Positions 1 through 44,952 of a stretch of DNA of 44,952 nucleotides are shown one piece after another. The stretch lies in the IMG/VR virus record IMGVR_UViG_3300046515_000268, positions 1 to 44,952 of that record; one strand, written 5' to 3'. Source of the stretch: a virus. The position numbers and the translations under genes are program-made. Numbering within the stretch: position 1 is the stretch's first letter; every line of letters begins with the position of its first letter. The notes under the pieces were generated by a model. It saw nothing but the letters and a program-made list of their open reading frames with translations, searched no databases and was not told the origin of the DNA.

Positions 1-1416
1 ATGAAATCGACCCCTTCCGGGCTGCTTGAACAGCCCGCGCTGCAGCGCACGCTCAGCAATCGTCACATCCAGTTAATGGCCATGGGCGGTGCCATCGGCA
101 CCGGCCTGTTCATGGGCTCCGGGAAGATCATCGCGCTCTCCGGAACGTCGATCATCCTCATCTACATGATCATCGGCCTGTTCGTGTTTTTCGTCATGCG
201 CGCCATGGGCGAAATGCTTCTGTCCAACCTCAACTTCAAAACCTTCGCCGACTTCGCCGGTGCCTACCTCGGCCCGCGCGCGGCATTCTTCCTCGGCTGG
301 TCGTACTGGCTAAGCTGGAGCGTCGCGGTGATAGGCGATGCCGTCGTGGTCGGCGGATTCTTCCAGTACTGGTTCCCCGACGTCCCGGCGTGGATACCCG
401 CCGTCGGCATGCTGGCGACCCTGTTCGCGCTAAACGTACTGACCGTCAGGATGTTCGGTGAAGTGGAATTCTGGTTCGCGATCATCAAGATCATTGCCGT
501 CGTAACCCTGATCGGCGTCAGCACCGTGCTGATCGCCAGCTCCTTCGTCTCGCCCAGCGGCGTCACCGCGTCCCTGAGTCACCTGGTGGACAAACAGGCG
601 GCGTTCCCCAACGGCTTGTTCGGCTTCTTCGCCGGATTTCAAATGGCGATTTTCTCCTTCGCCGGCACCGAACTGATCGGCACCGCCGCCGCCGAAACCC
701 GCTCGCCAGAGAAGACCCTGCCCAAAGCAATCAACTCGATTCCGTTGCGGATCATCCTGTTCTACGTCCTCGCGCTGACCTGCATTATTGCCGTGACCTC
801 GTGGCAACAGGTTTCTCCAGTCAAAAGCCCGTTTGTCGAACTATTCCTCGTCGCCGGGTTTCCAGCAGCGGCCGGCATCGTCAACTTCGTCGTCCTGACC
901 TCCGCGGCCTCCTCGGCCAACAGCGGCGTGTTTTCATCAAGCCGCATGCTGTTCGGGCTGGCCAACCAAAACAACGCCCCCGGCCTATTCCGCCGACTGT
1001 CGAGCAACAGCGTGCCACTGCTGAGCCTGGCGTTCACCACACTGTTGATGCTGGTCGGCGTGCTGGTGCTGTTCATCGTGCCGGAAGTCATGACCGCGTT
1101 CACCATCGTCTCCACCGTGTCGGCGATTCTGGTGATCTTCACCTGGTCGACCATCCTCGCGTCTTACATCGCCTACCGCAAAAAGCGCCCGGATCTAAAT
1201 GCGAAGTCGGCTTACAAGATGCCGGGCGGTGTGCCGATGGCTTGGTTCTCGTTGGCGTTTTTGGGGTTTGTGCTGGGGTTGCTGGCATTGCGGCCTGACA
1301 CGCGGATTGCGCTGATGGTGATGCCGGGGTGGTTTGTTTGGTTGGCGATTGCTTATCAGCTGACGCGGTTGAGGAAGCCGAAATCTGTGGTTGAGTCGGC
1401 GGGTCAGTTTGGCTAA
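1..1416 (+). CDS. cycA: D-serine/D-alanine/glycine-type amino acid:H+ symporter (CycA-like)
   Basis: Inner-membrane permease of the amino acid-polyamine-organocation family, predicted to import small neutral amino acids with protons. The 471-aa protein is colinear with E. coli CycA (470 aa) as I remember it. The N-terminal NRHIQLMAMGGAIGTGLFMG block, the MFGEVEFWFA motif, FFAGFQ and the TSAASSANSGVFSSSRMLFG block are all in place, with about 12 hydrophobic segments along the chain. The ATG is the first base of the window, so the promoter and ribosome binding site cannot be seen. A strong terminator follows directly. It is a host gene, not part of the prophage. The exact substrate within the CycA/AnsP/GabP group is inferred from similarity. 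Confidence 0.9.
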   Translation: MKSTPSGLLEQPALQRTLSNRHIQLMAMGGAIGTGLFMGSGKIIALSGTSIILIYMIIGLFVFFVMRAMGEMLLSNLNFKTFADFAGAYLGPRAAFFLGWSYWLSWSVAVIGDAVVVGGFFQYWFPDVPAWIPAVGMLATLFALNVLTVRMFGEVEFWFAIIKIIAVVTLIGVSTVLIASSFVSPSGVTASLSHLVDKQAAFPNGLFGFFAGFQMAIFSFAGTELIGTAAAETRSPEKTLPKAINSIPLRIILFYVLALTCIIAVTSWQQVSPVKSPFVELFLVAGFPAAAGIVNFVVLTSAASSANSGVFSSSRMLFGLANQNNAPGLFRRLSSNSVPLLSLAFTTLLMLVGVLVLFIVPEVMTAFTIVSTVSAILVIFTWSTILASYIAYRKKRPDLNAKSAYKMPGGVPMAWFSLAFLGFVLGLLALRPDTRIALMVMPGWFVWLAIAYQLTRLRKPKSVVESAGQFG

Positions 1417-1429
1417 ATCTGCGAGCGAA

Positions 1430-1459
1430 AGCCGTCACCTGGAAGTGACGGCTTTTTTG
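1430..1459 (+). terminator. Intrinsic terminator of cycA
   Basis: An 8-bp perfect stem (GCCGTCAC/GTGACGGC) with a 6-nt loop is followed by six T. It lies 14 nt after the cycA stop codon. Confidence 0.9.
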
Positions 1460-1503
1460 TTATCAGTGAACGAGCATTTCATCTGCCCATGGCGGGACAG
1501 GCT

Positions 1504-1866
1504 TCACGCCTTCACCTCAACGTTATCCAACGCCTGATTCACCGCCAACTCCCCCAACATCACCACCTGCGCAATGCCCAGCGCGGTTTTGCGGTGCGAG
1601 GGGTCGAGTGCTGCGGCGAAGTTGTTGAGCATTTCGGAAGCGGAACTCAGCGTTTCACTGGCATTGGCCAATAGGGATTCCGAGTCGTACTTGGGGTTGG
1701 CGAGGTACATGCGCTCGGGCTCGTTGACGCTGGACATGATGTGGCCGGCGGGAAGGAGGTAGTGATCGAGGGCGCGCTCGGCGGCTTCGTGGAGTTTTTT
1801 GGAGTTGAGGGATTCGTAGGGGGATGCGGGATCGGTTTCTGGTGGGTTGGGCGTTACTTTGAACAT
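1504..1866 (-). CDS. DUF6124/DUF3077-type Pseudomonas protein
   Basis: A 120-aa soluble protein of unknown function. It starts MFKVTPNPPETDPASPYES and contains AAERALDHYL and a C-terminal VVMLGELAVNQALDNV segment. I recognise these as typical of a family I associate with Pseudomonas, usually annotated DUF6124 or DUF3077. The sequence looks mostly helical, with no signal peptide or membrane segment. The start has GAGG eight to nine bases upstream. The gene is convergent with cycA and has a long structured leader (1867-2110). I cannot assign a biochemical role; the family name is from memory. Confidence 0.8.
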   Translation of the reverse strand: MFKVTPNPPETDPASPYESLNSKKLHEAAERALDHYLLPAGHIMSSVNEPERMYLANPKYDSESLLANASETLSSASEMLNNFAAALDPSHRKTALGIAQVVMLGELAVNQALDNVEVKA

Positions 1867-2110
1867 AGATGGAACCTCTAGCGCGATTACTAAAAGAAGC
1901 CATCACCCACGCTACCAAACGATGGGTGGCGGCCATACGCGGGTTGGTAGACCGGTCGCACTAGAACCCGGCGCCCACGAATGGGCCCCACGCATGACCA
2001 CCATGAAATCCGAGTCCTAGGGAAGCGACTGAAATTGGTGATGCGATGCATCTAGACACGAAGCGGGCTACCAAACCCGATCACTGGTTTTCAGTGATGT
2101 GGGGACGATA
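1867..2110 (-). promoter_or_regulatory. Structured leader of the DUF6124-type gene with two competing pairings
   Basis: There is no convincing coding region here. On the transcribed (minus) strand, GTTTGGTAG occurs at 2076-2068 and again at 1920-1912. Its complement CTACCAAC lies between them at 1950-1943. The middle element can pair with only one flank at a time, an arrangement seen in bistable leaders. Another stem is visible as ATCACTG/CAGTGAT near 2080-2098. A cis-regulatory role is inference. Confidence 0.4.
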
Positions 2111-2485
2111 GAACCTGCGGGCTAGACGCACAAGCCGGGGGATTCTGTCTTAGGTGTAGGGGGAGGCGCAAGGGAGTGTAGGCTTAGGACTGCAGGAACA
2201 GGCCTCATCTAAACAAACACGTTTTTTCCGTTTGGAAAGGCTTTACGGGCACACTGATCGATCCCGGTAACGCCAATAGCACAGGAGAGCACTGCGTTCC
2301 GTTTTCAAGCGCTGTCCGTCTCTCCGATGATGGATTGGACGCAGTGACCAACTGTCCTCCAGCCCTCCTGGTTCAAACCTCCCAGGCTCGTTTCCTTGTA
2401 GCAATTTTTTAGCATGCGACGAAGTCTGCCCACCAAGGACACTACCGGTAGTATCATGGTTCTTTCATCTCAAAAGAGGCAATCC
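2111..2485. other. Intergenic region with a 12-bp palindrome
   Basis: I find no supported gene. A perfect 12-bp palindrome, ACTACCGGTAGT, lies at 2441-2452, 33 bp before the start codon of the next gene, where an operator would sit. Nothing else stands out. Confidence 0.4.
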
Positions 2486-2698
2486 ATGTCTAACGAGTAT
2501 TCGTCATCGGATGTGCTGAGGATGTATCAAAATCAACTCGGACTGGAGGCAGCCCTGATGGAGCCAACCCTTCTCATCGAGAAGCTGGGTCTGACCAAAG
2601 CTGGAGACAACATCCGTAGTGCCCTTTGGCTGATTGGCGGAAACGCGCGCCACATCAAGCAGGGATTGGCAAGGCTGAAGGGTAAGAATGAGACTTAG
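2486..2698 (+). CDS. Small conserved-looking protein, function unknown
   Basis: A 70-aa protein starting MSNEYSSSDVLRMYQNQLG, predicted to be helical, with a basic C-terminus (KQGLARLKGKNET). The frame is open further upstream, but I chose the ATG at 2486 because AAAGAGG lies six bases before it. There is no signal peptide or membrane segment. It stands alone between the host flank and the AT-rich nuclease gene, with a palindrome just upstream that could be its operator. I do not recognise the family. Confidence 0.6.
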   Translation: MSNEYSSSDVLRMYQNQLGLEAALMEPTLLIEKLGLTKAGDNIRSALWLIGGNARHIKQGLARLKGKNET

Positions 2699-3053
2699 GT
2701 CGGTTACATATCTCGACCCATACCTGCTCCCGAAATCGTCAGCAAGCTCTCGGCCATTAAATGTCACTCTGGTACAGCTCAACTGCCGTGCCGGTTGATA
2801 TAGCCCGGTACATTTGCGTCAGCGCTTCCAGCTAGAGCGGCACAACGCGCTGACTAGCCAGGCAACCTAACGAATTCTCTATAGGGACGAGATGTTGTCG
2901 CTGAGCGCTTTCCTTAGACCTGGTGAGCATATTTTTAAGAGAAATTCAAAAAACACAAAGCTTAATGATATCATCCTTCTAACCAAAGCCCGCCTTGGCG
3001 CCTTTACTTCAACCAATAAGTTTCGCAGTTTAAAATTTCGAATGGAACTCACC

Positions 3054-4238
3054 ATGAATCCACTAAGGCGCTCACTACAAAGTAGCATTCACAATCACAG
3101 ACCGCCGGAATCCGATCCTGAATTCGAAGATATTTGCCTAGATCTTTTCGAACTCATACTAAAAAACCACGATATAAAAATTTATAACAAAATAGGCCCA
3201 GCCTATATAACCTATAAAGGCAGCAAAGGAGATAAACAATATGGCTTTGACATTAAATGCAAGTCAAGCTTAGCCGTAGCCCAATGCAAGCTTGTAGACG
3301 ACTTATTCCCCAGCGACTTACAAAAAGAACTTAAAAAACTTCTTGAGTACAAAGGAATAGTATCTCATTATTTTTTCCTAATCTCGAATGACCGAGTCAA
3401 ATCCTCACTTCAAGACTGGGTAGATGAAAAAAATAGTGAAACAGAAGTGAAAATAAACGAAGACAAACGCTTTCCGGTTGAGCCCGCTGATCGTCTTCCA
3501 TGGTTTCACATCATTGGCTGGACTGAAATAAAGAATTACATATTAGAGAGTACCCTGCTCACACTTAAGTGGGGTGTCTTAGAAGGACTTACCACCAAAT
3601 ACCCTTACCTGCACGGCCTAAATACAGACAAACTTAAGCTTGCAATTAAAAACATTGCCCTAACAAGCGAGATTCCACCTTGCTCAAAAGCCATTTCAGG
3701 TTACGACAGCTTAACCAACTCGCTAAACCCTGGTGAAATATTAAAGCTTGGCTTTGAATCAAAAATCGATTTTAACACACTTAAAGGAATTTCAAACTTC
3801 ATACAGCTTTACGATGAAACCTATAATATCTCTCAGACATACAGCAACACACTAAAGAAGCTCGACTCCGAGGACACCATTATCTTCGAAGAGGGTTTAG
3901 ACCAGCTAAATACGATCTCTCGTTACTCCGCAAGAATATATGCTCTACAATACCTACGAAAAGCATACCTCGCAGCTCGCGCCCTTAACAATATATTATT
4001 TATTGATGAAGATTACTCCTACCCGGAGACTTTCACGCAGAATTACGAGGATGGTTTCGAAGAAATTCCAACCGGTTATTTGTTATTTAATTTTAGCAAT
4101 CCCACAGAAGTTAATTCCCCATGGTACATTGACCCGACAACTGTTCAACAGTCAGCCTCCATTCTTGCTACGGAATTACAAAACTTCACATTTAGCAGTT
4201 CATTTGAAGCTCCCACCGAGCTCTTAGATTTTAAATAA
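3054..4238 (+). CDS. Putative Mrr-like (PD-(D/E)XK) nuclease, candidate defence protein
   Basis: A 394-aa protein from this start. Residues about 20-85 look like an Mrr-type restriction-endonuclease fold: FEDICLDLFELI (Glu25), then YGFDIKC (Asp66), then VAQCKL (Gln77, Lys79), the E...GxD...QxK pattern. The rest, about 300 aa, is unrecognised and mostly helical, and may be a sensor or target-recognition part. The gene is strikingly AT-rich next to its neighbours, which suggests recent transfer. The frame is also open from an ATG at 2892 (448 aa, AGGGA four bases upstream); I prefer 3054 because the domain starts soon after and the extra N-terminus looks unstructured. No partner gene is adjacent. 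Anti-phage function is inferred. Confidence 0.7.
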   Translation: MNPLRRSLQSSIHNHRPPESDPEFEDICLDLFELILKNHDIKIYNKIGPAYITYKGSKGDKQYGFDIKCKSSLAVAQCKLVDDLFPSDLQKELKKLLEYKGIVSHYFFLISNDRVKSSLQDWVDEKNSETEVKINEDKRFPVEPADRLPWFHIIGWTEIKNYILESTLLTLKWGVLEGLTTKYPYLHGLNTDKLKLAIKNIALTSEIPPCSKAISGYDSLTNSLNPGEILKLGFESKIDFNTLKGISNFIQLYDETYNISQTYSNTLKKLDSEDTIIFEEGLDQLNTISRYSARIYALQYLRKAYLAARALNNILFIDEDYSYPETFTQNYEDGFEEIPTGYLLFNFSNPTEVNSPWYIDPTTVQQSASILATELQNFTFSSSFEAPTELLDFK

Positions 4239-4540
4239 ATTTTACTATCTGGAAGGTATTGTAGCCGCGTCTGTTCGGCAGTCGTCCGCGATGAGTCGTT
4301 GCCACCATCGATAATACTGTCACATCAGGATAGGGATTCGAACCCCTGCCTAAGTCCGCACAAACCGCTTCAGGCCAGTAAATCAGGAGTGAAACCCGTT
4401 AACTGATGGCATGTCGCGGCCTATTCCGGCCCACGATCTGCCCTAAATTTGCCCTAAAACAATCCGCCTCTACAGACACTCGACCATGACGCGCAGCTCC
4501 ACGATAGTGCGCAACACTGCTTCGTGAATGCCTTCGCCGA
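4239..4540. other. Gene-free stretch with a tRNA T-arm-like sequence
   Basis: No coding region is supported. On the minus strand, around 4350-4327, AGGGGTTCGAATCCCTATC reads like a tRNA T arm with the canonical TTCGAAT loop. No CCA-ended acceptor or upstream arms are present. It may be a worn integration scar or chance. An ATTTGCCCTAAA-type repeat (GCCCTAAA at 4440 and 4451) lies nearby. Confidence 0.3.
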
Positions 4541-4780
4541 TCACTGTTCGTGCTCCTGACGCTGCGCCGTGGCCGTTGCCTCGAAGGTCTTATACAAACC
4601 TTCGATACTCGCCGCGCTCAGCACCTTGACCGTCTCCAGCCCCAGTACAAGACCTTCGGCACGATCACTGGCGCGAAAAAGGTCGTCCGCCGTGTGCGCC
4701 AAGGCAATTTGGTGCAAAAGTTTCAGGGTTTGAACCTCCACCGCATTCGGCAGGTTCAATGCAGACAGTGCCTTATCCAT
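4541..4780 (-). CDS. Unknown helical protein, second gene of a coupled pair
   Basis: A 79-aa protein (starts MDKALSALNLPNAVEVQTLK) that looks entirely helical, with no membrane segment. I chose the ATG at 4780 because GAGGGG lies just upstream, and because it overlaps the end of the preceding gene by 8 bp, a sign of translational coupling. I do not recognise the family. The pair sits in the accessory region, divergent from the NACHT gene. Confidence 0.6.
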   Translation of the reverse strand: MDKALSALNLPNAVEVQTLKLLHQIALAHTADDLFRASDRAEGLVLGLETVKVLSAASIEGLYKTFEATATAQRQEHEQ

Positions 4781-5108
4781 GCTGCCCCTCGCTCGATTCG
4801 GCGCCGTTCGCCGGCGGGGCAAACCCCAGCTCGCCGGATTCGACATCGAGCAGCAGCCAGCCGCCCAGCTGTTGGTTGCAGGCGCCAACGATCAGCCCCT
4901 GGACCACCAGCCCATCTGGCAGAATCACCCGCAGCATGTTGGCGTTCTCGGGACCTTCCAGAAAACTCGCTAGTTCGACACGGGTGCAATTGGGGCCGAT
5001 CTTGCTCAAGCGCACCGGGCATTCGAGCATCGTTAATTCGGCGGGTGGACTGCCCTCGTAGCGGTCGATCACGACCACGGTGGCCAATCCCTCATAGACG
5101 TAGGACAT
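4773..5108 (-). CDS. Unknown beta-rich protein, first gene of a coupled pair
   Basis: A 111-aa protein (starts MSYVYEGLATVVVIDRYEG) with alternating hydrophobic strands such as MLRVILPDGLVVQGLIVGA and a polar C-terminal tail. No signal peptide or membrane segment is visible. The ATG at 5108 is preceded by GGGAG at good spacing; a longer open frame to 5222 lacks such support. It overlaps the next gene. The 281-bp divergent gap up to the NACHT gene should hold both promoters. No function can be assigned. Confidence 0.6.
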   Translation of the reverse strand: MSYVYEGLATVVVIDRYEGSPPAELTMLECPVRLSKIGPNCTRVELASFLEGPENANMLRVILPDGLVVQGLIVGACNQQLGGWLLLDVESGELGFAPPANGAESSEGQHG

Positions 5109-5389
5109 GAACGGTGCTCCCTGTTCGAAGAAGTGGGCCGAATGCATCGACCATAAAGTGATGGCAATGGTAGACCAGGCCGGATGGATCTGATTTCCAC
5201 GGCGCGAAAAAATGGCCCTCACGCTTGGGCAAGGTGTGGGGGCCGATTGAACATAGGCTGGAATTCAATGTAGGTCTACGCACAAAACCTGTTCATTTCC
5301 AAGCCCATCTCTGCTATCAATGCAGTCAATCTGAAAGTAATTGCAAATAGCCATATCACCTACCGCGATGACCAGAAGAAGGGATTTTT

Positions 5390-7633
5390 ATGCACTCATG
5401 GAAAAAATTAGAAGAGCATGTGCGCGATATTGCTGCCGTGGTATGGCGGAAACCGGCATTAGCTGACAGGATCGACGGTGTCAATTTCGATGCCGTGATT
5501 AGGCTCTCTGAAGAAGAGTTCGTAATAATCGAAATAACGGAAAACTGCTCTCTAGATAAAGTTCGCACCGACGTTGCAAAAATCGCCCCGGTCAAGTTTT
5601 CTCTTTTGGCTCAAGGAGTACTTGCGAAATCCTATATCGTCATGCGGGATGAACCAACCCAAGGAATGATTGATGTGGGCAAGTCCCACAAAATCAACGT
5701 AGTTTCTTTGAAAACCTTTTCTGTACTTGCATTTGACTACCCTAGCTATGTAAACCTGAGGAATAACAGAGCTTTTGGAAGCGCGATTGATCCAAGCACT
5801 GGAGATCCAGATAAGAATGATTACATCCCGGTCAACTATGTAGATGAAACCGAAAGGAAGATACTCGACGTCCATGCTGTCAGTGAGCGATTAAAAAGAG
5901 GTGAACACATTGTATTACTGGGCGATTATGGAACCGGTAAAAGTAGATGCGTCAAAGAAGCCTTTCAGTTACTTTCCGAGCAATGTATAGGCGCAGCATC
6001 TGTTGTATTTGCAATTAATCTTCGCGAGCATTGGGGTGCCGCTTCAGCTTCTGAGATCATCGCTGGGCACTTGCAGCGTCTAGGCCTTTCCGGGTTTATT
6101 GATCGAGCAATGCAATTATTATCAACCGGTCATATTTTACTTCTGCTTGATGGATTTGACGAAGTCGGATCTCAAACCTTTGGCAGCACGCAAACCAGGC
6201 GAGCATCAATACGTCGAGATGCATTACAGGGCATAAGAGAGCTTATAGAGTCGAGCAAGGCTGGCGTTCTTGTTACTGGCCGCCCCCATTACTTCAATAG
6301 CAACAAGGAGATGCTCGACAGTTTGGGAATGACTAAAGGGCGCGAACTTCCACTAATATTAAAATGCGCAGAAGAATTTAGTATTTCTGAAGCTCAGGAT
6401 TATTTGATCAACATAGGCGTGAACACTAGTGTCCCAACATGGCTACCCCGCAAACCATTAATGTTTTGGGTTCTTGCAGCTATTCAGTCATCAGAAGCAG
6501 AAAAAATACTCGGCGGTTCATCAGGAGAAATCGACTTCTGGGGCCAATTTCTGTCAACTGTATGTATACGAGAAGCAAGCTTCCACAACTCTATTGATGC
6601 AGAATATGTTCGCTTAGTACTGATCAATTTGGCAAAAATCACTAGGCTTAGTGATCGTCCACTCGGCCGATTGACGCCCGCAGATGTAAACCTTGCTTAT
6701 ACAAATGCCACCGGTGAGATCCCTGATGAGTCTGGCCAGCTGATGCTCAGCCGGCTCTGCACGTTAGGACGTATCGAACCCGAGTCTCCTGACCGTCAAT
6801 TTGTCGATCCATATATCGTCCAACTACTTTTCGCAGAATGCTTGTCAGATGACCTCGCGAATAAATCGGACGATATCCTTTCGGAGAACTGGAAGCAGCC
6901 ACTGGAAGAAATCGGCATGGTACTTTTGTCTCAGTGGATCGAAAAATTAGATCTTACTTCGAATGCGATTTCACTACTTCATCGACAATCAACACCTCAG
7001 AACCGTCAAGTAAGCGGAGAACTTGTTGCGGCAATATCACTGCTTGACGGGGACGCCTTGGATTTTCGCGGTGTGCAGATTTGGTACTCCGAAATAGCTG
7101 TAATATCCTTTGGCACTGTCAAAATGTCTAATTTACACTTCAAAAAATGCATGTTTGGCAAGGTAGAGTTTGACGCCTGCCTAATAGAAGACAGCTCCAA
7201 TCTAATCTTGAGTGATTCCGACATTTATATGGCTACGGGATTATCATCCGCCGAGGAGCGTCCTGACTGGGTGCAGAATTGCACTATTGAGCATACGGAA
7301 AATGTGTCTAACTCTGCACGAATTAAAGCCAGCAATTTACCCCCTGCGCAAAAGCTTTTCCTTTCAGTAATCCAAAAAATATTCTTCCAGCGAGGGGGTG
7401 GTCGAAAAGCCTCTTCACTCTATAAGGGTGGTTTTGGTCAACCTTATGATCGCAAAGTAATAGATGAAATCTTGGCAATTTTGGTAAACGAAGGATACGT
7501 ACAAAAAAGTAAAGATGGGTCTGGCTTTATATACAATCCAAAACGCGAATACTCACCGAGGATGAAAACGATAAAAGATCAACTCTCGTTGAGCAAGGAT
7601 GAGCTTTGGTTGCGAATGGCGAAAATGGGGTAG
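5390..7633 (+). CDS. NACHT-domain STAND ATPase with nuclease-like N-terminus, candidate anti-phage protein
   Basis: A 747-aa protein. Residues 1-120 resemble a restriction-endonuclease fold (GVNFDAVIR with Asp34; VIIEITE with Glu48), but the usual lysine of E-x-K is Thr50, so catalysis is uncertain. The NACHT ATPase follows: Walker A GDYGTGKS (178-185), Walker B ILLLLDGFDE (249-258) and a VTGRP sensor (295-299). Residues about 545-610 are pentapeptide-like (DFRGV, KKCMFGKVEFDAC). A winged-helix-like C-terminus follows at about 655-725. This effector-NTPase-sensor order matches bacterial NLR-like defence proteins. AAGGG precedes the ATG. It is lower in GC than the prophage and flanked by an inverted repeat. 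The defence role is inferred from family and context. Confidence 0.85.
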   Translation: MHSWKKLEEHVRDIAAVVWRKPALADRIDGVNFDAVIRLSEEEFVIIEITENCSLDKVRTDVAKIAPVKFSLLAQGVLAKSYIVMRDEPTQGMIDVGKSHKINVVSLKTFSVLAFDYPSYVNLRNNRAFGSAIDPSTGDPDKNDYIPVNYVDETERKILDVHAVSERLKRGEHIVLLGDYGTGKSRCVKEAFQLLSEQCIGAASVVFAINLREHWGAASASEIIAGHLQRLGLSGFIDRAMQLLSTGHILLLLDGFDEVGSQTFGSTQTRRASIRRDALQGIRELIESSKAGVLVTGRPHYFNSNKEMLDSLGMTKGRELPLILKCAEEFSISEAQDYLINIGVNTSVPTWLPRKPLMFWVLAAIQSSEAEKILGGSSGEIDFWGQFLSTVCIREASFHNSIDAEYVRLVLINLAKITRLSDRPLGRLTPADVNLAYTNATGEIPDESGQLMLSRLCTLGRIEPESPDRQFVDPYIVQLLFAECLSDDLANKSDDILSENWKQPLEEIGMVLLSQWIEKLDLTSNAISLLHRQSTPQNRQVSGELVAAISLLDGDALDFRGVQIWYSEIAVISFGTVKMSNLHFKKCMFGKVEFDACLIEDSSNLILSDSDIYMATGLSSAEERPDWVQNCTIEHTENVSNSARIKASNLPPAQKLFLSVIQKIFFQRGGGRKASSLYKGGFGQPYDRKVIDEILAILVNEGYVQKSKDGSGFIYNPKREYSPRMKTIKDQLSLSKDELWLRMAKMG

Positions 7634-7662
7634 TGCGAGGTCGCTTCTCAACTTCTGATAGA

Positions 7663-7700
7663 GCGCTGCGCAATTGTGCTATCTCGACATTGCGCAGCGC
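7663..7700. repeat. 12-bp perfect inverted repeat after the NACHT gene
   Basis: GCGCTGCGCAAT at 7663-7674 and its complement at 7689-7700 form a strong hairpin with a 14-nt loop, 30 nt after the NACHT stop codon. There is no T tract, so it may be a processing or Rho-dependent end rather than an intrinsic terminator. Confidence 0.6.
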
Positions 7701-7860
7701 CTAATTAGCAACTAATTTCTCACCGCCAACATATATTCTTAAGGCTTGCCCCACCTTTATCACGATTTCAAGAGGGGACGCCTAAATGCTACAGAAAATT
7801 TTAGCGTTGACCGAACACGACCGAGCATATGGTCGAATGCTACTAGCCGCGACGACACCT

Positions 7861-8079
7861 CTAAAAATGCCGTACTCTCATAATAGCCTCAGTAATGGCT
7901 TCAGCATTTCTGTTCAGGGTTTCCATCGCCACGACCGCGTTATCCGCAACATCTACTACGCCGTTATCTGAAAGCCATTTCGTGATCTCTTCAATTGCCG
8001 CAGCCAGCGCATGCTGATTGTGCAGAAGCAACGTCAGAGCATCTGCCGTAGCGACATTGGAGTCTGATTTGTTTGGCAT
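7861..8079 (-). CDS. Small Pseudomonas protein, function unknown
   Basis: A 72-aa helical protein starting MPNKSDSNVATADALTLLL, followed by HNQHALAAAIEEITKWLSD. I have a general memory of similar short proteins in Pseudomonas genomes near prophages but no function for them. The start has AGGA at acceptable spacing. No membrane segment or signal peptide is seen. It lies between the NACHT gene and the umuDC end of the prophage, so it could belong to either element. Confidence 0.6.
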   Translation of the reverse strand: MPNKSDSNVATADALTLLLHNQHALAAAIEEITKWLSDNGVVDVADNAVVAMETLNRNAEAITEAIMRVRHF

Positions 8080-8383
8080 GGAGTCGTCCTGGAGCGGGGG
8101 TCTGGAGAGAATAGTTCAAAAGCCGCCGCATCCTCACCAACGATTCATTCGCTGGGCACTATTTTTCGCACCAAATTAGCGTCCCAGTTTCATCTCAGTC
8201 CCATATGGCCTTTTTTCAGACGACAAAAACCACACCCCCCCCCCCGACTTTCTCTAGTAAAATCAGTGGCTTGCGTTTACAGAATGTGGCGGAGAAGGAG
8301 AAATTCGAACGTTCAACACATAGGCGGCCACGGCAAACACTTAGTCACGTATTCATTCGACCGCAGCCCAAAGCGCACGCTCA
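8080..8383. other. Gene-free boundary region between the accessory genes and umuC
   Basis: No gene is supported. It holds a run of 11 C at 8235-8245 and the tRNA 3'-end-like sequence at 8287-8310, which is listed separately. Confidence 0.5.
8287..8310 (-). other. tRNA-Ser-like 3' end, candidate prophage attachment core
   Basis: Read on the minus strand this is GTTCGAATTTCTCCTTCTC followed by CGCCA: a T loop, the 3' half of an acceptor stem and CCA, as at the end of a Pseudomonas serine tRNA. The matching 5' acceptor strand and the D and anticodon arms are absent upstream. A detached tRNA 3' end is what integration leaves on the side away from the integrase. Its orientation fits an intact tRNA lying just beyond the integrase at the right edge. 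That tRNA is outside the window. Confidence 0.45.
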
Positions 8384-9661
8384 TTATCGACAGTTAACTG
8401 TCCACAACTGGTCCAAGCGCGTGGTATAGCTTTGGCTCATCATTTCCCGTCGCATGCCCCAATCTGGATTGCTCGGCACACTCGCAGCCCGGAGCGTCCC
8501 CCTCCCCCACCGGCCATTGATTTCATCCAGCACCGCCATCACTCTTGTCGCCTCAGTAGGCTGAGAAGTGGCGAACAGATCGTCTGTGTATTCACCTGGC
8601 TGGCATAGATTCAGTAGGATGACTTCCGCTTTGCTGTAACTGAAACCAAGACGAAATACACGATCTAGTGCATTGACGGCTGCAGTGGTCAAAAGCCGAA
8701 CGTCATCAGTTGGGTAAGGCAGATCCACCACGACACCATTCGCATATTTAGCCTCATCGGGGTTGAACATTCCGGTGCGGATGCTGACCCGAATCTTCTT
8801 GCACAGCGAATTTTGTGCCCGGAGCTTTTCCGATGCCCGCATCATGTAAGTCGCCACCGCTTCCTTGATTGGAGTCAGCTCCTTCAGCCTTTTACCGAAC
8901 ATCCGGCTGCAGCAGATCTCCTGCTTTGGCGGATCCGGCTCATCCAGCTCCAGGCACGGCGTGCCAGCCAATTCCCGGGCAGTTTTCTCGATCACCACGC
9001 TGAAGTTTTTTCTCAACGTCCACGGGTCGGCCTTGGCCAAATCCATTGCGGTCTTGATCCCCATGCCATCCAAGTGCATTTTCATGCGCCGGCCTACTCC
9101 CCACACCTCCGCTACGTCCGTATTACGCAGCACCCAGTCGCGCTTGATTGGGTCGCAGATGTTCACAACGCCACCGGTTTGCGCCTGCAAGCGTTTGGCG
9201 GTGTGGTTGGCCAGCTTGGCTAGGGTCTTGGTATGCGCGATTCCAACTCCGACCGGGATGCCCGTGCAGCGCAGCACTTGGCTGCGGATCTTGCGACCGA
9301 GGGCGTCCAGGTCATTAATGCCGGTGAGGTCGACGAAGGCTTCGTCGATGCTGTAGACCTCAACGGCGGGTAGCATCGACTCGATCAGTGTCATGACACG
9401 CTCACTCATGTCACCGTAAAGCGCATAGTTCGAGGAAAACGAGACGATGCCATGCTGCTTGAGCTTGTGCTTGATCTGGAAGTACGGCTCGCCCATTTTC
9501 ACGTAGGGCTTTGCGTCGTAGCTGCGGGCAATGACGCAGCCGTCGTTGTTCGACAGCACCACGATAGGCACCTTGGCGAGGTCAGGGCGAAACACCCGCT
9601 CGCAACTGGCATAGAAGCTGTTGCAATCGATCAGGCCGAATACCGGCGGCACGTTAGACAT
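8384..9661 (-). CDS. umuC: DNA polymerase V catalytic subunit UmuC (Y family)
   Basis: A 425-aa translesion polymerase (E. coli UmuC is 422 aa) that acts with cleaved UmuD on damaged DNA during the SOS response. The first catalytic block is FGLIDCNSFYASCERVF (the metal-binding Asp of LIDCNSFYA). The second, VYSIDEAFVDLTG, carries the Asp-Glu pair. A helix-hairpin-helix region (VAEVWGVGRRM) and the little-finger domain follow. It overlaps the end of umuD by 8 bp, so the two are translationally coupled and share the LexA-controlled promoter upstream of umuD. It looks intact. Prophages and plasmids often carry such mutagenesis operons, and I place it as terminal cargo of this prophage. Confidence 0.95.
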   Translation of the reverse strand: MSNVPPVFGLIDCNSFYASCERVFRPDLAKVPIVVLSNNDGCVIARSYDAKPYVKMGEPYFQIKHKLKQHGIVSFSSNYALYGDMSERVMTLIESMLPAVEVYSIDEAFVDLTGINDLDALGRKIRSQVLRCTGIPVGVGIAHTKTLAKLANHTAKRLQAQTGGVVNICDPIKRDWVLRNTDVAEVWGVGRRMKMHLDGMGIKTAMDLAKADPWTLRKNFSVVIEKTARELAGTPCLELDEPDPPKQEICCSRMFGKRLKELTPIKEAVATYMMRASEKLRAQNSLCKKIRVSIRTGMFNPDEAKYANGVVVDLPYPTDDVRLLTTAAVNALDRVFRLGFSYSKAEVILLNLCQPGEYTDDLFATSQPTEATRVMAVLDEINGRWGRGTLRAASVPSNPDWGMRREMMSQSYTTRLDQLWTVNCR

Positions 9662-10079
9662 GGCTGCGCACGCTGCTGGTGATCACCCCCCAAATCGACA
9701 GCTCGTCACCCTCAAGGACGTACCGTGGCGGGTACTTGGGGTTTTCCGACATCAGGATGACCTCCCTACCGCGAAGGCATAGGCGCTTGCATACGGGCTC
9801 ATTGTTCAACAGCGCAATGACGATGTGGCCGTGGGCGGGCTCAATTGATCGATCGACAATGGCCAAGTCTCCCTCATAGATCCCCGCGCCCTGCATGCTT
9901 TCACCGGCGAGTGACACCAGGTAGACGTGTGGCGCACGAATGTTCAGCACCTCATCTAGCGATATCTGCCCTTCAATGTGATCCGCAGCCGGCGAGGGAA
10001 AGCCGGCCGGGACTCGGAAGAGACATAGCGGCACCTTCGAACCGCCCTCACTGATCGGACCTAGAATTGAGTAACTCAT
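9654..10079 (-). CDS. umuD: UmuD, LexA-like self-cleaving subunit of DNA polymerase V
   Basis: A 141-aa S24-family protein. RecA filaments stimulate it to remove its own N-terminus, giving the form that activates UmuC. The GFPSPAAD signature follows the predicted cleavage bond Ala25-Gly26 (E. coli has Cys-Gly). The catalytic serine is Ser61 in AGESMQGAG and the lysine is Lys98 in EPVCKRL. It is first in the umuDC operon, directly downstream of a perfect LexA box, so expression should be SOS-induced. Length and motifs are normal for the family. Confidence 0.95.
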   Translation of the reverse strand: MSYSILGPISEGGSKVPLCLFRVPAGFPSPAADHIEGQISLDEVLNIRAPHVYLVSLAGESMQGAGIYEGDLAIVDRSIEPAHGHIVIALLNNEPVCKRLCLRGREVILMSENPKYPPRYVLEGDELSIWGVITSSVRSHV

Positions 10080-10097
10080 GACTCACGACTTCCAACA

Positions 10098-10113
10098 CTG
10101 TACAAATGCACAG
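10098..10113 (-). promoter_or_regulatory. LexA (SOS) box of umuDC
   Basis: Read on the minus strand, CTGTGCATTTGTACAG matches the gamma-proteobacterial LexA consensus CTGT-N8-ACAG exactly. It ends 18 bp before the umuD start codon. It predicts SOS induction of umuDC. Confidence 0.9.
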
Positions 10114-11149
10114 TTAACTTTTTGAAAGCCTTCCGGTCAATTTTTGCAGGGAATATCAGACCGACGGGTGTACCTAAGCGTAAGCATTATCACATCAGAT
10201 AAGAGCTCCCTCTTCCACCTCGCGCTCTGCACCCGCAACCTGGAGACTGTCCGGCAAACGATGCATACCCTTCAGACGAGCAATTCGCCCCCCATTCAGG
10301 CCAGCAGAGCTCATCGTCCAACGCTGGAGGACGCGGAGACGAAGCAAAAAATCGATTCAGAGCGGTTTTTTTTCAAAAAAAATATTTTTTTTTCGAAGAG
10401 AAGGGACTTGAAGAATCTGGATACGAGGAGTGTATTAGAAAATAAACGCTTTGGACAAAGCTAGCGCTAGGGGTCCCAAGAACGTGGGATTGCGTATGGT
10501 ATAGAAAATGACCAAAGGTAGGTCTTTGAGGCGATTTTGGTCTAAAAAATGCATTTGTGCAAGCTTTTTAATTTTCTGGATGATTGAGAATGTCTTAGGG
10601 GTATATCTAGCGAAAGCCAATTACGCTACAAGCCACGGATGACGTGGTCTGCAGCGGATCACGAGATTTCAACATCTACATAAGAAACAAACTAAGCTGT
10701 ATAGACAAACATTCCGCGTTATTTAAAACACCAGATCAACACAAATACCCCAACAATAAATCCGACAACCGGCCATCCCACCTTTTAGATATCAAACTCA
10801 GTAGTGTAAGCACAAACACAAACAGAGATTAAAGGCGGTTCTACAATATTAAATTAGGGTTTTAACAAGCTGTTCTAAAACAGCAAAAAAAACAACAATG
10901 AAAACCTTCGAAACCCTTACAAATCAAGGCCTCCAGGCATTTCATAGAGAAACAAAAACATATAAAAAAACGTTTTTTTTAGTGTCTCAGTTTTTCCACC
11001 ATAGGTCCGTGGTCGCGATTGACGAGTTTTAAAGCCCGCTCTAAGATCACTCCCATCAGCCACACAGAACCAAACGCCACGTCTCATTTGAGATTCCGGC
11101 GACGGCCCCTGTCGGTTTGATGAAAGGAAAAAACGAAAGTAAGAAAAAA
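10114..11149. other. AT-rich, gene-poor region with low-complexity tracts
   Basis: I can support no gene in about 1 kb; open frames here are short, lack ribosome binding sites and have odd composition. At 10366-10393 there is a run of eight T, a C, eight A and then nine T, which is self-complementary and probably bent. A long A/T-rich block also runs from 10680 to 11000. It may be a decayed segment or a region of curved, silenced DNA at the prophage end. Confidence 0.4.
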
Positions 11150-11185
11150 AAGCAAAAAAAAGCTGAAGGGCGGCAACCCTCCAGC
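11150..11185 (-). terminator. Intrinsic terminator at the end of the late operon
   Basis: On the minus strand a 9-position stem (GCTGGAGGG/CCCTTCAGC, one mismatch) with a 6-nt loop is followed by eight T and a second T run. It lies about 290 bp beyond the Rz stop codon and is the likely 3' end of the leftward late transcript. Confidence 0.8.
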
Positions 11186-11299
11186 CTCGCTGCAAAACCA
11201 CGGATCGTTAACGCTTAGGCCGATCCGGCACCGAAATGATGCTGGCTTCACAGATTCTCGCGAATCAAAAGTAGCATAGATCATGGATGGTGAGCCATG

Positions 11300-11343
11300 G
11301 CCCTTGGTCGCTTGCGACTAAGGGCTTGGTGACTGAGCATCAC
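11300..11343 (+). promoter_or_regulatory. Structured leader of the 27-aa peptide gene
   Basis: A long hairpin (GCCCTTGGTCGC / GCGACTAAGGGC, 11300-11325, one G-T pair) is followed by a smaller GTGA/TCAC hairpin (11329-11343). The smaller one ends three bases before the AGAGG ribosome binding site. A weak promoter (TTCACA 11247-11252, TAGCAT 11272-11277, 19-bp spacer) is possible upstream. Translational control is inference. Confidence 0.4.
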
Positions 11344-11358
11344 GAAGAGGATGCAAAA

Positions 11359-11442
11359 ATGTCCATTAGCCATTTGATGTTGATCTTGGCAATTGAGGTG
11401 GTTCGTCTGCTTCAAGACGTACTGCCACTGTTGCTTGCCTGA
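11359..11442 (+). CDS. 27-aa hydrophobic peptide (type I toxin-like or holin-like)
   Basis: The peptide starts MSISHLMLILAIEVVRLLQ and ends LPLLLA. It is a single predicted membrane helix with only a few charged residues in the middle. Translation signals are good: AGAGG at 11346-11350, eight bases before the ATG. A structured leader precedes it, and a strong terminator begins eight bases after the stop. Size, single helix, structured leader and private terminator resemble SOS-type membrane toxins such as TisB, but no sequence match is claimed and no antisense antitoxin was identified. It is transcribed against the late operon in the otherwise gene-poor prophage end. Confidence 0.5.
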   Translation: MSISHLMLILAIEVVRLLQDVLPLLLA

Positions 11443-11449
11443 TAGAAGA

Positions 11450-11472
11450 AGCCGGGAAACCCGGCTTTTTTT
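11450..11472 (+). terminator. Intrinsic terminator of the 27-aa peptide gene
   Basis: GCCGGG-AAA-CCCGGC followed by seven T on the plus strand, eight bases after the peptide stop codon. It touches the last codon of Rz on the other strand. Confidence 0.85.
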
Positions 11473-12010
11473 ATTGGAAAGTGATCGCTTTGACATAACC
11501 TTGGCACGCAGCCAATGCGATCAGCCCCCGGTCGCCGTCATCGGTGACGCCGATAATTCGTTGAGCATGCGCTGGGTCAAGTTCGGCTCTTGTGGGGCCA
11601 TGAACCACGCCGCCGGTGGCGGTGGCGGCTGACAACGGTCCGTTGCCGGCACCGGTGGTGGCGTCGAGTAAGACTGACAGGCGCAGATCAGCAGTGGCAA
11701 GGCGGTCGCGCAGGCGACCTTGATCACGTTGGACATCGCTCAAGGCTCGATAATGGGTCTGTTCGCTGGTAGCCAGGCGTTGCTCGAGCGCGAGGCGTTT
11801 GTCCTGTTCGGCACGCTGCTGTGCGGCCGAGGCCAGATTCAGTTGGTTGAGGGTTTCGGTGTGGAGTCGGGTCTGCTCTGCGAGCTGTTTGCCGTAGCGC
11901 CAATCCTGTACTTGCCAGGTAATGGACGCAGAACCACCGACCAAGACGACCAGCAGCACTCCTTTCGCCAGCAACCGATACGGCACCGGGATCAGTTCGC
12001 CGAGACGCAT
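11471..12010 (-). CDS. Rz: i-spanin (Rz-like lysis protein)
   Basis: A 179-aa inner-membrane spanin subunit that helps fuse inner and outer membranes at the last step of lysis. An N-terminal membrane anchor lies at about residues 12-34 (KGVLLVVLVGGSASITW). A long charged coiled coil (AEQTRLHTETLNQLNLASAA, then QDKRLALEQRLATSEQ) would span the periplasm. I chose the ATG at 12010 (MRLGELIPVPYRLL), which lies inside the end of the endolysin gene. A complete Rz1 frame is nested within it. It is the last gene of the late operon. Confidence 0.85.
   Translation of the reverse strand: MRLGELIPVPYRLLAKGVLLVVLVGGSASITWQVQDWRYGKQLAEQTRLHTETLNQLNLASAAQQRAEQDKRLALEQRLATSEQTHYRALSDVQRDQGRLRDRLATADLRLSVLLDATTGAGNGPLSAATATGGVVHGPTRAELDPAHAQRIIGVTDDGDRGLIALAACQGYVKAITFQ
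11521..11736 (-). CDS. Rz1: o-spanin lipoprotein (Rz1-like), nested in Rz
   Basis: A 71-aa protein in another frame entirely inside Rz. A basic start (MSNVIK) leads to a hydrophobic stretch and a lipobox, PLLICAC, then a short mature part rich in proline (STPPPVPATD, QPPPPPAAW). This is the classic outer-membrane Rz1 partner of Rz. It would be lipidated on the second cysteine of the ICAC motif and sorted to the outer membrane. Nested Rz/Rz1 architecture is well known in lambdoid phages. Confidence 0.85.
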   Translation of the reverse strand: MSNVIKVACATALPLLICACQSYSTPPPVPATDRCQPPPPPAAWFMAPQEPNLTQRMLNELSASPMTATGG

Positions 12011-12555
12011 AGCACTGCCCTCGCCCGCCCCCACAACTCCAGCCGATCCTGCAGGCCATTGAGGCCGCCGTTGATCCTGCGGGTGATCGTGTTGAATTCA
12101 TTTTGATCGGCCAGCGCGTTCAGTCCATTCACGGACCAGAACCATGCGGCCGACTCGGCGGCCCACTGCGGCAGCTCCAGTAGCTCAGGGGTGCGCAGCA
12201 ATCGCTCGTCACCGAACAGCGCCAAGCTGCAGCGCAGGTAATTGTCGTGGCCGGTGACTTGGATCAGGCCGCGACCGCGATAGCGCTGGCCATCACCATC
12301 CGCTGCCGGCGTGTTGCCCAGTTTCGCAGCCAGGTTGCCGGTGTCGTATTTGCTCAGGTACTGATCGCCGCCCAGTTCCCGGACGTACTGCAGTTGACCC
12401 GATTCGTGACCGACTTGCGCTAGGAACGCGGCTTGGCGTTTCGGCGTGTTGATCTGTCGATGAGCCATGGCTGCGTTGAGGGCGGATACAAAAACGCCCG
12501 CTTGGCGGCGGGCGTTGGGCATGATGCTTTGCAGCTGTTGTTCAGTGATGGACAT
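11992..12555 (-). CDS. Endolysin, glycoside hydrolase family 19
   Basis: A 187-aa muralytic enzyme predicted to cut the glycan strands of peptidoglycan. GH19 chitinase-like signatures are present: FLAQVGHESGQLQYVRE with the two candidate catalytic glutamates Glu51 and Glu60, then YRGRGLIQVTGHDNY and a C-terminal ITRRINGG. There is no signal peptide, so export would need the holin, which here is encoded 20 kb away. The ATG at 12555 starts MSITEQQLQSIMPNA; a slightly upstream ATG at 12570 is less likely. It overlaps Rz and is preceded by a terminator-like hairpin. Confidence 0.9.
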   Translation of the reverse strand: MSITEQQLQSIMPNARRQAGVFVSALNAAMAHRQINTPKRQAAFLAQVGHESGQLQYVRELGGDQYLSKYDTGNLAAKLGNTPAADGDGQRYRGRGLIQVTGHDNYLRCSLALFGDERLLRTPELLELPQWAAESAAWFWSVNGLNALADQNEFNTITRRINGGLNGLQDRLELWGRARAVLCVSAN

Positions 12556-12569
12556 ACAAACTCCAGACA

Positions 12570-12606
12570 TAAAAAAACCGCACTCAGGCGGCGATGGGAT
12601 GCGGTT
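12570..12606 (-). terminator. Intra-operon terminator-like hairpin before the endolysin
   Basis: On the minus strand AACCGCA pairs with TGCGGTT (alternative inner stems are possible) and is followed by eight T. It overlaps the gpD stop and lies 15 nt before the endolysin start. Confidence 0.55.
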
Positions 12607-13654
12607 ACTGTTTCTCGATGTTCACCACCTTGAGGGGTGGTTTCGGCCCTTTCTTTTTCTTGCCCTTGGATTTACCGGCATTGCCGGCGTTGCATTCGAC
12701 CGTGGTCGACCAGCCGGACTGGGTGAACACCTGCTCGACCGAATCCGCCAGGTATTCACCATCAAGCCCGACCTTGAAACCCTGAGCGATGATGGGGCGC
12801 TCGGCGAAGATGTCCGTCCGGCCGGGCATCTCAAGCCGCACATCAGCGGTCGAGCGGTTGAACGCTGAAAGACGGGCCTTGGCCGCCGCTTCTGCAGCCG
12901 TTTTGTTCGGGTAGATATGGCGGTCGGTATGCACTGCCGGCAGGCCGTCAGGTGCGTCATCGTTGTCGATGGTGACCACCGCGAGTTTGCCGTTCTTTTT
13001 GTCCTGATGCTTGGTGGCCACCGCCTTGTGCGAGTTGCGATCGCCGAGACTGAATTGCCAACGGCTGAGGTCGCGTCGAGTCAGCGTGATAGCGCCGAAC
13101 GTCTTCCCGCTGGCTGTCTGGCCACCTTGGCGCGGCATCACCAACAGCTTGCCGTCGGCGACCTTGGCCGTGCAGTCGTATTGCTTGGCCAGACGGGTGA
13201 TGAAATTAAAATCGGACTCGTTGAGCTGGTCGACCCGGGCGACCTTGGTCGACACCGGACACACCGGCGTCCAGCCATTGCGCGCGGCCACGTCAGCCAC
13301 GATCTTCGACAACGGCACGCCTTCCCAGCTTCCGCTACGGATGGTTTTGCCACTGCCACGCATGTCGCTGGCCTTGCCCTTGATCACGATGGTATCGGGT
13401 GGACCTGACACTTCGACCGTGTCGACGGTGTAACTCCCCATGCGCGCCAACGTCGTTTCGGCATACCCCAGGTAAATCTCGATTGAGCTGCCACGCCGCG
13501 GCAATTGCACTTGCCCATCACGGTCGTCGATACGCAACTCAAACTCGTCGGACTCCATGCCCGGCTTGTCAGAGGTACGCAGCAACAACAGCCGATCATT
13601 GATCTTGGCCGTGACATCGGCCCCATCGGCGACGATTCGAAACATCGGAGTCAT
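12605..13654 (-). CDS. Late control/tail hub protein gpD (P2-like)
   Basis: A 349-aa baseplate hub component of contractile tails, equivalent to P2 gpD (related to T4 gp27). It begins MTPMFRIVADGADVTAKIND and has the PLSKIVADVAARNGW and DQLNESDFNFITRLAKQYDC blocks typical of the phage late-control D family. The C-terminus is lysine-rich (SKGKKKKGPKPPLK). I placed the start at 13654 because the longer frame begins inside a terminator hairpin. It follows gpX, as in P2. The P2 name late control D is historical; a structural role is expected. Confidence 0.9.
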   Translation of the reverse strand: MTPMFRIVADGADVTAKINDRLLLLRTSDKPGMESDEFELRIDDRDGQVQLPRRGSSIEIYLGYAETTLARMGSYTVDTVEVSGPPDTIVIKGKASDMRGSGKTIRSGSWEGVPLSKIVADVAARNGWTPVCPVSTKVARVDQLNESDFNFITRLAKQYDCTAKVADGKLLVMPRQGGQTASGKTFGAITLTRRDLSRWQFSLGDRNSHKAVATKHQDKKNGKLAVVTIDNDDAPDGLPAVHTDRHIYPNKTAAEAAAKARLSAFNRSTADVRLEMPGRTDIFAERPIIAQGFKVGLDGEYLADSVEQVFTQSGWSTTVECNAGNAGKSKGKKKKGPKPPLKVVNIEKQ

Positions 13655-13666
13655 GGATTTTTTCCA

Positions 13667-13691
13667 ATAAAAAACCCGCACAGGGCGGGTT
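13667..13691 (-). terminator. Intra-operon terminator-like hairpin before gpD
   Basis: On the minus strand AACCCGC-CCTGT-GCGGGTT is followed by T6-A-TT. It lies between gpX and gpD, about 13 nt before the gpD start codon. Confidence 0.75.
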
Positions 13692-13725
13692 AGAAAAACA
13701 ACGCGTCACTGGGCATCGGCCAAAA

Positions 13726-13932
13726 TCAATCCCACAAGCTGACGCTCTCACTGGTCGGACTCGGCAGATCTGGCAGGACGATAATCACGCCAGACCGGAA
13801 CGGCTGAGGTTCATCAGCCAACCCCTGATTGGCATCGAGCACGGCCTCGACGCTGCCATTCAGATGGCCGTAAACGTTGCTGCAAATGACATCGAGCATG
13901 TCGCCGTCAGACGTCCTGCATGTCGTCGCCAT
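13726..13932 (-). CDS. Tail protein gpX (P2-like)
   Basis: A 68-aa protein, close to P2 gpX in length. It starts MATTCRTSDGDMLDVICSN and has the LysM-like pattern of the family (DGDMLDVIC...G...AVLDANQGLAD) ending SGVIIVLPDLP. It overlaps the end of the gpU-like gene by 26 bp, which implies coupling. It lies between gpU and gpD as in P2. It is needed for tail completion in P2; its exact structural position is less clear. Confidence 0.85.
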   Translation of the reverse strand: MATTCRTSDGDMLDVICSNVYGHLNGSVEAVLDANQGLADEPQPFRSGVIIVLPDLPSPTSESVSLWD

Positions 13933-14752
13933 AGCGCTCAAACTCCAGAGTGAACCCCTGTTTGCGAGCAATCCCGCCGTGCAGCAGCGCGGACTGTTCT
14001 TCGTTGATGTTTTTCAGGCACCACGTCCCGATCACCTCGCCATAACCCGTGGTCAGGGTGAGCGGTTGCAGCCTGGCCCCGATGGAACGCAGCGTGTCGA
14101 GCTGCTTTAAACCACCTTTGAAGCCCGGATAGATCGTGCCCTTGAGCGTCAACTTTTCATCGCCCATACCGATGGCCTGCTTCGCCGGGCGGCGCGTCAG
14201 CCGCTCCTGCGAAGCCCAGCGGAATTCGGTCGAACGGCTCAGCTCATCAAAGGCTGCCGTGTCCAGGTTGAAGTAATACGGCTCAATTTTCGGATCGCGC
14301 GGCTGAATGATCATCAGATGCGGGAACGGCTTCACCGCCTCCGGCGCCGGCGTGGCCTCCACGGCAAAGGAACTGGTGGGCACGATGTTGGCCAGCGACG
14401 GACTGACCTTGCCGGCGACGTTGTTGATCGCCGTGGCCGCCTTGCCCGCCTGTTCCTTCAATGTGCCCAGTCTCTCCTGCACTTCGGCCGCCGCCCGGGT
14501 GGCGCGGCCGTACACCGCCACCACCTGACCGACTTTGGCCTGAGCCGCGTCGACGCCGCGCATCACCCGCTGAAGCTTGGCGCCGATGGCTGGACCAACG
14601 AACGGGATGTTTTCCAGCTCGGACGCGGCGCCGGTCAGTTCGCGGATCGCGCCATTGACCGGGGACAGCATGCCATCCGCGCTACGCCGCCCGGTTTCCG
14701 CTGCATCCACCAGATACTTCAGACTTGATTGCATCTGCTCCATGTAAGCCAT
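13907..14752 (-). CDS. Tail protein gpU-like with a long N-terminal helical extension
   Basis: A 281-aa protein, much longer than P2 gpU (about 160 aa). The C-terminal half (from about 140, FPHLMIIQPRDPKIE onward to GFTLEFERYGDDMQD) is the gpU domain. The first 135 residues are Ala/Val/Glu-rich helices (DAAQAKVGQVVAVYGRATRA) that could act as a coiled extension or internal chaperone. The start has AAGGAGG right before the ATG. It lies between tape measure and gpX, the P2 order. The added helical half is a feature to note. Confidence 0.85.
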   Translation of the reverse strand: MAYMEQMQSSLKYLVDAAETGRRSADGMLSPVNGAIRELTGAASELENIPFVGPAIGAKLQRVMRGVDAAQAKVGQVVAVYGRATRAAAEVQERLGTLKEQAGKAATAINNVAGKVSPSLANIVPTSSFAVEATPAPEAVKPFPHLMIIQPRDPKIEPYYFNLDTAAFDELSRSTEFRWASQERLTRRPAKQAIGMGDEKLTLKGTIYPGFKGGLKQLDTLRSIGARLQPLTLTTGYGEVIGTWCLKNINEEQSALLHGGIARKQGFTLEFERYGDDMQDV

Positions 14753-14761
14753 GAAACCTCC

Positions 14762-17401
14762 TTAGACATGGGGTTCGTCGTACAGCTTGGCGGCGTTACT
14801 CCTCGCCGCGTCCGCCATCATTCGCTGCATGTGCGGCATCAGATCCTGCGCCAAGGTTTGCGGATCTTTGACATCACCTTGCACCGTGACCGGCATGCTC
14901 AGTGAATACTGAAACTGCTGATCCACCTTGGCCGGCTCTGGCTTCGCCGCCTCCTTGGGCTGGATGGCCATCGCCGCCGACTTGAGCGGCGCCGTCACCG
15001 CCATCGAGCGCGCGACATCCCCCAGCACCGGGCCTTGCTGCGCCGCTGACGCCATCATGAGCGGCGTGGTCGGCACCGGCGCCTTTGCCGTTTGCTCGGG
15101 CTTTTCATCCTCACCGCCGAACAGCGACTTACCCAACGACCCGCCCAGCGCCGCACCGCCCTGACTGCCCAGGTAAGCACCGATCATGCCGCCGATCGCG
15201 GTGCCGATGATCGGCACAACCGAACCGATGGCGGCGCCTGCTGCTGCACCAGCCATGGTGCCGGCCAGGTTGCCAGCGGCCGAACCGTAACCTTCGGCTT
15301 TTTCGTCCTTGGTCTTGGCGTTTTGAAAGGTTTCAAGCGCCATCGCGCCGGACTCCAGCAGCGTGCCGCCAGGAATGACCTTGGCCGCCTTGCCGACCTT
15401 ACCGACGGTTCCTGCGACGACGCCGAGCTTGGACAATGCCCCGCCAGGAGCGGAAGGGACTGATGGCGATGGGATCGAAACAGGTGGCCGCGAAACCGGA
15501 ACAGGTGGACGAGGCACAGATGGGCGCGGACCTCTCGAACTCGGCAACGATCGGCGCCGAGCGCTGCGCCTTGACCCACGCCCACGTCGGCGCGATTCGC
15601 CCGACGCATCCACACCGCCCCCCATAGCGCCGGCATTGACGACGAAAACCTTCTTGACGCCATCGTTACCTGCACCACTTTCAGTACCAAGGCCACCGCC
15701 TGTTGCCGCGTCTTTCACCCGTGAAACAACATCCAGGCCAGTCGCTACCAGATCAAGTTCCCCGGGTTTTTTATTTGGGGCTTCGCTCCCATTCCTGCCA
15801 CCGCGCGCCCCACGCGCAAGGTTTAGCAGCCCCTTGCCGATCTTGATCGTGCTGAAGATACCCTTTAAGGCGATCAGCCCCGCCCCGACCGTGGCGATAC
15901 CGGCAACCACCCCGGGCGCGCTATCAGTCAGCGACGTAATGCCTTTAGTAACCTTGGTCAAAGACTCGGCCACGGTGTCCGTCACCGGGCGCAGCGCATC
16001 GCCGATGCTGCGCATGGCGTCATCCATCGACTGTGCCATTTCCGCCCACTTCTGCGATGACGACTCACGCCGCTCGGCGAGGTTCTTGTCGAGGATCCCC
16101 GTCGCGTCACGCGAATCGTTTTTGAGCTGGCTGTACAGCGCCTTGTTCTGCATGTAGGCCGACAATGCGGCCTTGACCTGCATGTCGGCGAACAGGTCGC
16201 CGGTGCGCAAGGATTCTTCCAGCGAGGCCATCATGGCCTTCGCCTTTTCTGGATTGGCTTCCTTGCTGATTTTCGACGTCGCTTCGGCCATGGCCGCCGC
16301 GCGCTTTGGATCGGTCGCCTGAATGTATTTCTGAGCCAGCGCCATACTGGTTTCGAGCGTCGACATGCCGTTTTGCAAACCGGTCTGCATCGATCCCTTG
16401 TAATCAATCCCGGCTTTTTCGTAAGCCTTGACCGTATCAGTCGAACCGATTTTGCCCATCCAGTTTTTCAGGTTGTTGGCCGCTTCGTCCGAACTGCCGG
16501 CCTGTTTCATCTGGACCTGCAGCATGGCACCCAGTTGGGTCACCGCATCCAAGCCGGTGATTCCGTTGCTGGCCATGTTGGCCAGCAGTTCCGGGAACCA
16601 CTTGGCCATGTCGGCCGCTTCAAAGCTGCCCGCCTGACCTTGGTAGGCGATCGCTTCCAGCGCCTGCTGCATCTGCTTGGGGTCGGTGATCTTGGCGTTC
16701 TGCCCCAGGGCGTTGATCATCTTCGCCGTGTCGACACCGCTGGATCCCTGCCCCACGACAAACTTGGCCGCGACAGGCGCGTACTCCAGCGCCTTGCTCA
16801 GATCCATACCGGCGCCGACCAACTGATTGACCACGTCGGCCACATCGTTGCGCGCCATGCCGGTATCGCGTGACGTGTCGATGATCTTGCGCGACATCTC
16901 CTGCTCTTGCGGCTTGTTGGCAATGCCGGCCTTGATCGCGATGTCACGGACAATCGCGCCAAAATCAGCGCTGACCTTGGCCGGCACCGCCATGGCACCA
17001 ACACCGACCACCGCCGCACCGACAGCGCCCTTCATGCCCTTTACGCCAGAATCAATCTGCTGATGACCCTTGGCTTTCAGCTCGGCCTTGTTGGCCGTCT
17101 GCCCCATCGAGCGATAGGCTTTTTCCAGCCGGCCGACCTCGACCCCCTGCTTTTTCAAGCTGTCGAGGTTCGAGTTCAAACGGCTGAGTAATTTGGACGC
17201 ACCGGCAGCCCCGGTGTCGTGAGCCTTTTTCCATTCTTCACGCAGGCGGATGGTGTCGCCAATCGTGCGCTGCAGCACGCGCGCTTTGTTGCCTTCTGCC
17301 TCAAGGCGCTTGATGCGCCCGGTCACATCCTTGAACGCGGCGCCGACCGTGGAACTGACGGCACCGCCGATCACCAGCCCGAGGGCGAGTTTGTTTGCCA
17401 T
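14762..17401 (-). CDS. Tail tape measure protein
   Basis: An 879-aa protein that sets tail length and is probably ejected with DNA. The N-terminal 120 residues are helical coiled coil. A TMP core follows (AGIANKPQEQEMSRKI, QLVGAGMDLSKALEYAP), then a hydrophobic glycine-rich stretch near residues 495-530. Residues about 600-653 form an unusual linker: an arginine-rich patch followed by Pro/Ser repeats such as PVPVSRPPVSIPSP. A second hydrophobic Gly/Ala region follows (AAAGAAIGSVVPIIGTAIGG). It follows the E/E' chaperone frames, as expected for a tape measure. Length is normal for a tail of roughly 130 nm if 0.15 nm per residue applies. Confidence 0.92.
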   Translation of the reverse strand: MANKLALGLVIGGAVSSTVGAAFKDVTGRIKRLEAEGNKARVLQRTIGDTIRLREEWKKAHDTGAAGASKLLSRLNSNLDSLKKQGVEVGRLEKAYRSMGQTANKAELKAKGHQQIDSGVKGMKGAVGAAVVGVGAMAVPAKVSADFGAIVRDIAIKAGIANKPQEQEMSRKIIDTSRDTGMARNDVADVVNQLVGAGMDLSKALEYAPVAAKFVVGQGSSGVDTAKMINALGQNAKITDPKQMQQALEAIAYQGQAGSFEAADMAKWFPELLANMASNGITGLDAVTQLGAMLQVQMKQAGSSDEAANNLKNWMGKIGSTDTVKAYEKAGIDYKGSMQTGLQNGMSTLETSMALAQKYIQATDPKRAAAMAEATSKISKEANPEKAKAMMASLEESLRTGDLFADMQVKAALSAYMQNKALYSQLKNDSRDATGILDKNLAERRESSSQKWAEMAQSMDDAMRSIGDALRPVTDTVAESLTKVTKGITSLTDSAPGVVAGIATVGAGLIALKGIFSTIKIGKGLLNLARGARGGRNGSEAPNKKPGELDLVATGLDVVSRVKDAATGGGLGTESGAGNDGVKKVFVVNAGAMGGGVDASGESRRRGRGSRRSARRRSLPSSRGPRPSVPRPPVPVSRPPVSIPSPSVPSAPGGALSKLGVVAGTVGKVGKAAKVIPGGTLLESGAMALETFQNAKTKDEKAEGYGSAAGNLAGTMAGAAAGAAIGSVVPIIGTAIGGMIGAYLGSQGGAALGGSLGKSLFGGEDEKPEQTAKAPVPTTPLMMASAAQQGPVLGDVARSMAVTAPLKSAAMAIQPKEAAKPEPAKVDQQFQYSLSMPVTVQGDVKDPQTLAQDLMPHMQRMMADAARSNAAKLYDEPHV

Positions 17402-17439
17402 GTCATGGCCCTCATGTGCCCAGCACTACCGATGGCGGC

Positions 17440-18151
17440 TCAATCCGTGAGCCACCACACCATATCCGCGAACGGCATCGACTGGATCTCAGCGGCGGAA
17501 AATCCGGTTTCCGCCGCCAGACGTTTCGCTGCCGACTTGATCACGCTGGGGTTAAAGCCCGTCGTCGTTGTCCATGCGAAAATAGCCGGCCTGCAAGCGG
17601 TTAAAATCCACCAGCTTCAGCCCCTCCAGATCCGCCACACGCGCACCGGACAATGCAGCAAACAACACCAGCTCGCGCTGCTCATCGTCGCCACCCACTT
17701 CACGGTTGGCCGCCCGCACGTCGCCCACGGTCGGCGAACGCAAGGCAAGCTTGTCGACGGTCACCCCGTTGATTTCACTCGGGCACGACAGCGTTACCAG
17801 CACCTGATCGGTGGTCAGCGACAACCACGCCGGCATCAAGGCCGAGTAATCGGTTTTCGGTACCAAGTGCGAATACGCCGTTTGCACGCGCCGATAATCC
17901 GTCAGCTTGAGGCCTTCCAGATCCTTCAGTCCGACTTCGGCCAGACCTGCGAACAGCATCAGTTCGCGCTGTTCATCATCACCGTTGGCAGCACGATCAG
18001 CCGCGCGCACTTCACGCACCGTCGGGTTACGCAGGTTCAACGTCTCGACGTCAATGCTATTGGCTTGGCTTGGGCGGGTCAGCGTTACGACGGCACCGGC
18101 TGCACTGAGCGACAGCCAGGCCGGCAGGTTTTTAGCGATTGCTTGAGTCAT
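17440..18151 (-). CDS. Predicted frameshift product of the tail-assembly chaperone (E-E' type)
   Basis: The 199-aa chaperone frame ends GAC-GAC-GGG-CTT-TAA-C. A +1 slip on CUU at the UAA stop (or an equivalent -2 shift upstream) continues into AACCCCAGC... and adds 37 residues, NPSVIKSAAKRLAAETGF and so on, ending DMVWWLTD before TGA at 17440-17442. The added tail has the WW motif and size of second tail-chaperone domains (P2 E', lambda T) and lies just before the tape measure gene. No start codon with a ribosome binding site serves it independently. The motif resembles the CUU-UGA-C site of prfB. Recoding is predicted, not shown. Confidence 0.6.
17552..18151 (-). CDS. Tail assembly chaperone (gpE/Mu gp41-like) with internal tandem duplication
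   Basis: A 199-aa protein predicted to bind the tape measure protein during tail assembly; not normally a virion part. It consists of two similar halves. PAWLSLSAAG...DDEQREL...DLEGLKLTDYRRVQ (residues about 10-93) matches PAWLSLTTDQ...DDEQREL...DLEGLKLVDFNRLQ (about 106-189). I count 47 identities in an ungapped 84-residue alignment. Relatives in other phages normally have one copy, so this is a fused duplication. The frame ends at the recoding site described for the longer product. It lies between tail tube and tape measure genes. Confidence 0.88.
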   Translation of the reverse strand: MTQAIAKNLPAWLSLSAAGAVVTLTRPSQANSIDVETLNLRNPTVREVRAADRAANGDDEQRELMLFAGLAEVGLKDLEGLKLTDYRRVQTAYSHLVPKTDYSALMPAWLSLTTDQVLVTLSCPSEINGVTVDKLALRSPTVGDVRAANREVGGDDEQRELVLFAALSGARVADLEGLKLVDFNRLQAGYFRMDNDDGL

Positions 18152-18164
18152 CTGGATCTATTCC

Positions 18165-18668
18165 TTACAGGCCGAGCGCCTGGCGCACTTCGAGCAGTTG
18201 GTCTTTACCGTCGATCACCTGAATACCGGCGACCATGTCGATCTCGTACATCAGGCGCCCGTCGATTTCGAGCTTGTAGTAAGTGACCGCAACGGCGTGC
18301 TTGATCTCGGCAGCATCACCGGCTTTCCAGTCACCGAGATCGACCTCTTTGAGGCGACCGCGCAGAGTGGCAACAACCGCTGTCACCGCCCCCTTTTGGC
18401 CTTTGAAGGCACCTCGGAACGTGGCGTTGAACGCTGTGCCGTCGGCCAGGCCGAAGTACTTCAGCGACTCGCGGCGCACGCCCTTGGTGACGAACGAGGC
18501 TTCCATTTTCTCAAGCCCCTGATCCATCTCGATGGGGCCGGCCATGCCGCCGCCACGATATTCGTCGGTCTTGGTGGTCAGCTTGGGCAGGGTCAGGCTG
18601 GGCACGTCGCCGGAGAAGTTCACGCCGTCGACGAATAGGTTGGTGTTGTACAAAGTCTGAGGAATCAT
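18165..18668 (-). CDS. Major tail tube protein (P2 gpFII-like)
   Basis: A 167-aa protein that builds the inner tube of the contractile tail. It begins MIPQTLYNTNLFVDGVNFSG, typical of the P2 FII family (tail tube), and shows YRGGGMAGPIEMDQGLEKME and a C-terminal IDMVAGIQVIDGKDQL. Length is as expected (P2 FII 172 aa). It follows the sheath gene, 13 bp away, as in P2. Confidence 0.95.
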   Translation of the reverse strand: MIPQTLYNTNLFVDGVNFSGDVPSLTLPKLTTKTDEYRGGGMAGPIEMDQGLEKMEASFVTKGVRRESLKYFGLADGTAFNATFRGAFKGQKGAVTAVVATLRGRLKEVDLGDWKAGDAAEIKHAVAVTYYKLEIDGRLMYEIDMVAGIQVIDGKDQLLEVRQALGL

Positions 18669-18681
18669 TGGTTACGCCCCC

Positions 18682-19848
18682 TTAGGCTGCTTCAAGCACT
18701 TCGGTCATCCATTGGTCGGTGACTTCGAAAAGGAAATTCGGGTTCTCTGCCGGCGGCACGTCGGTGAAACGGATGCGCCAATACACCTTGCCCTGGGCGA
18801 TCTGGCTGGCCGTGTTCAGTTCGGTGTCGGGGAACACTTCAAAGTTGATGATTGCGCCCTGGGCTTTCAGGTCGCGCATGAATGCATCCAGACCGTTGGT
18901 GACATCGGTCACGTAGGTCTTGGTGATCGATCGGTCAACCGCCCACTTGTGCCCGGCCTGCACCGCGTCCATGAGGATGAACAGCGTGCGAACGCGAGTA
19001 ACGAACGCCCACTTCGGATCGCTCGACAGCGTGCGGTTACCCCACAGGCGGTAACCGTCGTCGCGAATGATCGTGGTGATATTGGCGTTGTTGAGCAGGT
19101 TGGCCCGGCAGGTCTCGTCGCCGTCCAGGTACTCGACCGCGCGACCGGTACCGGTGATGCCGGTCAACTCCTTGTTCGATGGCGAAGCCCAGAAGCCGTA
19201 TTCAGCATCCGTCCAGGCAAACAGCCCCGCCGCCCAAGCCGAACCGGGCGCGTCGACGGTCTTGCTGGTGATGGTGTCCCAATACTTGACGCCCGGGTCG
19301 ACCATGAACAGGTTGCGACTGCCGAAGTTCTCGGCGTAGGCAATAGCGGCCTCGTCGGTCGTACCCGGGCCGTCGATGATGCCGATAGCGCGCAGCTTCT
19401 GCGCCACGCTGTCGAGCGCCGTGGCCACCGCCTGAGTCGCGGTGTGGCCCGGGGCGATCAGCAATCGCGGCTGGGCGTTGAACAGGCTCTTGCCGTCGAG
19501 CAGCGCCTGTAAGCCAGTACGCTGTCCCGACTCCAGCACGCCGCCGATGATCGCCGAGGTTTGCAGCGCTGGGTCTTCCAGCTTGGCCACGCCGATGGCG
19601 ACGATCACCGCCTTGGCTTTGACGTAGATCGCCTGACAGGCCTTGGTGATTGCCGAATCGGCGCCGAAGGCGGCAATGGCTTCGCGCTCGGTAGTGATCA
19701 ACTTCAGTTCGCCGGCTTTCGCCGTGCCGCCGCCGAGAACGCCCGGGGTGAAGGTGGCACACAGACCGATGATCGACGAAGACGGCAGCGAGATGGTGCG
19801 CGCACCAGTGTCGACCGACGTGGTCGTGACTCCGTGGAAAAAACTCAT
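18682..19848 (-). CDS. Tail sheath protein (P2 gpFI-like)
   Basis: A 388-aa contractile sheath subunit. It starts MSFFHGVTTTSVDTGARTIS, and ends with the conserved C-terminal region GKVYWRIRFTDVPPAENPNFLFE. P2 FI is 396 aa. The start has a strong TCTGGAGA ribosome binding site fused to the T tract of an upstream terminator hairpin, an arrangement repeated before the capsid gene. It defines the phage as a contractile-tailed (myovirus) type. Confidence 0.95.
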   Translation of the reverse strand: MSFFHGVTTTSVDTGARTISLPSSSIIGLCATFTPGVLGGGTAKAGELKLITTEREAIAAFGADSAITKACQAIYVKAKAVIVAIGVAKLEDPALQTSAIIGGVLESGQRTGLQALLDGKSLFNAQPRLLIAPGHTATQAVATALDSVAQKLRAIGIIDGPGTTDEAAIAYAENFGSRNLFMVDPGVKYWDTITSKTVDAPGSAWAAGLFAWTDAEYGFWASPSNKELTGITGTGRAVEYLDGDETCRANLLNNANITTIIRDDGYRLWGNRTLSSDPKWAFVTRVRTLFILMDAVQAGHKWAVDRSITKTYVTDVTNGLDAFMRDLKAQGAIINFEVFPDTELNTASQIAQGKVYWRIRFTDVPPAENPNFLFEVTDQWMTEVLEAA

Positions 19849-19867
19849 AAGGGTCAGTCTCCAGAAA

Positions 19868-19893
19868 CGAAAAAGCCCCGCATAAGCGAGGCT
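19868..19893 (-). terminator. Intra-operon terminator-like hairpin before the sheath gene
   Basis: On the minus strand AGCCTCGC-TTAT-GCGGGGCT (one mismatch) is followed by a T run and then CGTTTCTGGAGA, which is the sheath ribosome binding site region. Confidence 0.7.
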
Positions 19894-19922
19894 GTATAGG
19901 GGGTTGGTGTTACGCGTAACGG

Positions 19923-19954
19923 AAAAGAAAACGCCCCGTCAGTGCAGGGCGTTT
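19923..19954 (-). terminator. Intrinsic terminator after the tail fibre genes
   Basis: On the minus strand an 8-bp stem AAACGCCC/GGGCGTTT is followed by TTCTTTT. It overlaps the stop codon of the fibre assembly gene and separates the fibre genes from sheath and tube. Confidence 0.75.
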
Positions 19955-20495
19955 ATCGCAGCTCGGCAGGATCTGGCGGCGGGGAATCCGGCCAGCCTTG
20001 CGACAGCATGTCGTCGTGATACTCACCAGCCTCAATCGCCCGCAACAGCGTGAGCTCGCGATCAAAGCAGGCTTGAACGTGTGCTCGCACAGCCTTGGCG
20101 ATGGTGATGATTTGCGCCGATCCAATTTCGACAAACCCGCCTACCGTTTTGAAGTTGCAGCGGTATTCGGGATCGAGGACAGCAGACAGTCCGGTACTGG
20201 CAATCAGCCCCTGGCTGTCGCGGGTCGTCTCGATCAACAAGCCCTCAACAGTGACACCGGTGGCCTCACGCTTGTAACGCTCAACGGCAACTAACTGCGC
20301 ATAGTCCGGCATCACTTCAGCTAAAGGCAGCTTAATCACCTCACCGTCGACCAACCGCCAAACGCCATCAGTCTCGTTCATGGTTGCAAACCAGAGGGCG
20401 TCCGTTAGCGCTACGGCGCCTTCTGGAACGGCCGAATGAGCGTCGTCATGGCGCCCCACAAGCTCGCCAGCATCAGTAAAGGTTGCGTACTTCAT
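19953..20495 (-). CDS. Tail fibre assembly chaperone (Tfa-like, DUF4376-type C-terminus)
   Basis: A 180-aa protein starting MKYATFTDAGELVGRHDDA. The N-terminal part, with a short beta pattern and GVWRLVDGEVIKL, resembles tail fibre assembly proteins. The C-terminal part (VAVERYKREATGVTVEG, RCNFKTVGGFVEI) matches the DUF4376-type module common in Pseudomonas and enteric fibre-associated proteins. It lies directly downstream of the fibre gene. It probably helps fold or trimerise the fibre tip. As a Tfa it would co-evolve with the fibre and determine host range. Family naming is from memory. Confidence 0.8.
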   Translation of the reverse strand: MKYATFTDAGELVGRHDDAHSAVPEGAVALTDALWFATMNETDGVWRLVDGEVIKLPLAEVMPDYAQLVAVERYKREATGVTVEGLLIETTRDSQGLIASTGLSAVLDPEYRCNFKTVGGFVEIGSAQIITIAKAVRAHVQACFDRELTLLRAIEAGEYHDDMLSQGWPDSPPPDPAELR

Positions 20496-20522
20496 ATATC
20501 CCGCCCTTTTTAAGTAGAAGAT

Positions 20523-21587
20523 CTAACGCCCGATCGCGAGATAGTTGTACTGAGCCGGCGACGGGCCTAAATTTCTTACCGTCACATTAGACAGAGTGAT
20601 CGCCTTCAACTGCGCAATGTAAGTCTCGCCCTTTACCGCATCGATCGAGTTATTGGTAAACGAACCAATAACGATCGGAAGAGCGCCTACAAACGCCGTA
20701 GGGAAGGCATGCAACAGGTTTGCGCCCGAACCAACAGAAGCCGTATACCCCCACTGAATCATCAGCCCCCCTAGCCAGCTTGGGAAAATAATGTAGTTGG
20801 CGCCGCCACCCGTAATATTGAACGAAAACCCCCAGCGCAGTTTTTTCGGGGTCACGATCGCGGCGTCATTGGTGCCGGCATCCGTCATCGCCTGCGTGGC
20901 AATCTTGGCCGTGCCGAGCTTGATTTCCGTGGCCTGGGCCGTCATCGCGTCGACCTCGTCTTTCGTGTAACTGTCCTTGATACCCATCTTGGCCAGCGTG
21001 TCCGGGTTATCGCCGGACACCACTACACCGCGATCATTGACCTTGACCCGCGTGTATTCGCCGGGGAGTTTGTTCTTCGGCAGCACTTCCAGAATCGCCG
21101 CGTCGACGTAGGCCCGCGAGGCCAGCACAATCGCCGGGTCAATCTTGAGCTGAATATTGCCGGTATTGGTAACGACGAAATTGATGCGCACGATTTGCGT
21201 GCGGCCCGAGCCTTGAGCCAAGTTTGGCTTGAAGCTCGGCGCGCAGTTGGCCACCGCCACCAGATCGCCGTCCGCATCGTACAGACCGATTTCGCGAATC
21301 CACTTACCGCCGTCATCGGCCGGAATGATTTGCTCGGCGATAATCACCGCCGGGTTGACCGGGTCGATCTTCAGTTGATTGAGCGGCTTACGGCGCCACT
21401 CGTTGAGGAGCTTGCTCTGACCTGCCGAGGGGATCGGGTTAGGCGGATCAGCCAACCCGCCCGGGTTAGCATCCCCCACGCCCATCTGTGTGAGCAGCCA
21501 GGGAATGCCGAGCGCGTCGGCGTTCGCCTGCTTGGCCATCCCCACATTCGTGAGGATCGCGAAAAACTGCGAATTCGCATCAATCAT
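20523..21587 (-). CDS. Tail fibre protein (gpH-like)
   Basis: A 354-aa receptor-binding fibre. The N-terminal 150 residues form the conserved baseplate-binding domain of P2-type fibres (DANSQFFAILTNVGMAKQAN, GKWIREIGLYDADGDLVAVAN, QIVRINFVVTNTGNIQLKID). A short shaft follows. The C-terminal domain (SFNITGGGANYIIFPSW, GLMIQWGYTASV, ending NYLAIGR) resembles the gp53-type tip found on many fibres. It is short compared with P2 gpH (669 aa), so the fibre is probably stubby. It overlaps gpI by 8 bp. Confidence 0.88.
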   Translation of the reverse strand: MIDANSQFFAILTNVGMAKQANADALGIPWLLTQMGVGDANPGGLADPPNPIPSAGQSKLLNEWRRKPLNQLKIDPVNPAVIIAEQIIPADDGGKWIREIGLYDADGDLVAVANCAPSFKPNLAQGSGRTQIVRINFVVTNTGNIQLKIDPAIVLASRAYVDAAILEVLPKNKLPGEYTRVKVNDRGVVVSGDNPDTLAKMGIKDSYTKDEVDAMTAQATEIKLGTAKIATQAMTDAGTNDAAIVTPKKLRWGFSFNITGGGANYIIFPSWLGGLMIQWGYTASVGSGANLLHAFPTAFVGALPIVIGSFTNNSIDAVKGETYIAQLKAITLSNVTVRNLGPSPAQYNYLAIGR

Positions 21588-22188
21588 AATAAACGTCCAG
21601 GGTATCTATGGTGTGTTCGCGGCCGACCACGCCGAAGCTGCCGGTGACTTCGATGTCACGCATGACGGGTGGGTAAACGTCGATTTCGTCGCCCTCGTTA
21701 AGGGACACGGCGATGTTTAAATTGCCTTGGGTTTCCAGGCTGATCGCCAGCCCGGTCAGTTGCCGGGTGACGGGTTTGGCATCGTCAATCAGGCGCTCCA
21801 GCTCCTGATACATCTCCTCGGTGATACCCGTGTCGAGAACGCCCACCTTCAGCGCGAAGGTACCGGGCACACCCTCAGGCACCGTCTGAAACCACTCGAC
21901 AATCTCGATCAGATAGCCCAGCGGCTCGACCACTCGGCGCAACGCGCCGATCGTGCCCTTGTGCTTATGGATGTAGTACGAGGCCTTGATGGCCGCGCGC
22001 TTGGTCGCCTCAGACCATCGGTAGTCCCAGCGATCGACCGACCACGCCCACGCCAGATGCGGCAGCAGATGCACCGGACAGGTGTCGGGGTTGTAGAGAT
22101 CGCGCAGTGGGACAATCGTCTTTTCGAAAAACGCGGCCTCCATGGCCCGTTCCAGTTGCGTGCTGTTGAGCGGCAATAGACTCTTCAT
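21580..22188 (-). CDS. Baseplate/tail protein gpI (P2-like)
   Basis: A 202-aa protein linking fibres to the baseplate. Family signatures are clear: LLPHLAWAWSVDRWDYRW, AAIKASYYIHKHKGTIGALR and VVEPLGYLIEIVEW. P2 gpI is 176 aa. It lies between gpJ and the fibre gene, with one base between the J stop and the I start, so it is part of the V-W-J-I-H baseplate block. Confidence 0.93.
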   Translation of the reverse strand: MKSLLPLNSTQLERAMEAAFFEKTIVPLRDLYNPDTCPVHLLPHLAWAWSVDRWDYRWSEATKRAAIKASYYIHKHKGTIGALRRVVEPLGYLIEIVEWFQTVPEGVPGTFALKVGVLDTGITEEMYQELERLIDDAKPVTRQLTGLAISLETQGNLNIAVSLNEGDEIDVYPPVMRDIEVTGSFGVVGREHTIDTLDVYYD

Positions 22189-22189
22189 A

Positions 22190-23071
22190 TCAGCCCGCCA
22201 GCCTCACGTTGTAGCGCGTACAGGACGCCGCCTGCGCCTTGGTCGGGGCCAGATCCTGCCACCCGACCAACTCAACCCGGGCAACGCCGGCAACGTGCAA
22301 CTGAGCGTCAACAGCGGAGCGGGCGACCTCGACGCCCAGCCGCTTACGTGGATTGATCCAGGCTGCCAACCGGCTTTTCGCTTCGGCCAAACTGGCATCC
22401 GCTTCCGGGCCGGCGCCGGCCATGTGCAGGATGGCGTCAATCTCGTAGCGGATCACCTGCGCACTCTGTACGGTCACCCGATCACCGACCGGCCGGACGT
22501 CATCGTCATTCAGCGCAGCGGCCACCGTCGCCAGCAGCTCCGGCGGCGCTTCACCCTCCCCGTCCAGACCCAGCACCGTTACCGTAACGTAGCAAGGCTC
22601 CGGGCTTTCGGCCGTGGCGTCTGCCACCAGCCCAGAAGCGTTACGCGCATGCAGGATGTAGCTGTTGCGCGGGCCGGCCGTAGTCAGTCCTTCATAGGCC
22701 AACTGGATGCGTTCGCGAAACGGGTCGTCGTCTTCCATGACCTTGGGCACCGGCGGCACCGCCAGCAGATCCTCGGCCTGAATGACCAGGCGCTGCAAAT
22801 TGACGTTGGCCCCCAAGTGATCAAGGTCGCCGCGAATGGCGTGCGCCAGCAATAGCGCCTTGCCGGCGTCATTGACCCGGGCGCGATTGCCGACCTTGTT
22901 GTAGGCCCCGACCTCAAGCACTTTGACCACTGGATCGCTTTCCAGCGCGGCCGTCCAGTTGCCACCCATGTACCCGCGAAAGACGCCTAAACCGTCCTGA
23001 TAAACCTCTTCGAAGTCCAGAGGCTCCAGCACGGTCGGCGCCGGCAGCGACGACAGATCAACGGTACTCAT
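22190..23071 (-). CDS. Baseplate assembly protein gpJ (P2-like)
   Basis: A 293-aa wedge protein of the contractile baseplate. The N-terminus STVDLSSLPAPTVLEPLDFE, the segment NLQRLVIQAEDLLAVPPVPK and the C-terminal AWINPRKRLGVEVARSAVDA are typical of the gpJ family. P2 gpJ is 302 aa. It overlaps gpW by 4 bp (ATGA), indicating coupled translation. Confidence 0.94.
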   Translation of the reverse strand: MSTVDLSSLPAPTVLEPLDFEEVYQDGLGVFRGYMGGNWTAALESDPVVKVLEVGAYNKVGNRARVNDAGKALLLAHAIRGDLDHLGANVNLQRLVIQAEDLLAVPPVPKVMEDDDPFRERIQLAYEGLTTAGPRNSYILHARNASGLVADATAESPEPCYVTVTVLGLDGEGEAPPELLATVAAALNDDDVRPVGDRVTVQSAQVIRYEIDAILHMAGAGPEADASLAEAKSRLAAWINPRKRLGVEVARSAVDAQLHVAGVARVELVGWQDLAPTKAQAASCTRYNVRLAG

Positions 23072-23403
23072 GCAGCCACCTCCAACGTGACGCCGTCGCC
23101 CAGGTACTTCCCGACGATTTGCAGATTGATTTGCCCACCAATGACGGAGAGGACACGCACCTGGTCGAGTTTCAAACGTGGCTCCCAGCGCCCCAAAGCG
23201 CGGGCGACCTCAGCCTGTACGGCGCTTTTCCAGCCCTCGTTAACGGGCAAATCGACAAACCGCCGCAGCTTGCTGCCGTACTCCATGCGGTGCCGGCGAC
23301 TGCCCAGCGGCGTGCTCAAGATGTCGGCAATGGATTGCCGCAGGTGCTCGATGCCGGATATGGGTAAGCCGGTCTGGCGATCCATTCCGATCATCGATGT
23401 CAC
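23068..23403 (-). CDS. Baseplate wedge protein gpW (gp25 family, P2-like)
   Basis: A 111-aa homologue of T4 gp25/P2 W, with possible lysozyme-like ancestry but a structural role. Signatures: GIEHLRQSIADILSTPLGSR followed by RMEYGSKLRRFVDLP, the gp25-family EYGS block. It overlaps gpJ by 4 bp and the preceding small gene by 4 bp. Confidence 0.94.
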   Translation of the reverse strand: MTSMIGMDRQTGLPISGIEHLRQSIADILSTPLGSRRHRMEYGSKLRRFVDLPVNEGWKSAVQAEVARALGRWEPRLKLDQVRVLSVIGGQINLQIVGKYLGDGVTLEVAA

Positions 23404-23648
23404 TCCTTGAACGGCTCGTATTCTTCGCTGGCTTTCAGGAACTTGACCGCCTCGATGTCGGAGGCTGGCACCACGACCGTCGCCTTCTCCACCGAATAGG
23501 AACGGTCGGTACCGGGCACGATCACCAGTCGCGACGTGTAGAGCTTGTCGCGGAATTTCAAGGACTCAGGCGATGAGTAAGTTGAGGATGACAATGCCGG
23601 TTCCGAGGACGTTTGCGCATCGGTTGAGGTCATATCGATCTTGGCCAT
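23400..23648 (-). CDS. Small phage protein between gpV and gpW, function unknown
   Basis: An 82-aa protein from the ATG at 23648 (MAKIDMTSTDAQTSSEPALS). The N-terminal third is Ser/Thr-rich and probably disordered. The C-terminal part (RLVIVPGTDRSYSVEKATVV, SDIEAVKFLKASEEYEPFKE) looks folded. The longer frame begins inside a terminator hairpin, so I prefer the internal start, which has GGAG upstream. It overlaps gpW by 4 bp. I do not recognise it; its place inside the baseplate block suggests a tail or assembly role. Confidence 0.7.
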   Translation of the reverse strand: MAKIDMTSTDAQTSSEPALSSSTYSSPESLKFRDKLYTSRLVIVPGTDRSYSVEKATVVVPASDIEAVKFLKASEEYEPFKE

Positions 23649-23664
23649 GTGGTTCTCCAGGCAT

Positions 23665-23688
23665 GAAAAAGCCCGCACTGGGCGGGCT
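23665..23688 (-). terminator. Intra-operon terminator-like hairpin after gpV
   Basis: On the minus strand AGCCCGC-CCAGT-GCGGGCT is followed by five T. It lies between gpV and the 82-aa gene, about 17 nt before that gene's start. Confidence 0.75.
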
Positions 23689-23702
23689 GTGGTGAGTTGA
23701 AA

Positions 23703-24269
23703 TTAATGCGTGTGGTGATTGCTGTTGCCGGTGGCATCAATGATTGCGCCGGCGCTGGTGATGCCCTTGGTAACGTGTAGCGCGCCGTCGATCATCACCG
23801 CCGCTTTCAAATTGATGTTGCCGGTGGTCACGTTCACCGCGCTATCGGTCACGACCGCTTCCGTGCTGGCGACTTTGATGGTGACCGTGCCGCTCGGGAG
23901 CGTGATGCTGTAGCTCTTGGCCTGCCAGTCGTAGATCAGCGACCCGCCATCATCAAAACGCCAGACCTCGACATGGTCGCGATTATCTGGCGGCGGCCCG
24001 GCATTGCCATACAAGCCCGGGACAAACGTGCCTTGTGACACGTCACCACTGGGACTGATCAAACTGCCCTGCTCGCCCAAAGACGGCGCCCGCCAGTGCC
24101 TGGCCTTGCCGGCGGCGATGCTGTGCCACCGCACCCAAGCGCTGACCCATTCACTGCCATCCGACACGCGACATACCGGCGGCGAAGCGGACAGATCCAC
24201 CGCGACCACGTAGCAAGCCTTTACCGCACTCGCGATCATGCGGTCATGCTGGGCGCTTGCGTAACTCAC
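23703..24269 (-). CDS. Baseplate spike protein gpV (P2-like)
   Basis: A 188-aa membrane-piercing spike. An OB-fold N-terminus (residues about 20-110, with SLGEQGSLISPSGD) is followed by a beta-helical shaft (VNVTTGNINLKAAVMIDGAL). The C-terminus is SNHHTH, the HxH motif that binds an iron atom at the spike tip in P2 gpV and related proteins. Length is close to P2 gpV (211 aa). It overlaps the preceding gene by 4 bp. Confidence 0.93.
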   Translation of the reverse strand: MSYASAQHDRMIASAVKACYVVAVDLSASPPVCRVSDGSEWVSAWVRWHSIAAGKARHWRAPSLGEQGSLISPSGDVSQGTFVPGLYGNAGPPPDNRDHVEVWRFDDGGSLIYDWQAKSYSITLPSGTVTIKVASTEAVVTDSAVNVTTGNINLKAAVMIDGALHVTKGITSAGAIIDATGNSNHHTH

Positions 24270-24778
24270 GGCAGATCCTCCGGCCTGAATTGCCCGTCAC
24301 CCGGATCGACTTCAAACACCAACGACCCCGGCGGTTCGTCCGGCCACGGCCATTCCTCAACGCCGAGATAAACCTGCTGAGTCCACTCCACCAGCCACAC
24401 CGTGTATCCATCCAGGTGCGGCTGGGTCCAGTCCTGCAGCGATTGCACAAACTCGGCGGGTTCAACTGCCAACCCCCACGTCTGCGAACGAAGCAACACC
24501 GCCAACTGCGTCGCCAATTGCACGGCCTGTTGATGATGGTGCGCCTTGATCGGGTCAACAATGATCCGAGCCTCGAACTTGCAGACCAGCGAGGTTTCGC
24601 CGGTGCCGATATCGGTACCCGGCTCGATCTCGGCCACCTCCAGAAACACCGCTGGCAGCGACACGCGATCCTTAATGTCTGGCCAGGCTGTGACGGCCTG
24701 TACGCCAGGCAAGTGGGTACGCAGATGCTGTTCTACCGCCCGATAAAGCTGGTCCAGGCTGAACGGTTCTTCAGACAT
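24266..24778 (-). CDS. Tail terminator/completion-type protein
   Basis: A 170-aa protein starting MSEEPFSLDQLYRAVEQHL. The pattern of an N-terminal helix, VSLPAVFLEVAEIEPG and FEARIIVDPIKAHHHQQAV resembles Mu gp37-like (DUF1834) and tail-terminator proteins. Much of the longer open frame upstream (to 25102) is a shadow of the preceding gene, so I start at 24778, which overlaps that gene by 8 bp. It lies between the minor tail Z-like gene and gpV, where a terminator is expected. The family match is moderate. Confidence 0.7.
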   Translation of the reverse strand: MSEEPFSLDQLYRAVEQHLRTHLPGVQAVTAWPDIKDRVSLPAVFLEVAEIEPGTDIGTGETSLVCKFEARIIVDPIKAHHHQQAVQLATQLAVLLRSQTWGLAVEPAEFVQSLQDWTQPHLDGYTVWLVEWTQQVYLGVEEWPWPDEPPGSLVFEVDPGDGQFRPEDLP

Positions 24779-25436
24779 TGCCGATCCTCTTAAGGTATTT
24801 CTGCAGCTCAAAGTTGAGTTCCTGCTTGAGAATCGCCAACAGGATCTCATCTGCCTTTTTGACCCAGCTGTCGAAATGCGGCCGGGCTTGCTCGAGCGAC
24901 ACCTTGGCCTTGGCCAGCGGGAAACGACTGCCGTTTTCGGCGACCCAACCCGAACTCGGCCCGCGACCCGGGGACACCGTGCTGTCCGGGTAGTCGTCCG
25001 CGTTGAAATGCTTGGAGGCTGTGCGAATCCAGATGTCGGGCTTGTTGCCGTAGACCTTCTTGAGAAAGGCACCTTCGTAACGCCGCCCCGCCACCGACAC
25101 ACCGCTCCCGGTCTGCCGCGCCCGGCCGATCCGGCTGGATTCGATGCTGTTCAACCCGAACCACAGTTTGCCGCTCGCGGCCGCGCCGGAAACTGGATAG
25201 CTGCGCAACCGCTGACGCACCGCTGCTACGGCAATGCGCTCTGACCGGCTGACGGCTCGGGCGATGTGCGTGCGCAATCTTCCCAACGTCTTGTTGATCG
25301 CGCGCCGATGCGCCGCAGCAGCCGCTTTCGGCACCACCTTGGCAAAGTCCTGGAACGCCTGAAAGTCTGCGGCCGAGGACTGGATGGAGATCATCCCGCC
25401 CCCGGCCGAGGGTTTGAAATAGCTGCCTACACTCAT
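24771..25436 (-). CDS. Minor tail protein Z-like (tail completion)
   Basis: A 221-aa basic protein resembling lambda gpZ (192 aa), which readies the tail for joining to the head. It shows AAAAAHRRAINKTLGRLRTHIARAVSRS and RRYEGAFLKK with a C-terminal helical part. I took the ATG at 25436 (MSVGSYFKPSAGGGM); the next in-frame ATG would remove 14 residues. It overlaps both neighbours (4 and 8 bp). It follows the FII-like gene exactly as in lambda, at the seam between lambda-type head genes and P2-type tail genes. Confidence 0.85.
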   Translation of the reverse strand: MSVGSYFKPSAGGGMISIQSSAADFQAFQDFAKVVPKAAAAAHRRAINKTLGRLRTHIARAVSRSERIAVAAVRQRLRSYPVSGAAASGKLWFGLNSIESSRIGRARQTGSGVSVAGRRYEGAFLKKVYGNKPDIWIRTASKHFNADDYPDSTVSPGRGPSSGWVAENGSRFPLAKAKVSLEQARPHFDSWVKKADEILLAILKQELNFELQKYLKRIGNV

Positions 25437-25753
25437 GGGCGCAACCTCAGAATCAGGGCGACGAGCCCGTCGCCGCTTGGTTCGAGCTGAATCAGGTCGT
25501 AGTCACCGCCGCCGTCCAAGGCAGGCAAGTCAACGCTGACCAGCATGCCCTGTTCCAGACCTTGCGATTCGCTGACGCGGATCTCGAAGCGCGGCTCGCG
25601 CAACCCGGTGTTGAGCTTGCCGAACTTGGGTTGCAGCCAGGGTGCGGCGAACATACCGAACACTGGCTCTTCGCGACCCTCGATCCGCGCCGTATCGCCC
25701 AGCGTTTCGAACACCACTGCGTCGACCTCGGCGATCAGATCGCGAAAGCCCAC
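25433..25753 (-). CDS. Head-tail attachment protein (lambda FII-like)
   Basis: A 106-aa protein from a GTG start (VGFRDLIAEVDAVVFETLGD), similar in length and fold pattern to lambda gpFII (117 aa), which forms the head side of the head-tail joint. The GTG lies two bases after the capsid stop codon; upstream codons in the frame are only a shadow of the capsid gene. GLEQGMLVSVDLP and DLIQLEPSGDGLVALILRLR are typical of the attachment family. Order E-FII-Z matches lambda. Confidence 0.85.
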   Translation of the reverse strand: MGFRDLIAEVDAVVFETLGDTARIEGREEPVFGMFAAPWLQPKFGKLNTGLREPRFEIRVSESQGLEQGMLVSVDLPALDGGGDYDLIQLEPSGDGLVALILRLRP

Positions 25754-25755
25754 GG

Positions 25756-26751
25756 TCAGAGTTCCAGCAGAACCTGCGCACGTGGTCGCGTGCACAGGTG
25801 CAGCGGGTTGGACTGGGCCTCACCGGCCATGCCTTTGTTGAAGGGCAACGGCTCGATCATGCTGTAGTACGGGATGCCCTGGGTGTTGACCGTTTCCATG
25901 TAGTCGGCAGGCGCGAACACTGAGATATAAAGGTCGGGGACGCCTTCGGGAACCAGCAGCGCCTTGTCGTCATGGACAAAGGAAACGCCGGCCACCTTCC
26001 CACGGTAGCGCTCCCAGATGATGCCGCCGAACTCGAAGCTTTCCCGGGCGTCGCCACGCAGCGCTGCCGCTTGCTGACTGTTGAGGTAGGTTTCTTTTAC
26101 CGAGGGGTGGACGATGAACTTGTTCCAGAAGTTCTTACCGCAGAAGGCACGCGAGCCAGTACTGGTCACGCTACCCAATGCATCCTCCTGCATATCCAGA
26201 GCCTCGCCGCATTGAACCCGCAGTTCAGTCTCTGGATCCGCCAGCCCCATGGACATCTTTTGACGCTGCACACCGAAGCGGTCATAGAGATCCAGCAGTA
26301 CAGTCTTGCCATCGGCGTCAAGGATCTGGCCATTCAGTGCGCCCATACGCTGGAATTCGTGCGTGGCGTCCAACTGACGCCGCGCCTTAGCCAGGCGCGC
26401 ATTGACCACGTCCTGCACCGCCTGCAACTCAGTGCGAGTGCCGAAGGCGCGGATGCCTTGGATCTCATCCGCCTTGATGGTGAAACGCTCCGGCAGGTGC
26501 ACGGTATTGAACGGGATCAAGTTGCGCTTGCTCGCAGCAACCACCAGGCCAGAACCACCGCGCTCACCGGCCGGCACCAGTGCCAGGGTGTCACCGTCCT
26601 TTTCAATCTGCACGGTCAGCGTGGTAATGCCTTCCTCGCGGAACAGACCCAGGGCGCTGATGCGGCCAGGCAGGTAGGGTTGATCATTGAGTGCAGCGGT
26701 CAGCGAGGTAACGGTAAACGCTTCGTCGTCAAAAATGGCGATATCGGCCAT
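25756..26751 (-). CDS. Major capsid protein (lambda gpE-like)
   Basis: A 331-aa shell protein (lambda E is 341 aa). It starts MADIAIFDDEAFTVTSLTAA. Family hallmarks include LPGRISALGLFREEGITTLT, NLIPFNTVHLPERFTIKADE, KNFWNKFIVHPSVKETYLNS and a C-terminal RPRAQVLLEL. The start has TCTGGAGA upstream, fused to a terminator T tract, and is probably a site of very strong translation. It follows the decoration protein D. Confidence 0.95.
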   Translation of the reverse strand: MADIAIFDDEAFTVTSLTAALNDQPYLPGRISALGLFREEGITTLTVQIEKDGDTLALVPAGERGGSGLVVAASKRNLIPFNTVHLPERFTIKADEIQGIRAFGTRTELQAVQDVVNARLAKARRQLDATHEFQRMGALNGQILDADGKTVLLDLYDRFGVQRQKMSMGLADPETELRVQCGEALDMQEDALGSVTSTGSRAFCGKNFWNKFIVHPSVKETYLNSQQAAALRGDARESFEFGGIIWERYRGKVAGVSFVHDDKALLVPEGVPDLYISVFAPADYMETVNTQGIPYYSMIEPLPFNKGMAGEAQSNPLHLCTRPRAQVLLEL

Positions 26752-26768
26752 GGGTACTCTCCAGAAAC

Positions 26769-26792
26769 GAAAAATCCCGCTCGCGGCGGGAT
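26769..26792 (-). terminator. Intra-operon terminator-like hairpin before the capsid gene
   Basis: On the minus strand a perfect 7-bp stem ATCCCGC-CGCGA-GCGGGAT is followed by TTTTT-CGTTTCTGGAGA. The same T-tract-plus-ribosome-binding-site string is found before the sheath gene. Confidence 0.8.
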
Positions 26793-26813
26793 GCATACAA
26801 AAAAAGGATCGAC

Positions 26814-27158
26814 TTAGCGGACGATCACGAAATGGGTGGCGAGTGCTTTCTCGGCAGCCAGATCCAGACCGGTCAGGTGCGCTTCGCTGACCTCGGCCAA
26901 CCGCACCACGGCGCGACCGCGACGCACCACATCGGATTCACCGAGCGGGCCGTAGAGAATGGCGACAGCGTTTTCTGTGCCGTCTTCAGCAGTCGGTTCG
27001 TAGGCTGCGAATTCGCCGGAGGCGGTCACCAGCCCGAGGATTTGTCCCGGCCACAACTCTGGACCGGCCGCGACATTGATCGCTTCACGCGAAATGGTGC
27101 CGGCGCCTTCGGACAGCAGGAATTCACCTGCGTGCATCGGTTCCTGTTTGATGGTCAT
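26814..27158 (-). CDS. Head decoration protein (lambda gpD-like)
   Basis: A 114-aa capsid-stabilising protein (lambda D is 110 aa). It starts MTIKQEPMHAGEFLLSEGAG, then has REAINVAAGPELWPGQILG and AILYGPLGESDVVRRGRAVVR, all typical of the HDPD family. The start at 27158 overlaps the protease stop by 4 bp. It should form trimers on the expanded capsid surface. Confidence 0.93.
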   Translation of the reverse strand: MTIKQEPMHAGEFLLSEGAGTISREAINVAAGPELWPGQILGLVTASGEFAAYEPTAEDGTENAVAILYGPLGESDVVRRGRAVVRLAEVSEAHLTGLDLAAEKALATHFVIVR

Positions 27159-28309
27159 GCTCGTGCTCCTTTCGCGCTTTGCGCGGTTCCAGTTTGGGCC
27201 GCTTGGCGAGCAGCCCAAATCGAGTTGGGGTCAGGTTGTTTGGCCAGCACCTTGGGCGCTGGGTCATCCGCCAGCGGCAGACTGTTGTCGATTTCAAAGC
27301 CCTTACCGCTGGTGACAATCTTGTCGAACAAACGTGCCCGCACCGCCGGCGCATCCAGACCGGCCGCGACATACTCGGCGCTGAATTCAGGCAGCCGCGC
27401 GGCCACGCAGAGGTCGTTAATCGCCTTGGCTCGTGCCAGACCCGCCAAAACGATCTCTTCACTTTCAAGTTTGGTGGACTTGAGCAGCGGCTCGATCAGG
27501 TTGCTGATGCCCGCCGCCGCGCAGCGCTGAGTGACCATCAATGCCAACTTGGCCGAGTCTACGACGGGCGGCACCGGCGGCGGATCGACAGGCTCAAGAT
27601 CCGGATCCGGTTCGGGTGCCTCGTCGAGCTGGGCCAGCAAATCAGCCGGTGCGTGCTGGAATCGTTGCAGCACCGCGCCTTGACCGAGGCACGCTTTGAC
27701 CTTGATGCCGTCGCCGACTTCGTCAGCCAGACCAAGCGCCAATGCTTCATTGGCAGTCAGCCAGGTTTCTGCATTAACCATTCGCCGCAGTTCCGCGTCG
27801 TCGATGTCGGGCGCCTTGGCCTTGTAGGCCGCAATGATCGCCTCCAACGTTTGATCCAGCACATCAGCGACCCGGCGAAAGTCCTCGGCGCCCCCGCCTG
27901 TATAGGTGTATGGGTTGTGAATCATCAACATGGCGTTCGCCGCGATGACTACGCGGTGGGCACCGCACACAGCCACACTGGCGGCACTCGCCGCCAGTGC
28001 ATCGATCCGGCCGGTGCAGCGCTCGCCCAGCCGCGACAGCGCGTTGTGCATGGCCAGCCCGTCGAACAGGTCACCGCCGATACTGTTGAACGCGGCGACC
28101 ACCGGCGACACACCGTCGTCCATGGCGCGCAGATCCTGCACGAACTGATTGGCAGTGATGCCCCACGCGCCGATCTCGCCATAGACAAAGACTTCGATCA
28201 CTCGCTCGGTGGACTCGCCGCTGGCATGAACGGCGTACCAAGTCTTGTCCTTGACCTCGACGCGTTTGCCGGCGCGGTTGTAAATACGCGGTTTCGCGCG
28301 CTTGCTCAT
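27155..28309 (-). CDS. Head maturation protease, ClpP/S49-like (lambda gpC-like), with scaffold-type C-terminus
   Basis: A 384-aa protein. Residues about 35-205 are a ClpP/SppA-type serine protease: FNSIGGDLFDGLAMHNAL forms the oxyanion region, ALAASAASVAVCGA carries the candidate serine, and LMIHNPYTYT the histidine. After a Pro/Asp-rich linker (about 230-250) the helical C-terminus (from VVDSAKLALMVTQRC) resembles a scaffolding region. It cleaves scaffold and portal in procapsids of related phages. It overlaps both the portal gene and D by 4 bp. An internal start giving a separate scaffold (like lambda Nu3) is possible but not evident. Confidence 0.92.
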   Translation of the reverse strand: MSKRAKPRIYNRAGKRVEVKDKTWYAVHASGESTERVIEVFVYGEIGAWGITANQFVQDLRAMDDGVSPVVAAFNSIGGDLFDGLAMHNALSRLGERCTGRIDALAASAASVAVCGAHRVVIAANAMLMIHNPYTYTGGGAEDFRRVADVLDQTLEAIIAAYKAKAPDIDDAELRRMVNAETWLTANEALALGLADEVGDGIKVKACLGQGAVLQRFQHAPADLLAQLDEAPEPDPDLEPVDPPPVPPVVDSAKLALMVTQRCAAAGISNLIEPLLKSTKLESEEIVLAGLARAKAINDLCVAARLPEFSAEYVAAGLDAPAVRARLFDKIVTSGKGFEIDNSLPLADDPAPKVLAKQPDPNSIWAARQAAQTGTAQSAKGARA

Positions 28310-29787
28310 GGTTGCTCCTTGTCGTCGGTGTCTTCGACGGCATCAAGGGTGTTGTAGTTGAGGCCCAATAAGGTGGCGCGTGCCAGATCAGCAGCGTTTT
28401 CCAGATCGACCGTTTCGGCGTCGTAGCCAGTGCGCAAAACCATCTCGCTGCGCGACGAAAAACCGGCTCTAACCTCCATCGCTCGCGCCTGCACGTCCTG
28501 CACCGGCTGGATGTAAGCCCAGCCTTGCGGTACCCAGCGAGTGCGAAGGTACTGGCGGCGCTTCTGTGTGTAATCGTCCAGCACCAGAACACCCGACAGC
28601 ACCGCCATGTCCATCCACGCGGCCCGCACCGGGCGGCAAAGTTGATGGACGTACACGCTGAATTGCAGTTGTTCCAGGCGGCGCCGAAACTCGTTGAGCA
28701 CCACCCGTAATGCTCGGTCATTGATTCCGCGCATGTCGCCGGTGAGGATCTCGTAAGGCGTACCGCTACCCGCCGCTGCAGCCATCAACTGCTGACGCAT
28801 GAAGTCCGGGTAGTTGTTGCCCGCATCCGGCGGTTTGGAAAATTCCACCTCTTCGCCCGGACCGAGTTCCTGCATGGTGCCGGGTTCGAGCGCGACCATC
28901 GGGGTGAAGCCGTCGCGATCCAGATCCAGCAAGGCCCCGGTGACGGGATCCCGTGGCGTCTGTCCCGACTCCGGCGCTGGCCGCTTGATGAAACCGGCGA
29001 ACAGGTTGGCCACCTCTTGGCGGAACAACACCGCGTCGTCGTAGTTGTCGAGACTGCGCAGGCGTTTGAGCACGGGCGACAATCGCGGCACACCGCGCAA
29101 CTGACCCGGCTCAACCGGTTCGAAGATGTGCAGCACCTGAGTCGCCGGCACGCGAACCAGCTGGTTGTACCCGGCGTTTAGCGAGGCCGCATCACGCGGA
29201 TGTGAGAGGTACATCCAGTACGCCACCCGCTTGCCACCAGGAGTGAACTCGATACCGGCGCGGATGACGTTGCCGTTCTTGGTGCTCTCGAATTTGTCGT
29301 GTGGCACGAATTCCGGTGCGAGGATCTGCAGCTGCAGTGGAACGGCCAAGCCTTCGTCCAGGCTGCGAGGACGCAAGCGAACAAAGCATTCACCCGATGT
29401 TTCCACCGTGCGCGCCACCAGCGCCTGCTGGCCGTAGAAGTCGGTGCGATCATCCGCGTCCGACTCATCGACCCAATCCCCCCACAGCTCCTGCAGAAGC
29501 TTGCGCAAAGCATCATCGTCGGTTGTGGGTCGAGGGGTGATGCCCGTGCCGATCAGGTTGCTAACGCGCTTGTCGATGACGTTGAAGGCATACGGGTCAT
29601 TGCGAACTGCTGCACGTGAACGCGACCGTAGGTTGCGCAGCGCCGGGGTGTTGATGCTGTTGATCCCGTTGTCGGGAGCGTCCCAGCCAGTGGAGCGGCG
29701 CCCTTCCCCAGCGCCTTCGTAGCTGGCTTTGATGTTGGACGGCAGGATAAATCCGTTACGGGTCAGCGTTGGGAACTGTCGGGCCAT
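28306..29787 (-). CDS. Portal protein (lambda gpB family)
   Basis: A 493-aa portal (lambda B is 533 aa), the dodecameric ring through which DNA enters and leaves the head. Family blocks: WDAPDNGINSINTPALRNLR, RSRAAVRNDPYAFNVIDKRV, NLIGTGITPRPTTDD, VRVPATQVLHIFEPVEPGQL and YEILTGDMRGINDRALRVVL. It is coupled upstream to the W-like joining gene (stop and start share one base) and downstream to the protease. Confidence 0.96.
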   Translation of the reverse strand: MARQFPTLTRNGFILPSNIKASYEGAGEGRRSTGWDAPDNGINSINTPALRNLRSRSRAAVRNDPYAFNVIDKRVSNLIGTGITPRPTTDDDALRKLLQELWGDWVDESDADDRTDFYGQQALVARTVETSGECFVRLRPRSLDEGLAVPLQLQILAPEFVPHDKFESTKNGNVIRAGIEFTPGGKRVAYWMYLSHPRDAASLNAGYNQLVRVPATQVLHIFEPVEPGQLRGVPRLSPVLKRLRSLDNYDDAVLFRQEVANLFAGFIKRPAPESGQTPRDPVTGALLDLDRDGFTPMVALEPGTMQELGPGEEVEFSKPPDAGNNYPDFMRQQLMAAAAGSGTPYEILTGDMRGINDRALRVVLNEFRRRLEQLQFSVYVHQLCRPVRAAWMDMAVLSGVLVLDDYTQKRRQYLRTRWVPQGWAYIQPVQDVQARAMEVRAGFSSRSEMVLRTGYDAETVDLENAADLARATLLGLNYNTLDAVEDTDDKEQP

Positions 29788-29993
29788 CAGACCCCCTTCC
29801 CGGCATGGTACAACCGGACCACTCGCGAACGTGGCCCAGCTGCACTTGCCAACGACGAGCGTATTTCCTCGCGTGCCTTGAGCAGTTCATCGACCGTGCG
29901 GTATTCCACGGTACGGTCGGTGTAGCGGACAGTTTTTTCACCGCGAGCAATGGCCGCCTCAACCGCGTCGAGGTGCTTTTTCGTAAAGGACAT
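29787..29993 (-). CDS. Head-tail joining protein (lambda gpW-like)
   Basis: A 68-aa protein, the same length as lambda gpW. MSFTKKHLDAVEAAIARGEK followed by TVRYTDRTVEYRTVDELLKA matches the gpW fold pattern. It is needed to stabilise DNA in the head and to prepare the tail joint. It lies between terminase and portal, exactly as in lambda. Confidence 0.94.
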   Translation of the reverse strand: MSFTKKHLDAVEAAIARGEKTVRYTDRTVEYRTVDELLKAREEIRSSLASAAGPRSRVVRLYHAGKGV

Positions 29994-29994
29994 A

Positions 29995-32019
29995 TCAGCG
30001 TCTCTTCAGGTAGCCGCTGGCTGAGCTGCGGCGTTGAGGGGGGGCTGCCGGTCGTGATTGTGTAACCGGTGCAGCGGGTGGTGGTGCGGGTTGGGCTTGG
30101 CGTACAGCAGTGGGTGCCGGCGTTTGCTCAGCATCAAGTCGCTCGCCCTGAACAGGCTTGATGCTCAAGGCGTCATCGAACAAGCCGGACTGGGCCAGGG
30201 CTTGTCGCACCCTGTCCCAATCGTGTTCCTGGTAACGGTTGATGCCGAGGTAATGCGCCATAGCGAGGCAGTACACCATCAGGTCCAGCGCTTCATTGCG
30301 CTCAGCCTTGCCCTTCACCCATTCGATGCGCTTGTGCCCGCGCACGTAGCGGACGACTTTGCGCTCGGCGACACATTGGGCGAAAAACTCGTCCGGCAGG
30401 TCGTTGGCAAAGTGCAGCGATCCCGGCCCGTCTGGGAATGGATAGCGGTTGTAGATCCAGTCTTTGGCGGTGTCAGTGCCAACGAACCACAGCTCGGCGC
30501 CGTTGCGTTCGGTCTGGCCTTTCCACGTCACGTCAACCATGGATGGGCGCTGTGCAATCACCGGCCTACCAGGCTTGCTTGCGCCCTTGATGGCGAAGAT
30601 GTTGCGCCAGCGGCGAACGCGGCAGAACTGGTAGACCTCATCTGTGTGATGACCGCCGGAGTCGACACCCACGGCGAGAATCGCTAGACCCACACCGCAG
30701 GGATGCCGGTAACGAGCCTTGAGTTTCTCGTCCAGCACCGCCCAGGTGCGTTCGTCTGCCGGGTAGCCCCAGATGATCTGGTGGTCAACAACCCACCGCT
30801 CCATGCCGACGCCGAAGCCCATCACCATCAGCTCCAGTCGGTTAGCCTGGACGTCGACGGCGCCAGTCAGCATCAGTACGCCGGTCGGCATAGCGCCGAG
30901 GGTGTAGGTTTCCAGACGCGCCCGAGCGATCAACACTTCCGCCTTGGTCTGTTCAAGCGCGCTGTCCCAAACCTTCGCCAGACGGGTGTTGTAGAACACC
31001 TGCATCAGGCTGGTATCGCCTTGTGACTGGGCTTTTTTCGCATCCTCGAACTCGACGGCGAGCGAGGCCCAATCCATCCAGCCGGTCGGCGAATACAGGG
31101 CGCTGAGATGAAACCCCACGGTCTTGCCATCGCCACGACCATGCGCGCGCCACTCACCCCGGGCGAGCATATCGCTTTTGTGGTGCTCCTCGATCAGCAC
31201 GTCGCATTCAATAGCGGCGCACTCGTAATGCACGGTGGCGAAGTCCGCGCTGTAGTGCAGCCGCTCCCACTCCAACACCTGCATATGGCCGCAGGTGGGA
31301 CACGGCACATAATAGTGACGCTGGTCGCTGGACTCGAACAGATCGGCGATCCGCGAGGCACCCTTGATCGTCGGCGAACTGGAAAAATAGATCTTGGCGT
31401 TGCGCCCGAAGTTGGTCGCCCGCGTTTCGGCCAGCCTGATGGGATCCCCCTCCTGACCGACATCGTTTTCCCAGCGGTCGACTTCGTCGCCATAGATGTA
31501 ACGTGCCGACAGCTCCGAGAGGTTGGCCGCAGAACCGGCGGTGGTCACGTACAGCGAACCACCTTCAAATTCCTTGGTGTCCATCGTATTGCGGGCATCC
31601 CGTGAGCGGCTGGTGGCCACGCGCTCACGCAGCACCGGGGTGGCCTTGATGGTTTTGCTGATCCGCCCCGAGACCCGCTTGGACAATCCAAGGCTGGGCA
31701 GCAAGGCCAGGATGTTTGAAGGCGCCATGTGGATCAGGCCACCCATCCAGTTGAGGGCAATCTGGGTTTTCATCAACTGCGAGGCCACCATGGTGACCAC
31801 GCGCCTGCAAGGGTGAGCCGGCGACAGGCAGCGCATCGGTTCGCGAGCATAAGGTGTCCGCGAGGTGCGGTACTGGCCTGGCTCTGGGGCGCCGGTGTCT
31901 CGCGGGATTCGCATGTACTCGTCGGCCCATTCATCGATCCAGAGATCGGGATCAGGACGCAGTCCACGGAAGTAATTCTCACGGTACACCTTTGCACCGT
32001 CAGAAAATTCCGTGTGCAT
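29995..32019 (-). CDS. Terminase large subunit (lambda gpA family)
   Basis: A 674-aa packaging motor and endonuclease (lambda A is 641 aa). A degenerate Walker A lies at residues 78-86 (VASQLMKTQ, after CRRVVTM), and Walker B in RYIYGDEVDRWE. The zinc-ribbon-like CPTCGHMQVLEW and nuclease-region aspartates (LTGAVDVQANRLELMVMG, AVGVDSGGHHTDEVY) follow. The C-terminus is Pro/Ala-rich and disordered. It acts with the Nu1-like subunit on cos DNA. Confidence 0.96.
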   Translation of the reverse strand: MHTEFSDGAKVYRENYFRGLRPDPDLWIDEWADEYMRIPRDTGAPEPGQYRTSRTPYAREPMRCLSPAHPCRRVVTMVASQLMKTQIALNWMGGLIHMAPSNILALLPSLGLSKRVSGRISKTIKATPVLRERVATSRSRDARNTMDTKEFEGGSLYVTTAGSAANLSELSARYIYGDEVDRWENDVGQEGDPIRLAETRATNFGRNAKIYFSSSPTIKGASRIADLFESSDQRHYYVPCPTCGHMQVLEWERLHYSADFATVHYECAAIECDVLIEEHHKSDMLARGEWRAHGRGDGKTVGFHLSALYSPTGWMDWASLAVEFEDAKKAQSQGDTSLMQVFYNTRLAKVWDSALEQTKAEVLIARARLETYTLGAMPTGVLMLTGAVDVQANRLELMVMGFGVGMERWVVDHQIIWGYPADERTWAVLDEKLKARYRHPCGVGLAILAVGVDSGGHHTDEVYQFCRVRRWRNIFAIKGASKPGRPVIAQRPSMVDVTWKGQTERNGAELWFVGTDTAKDWIYNRYPFPDGPGSLHFANDLPDEFFAQCVAERKVVRYVRGHKRIEWVKGKAERNEALDLMVYCLAMAHYLGINRYQEHDWDRVRQALAQSGLFDDALSIKPVQGERLDAEQTPAPTAVRQAQPAPPPAAPVTQSRPAAPPQRRSSASGYLKRR

Positions 32020-32023
32020 GGGT

Positions 32024-32614
32024 TTAATCCGCTATCAGAGCGTGTTCAAGATCCGCTGAAGAGAGGCGCTCGGCTTCTTCCAGCGTCCGACGAATTGTTG
32101 CCGTCAGGTGTTTTTCGATTTGCCATGGATCCGTCATCGCCGCCAAGTCATAGGACAGTTGCGGCAGCGGTCCAAACAGCTGGTCGCGCAACAAACGACC
32201 CGCGTCATAGGCACCGGTCTCTACTGCCTCCCGGGACACCAATGAGCCTTGCGCTTTGCCCAGTTCGATCTCGGCCAGTTTGGCCATGTTGTGTTCGCGC
32301 AGCGCGCGGGACTTCTGGTAGTCGGGGTGTTTGCCATCGACTGGTATGAGTTGCGGCGGCGCAGCCGTGGAAGTCGGCTCGGTCTGTATGGACAGTTGAC
32401 CGTAAACGTCACGCTGAATCCGCTCTTGCTGGTGACGTTCGGCGACTGCGGCCTTGCTTGGGTCACTGGTCTTATCGAGCAGCGCCTCAGTAGCCTCAAG
32501 ATCAATCTTGCCGTTTTCGGTAAGCACCAGCCGATCCTGGCTGGCTAATTTGGAAACATAGGATTTGGCCCACCCGCGCCGGGCCGCAAACTCCGTTTTG
32601 CTGATGATTGTCAT
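32024..32614 (-). CDS. Terminase small subunit (Nu1-like)
   Basis: A 196-aa DNA-packaging protein. The N-terminal winged helix (IISKTEFAARRGWAKSYVSK) would recognise the cosB-type site. The central helical region (YQKSRALREHNMAKLAEIEL) contacts the large subunit. Lambda Nu1 is 181 aa. The start has GGAGA nine bases upstream. Right upstream of the gene lies an array of GTTCACC repeats, a natural candidate for its binding site. Confidence 0.88.
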   Translation of the reverse strand: MTIISKTEFAARRGWAKSYVSKLASQDRLVLTENGKIDLEATEALLDKTSDPSKAAVAERHQQERIQRDVYGQLSIQTEPTSTAAPPQLIPVDGKHPDYQKSRALREHNMAKLAEIELGKAQGSLVSREAVETGAYDAGRLLRDQLFGPLPQLSYDLAAMTDPWQIEKHLTATIRRTLEEAERLSSADLEHALIAD

Positions 32615-32627
32615 GGTTAATTTCTCC

Positions 32628-32689
32628 AGTTCACCCGCGAGTTCACCTGTTCACCCCCAGTTCACCTCAGTTCACTAAGCTGGTGAACC
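32628..32689. repeat. GTTCACC repeat array, candidate packaging (cosB-like) site
   Basis: Five direct copies of GTTCAC[CT] at 32629, 32641, 32649, 32660 and 32670, four of them preceded by A, plus one inverted copy (GGTGAACC, 32682-32689), lie within 62 bp. This is immediately upstream of the small terminase gene, where lambda has cosB and its repeated gpNu1 sites. Function is inferred from position and repetition. Confidence 0.5.
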
Positions 32690-32780
32690 GCCCGCTAACA
32701 CAGTCCCGCGGGTTTCCGACCCCGTGCCACTCAGATACCCCTAGGGTCCCCGGCGGTTTTCGGGGTGCCGGGGCGGTGCA
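32690..32780. other. Possible cos cleavage region
   Basis: GC-rich and palindromic: CCCGCGGG near 32706, CCCTAGGG near 32739, and a 7-bp hairpin CCCCGGC/GCCGGGG at 32748-32773. No gene is supported. By lambda analogy cosN would lie here, on the far side of the repeat array from Nu1. The nick positions cannot be read from sequence. Confidence 0.3.
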
Positions 32781-33125
32781 TCACCCCTGCCCGCCGCTGG
32801 TTGGCGGGGCTTCACTGAGGCCCAGTCGTTTGGCAGCCCATCGTTCATACAACCCGATGGCCACATCCGCACCGGCCATCGCCGTCAGGCAACCCAACGC
32901 GCCCGCCGTCCACAACGACATCCCGGCGGCAATCATCAACATCATCGCCGTCACCCCGCAGGCAATGCAGGCACCAGACCGAAGCGCGAGCCTGCGCAGC
33001 AACGCCCAGCCCCGCGCCCCGTCCTTGTCTGCCCGCCACATCTCCCCCGATACGCCACCGACCAGAGCCAGGACGATCACTAACCAGATCGGCATTTCTG
33101 CCAGTGCTTGTTGCTCGCTTGTCAT
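32781..33125 (-). CDS. Holin (LydA/holin superfamily-like)
   Basis: A 114-aa membrane protein. Hydrophobic segments lie at about 12-27 (IWLVIVLALVGGVSGEM), 48-66 (RSGACIACGVTAMMLMIAAG) and 69-88 (LWTAGALGCLTAMAGADVAI), with a polar tail. It resembles phage holins of the LydA type that form the lesion releasing endolysin. It is the first gene after a terminator and heads the late operon, 20 kb from the endolysin. An R-type pyocin cluster, as I recall it, also keeps the holin away from other lysis genes. Confidence 0.8.
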   Translation of the reverse strand: MTSEQQALAEMPIWLVIVLALVGGVSGEMWRADKDGARGWALLRRLALRSGACIACGVTAMMLMIAAGMSLWTAGALGCLTAMAGADVAIGLYERWAAKRLGLSEAPPTSGGQG

Positions 33126-33143
33126 CGCCTACCCCATGAACGC

Positions 33144-33169
33144 AAAAACCCGGCGCAATGGCCGGGTTT
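33144..33169 (-). terminator. Intrinsic terminator between the early genes and the holin
   Basis: On the minus strand AAACCCGGC-CATTGC-GCCGGGTTT is followed by TTG. It lies upstream of the holin start and would stop transcription from the replication genes unless antitermination acts. Confidence 0.75.
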
Positions 33170-33653
33170 GGTGGTGTGGTGCCTACCGCTCTCTGCGGTC
33201 GCACCTATCGAAGATGACTACTTTTTACAGGTCGATTCCGGTGGCAGCAACCCTGTTTTAATGCCACCCGGTGAATAAGTGGGTAACGCAGGGTGAACGT
33301 CTAGCGAATGTCGGCGAATACACCTCCCCGGCATTCTCTTGCCTCGGCGGTGTCCCATACGTCCCACTATTCAGGGTCGAAGTAGGACACCTGAGAGTGC
33401 CTGAATTCGGGGCCTCGCCCCACTGTCCTACTTATCTTTCTACTTTCTCGTGTAAAGGAAGAAATTTAAAGAACACGCGTTCGCGCGTAAGCGCGTAGTG
33501 CTCGCCCACTACGCTCACACGGGCGGGAGGCACTTCTAGGCGGGACGGTGGGACAGCCCAACAACGACAAGGCCCGCACCTGTCCCACTGCATCAAAACG
33601 CAGCGAGACAAGACGGGCCAGTGGGACAACCACAACCGGAGCGCTGCCTGGGG
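33170..33653. repeat. Non-coding region with a TGTCCYACT/AGTRGGACA repeat cluster
   Basis: No gene is supported in about 480 bp. Seven copies or near copies of one motif occur: TGTCCCAT (33351), GTCCCACT (33361), AGTAGGACA (33381-33389), TGTCCTACT (33424-33432), GTGGGACA (33548-33555), TGTCCCACT (33581-33589) and AGTGGGACA (33620-33628). They alternate in orientation. An 8-bp hairpin (GCGTAGTG/CACTACGC, 33493-33514) sits in the middle. It may be a late promoter control region or replication origin. Confidence 0.55.
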
Positions 33654-34013
33654 TCACGCAGCCGCCCCCATCAGCACCCAGTAGATCTGCAGATGCGCAT
33701 CATGCAAACGCTGGTAGTACGTGTCGCGGCCACAACCGCAGTGGGCATACCGCAGGCGCATATCCACATCGAGCGTGCAGTAATGCTCACGCACCACCGT
33801 CACCTGCTCTGGCGCGAGGTGCTTGGTCACGATCAGCTCAATGTCCAACGAACTCTCCAGCGGCGCCCGGAAAGCACGCCGCCCCCTGATCAGTTGCCCG
33901 TTGCTCTCCATCATCATGGCAACCATGTTTCCCCCTGCCAGCCCTCCTTTCGAATGTCCCGAGTGCAGCTCCTGCGCCCACAACCGAAGCAGCGAATCGA
34001 TCTCCTTAATCAA
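33654..34013 (-). CDS. Putative late regulator (Q/sigma-like), low certainty
   Basis: A 119-aa protein from a likely TTG start that has GAGGAG nine bases upstream and overlaps the primase stop (LIKEIDSLLRLWAQELHSG). The C-terminal part (VTKHLAPEQVTVVREHYCTL, RLRYAHCGCGRDTYYQRLHD) has the look of a helix-turn-helix similar to region 4 of sigma or phage antiterminator proteins, with extra cysteines. Its position, last before the late operon and its repeat-rich control region, fits a Q-type antiterminator. I cannot confirm the family. Confidence 0.6.
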   Translation of the reverse strand: MIKEIDSLLRLWAQELHSGHSKGGLAGGNMVAMMMESNGQLIRGRRAFRAPLESSLDIELIVTKHLAPEQVTVVREHYCTLDVDMRLRYAHCGCGRDTYYQRLHDAHLQIYWVLMGAAA

Positions 34014-36222
34014 AGCAAGGCTCCTCGAACTCCACTCGCTGCAACGCCGAGGCACCGCCCCACCCAGCCGGCTTCTTGTATGCCCAAGGGCGCTGGCCGC
34101 TCTTAGCCAACGCCGGCAACCGAACACGCCGCCAGCCCAACCGGTGCATGATCGCGCCGACGCGCATCTGCTCAGGCTTGCCCCAATGCCCAAAGTCCAA
34201 CTTCAACGCACTGGTGAGCACGTCGCTACCGGTGGTGGTCTCGCCGATCTGCGACTCCTCGAGCCAGGTCAGAATCGGACCTTCCCATTCATCCACAACG
34301 AAACGCTCGTCCTGCTCCTCGCCGAACATCGCCGCCTCATCCAGCGTCACCCACCAGAGGTCGCCCGCGTCGTAGCAGAACACCGCTTCGGCCCACAGCT
34401 GATCGCGCATCGAGCGCAACAACTCCAGATCCACCTTGGTACACGCGACCGGCCAGTAACGTCGGTTGCCGGTGGCGTCCTTCAGGTACTCATCTTGGTT
34501 GGTCGTACCAACGAAAACACACTGGCGTGGCACGTCCATCGTTCTGCGGCCGTAGCTCTCTCGGTAAGTGTCGGTGGACGCCGAAAAGAACTGCTTGGCC
34601 TTCGTACTCTCAGCCTTGTTGAAGCTGTCCAGCTCGCCCAGCTCAACGATCCACTTGCCCCGGATCGCCTGAAACCCGTCCTTGTCGCCCAGCGCAAACG
34701 GCGTGTCCATGAACCACTCGCCGCCTAGAATGCTCATCGCGGTCGACTTACCCGCGCCCTGCGCACCTTCCAGAATCATCACCGAGTCAGCCTTGCAACC
34801 GGGCTTCATCACCCGCGCCACCGCCGATAACATCCAGCGCTTGCCGACCTTGCTCGAGTAATCGGTGGCCTTCACGCCCATGACGTCCGTAAGCCAGCTT
34901 TCCAGGCGCGGCACACGATCCCACTCAAGCTTGCGCAGATACTGCCGCACTGGATGAAACGCATGGTCATGCGCAACCACACTCACCGCCTCGATCACAT
35001 GCGAGGCCTTGACGCGCAAGTTGTACTGCTGCGCGAGCCACTTCATCACCCGCACATCATCAATGTCCGCCCAATCGCCTGTGCCGCCGCCATAAGGTGC
35101 CGCACGCAGCTTCACGATCTTCGAACTGAATGCGCTGTAGCTGATCACGCCGGCCCAACGCTCATCGTTTGCCAGGATCAACTCGACATTCTGCATATGC
35201 GCGATCAACGCACCGCTTTCGCTACGGGCGAGCATGTCCTTCCAGCCACCAGCGGCCGGCGGCTTGACCACCGCCAACACCTGACGGCGCACAGCCTCCA
35301 AACCTTCCGCAACATGCAGATCGTTGAAGTCGGTCCACTTGGCTTCCCGCTCACTGGAAAAGATCGGCGCGACCACCTGGCCGCCGACAATCAACGCCGC
35401 GTTGTTGGCTTTCTCTTCACCGGGGTTCCACGCGTCGCCATTCGGCTTCGTTGTCTTCCAGTCATCGTCTCGGCAGATGATCAGCGGGCAACCGGCGAAA
35501 CGCTCGCGCATGGCCTTGCAAACCACCAGCAAATTGCCCGCATCAAACGCAACGGCCACGGTCAATGACGTGGCCATATGCAGACTTGCGCCGGTCGCGT
35601 AGCCCTCACACACCAGCACCGGCTCGCCCGGATCCGGGTGCGGCCCGATCAGATGGAAAGCGCCCTCCTTCGACATGCCGTAAGGCCAATAGGACTTGTC
35701 CCGACCGGTGTCCTCTTGCTTGGTCGGGAACACCACCTGCAGGCCGACAATCTCGTCACGCACATTGCTCATCGGCACCAGAAACGCACCGGAGCGCGGC
35801 GCATACCGAACGCCGAAGCCGACAATCTGCTTGCGATCCAGATAGTCGCTACGGCCCTTCTCCGGCATGCGCTTAAACATGCCCGCCGCCCGCTTTGCCG
35901 CACGGCGTGCCGCGTTTGCAGAGATCTCAGCCGCCCGGCGCTTGGCCTCTTCCTGTCGAGCGCGCATAACCTCGCGCTCTTCAGGCGACATCCGCCCGGC
36001 CTTGACCTTGATCTTCTGAGACTCACCCGAACGCCAGTCACCGAACGCACCGAAGATCAGCGTCTCGCCTTTCTCGGTGCGCTGCTCATGAACGACATAC
36101 CAGCCGTTCTTTTCCTTGCCCTTGTCTTGTGTCGTCTTGCAGCGGGTCAGCTTGCCGAAAACCAATGGCTGCGCAGGCTCAAGGCCATAGTCCGCGAATT
36201 GCCCCAGTACCTCATCGAGCAT
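34006..36222 (-). CDS. Primase-helicase: TOPRIM plus VapE-type superfamily 3 ATPase
   Basis: A 738-aa replication protein. The N-terminal part has a TOPRIM-like primase core (PVLVCEGYATGASLHMATSL, CPLIICRDDDW). The C-terminal half is a virulence-associated-E/SF3-type helicase: Walker A LEGAQGAGKSTAMS, Walker B GKWIVELGELDSF, then FVGTTNQDEYLKDATGNRRY. It likely starts phage DNA replication. AAAGGGG precedes the ATG. It overlaps the zinc-finger gene by 11 bp and the Q-like gene by 8 bp, within the leftward early operon driven from the cro promoter. Confidence 0.92.
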   Translation of the reverse strand: MLDEVLGQFADYGLEPAQPLVFGKLTRCKTTQDKGKEKNGWYVVHEQRTEKGETLIFGAFGDWRSGESQKIKVKAGRMSPEEREVMRARQEEAKRRAAEISANAARRAAKRAAGMFKRMPEKGRSDYLDRKQIVGFGVRYAPRSGAFLVPMSNVRDEIVGLQVVFPTKQEDTGRDKSYWPYGMSKEGAFHLIGPHPDPGEPVLVCEGYATGASLHMATSLTVAVAFDAGNLLVVCKAMRERFAGCPLIICRDDDWKTTKPNGDAWNPGEEKANNAALIVGGQVVAPIFSSEREAKWTDFNDLHVAEGLEAVRRQVLAVVKPPAAGGWKDMLARSESGALIAHMQNVELILANDERWAGVISYSAFSSKIVKLRAAPYGGGTGDWADIDDVRVMKWLAQQYNLRVKASHVIEAVSVVAHDHAFHPVRQYLRKLEWDRVPRLESWLTDVMGVKATDYSSKVGKRWMLSAVARVMKPGCKADSVMILEGAQGAGKSTAMSILGGEWFMDTPFALGDKDGFQAIRGKWIVELGELDSFNKAESTKAKQFFSASTDTYRESYGRRTMDVPRQCVFVGTTNQDEYLKDATGNRRYWPVACTKVDLELLRSMRDQLWAEAVFCYDAGDLWWVTLDEAAMFGEEQDERFVVDEWEGPILTWLEESQIGETTTGSDVLTSALKLDFGHWGKPEQMRVGAIMHRLGWRRVRLPALAKSGQRPWAYKKPAGWGGASALQRVEFEEPCFD

Positions 36223-36442
36223 GGCGCGCCCCTTTCAGTTCTATGAGAGAAAGGCAGTCCACGCACTGCGTACAGCCGGGCTGCGCCAAACGGCGCGCCT
36301 CGGGGATCGGGCCATCGCAGGTTTCACAGAACAGAAACGAATGCGCCGCCAAAGCGGGCTTGGCGGCGAGGAGACGTGCGGCGAGCGCTTGATCAATACG
36401 CTCCTGCAGCAGGTCGTTAGCGAAGTCGACGATATCAACCAC
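36212..36442 (-). CDS. TraR/DksA-type zinc finger protein
   Basis: A 76-aa protein from a GTG start (VVDIVDFANDLLQERIDQAL). A C4 zinc finger lies at about residues 44-67: FCETCDGPIPEAR then GCTQCVDC, as in TraR and phage DksA-like proteins that bind the secondary channel of RNA polymerase. The GTG overlaps the CII-like gene by 8 bp. Codons upstream in this frame are a shadow of that gene. It probably tunes host transcription, but this is a family inference. Confidence 0.85.
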   Translation of the reverse strand: MVDIVDFANDLLQERIDQALAARLLAAKPALAAHSFLFCETCDGPIPEARRLAQPGCTQCVDCLSLIELKGARHAR

Positions 36443-36953
36443 GATCAGTACCCCGCGTCGTCTGATTGACGTAGGTGGCGCGGTTGAACAACCCCAACAG
36501 CCCTTGAATGCCTCGAAACACCTGCAGGCGAATCGCGGCCAGTTCTTCATCAGAAACCACACCATCGCCAATGCTCTTGGCCCAGGTATCCGCCAGATCC
36601 GCGACTTGTCGGAAGTACTCGGCAATCCCCGTGGTCAAAGTCTCGGGCATATCGTTGGTGTACGCCTCCGCCAGTTCCTGCCAAGTCGTGTCACCGACCA
36701 ACGCATGCACTGCATCCAGAATGCGGCGATCCTTGGTCAGCTCCAGAATCTCGCCGAACTCTTGAATGTTCACCGTGTGGCTGGGATGGGTTGGGGAAAG
36801 CTTGTGCTGCAGCGTGGTTGCATTTCGGCCGGTGGTGGCGGCGATGGCTGCGGCGCCGCCGGGGTAGTCCCTAGCGGCATGGTAAAGCGCGAGATCGAGC
36901 GGCAAAACTTCCCGCTGCGCCCGCTCAACAGAACTCAGAGCGATACGGCTCAT
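36435..36953 (-). CDS. CII-type phage regulatory protein (YmfL/CP76 family)
   Basis: A 172-aa protein starting MSRIALSSVERAQREVLPLD. It has the family pattern LALYHAARDYPGGAAAIAAT followed by GRNATTLQHKLSP, a helix-turn-helix with an NHT-like region, and HTVNIQEFGEILELTKD. Such proteins (CII of P22/CTX-like phages, YmfL) are usually encoded just after cro. AAGGA lies eight bases before the ATG. It presumably activates or tunes early promoters. Confidence 0.85.
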   Translation of the reverse strand: MSRIALSSVERAQREVLPLDLALYHAARDYPGGAAAIAATTGRNATTLQHKLSPTHPSHTVNIQEFGEILELTKDRRILDAVHALVGDTTWQELAEAYTNDMPETLTTGIAEYFRQVADLADTWAKSIGDGVVSDEELAAIRLQVFRGIQGLLGLFNRATYVNQTTRGTDRG

Positions 36954-37029
36954 GGCATTAATCCTTGTAAGTTGCCAGTGCCGCGCGGCATGCAGTGGTG
37001 ATACATTTGCCGCGTGGCTTGAAAGGGCC

Positions 37030-37282
37030 CAAACGCCGGCTAGATCTTCGGGATCGATACCGGCACCGTGCCGGGGCGAGCAATCCGTTGCTCACCCCTG
37101 GCGCAACAGCTGCCAAATCTGTGGTGGAAGAGGCAGCAACACCAAGGCTTCCGAGCCTTGGAAAAGCGCGATAAAGAGAGGTGGTTGCATGTGGTGTGCC
37201 CGCCTATCTTTATCGCGCCCCGACAGCGCTGTGGTGGTGCGTGCCGGGAGGAACTGGGCGACCTTCGGGTCGCCTTTTTTCT
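37030..37282 (+). ncRNA. Candidate structured RNA opposite the early operon, between cII-like and cro
   Basis: Plus-strand hairpins follow one another: GATC-TTCGG-GATC (37043-37055), CCGGC/GCCGG (37060-37074), GAGCAA-TCCG-TTGCTC extended by GGGG/CCCC (37073-37098), CCAAGGCT-TCCG-AGCCTTGG (37142-37161, with TCCG loop) and an 11-bp perfect stem (37166-37176/37208-37218). The series ends in an intrinsic terminator, GGCGACC-TTC-G-GGTCGCC then T6. The T tract and the CUUCGG-type loop point to the plus strand, antisense to the leftward early transcript, as lambda OOP is. No clear promoter was found. Confidence 0.4.
37256..37280 (+). terminator. Intrinsic terminator ending the candidate antisense RNA
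   Basis: GGCGACC/GGTCGCC stem with a C-TTCG-G type loop and six T on the plus strand, immediately before the 3' end of cro (which lies on the other strand). Confidence 0.8.
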
Positions 37283-37284
37283 TG

Positions 37285-37545
37285 CTACGCTGCGGCTTTC
37301 TGGGGAGCCGATGCGTTCAACAGCCAAGCGGTTTGAAAGGCATTGCCTTTCAGCTCTGCGGCACTTGCCAAAAGCTCAGCATATTTAGTTTCACCGGTGT
37401 AATCCGTTCGGGGCAGGCAGCCAGCCTGACGCCATTTGTTCAGAGCCTGATAGCTTCGATTGCATACTTTGGCGGCGGCTCCAATGCCGCCTACTGCTTC
37501 AAATGCAAACGCAATTGCGCTTGGAAAATCTGCGGGGTCCAGCAT
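37285..37545 (-). CDS. Cro-like (YdaS-type) DNA-binding repressor
   Basis: An 86-aa protein (starts MLDPADFPSAIAFAFEAVGG). A helix-turn-helix of the YdaS/Cro type is visible: GIGAAAKVCNRSYQALNKWR followed by QAGCLPRTDYTGETKYAELL, where LPRTDYTGET is the characteristic YdaS end. The start at 37545 is set by GGAGG seven bases upstream. It is divergent from the CI gene with operators between, so it is the first gene of the leftward early operon and the expected lytic partner of CI. Confidence 0.88.
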   Translation of the reverse strand: MLDPADFPSAIAFAFEAVGGIGAAAKVCNRSYQALNKWRQAGCLPRTDYTGETKYAELLASAAELKGNAFQTAWLLNASAPQKAAA

Positions 37546-37559
37546 GACAACCTCCATTT

Positions 37560-37589
37560 ATCAACTTACGGTTGATGTTATAGATCAAC
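37560..37589. promoter_or_regulatory. CI/Cro operator at the cro promoter
   Basis: ATCAAC-TTACG-GTTGAT (37560-37576) is a perfect 6+6 palindrome with a 5-nt spacer. A likely cro -10 box (TATAAC on the minus strand, 37582-37577) abuts it, so a bound protein would cover the transcription start. A further half-site ATCAAC lies at 37584-37589, upstream of that -10 box. The same motif occurs twice more in this window. Confidence 0.75.
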
Positions 37590-37616
37590 TGACTATTGCG
37601 CAACCTTTGTGAGACT

Positions 37617-37633
37617 CTCAACCCATGGTTGAT
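37617..37633. promoter_or_regulatory. CI operator overlapping the CI start codon
   Basis: CTCAAC-CCATG-GTTGAT matches the ATCAAC-N5-GTTGAT operator with one change. The CI ATG is inside the spacer, so binding would give autorepression. Confidence 0.65.
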
Positions 37634-38356
37634 AAAAATTCTCTCCGCGCAGCTTTCAGCGAGCGCTTACACGAAGCTCTCGACGATGCTGGCGTACGCA
37701 GCAGGGGTCGTGGGGTAGATATCCATCGCCAATTGAAAAATCAAGGCGTGGATAAAACTACCCAGGCCATCAGTAAATGGCTGAACGGCGAATCGATAGC
37801 CGAGGCAGACAGCATGTCGGCTCTCTGCTCATGGCTGAAGGTGCGCAGGGAATGGCTCGAATACGGCATTCTGCCGAAGGAGCAAACCGGAGAAAACAAC
37901 GTACACAAAATATCGACTGGCGATGGAGGCAATATACGAGCTATCCACCAGCGCTTCGGAAAAGTCCCGCTGATTTCATGGGTACAAGCTGGAGCTTGGT
38001 GCGAAGCCATCTCTAACTTTGAGGCTTATGATGCAGATCTATGGCTCTCGTGCCCAGTACCCATCAGTAAACATGGATATGCCTTGAAAGTACTTGGTGA
38101 TTCAATGACAAATCCCGGACCAGGACGAAGCTATCCTACGGGATGCATTATATTTGTAGATCCCGAAGCGGAAACCAAAGCAGGTGATCGAGTAATCGCG
38201 CGAGTGCCGCGTACTAACGAGGCTACATTTAAGGTTTTGGTGGAGGATGCTGGGACGCAGTATTTACGGCCTATCAACCCCCAGTATCCAATCATTGAGA
38301 TCACAGAGGAAACACATATTTGCGGCAAGGTGGTAGGATCATTCATTCCAGAATGA
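37625..38356 (+). CDS. CI-type prophage repressor (S24, self-cleaving)
   Basis: A 243-aa repressor. The N-terminal 80 residues form a helix-turn-helix (VDIHRQLKNQGVDKTTQAIS then KWLNGES). The C-terminal S24 domain has the cleavage bond Ala122-Gly123 (SWVQAGAWCE), catalytic Ser160 (LGDSMTNP) and Lys203 (EATFKVLV). DNA damage should therefore trigger self-cleavage and induction. Operators lie on its 5' side and inside its own start. It converges with the membrane protein gene, the stops overlapping by 18 bp. It resembles PrtR-type pyocin repressors in general design. Confidence 0.93.
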   Translation: MVDKNSLRAAFSERLHEALDDAGVRSRGRGVDIHRQLKNQGVDKTTQAISKWLNGESIAEADSMSALCSWLKVRREWLEYGILPKEQTGENNVHKISTGDGGNIRAIHQRFGKVPLISWVQAGAWCEAISNFEAYDADLWLSCPVPISKHGYALKVLGDSMTNPGPGRSYPTGCIIFVDPEAETKAGDRVIARVPRTNEATFKVLVEDAGTQYLRPINPQYPIIEITEETHICGKVVGSFIPE

Positions 38357-39409
38357 AGGAATAATATTCAGCTCTTCCTCGTTCAAGACATGATACCCAT
38401 TAACACCCGTAACCTGTATCGCGTGATTTAGCCGATCAATTTGCTTTTGGCTAAGAGTAGCGCCTTCACTAAGAACAATGATTAGCTGACTATTAGGAAC
38501 CCTTTTGGTAATACTGGCAAATCTCGCCGCCTTTGCAGATAACTTATATACAGCATCATGCAGCCTGCCAGTGCTACCCAACTTAGGCAGGTATACTACT
38601 TCAAATATTTCTTCTGGCTGCCTGGTGCTCTCTGGAAACCTCATCAAGCCGTCAAGTGCAAGCTCATGTTCAGCGGACTTCAGCAATACATCTCGTTGTA
38701 TTGGCAGACCATACATGCTCTCGACATAGTCCAAGGCCATGGATTCGACCATCAATATCTTTTTAAGTATTCTATTAGTCACCATTATTCCTGTAGCACG
38801 TCCTTTGGTGCTTACGTGATTACTGGTGGGCACAGGAATAGGCTCTGTCGAAGTAACCTTATCGACATCTTCACTAGAGGATGAATCACGAGCCGTAGCA
38901 TAATAAGGTGCACTCGCTTCCTCTACGACATTAGGAATCTCGACACTCCCTGATGGCTTTTTTGTATTATCCTCACGAACCTCAGATTCATCAGGTGCTG
39001 GTACAAACCCAGGACGAACTACTTCCACATCATCATTAGCTGCATTTTCCGGCTTTTTCTCACTACCACCAAACTGGTTCCACTCGGCCTTTAACAAACG
39101 TATTTTTTCTTCATAGGACATCGTCCCCGTCTTATACGTAAAGTATTCTTTATTACCTCGTATAATCGCCGCGAGCGTTTGTAAAAACTCCAACTCGGTC
39201 ACAGCAGTAGCAATAATAAAAACCGCAGCAAAGTAGACACTAATATGATTACCAAAAAGTGCCAATGCGGCAACTACAAAAATAGCCAATACTCTTAGAC
39301 TATGAACTCTTACTTTTTCAAATAAAGAAATTCCGCTGAATAGCAAAGCTGCGAGGCAGAGCACCCCACCCATAACTTCAAAAAATGTGCGAGGAAGAAA
39401 ATCAGTCAT
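38339..39409 (-). CDS. Lysogeny-region membrane protein with nuclease-fold-like C-terminus, possible exclusion factor
   Basis: A 356-aa protein. Three hydrophobic helices lie at about residues 10-70 (GGVLCLAALLFSGISLF, LRVLAIFVVAALALFG, YFAAVFIIATAV). A charged, Ser/Glu-rich linker follows (about 110-200). The C-terminal 150 residues (ELALDGLMRF ... IFEVVYLPK) have the D...ExxY spacing of a restriction-endonuclease fold that lacks the catalytic lysine. It is AT-rich compared with phage core genes and sits between CI and the plus-strand early operon, a classic slot for immunity or exclusion genes expressed in the lysogen. No family was recognised. Confidence 0.7.
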   Translation of the reverse strand: MTDFLPRTFFEVMGGVLCLAALLFSGISLFEKVRVHSLRVLAIFVVAALALFGNHISVYFAAVFIIATAVTELEFLQTLAAIIRGNKEYFTYKTGTMSYEEKIRLLKAEWNQFGGSEKKPENAANDDVEVVRPGFVPAPDESEVREDNTKKPSGSVEIPNVVEEASAPYYATARDSSSSEDVDKVTSTEPIPVPTSNHVSTKGRATGIMVTNRILKKILMVESMALDYVESMYGLPIQRDVLLKSAEHELALDGLMRFPESTRQPEEIFEVVYLPKLGSTGRLHDAVYKLSAKAARFASITKRVPNSQLIIVLSEGATLSQKQIDRLNHAIQVTGVNGYHVLNEEELNIIPSFWNE

Positions 39410-39516
39410 TGTTCACCATTCCGTATGCCCCACTATTCATTGCTCCAAGCATTCCACATTGCCATCATTAAGATATTTTTTCCATCCGGTAATCAAATAG
39501 ACCCAATCCAACCGGC

Positions 39517-39545
39517 TTGACACAAATCAACCATTGGTTGATATT
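39517..39545 (+). promoter_or_regulatory. CI-repressed promoter of the plus-strand early operon
   Basis: TTGACA at 39517-39522 and GATATT at 39540-39545 are separated by 17 bp. The spacer holds a perfect copy of the CI operator, ATCAAC-CATTG-GTTGAT (39526-39542). A repressor bound there would block polymerase. The first gene starts 36 bp downstream of the -10 box. Confidence 0.8.
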
Positions 39546-39580
39546 CGTCTTACTCTTCCACCACAGAGCGAGACAAAACC

Positions 39581-39757
39581 ATGCACACCACAGCAACCCT
39601 GCACGTCCACCCGGCCGCTGCTGACCCCTTCCGAATCTTTGAGATCCGCCGCTTGGCCCGCGAGAGCGGCTGCTCGTTTATCACCACCAAACCGAAGCAG
39701 CAACCTCGCACCGCGCCAACCCCATTCGATCCGAATGGCGGAGGGCACGCAGCATGA
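39581..39757 (+). CDS. Small phage protein, first gene of the plus-strand operon
   Basis: A 58-aa protein (MHTTATLHVHPAAADPFRIF then EIRRLARESGCSFITTKPKQ), proline- and basic-rich towards the end. It is coupled to the next gene by an ATGA overlap. The ribosome binding site is weak (GAGCGAG). It has the look of a short early phage protein; I know no function. It lies immediately after the CI-controlled promoter. Confidence 0.6.
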   Translation: MHTTATLHVHPAAADPFRIFEIRRLARESGCSFITTKPKQQPRTAPTPFDPNGGGHAA

Positions 39758-40344
39758 TCAAGTACAAAATCGACAACCGCACGTTGCAGCTGCTTAACGC
39801 CCAGGTCAACCTGACCGAGACCTTCAACCACGTCCTCCGGACAGCGCCCAGGCGTGAATGCCTAGCGTTCCGCCTCAAGGTCGAACGAGGCACAACCGAG
39901 AGTACCTTCGTCGTCGAGCTGGGCAGCGAACGCCACACGCTAACCCTGCAGAACGACAAGAAAACGCACCTCAAGTTGGCCGACTTTATCGAAGAGATTG
40001 CCAACGGCCCGTTCGACGCAAGCAACACCAGTGACCTAGTGCACCGCCCGCATGACAGCCGCGAATATGGCCGCTTCGAGGTATCCGACAAGCAACGCGT
40101 GTTCGAGCTGGTAAGCACCGGCGGCGTGCTGAGCCTCGACATGGGCTTCGACTACCCCCTGCAAGTCGCGGTGCACCGCACACAATCACGCACGGGCGTC
40201 ACCACCATCCTGAGCATCGGCAACAAAAGCCCGCATACCCGGTGCTTCACCGCGTACGGCACCGATGTCGAGATCTACGGCAAGGTCACCGAGTCCATCA
40301 ACCACCTCGCTGCAGCGGCCACACCAGCCGCGCATGCCGCATAA
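39754..40344 (+). CDS. Phage early protein, function unknown
   Basis: A 196-aa protein (starts MIKYKIDNRTLQLLNAQVNL), with mixed alpha/beta character (LTLQNDKKTHLKLADFIEE, TSTGGVLSLD-like strands, GTDVEIYGKVTESINHL) and no membrane segment. It overlaps the previous gene by 4 bp (ATGA) and ends just before the antirepressor-like gene. I do not recognise the family; position suggests an early or lysogeny-switch role. Confidence 0.75.
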   Translation: MIKYKIDNRTLQLLNAQVNLTETFNHVLRTAPRRECLAFRLKVERGTTESTFVVELGSERHTLTLQNDKKTHLKLADFIEEIANGPFDASNTSDLVHRPHDSREYGRFEVSDKQRVFELVSTGGVLSLDMGFDYPLQVAVHRTQSRTGVTTILSIGNKSPHTRCFTAYGTDVEIYGKVTESINHLAAAATPAAHAA

Positions 40345-40354
40345 GGGGGGAGCC

Positions 40355-40639
40355 ATGGAACGTACTCTCGCCCAAGCCGCAACCCAACTCGGCCTCACCC
40401 GGCCAAAGCTCATCGCTCGCATGCGGGAAAAAGGACTGCTGAACGAGAGGAACCTACCGGCCTACCCCAACCGCGACCGCGATTACCTGCGCATCAAGGA
40501 CGGCCAGTGGTACCACAACCAGCACGGCATGCAGTACAGCCAGTCGACCAGGGTGAAACAACCCGGCATCCACTGGCTGGCCGAACAGTTGGGCATCGAC
40601 CTGCCTGCCATCCCGGCAGACAACCGTGACGTGGCCTAG
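40355..40639 (+). CDS. KilAC-like phage antirepressor-type DNA-binding protein
   Basis: A 94-aa protein starting MERTLAQAATQLGLTRPKLI. The helix-turn-helix with REKGLLNERNLPAYPNRD and the following GQWYHNQHGMQYSQSTRVKQ closely resemble the KilAC C-terminal domain of phage antirepressors (the ..ARMREKGLLN.. pattern), here as a free-standing protein without the Ant/BRO N-terminus. GGGGGGAG precedes the ATG. It probably modulates the CI switch or DNA replication. Family assignment is from memory. Confidence 0.8.
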   Translation: MERTLAQAATQLGLTRPKLIARMREKGLLNERNLPAYPNRDRDYLRIKDGQWYHNQHGMQYSQSTRVKQPGIHWLAEQLGIDLPAIPADNRDVA

Positions 40640-40805
40640 GGAATACGCCCGCCAGATCATCGCCATGCGGACACGAGAGGAGCGCAACGCCGCGCTCCTC
40701 GAAGTGCCCGAACATCTGCGCGAGCTGACCAAAGCCCACTGTCTGAACGCCTGGAACCACCCGGCCCGAAAACAACGCAAGGAGGCCCAACAGAGCCATG
40801 AGTAA
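40626..40805 (+). CDS. Small basic phage protein
   Basis: A 59-aa protein from a GTG start (VTWPREYARQIIAMRTREER then NAALLEVPEHLRELTKAHCL), ending with a basic tail. It overlaps the gene before (14 bp) and the PrtN-like gene after (8 bp), as expected inside this tight operon. Similar short proteins with REYARQIIAM...HLRE are familiar from Pseudomonas prophages but have no known function. Confidence 0.6.
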   Translation: MTWPREYARQIIAMRTREERNAALLEVPEHLRELTKAHCLNAWNHPARKQRKEAQQSHE

Positions 40806-41115
40806 CACAGCACAAAACCCGCTGCGCCTACACCCGGCACCGGAGTCAGCCACCGTCGAACTGCTCTTTCGCACCTTCGGCGACGTTCTGATCCCGCTAG
40901 ACAGAGTTCGCGAGCGCTACTTTCGCAACCTTAACGAGCAATCGTTTGCGGCCGAAATCAGCAGTGGCCGCATCCAACTCCCCATCACCACGCTGGACAC
41001 CAGCCGCAAGGCGCCCAAGTACGCCCACATCCGGCACGTCGCCTCGCTGATCGACATCCGCGCCTACAAGGCCGATGAAGACATGCAGCGACAGCAGGAC
41101 GACACCAACGAGTAA
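40798..41115 (+). CDS. PrtN-family (pyocin activator-like) regulator 1
   Basis: A 105-aa protein. The core LLFRTFGDVLIPLDRVRERY then FRNLNEQSFAAEISSGRIQL fits the PyocinActivator (PrtN) family, which in P. aeruginosa binds P-boxes to switch on pyocin genes. It lies in the operon repressed by CI, matching the PrtR-PrtN logic of pyocins. A second PrtN-like gene (42713) ends the same operon. Which promoters it acts on cannot be told from sequence. Confidence 0.8.
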   Translation: MSNTAQNPLRLHPAPESATVELLFRTFGDVLIPLDRVRERYFRNLNEQSFAAEISSGRIQLPITTLDTSRKAPKYAHIRHVASLIDIRAYKADEDMQRQQDDTNE

Positions 41116-41172
41116 CACCCAAAACCGAATGGCTGCCACCACCAGCCGAAGACTTCACCAGGAGCACACCAC

Positions 41173-41592
41173 ATGACTGCAATACAGATCTGCGCACTCA
41201 TCGTTCTGATCACGCTGGCCGGGCTATTAGTCTGGGCTGGCTACTTCATGGGGCATAGCGACGGCAGGTCCGCCGGCGCGAAAGAAAGCGACGATATCCA
41301 GCGCGCCGAAAGCGCCAAGACGGTTAGCGAATTAAGGGCATCTCTCGACTTCATCAAAACCGACCACACCCGGTTGTCGCAACACTGCAAACGTCTGCAG
41401 ATAGCGATGGCATTCGGAGGCCCCGAGCGCTTGGCACTTCTGGAAATCGCCGAGAAACTTCGCATTGCCGCCGACACATTCGGTGCATTCCGCACAGGCA
41501 AAAAACTGGAGCGCGACACTCGCGCGCTGCGCGACCGAGCTCTCGACATGGCTGAGCAACTGGCTCCCTTTGATGTGGGAGACGCCGCGTGA
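41173..41592 (+). CDS. Membrane-anchored coiled-coil protein, function unknown
   Basis: A 139-aa protein. Residues about 3-27 form a membrane helix (ICALIVLITLAGLLVWAGYF). A charged coiled-coil tail follows (ESAKTVSELRASLDFIKTDH, KLRIAADTFGAFRTGKKLER). AGGAG precedes the ATG. It is likely an inner-membrane early protein with most of its mass in the cytoplasm or periplasm. It overlaps the next gene by 4 bp (GTGA). No family recognised. Confidence 0.7.
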   Translation: MTAIQICALIVLITLAGLLVWAGYFMGHSDGRSAGAKESDDIQRAESAKTVSELRASLDFIKTDHTRLSQHCKRLQIAMAFGGPERLALLEIAEKLRIAADTFGAFRTGKKLERDTRALRDRALDMAEQLAPFDVGDAA

Positions 41593-41948
41593 ACGAGATC
41601 CTTACCCACTCCAACACCCACCGCGACACGGCATACGCCTCACCAGCGGCGGACGAACCAACGCGCAATCGAACCTCGGAGGAAAGCGGCATGCAAATGG
41701 ACCAGCACAAGACCCAATCCACGACCGCTTTGCTCTGCAAAGAAGTGAGCGTCGACACGCTAGAAACAAACAGTCTCTGCTGCGAAGCAGCAGGCATTAT
41801 TGCTCCTTCCAGCAGCAACACCGATGCGCTTATACCCCACGAAAAGCTGCGCGAGGCAGCCACACCCAATGCAACGCTAACCGCTCAGAATCGCCCGCCC
41901 GCGCAGCTTGCTCAGGGGTATAAGCGTCCTTCATGGGAGGCCGCGTGA
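41589..41948 (+). CDS. Hypothetical protein, likely disordered
   Basis: A 119-aa protein from a GTG start in a GTGA overlap with the previous gene (NEILTHSNTHRDTAYASPA). It is rich in Thr/Ser/Ala/Glu with little predicted structure, and no motif is recognised. Its stop (TGA, 41946-41948) overlaps the GTG of the methyltransferase. The junction GCCGCGTGAAYGAG is nearly identical to the one at its own start, and a related GCCGCATGAAC junction occurs at 42708, so these gene starts may share an origin. Confidence 0.5.
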   Translation: MNEILTHSNTHRDTAYASPAADEPTRNRTSEESGMQMDQHKTQSTTALLCKEVSVDTLETNSLCCEAAGIIAPSSSNTDALIPHEKLREAATPNATLTAQNRPPAQLAQGYKRPSWEAA

Positions 41949-42700
41949 ATGAGCTGGCTCTTTTCGCAGGCGCTGGTGGCGGAATACTCGGCGGCCAGCT
42001 CCTCGGCTGGCGCACCGTCTGCGCCGTTGAGCGTGATGCCTACGCCGCACAGATTCTGGCGCAACGACAAACCGATGGATTGCTCCCGCCTTTCCCGATT
42101 TGGTCAGACGTGTGCAGTTTTGACGGACGACCATGGCGAGGCCTTGTTGACGTGGTTTCGGGAGGATTTCCTTGTCAGGACATCTCGGCCGCGGGCAATG
42201 GTCTGGGCATCGCCGGCGCACGCTCTGGACTGTGGAGACAGATGGCACGAATTACCGATGAGGTACGACCGCGCTACGTCGAGTTGGAGAACTCACCGTT
42301 GCTTGTGGGAAGAGGTCTTGCCGTCGTGCTCGGTGACCTTGCCGAAATGGGGTATGACGCGCAATGGGGTGTTATCGGAGCGGCTGACTTCGCCGCTCCG
42401 CATCAGCGGAATCGAATCTGGCTCATTGCAGAGGACAGCACGCAGGCGCTGGCCAACGCCGGTGGCGAGCATGGCCAAGGGGTCCTCTCCTGCCGCATTG
42501 ACTCGCCGATCCGGGGCAAACCGCACAAACGATCGCCTGGATCATGCAGTGATGGCACTGGATGGTGGTCATCTGAACCCGGACTGGGCCGAGTGGCTGA
42601 TGGGGTGGCCTATCGGCTGGACCGACTTAAGGCCATTGGCAACGGACAGGTTCCAATCGTGGCAGCGAGCGCATTCAACCTACTTTTCAACAGACAATAA
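41945..42700 (+). CDS. DNA cytosine-5 methyltransferase (Dcm-like)
   Basis: A 251-aa enzyme from a GTG start. It transfers a methyl group from S-adenosylmethionine to cytosine C5. Motif I ALFAGAGGGILGG, motif IV VVSGGFPCQDIS with nucleophile Cys77, motif VI VELENS (ENS instead of ENV), motif VIII QRNRIWLIA and motif X AIGNGQVPIVAAS are all present. The target-recognition region is short. It has no restriction partner, so it is probably a protective or regulatory methylase. An almost equally long second frame covers the same DNA. The stop is followed by AGGAGG for the next gene. Confidence 0.92.
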   Translation: MNELALFAGAGGGILGGQLLGWRTVCAVERDAYAAQILAQRQTDGLLPPFPIWSDVCSFDGRPWRGLVDVVSGGFPCQDISAAGNGLGIAGARSGLWRQMARITDEVRPRYVELENSPLLVGRGLAVVLGDLAEMGYDAQWGVIGAADFAAPHQRNRIWLIAEDSTQALANAGGEHGQGVLSCRIDSPIRGKPHKRSPGSCSDGTGWWSSEPGLGRVADGVAYRLDRLKAIGNGQVPIVAASAFNLLFNRQ

Positions 42701-42716
42701 CCAGGAGGCCGCATGA
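41949..42716 (+). CDS. Alternative reading frame covering the methyltransferase gene
   Basis: A 255-aa frame, open across the same DNA as the methyltransferase. It starts with ATG one base after the upstream stop and ends in a TGA overlapping the next start (ATGA). It contains VMPTPHRFWRNDK, TSSWRTHRCLWEEVLP and LNPDWAEWLMGWPIGWTDL, phrases I remember from phage proteins annotated separately from methyltransferases. It could be a real overprinted gene, or a shadow kept open because the methyltransferase is conserved. No domain function is known to me. Confidence 0.4.
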   Translation: MSWLFSQALVAEYSAASSSAGAPSAPLSVMPTPHRFWRNDKPMDCSRLSRFGQTCAVLTDDHGEALLTWFREDFLVRTSRPRAMVWASPAHALDCGDRWHELPMRYDRATSSWRTHRCLWEEVLPSCSVTLPKWGMTRNGVLSERLTSPLRISGIESGSLQRTARRRWPTPVASMAKGSSPAALTRRSGANRTNDRLDHAVMALDGGHLNPDWAEWLMGWPIGWTDLRPLATDRFQSWQRAHSTYFSTDNNQEAA

Positions 42717-42982
42717 ACACCCTTTTCCTGTTGATGGCCCAGTACAACGGTCAGGCAGTTATTTCCCTGGATCGCGTATGCGCCGATTACATGAATCTGA
42801 CCGTGGAGAAATTCAAGCATAAGCGCTTGTCGGGAGAGATCGATATACCTGTGGTTCGCCTAGGTGCCAATAGCCAGAAAGCCGGGCTGGGCATCCACCT
42901 GAAGGATCTTGCCGACTACATTGATCGACAGCGTGAAAAGGCCACTCGCGAGCAGAATCAATTGATGGGCAGGGTTGCCTGA
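42713..42982 (+). CDS. PrtN-family regulator 2 (possible excisionase-like role)
   Basis: An 89-aa protein: MNTLFLLMAQYNGQAVISLD then RVCADYMNLTVEKFKHKRLS and LGIHLKDLADYIDRQREKAT, matching the PrtN/PyocinActivator family more closely than the 105-aa copy. AGGAGG lies four bases before the ATG. It is the last gene of the operon and close to the integrase; small winged-helix proteins there can also act as recombination directionality factors. Activator and excisionase roles are both inference. Confidence 0.8.
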   Translation: MNTLFLLMAQYNGQAVISLDRVCADYMNLTVEKFKHKRLSGEIDIPVVRLGANSQKAGLGIHLKDLADYIDRQREKATREQNQLMGRVA

Positions 42983-42992
42983 GGAGCAAACC

Positions 42993-43022
42993 AAAGAAGG
43001 AGAGCTCACGCCCTCCTTCTTT
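42993..43022. terminator. Bidirectional terminator between the early operon and the PIN-like gene
   Basis: A 10-bp perfect stem (AAAGAAGGAG/CTCCTTCTTT) with a 10-nt loop lies between convergent genes. The A/T ends can serve both directions. Confidence 0.65.
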
Positions 43023-43032
43023 GCGAAACGTC

Positions 43033-43860
43033 CTAATTGTAGAGAACACCATCCGGTTTGAGCTTCAACCACCACTCACACAATTTTTTCTCTTTCGTGG
43101 CGAGAGCCCCTTCCAGCAGCCCCATCATCAGATACTGAGCGTCCAGAACATCGTGCCTGATGCGTTCTCTCAGCTTGGGCGTCATGACAGACGCGATACC
43201 ACCAGGGTATTTAACCTTGAGATCCAGGACAAACAGCAATCCCACCTGAAGCCATCTGAAGGTGATCCACTCATGGTCAATTCTGGCGACATTGGTTGAT
43301 GAAAAAAACGGAGATTGCTTCAACAGCAACTCTGCCTTATGCCGCACAAAATCAACATCGGTAAAAATCTTATCCTGAGCCTTCCGCTTTAGAGCGAGAT
43401 AGTCCTTCTCAAGCGCTAGCTCAAATTCTGGAAACAGGATCGGAATACTGTCGATCAGCGATAGCATCTGATCGGTATCCTGGTCGATTTCCTTCCTTTT
43501 ACTATCTAGGGCCTTGATCAGCTCCTCCGGAAGCGAATAACCCGGATTCCGATACAACGCCGTATGCGAGTGATCGATATACCGTACATGGCTGCTGGGC
43601 AAACCGCAGGCTGCATTGCTTCGCTGTTCGTGGCGCATCAGAACGCCCGGAGTCGGAATCAATTCGAACGGTCTCGCCACATCCGGGAACTTGTAGAACC
43701 ACTTTGCCCTGTCGGCATCGGTACCTTTCACCAACTCATACAGCATAGCCTCAGTCATCAACAACCCGTGCGCTGATGCCAACTCGGTCATACTTTCCTT
43801 GGATACCGCCTGCAGATAGGACTTATCAACAACGACATTCGACTTAAAAGCGTTAGACAT
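43033..43860 (-). CDS. PIN-like nuclease domain protein, accessory
   Basis: A 275-aa protein. The N-terminus has a PIN-type start: VVVDKSYLQAVS (Asp12) and LLMTEAMLYELVKG (Glu37, Glu42), with further acidic residues near the C-terminus (HDVLDAQYLMMGLLEG). No membrane segment. It starts directly after the integrase stop, in the same direction, and its 3' end meets the early operon at a bidirectional terminator. PIN proteins are RNases in toxins and defence; which, if either, applies here is unknown. It may be expressed with int in the lysogen. Confidence 0.65.
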   Translation of the reverse strand: MSNAFKSNVVVDKSYLQAVSKESMTELASAHGLLMTEAMLYELVKGTDADRAKWFYKFPDVARPFELIPTPGVLMRHEQRSNAACGLPSSHVRYIDHSHTALYRNPGYSLPEELIKALDSKRKEIDQDTDQMLSLIDSIPILFPEFELALEKDYLALKRKAQDKIFTDVDFVRHKAELLLKQSPFFSSTNVARIDHEWITFRWLQVGLLFVLDLKVKYPGGIASVMTPKLRERIRHDVLDAQYLMMGLLEGALATKEKKLCEWWLKLKPDGVLYN

Positions 43861-44952
43861 TTACACCAAAATCCTTTTTAACCAGGCCCAGTTCAAATAG
43901 GCATCCCCGTTGCCTCGAAGATGGGTATAACGACGAAGCGAATTCCAGTCCCGATGCCCGGACACGCTCGACACTCTGGGAATGTCCCAGTCCATCTCGA
44001 ACAGCCGGCTCACCCCTTCGTGCCGCAGGTCATGGAAGTGCAGGTCCTTGATACCCAGGAGCGGGCAGGCCCGGGTGAAGGACGCCGACACCGATTTGCC
44101 GTTATACGGAAAGATTACATCGGCCACTTTCGGCATAGCTTGAATGATCGCCCATGCCTCATCGGGAAGATGACACCACACGTCATTGCCGATCTTCTGC
44201 CCAGGGTTCTTCATATCCCGCACCAGCACCGCTTGCCGGGCGCAGTCGAGATCGTCCCAACGCATTCGGGTGATCTCCTCCTGCCGGCGCGTTGAAAAGA
44301 TCGCGAAGGCGATTACCTTCGGCATGTCGATCTGGGCTTTGCGACGCTCCTGCATTTCAAAGAAGTGCGCCATAAGCTTGTCCAACTCCTCGAGCGTCGG
44401 CCGACGGTTACGCTCCTTGCTCTTGCTCACCATGCCGAGTTTGCGTAACACCTTGCGCGCGTCGGGCATTGCCAACGGATCCACCTCATAACCCCAAGCC
44501 GGCCGCGCAACGGACAGCACCGCACCGAGGTGCGATAGATCGTTGCCGACCGTCTGCGCTTGAACGCCGCCGCCCTCTTTGCTCATCCGCCATTGTGCGA
44601 ACTCCACCAGCTTCTGACTGGTCAGCGCCGAGTCGTCGAGATCACCTAACCAGGTATCCTTGATCGCATTGAGTGTTGCGTTCTTTGTTTTACCCAATGG
44701 CCGGATCTTTTCGTACTCGTCCAAGTACTGCTCGATCATCTTTCTGATCGTCACACCCTTGCGGTTCGCTCGCTCGATTGCACCAGGCTCGGCCAACTCC
44801 GTCTCACGCCGCTTGATCCATGCCTGGGCGACCTGCTTACGGTCGAAGGTTTGGCTTTCCTGATAAACTGTGCGCCCATCCCGATTGATCCGTATCTGCG
44901 CCGTGTAGGCCGTCGAGTTGTCCTTGCGCTTACGTGATGTGATCGTGCCCAT
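43861..44952 (-). CDS. int: Tyrosine-family prophage integrase
   Basis: A 363-aa site-specific recombinase for integration and excision. The N-terminal arm-binding region (TITSRKRKDNSTAYTAQIRI) and the SAM-like core-binding domain (about 65-160) precede the catalytic domain. Catalytic residues: Arg222/223 (STRRQEEI), His307 and Arg310 (HDLR), His333 (SGHRDW) and nucleophile Tyr342 (RRYTH). The gene is complete: its ATG is the last triplet of the window, so its promoter and the attachment site beyond it are not visible. It lies at the prophage's right end. Confidence 0.95.
   Translation of the reverse strand: MGTITSRKRKDNSTAYTAQIRINRDGRTVYQESQTFDRKQVAQAWIKRRETELAEPGAIERANRKGVTIRKMIEQYLDEYEKIRPLGKTKNATLNAIKDTWLGDLDDSALTSQKLVEFAQWRMSKEGGGVQAQTVGNDLSHLGAVLSVARPAWGYEVDPLAMPDARKVLRKLGMVSKSKERNRRPTLEELDKLMAHFFEMQERRKAQIDMPKVIAFAIFSTRRQEEITRMRWDDLDCARQAVLVRDMKNPGQKIGNDVWCHLPDEAWAIIQAMPKVADVIFPYNGKSVSASFTRACPLLGIKDLHFHDLRHEGVSRLFEMDWDIPRVSSVSGHRDWNSLRRYTHLRGNGDAYLNWAWLKRILV

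Follow-up and report, generated by a model that had tools for sequence, protein, structure and literature searches.

What function a dense cluster of heptamer repeats could serve directly upstream of a small terminase gene is the question raised by the virus record IMGVR_UViG_3300046515_000268, of which positions 1 to 44,952, i.e. the whole stretch of 44,952 nucleotides, were analysed here (the window). An earlier note on this DNA had proposed the cluster as a candidate cosB-type site next to a Nu1-like gene. The gene order on the minus strand is holin – intergenic cos – terS – terL – portal: the holin gene upstream of cos (32781–33125, minus strand; PF16085, 5.3e-53) is followed across the intergenic region by terS (32024–32614, minus strand), encoding a small terminase subunit of 196 aa, by terL (29995–32019, minus strand), encoding a GpA-type large terminase subunit (PF20454, 2.9e-104; PF05876, 2.1e-83), and by the gene for a lambda-family portal (28306–29787, minus strand). 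A Pfam search with TerS gave no match at 0.01; the protein is assigned to phrog_57 (5.3e-30), the PHROG to which lambda Nu1 also belongs (1.3e-76), and the neighbour of the array is thus indeed a Nu1-like gene. The site accordingly lies where a lambda-type cos is expected, between a lysis gene and terS with a GpA-type terL thereafter. From the comparisons described below, we consider it highly probable that the array is an array-type cosB of a lambda-type cos; the repeat cluster is, in other words, very probably the site gripped by the packaging protein of a Pseudomonas phage, beside the point where the genome is cut.

In plus-strand letters, the window contains four exact copies of GTTCACC in this region (32629, 32641, 32649 and 32660), a fifth direct copy with one mismatch (GTTCACT, 32670) and an inverted copy (GGTGAAC, 32682–32688), with the whole array spanning 60 bp (32629–32688). 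The array and its inverted copy are hence as the earlier note described them, with two corrections to its five direct copies and one inverted copy in 62 bp: only four of the direct copies are exact, and the span is 60 bp. Read on the minus strand, which is the direction of the genes, the array becomes a series of head-to-tail GGTGAAC copies, the last just ahead of terS and 14 bp from its ATG. Numbered from bp 1 of the predicted genome end (see below), the minus strand carries the inverted copy GTTCACC at bp 35 (32682–32688), the first direct copy AGTGAAC (32670–32676; core GTGAAC at bp 48, the position of R3 in lambda) and GGTGAAC copies at bp 57 (32660–32666), bp 68 (32649–32655), bp 76 (32641–32647) and bp 88 (32629–32635). 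The direct cores, at bp 48, 58, 69, 77 and 89, are 8–12 bp apart, all inside the 60 bp, and deviate from a 10.5-bp phasing by at most 2.5 bp, a descriptive value given without a test against chance. Such density is found only here: over both strands of the whole window, 37 stretches of 62 bp contain four or five copies of one 7-mer, and these are consecutive (starts 32605–32641) and all lie over the array, whilst 20,000 dinucleotide shuffles of the array's 62 bp never yielded more than three copies of one 7-mer. The heptamer occurs in 14 exact copies in the whole window against 5.66 expected, with 11 as the highest value from 100 shuffles.

The predicted cosN, with the conserved core ACGGGGTCGGAAACCCGCGGGA, is located at 32704–32725 (minus strand). 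Alignment with the two ends of the lambda record was used to set bp 1 to 32722, and the register of these record ends gives a predicted 12-nt 5' cohesive end GGGTCGGAAACC at 32711–32722 (minus strand); window and lambda record ends alike exhibit ACG, 12 bases starting with GGG and then CGCGGG. Identity to lambda cosN is 15/22, and because five other sites in the window equal this value the letter match alone proves nothing; similarity to lambda cosN was therefore dropped as proof of a cosN. Two-fold symmetry at the predicted cosN is 10/16 bp, the same as in lambda and compared to a random mean of 4.1, although this is a weak criterion that 1452 of 44937 window 16-mers reach; in the P. aeruginosa phage Turba the symmetry is 2/16 in the adopted register and 10/16 only three bases off. 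Conservation was counted exclusively on loci fetched by TerS (104 loci, 24 genome and 80 viral, 99 of them usable): the first 21 bp of the core are unchanged in 87 of the 99 and show 1, 2, 3, 5 and 6 mismatches in 5, 2, 3, 1 and 1 loci, respectively. Column information from 86 distinct sequences amounts to 1.5–2.0 bits at positions -3 to +19 and -30 to -21, and to 0.2–1.2 bits at -60 to -42. Searching 71 bp of the cos region against phage DNA returned four short matches (E ≥ 0.6), all at places other than a terS, and 161 bp of the region gave no match against plasmids.

The near-invariant columns upstream of bp 1 correspond to the conserved element CCGGGGACCCT (32743–32753, minus strand), which occupies bp -31 to -21, where cosQ is found in lambda, and matches the lambda GGGTCCT in 5/7 letters, 2 bp out of register. 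Within 75 distinct 60-bp upstream stretches, GGGGACCCT ends 18–22 nt before bp 1 in 72, and in the window at 20 nt. The GC-rich palindromes next to the array, to which attention had been drawn previously, do exist (CCCTAGGG at 32739; CCCCGGC at 32748 with GCCGGGG at 32767), but they are not the conserved part of the region: in the same 75 stretches CCCTAGGG is present in 22 and the CCCCGGC arm in 6. We therefore dropped the palindromes as a conserved feature; only their overlap with the conserved GGGGACCCT gives them any relevance.

Two records of linear P. aeruginosa phages terminate within the predicted 12-nt end, which is an indirect indication: Presto stops at bp 2, and the far end of Haddon lies at bp 9. 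Past bp 9, Presto deviates from its relatives in two letters, and its record appears to be a composite. Presto and Meadow (L108, L114 = PQ533662; L112 = PQ533659) are approximately 79 kb in length, and Presto starts with a repressor and a transposase, so that it may represent a transposable phage joined to a cos phage. At its terS-side terminus (PQ571161 end, 1–30 of L105), the Haddon record folds back as an inverted repeat, which may have arisen as an artefact when the end of a molecule was sequenced.

The comparison as a whole comprised the window and 236 loci, and a TerS match was present in 223 of these 237 sequences. A cosN scan contributed at least 120 stretches selected for the core, and the class and register counts given here draw on these together with the TerS-fetched loci. 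The 189 distinct TerS/upstream pairs were sorted by four array motifs that had been chosen post hoc, after viewing the sequences: automatic typing placed 185, with 67 in class A (GGTGAAC), 94 in class B (TTGAAA), 9 in class C (GTTAAC) and 15 in class D (GTTGAC), and left 4 untyped. L134 was typed D by a looser motif and L005 typed B from further upstream, whilst L024 (no core in its 8.1-kb locus) and L104 (locus begins 55 bp ahead of its start) were left untyped. Ten of the at least 120 cosN-scan loci lack a TerS match, and cos-bearing satellites were considered and rejected as an explanation for them: nine end within 214 bp past the core, and the tenth is L140 (locus 1–6070, core at 5361, minus strand). 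In L140, endolysin-like and spanin-like frames, as read from their translation, replace terS after the cosN and array, with an integrase gene (PF00589) and an ion-channel/pentapeptide gene as neighbours; this locus may be a prophage that has suffered a deletion, a chimera or a remnant still bearing cos.

All four array types share one register (bp 48 or 49): counted from the predicted end, the first direct copy starts at bp 48 in 67/67 class A loci (as GTGAAC) and in 92/92 class B loci, at bp 48 (11) or 49 (5) in the 16 class D loci, and again at bp 48 in the single class C locus that carries the cosN core. The first site thus lies, as in a lambda-like cosB, about 50 bp from the left end (bp 48 in the window); R3 is placed at bp 50–65 in lambda and at bp 48–60 in N15 according to PMC9026076. 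The inverted copy is likewise retained, with GTTCAC near bp 35 in 65 of the 67 class A loci. In P. aeruginosa phage records, where TerL is approximately 64% identical, bp 1 is visible in five of eight (L107, L109–L112), and these show GTTAAC at bp 49 and keep the layout of the window in the form of a cosQ-like GGGGGCCCCT, GGGTGATTCGAA and GTTAAC; the rest are L106, which has an insertion, and L105 and L108, which are record ends. With GGGTGATTCGAA taken as bp 1–12, the first repeat falls at 49, and the cosQ-like element precedes bp 1 by 19 nt (20 in the window), in a register that was picked post hoc after viewing the data and has little symmetry. A P. aeruginosa cosN consisting of the 12 nt before CGCG (GAACCTCGTTCT) was discarded, as the first repeat would then fall at bp 40. 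The insertion in L106 (LPPA36, OR188719; 168–264) comprises about 96 extra bases between two GATTCGAAC copies inside the cos region; an overlap with a tRNA/att site was dropped as an explanation, with ARAGORN detecting no tRNA in the five loci scanned.

The distance to terS is not maintained in this manner. In class A, the first copy and the start codon of terS are separated by 50 to 90 bp; in class D, the ATG is located at bp 273–281 in 10 of 16 loci, and in L005 at bp 562, with the array still beside cosN in both cases. An array serving as a terS operator should instead keep its position relative to the gene. The interval in L005 contains a 114-aa reading frame (3571–3915) that splits the cosB array from terS by approximately 0.5 kb. 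Class D loci such as L123, L170 and L195 display at least three direct GTTGAC copies near cosN (bp 48–66) and an extra inverted and direct pair about 150 bp downstream (about bp 218–244), before terS, a two-part array that recalls the spaced sites of lambda.

If the array were bound by TerS, its sequence would be expected to follow the DNA-binding residues of this protein. We compared 152 distinct full-length TerS proteins, a set that leaves out L134, L005, L024, L104 and proteins shorter than 150 aa, and found that residues 15–23 never overlap between array classes (152/152): they read W[AS]KSYVSKL in class A (56/56), R[AST]PSYITWL in class B (80/80), WS[RK][AP]YVSKL in class C (6/6) and WSRQYVGKL in class D (10/10). 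These class-specific residues coincide with the predicted recognition helix KSYVSKLAS of the window, which is helix 17–25 of the structural model (terS codons 17–25; 32540–32566, minus strand). TerS proteins of classes A and B are up to 96% identical in residues 61–196 and at most 59% in residues 1–36, whilst within class A identity descends to 47% in residues 61–196 and is always 69% or more in residues 1–36. The window TerS is itself 88% identical in residues 61–196 to the class B protein of L061 and 58% to the class A protein of L008, yet exhibits the A helix and the A array. DNA identity between L234 and L173, an A/B pair, amounts to 100% over the bp 1–19 bin, 40–75% in 20-bp bins over bp 20–259 and 70–100% (mostly 85 or more) past bp 259. 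Class changes number at least nine on the tree of residues 61–196 and three on that of residues 1–36, with shuffled class labels on the former requiring a mean of 59 and a minimum of 51. Independent A/B contrasts are few (two well supported, five on all branches), a number too small for a sign test. We read these data as cosB and the TerS DNA-binding domain moving together between phages. The sequences themselves show how the region is built and conserved, that its register is fixed and that array type is linked to the TerS recognition helix; an array whose sequence tracks the TerS helix and which is anchored to cosN is what would be expected of TerS binding sites. Comparative evidence thus supports the proposal of a cosB-type site, given the first copy at bp 48/49 of the predicted cosN, as for R3 in lambda and N15, and an array type that tracks the TerS helix.

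In the AlphaFold2 model of TerS (mean pLDDT 75.9, pTM 0.32), helices at residues 6–13 and 17–25 are followed by short strands and a helix at 39–48. Together with its family, this N-terminal wHTH, with helix 2 near residues 17–24, is what would be expected of a gpNu1-like TerS; residues 17–24 are the recognition helix of lambda TerS according to PMC9026076. Residues 1–50 of the model align to BldC (6ama_A; Z 6.8, 2.5 Å, 50 residues) and to Pukovnik Xis (4j2n_A; Z 6.6, 2.4 Å, 49 residues); the BldC and Xis chains overall score Z 6.4–6.8, and values under 8 may mean just a common arrangement. Foldseek with the TerS model gave no match at E 0.001 or below, a PDB sequence search with TerS gave one match (E 0.68), which is not a terminase, and the absence of the lambda Nu1 DNA-binding domain among the fold matches listed excludes nothing. 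BldC and Xis resemble the TerS model in the fold of residues 1–50 and differ from it in being regulators or excisionases. In PMC5859096, BldC is described as occupying direct repeats in a head-to-tail manner, with a spacing of one helical turn at one site. The BldC-like alignment and the phasing of the cores at about 10.5 bp together provide the ground for considering a TerS filament on the array; the spacing of class B arrays is less regular than that of the window.

Other explanations for the array have to be weighed against these observations. A purely regulatory role, in which TerS or another regulator binds the array as an operator or upstream control element for the terS operon and packaging is not involved, would account for the location immediately before the terS start (in the window, 14 bp separate array and ATG) and for a TerS wHTH that resembles MerR-like regulators and excisionases, albeit with modest scores. 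We nevertheless regard it as improbable, since the distance is kept to cosN and not to the gene, as the 50–90 bp interval in class A and the remote start codons of class D and L005 demonstrate. Control of terS by TerS may, on the other hand, exist on top of packaging. Headful packaging from a pac-type start, with the conserved block serving as a TerS/TerL recognition region free of a fixed double cut, gains something from the weak resemblance of the cosN letters to those of lambda, and appears more improbable still: TerL is of the GpA type, the portal belongs to the lambda family, the near-invariant core lies in the cosN register and two related records (Presto and Haddon) end within the predicted end.

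Phage genomes often contain short direct repeats, and a chance or unrelated repeat, such as replication iterons, would need no connection to packaging. This explanation is barely credible here: the shuffled sequences stop at three copies, the place and register are kept in relatives, the array type tracks the TerS helix and, in case of iterons, the VapE/primase-like gene of the window is located elsewhere (34006–36222), separate from the array.

The array-type cosB remains the preferred reading, and TerS binding, the nick positions, the overhang length and the role of cosQ are what we infer from it. TerS bound to the closely spaced direct copies, which would stand in place of the IHF-bent R3-I1-R2-R1 of lambda, would anchor the GpA-type TerL over cosN, at a distance of 48 bp to the start of its predicted end; staggered nicks would generate the 12-nt 5' ends GGGTCGGAAACC, and the GGGGACCCT element would act as cosQ at the end of packaging. 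The best match to the IHF consensus in the window carries 3 mismatches, as is also the case in 305/500 shuffles, compared to 1 in lambda; 1-mismatch IHF sites are found in 53/92 class B cosB stretches, so that IHF may be used there. We tentatively suggest, with rather more doubt than conviction, that packaging starts without an IHF hairpin by means of a head-to-tail, BldC/Xis-like TerS filament on roughly helically phased heptamers that places TerL at cosN, and that cosB and the TerS DNA-binding domain form a specificity cassette that is exchanged between phages as a unit and has four or more settings. Polymerisation of TerS along direct repeats, if it occurs, could allow packaging to begin independently of IHF. 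The four array types follow one cosN plan and vary in step with a few residues of the TerS helix; they offer a natural series for examining how a small terminase distinguishes the DNA of its own phage from that of another, and the four TerS–site pairings make this recognition testable.

The literature searched contained no earlier description of this site, and its place among known cos sites can be stated by comparison. Two cosB layouts, complex and simple, are distinguished for lambda-like phages in PMC4669245. The window does not show the arrangement of the complex lambda cosB, in which an IHF site separates R3 from R2 among three R sites, and, with six copies, also departs from the simple cosB of N15 with its single critical R site; the array looks like a third layout beside these two. 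With lambda cos it shares the location between a lysis gene and terS, the 12-nt register, the ACG and CGCGGG flanks, a first TerS site located some 50 bp into the DNA, the TerS PHROG and a GpA-type TerL. It differs in having an array of five direct heptamers and one inverted in place of R3-I1-R2-R1 with IHF, and its terS ATG lies at bp 109 compared to 191 in lambda; the earlier note had already contrasted so short and dense a repeat with the three spaced R elements of lambda. N15 likewise possesses a short cosB that lacks an IHF site, with R3 at the position given above (PMC9026076), and a terS ATG at bp 89, but relies on one critical R3, whereas four or five direct copies are present in 62/67 class A loci. 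The closest parallel in logic is that of lambda and phage 21, which, as described in PMC4669245, have identical cosQ and cosN and differ in cosB and recognition helix: the array classes repeat this scheme of a shared cosN with differing cosB and helix, but with four array types on one plan and with other repeat sequences and another layout.
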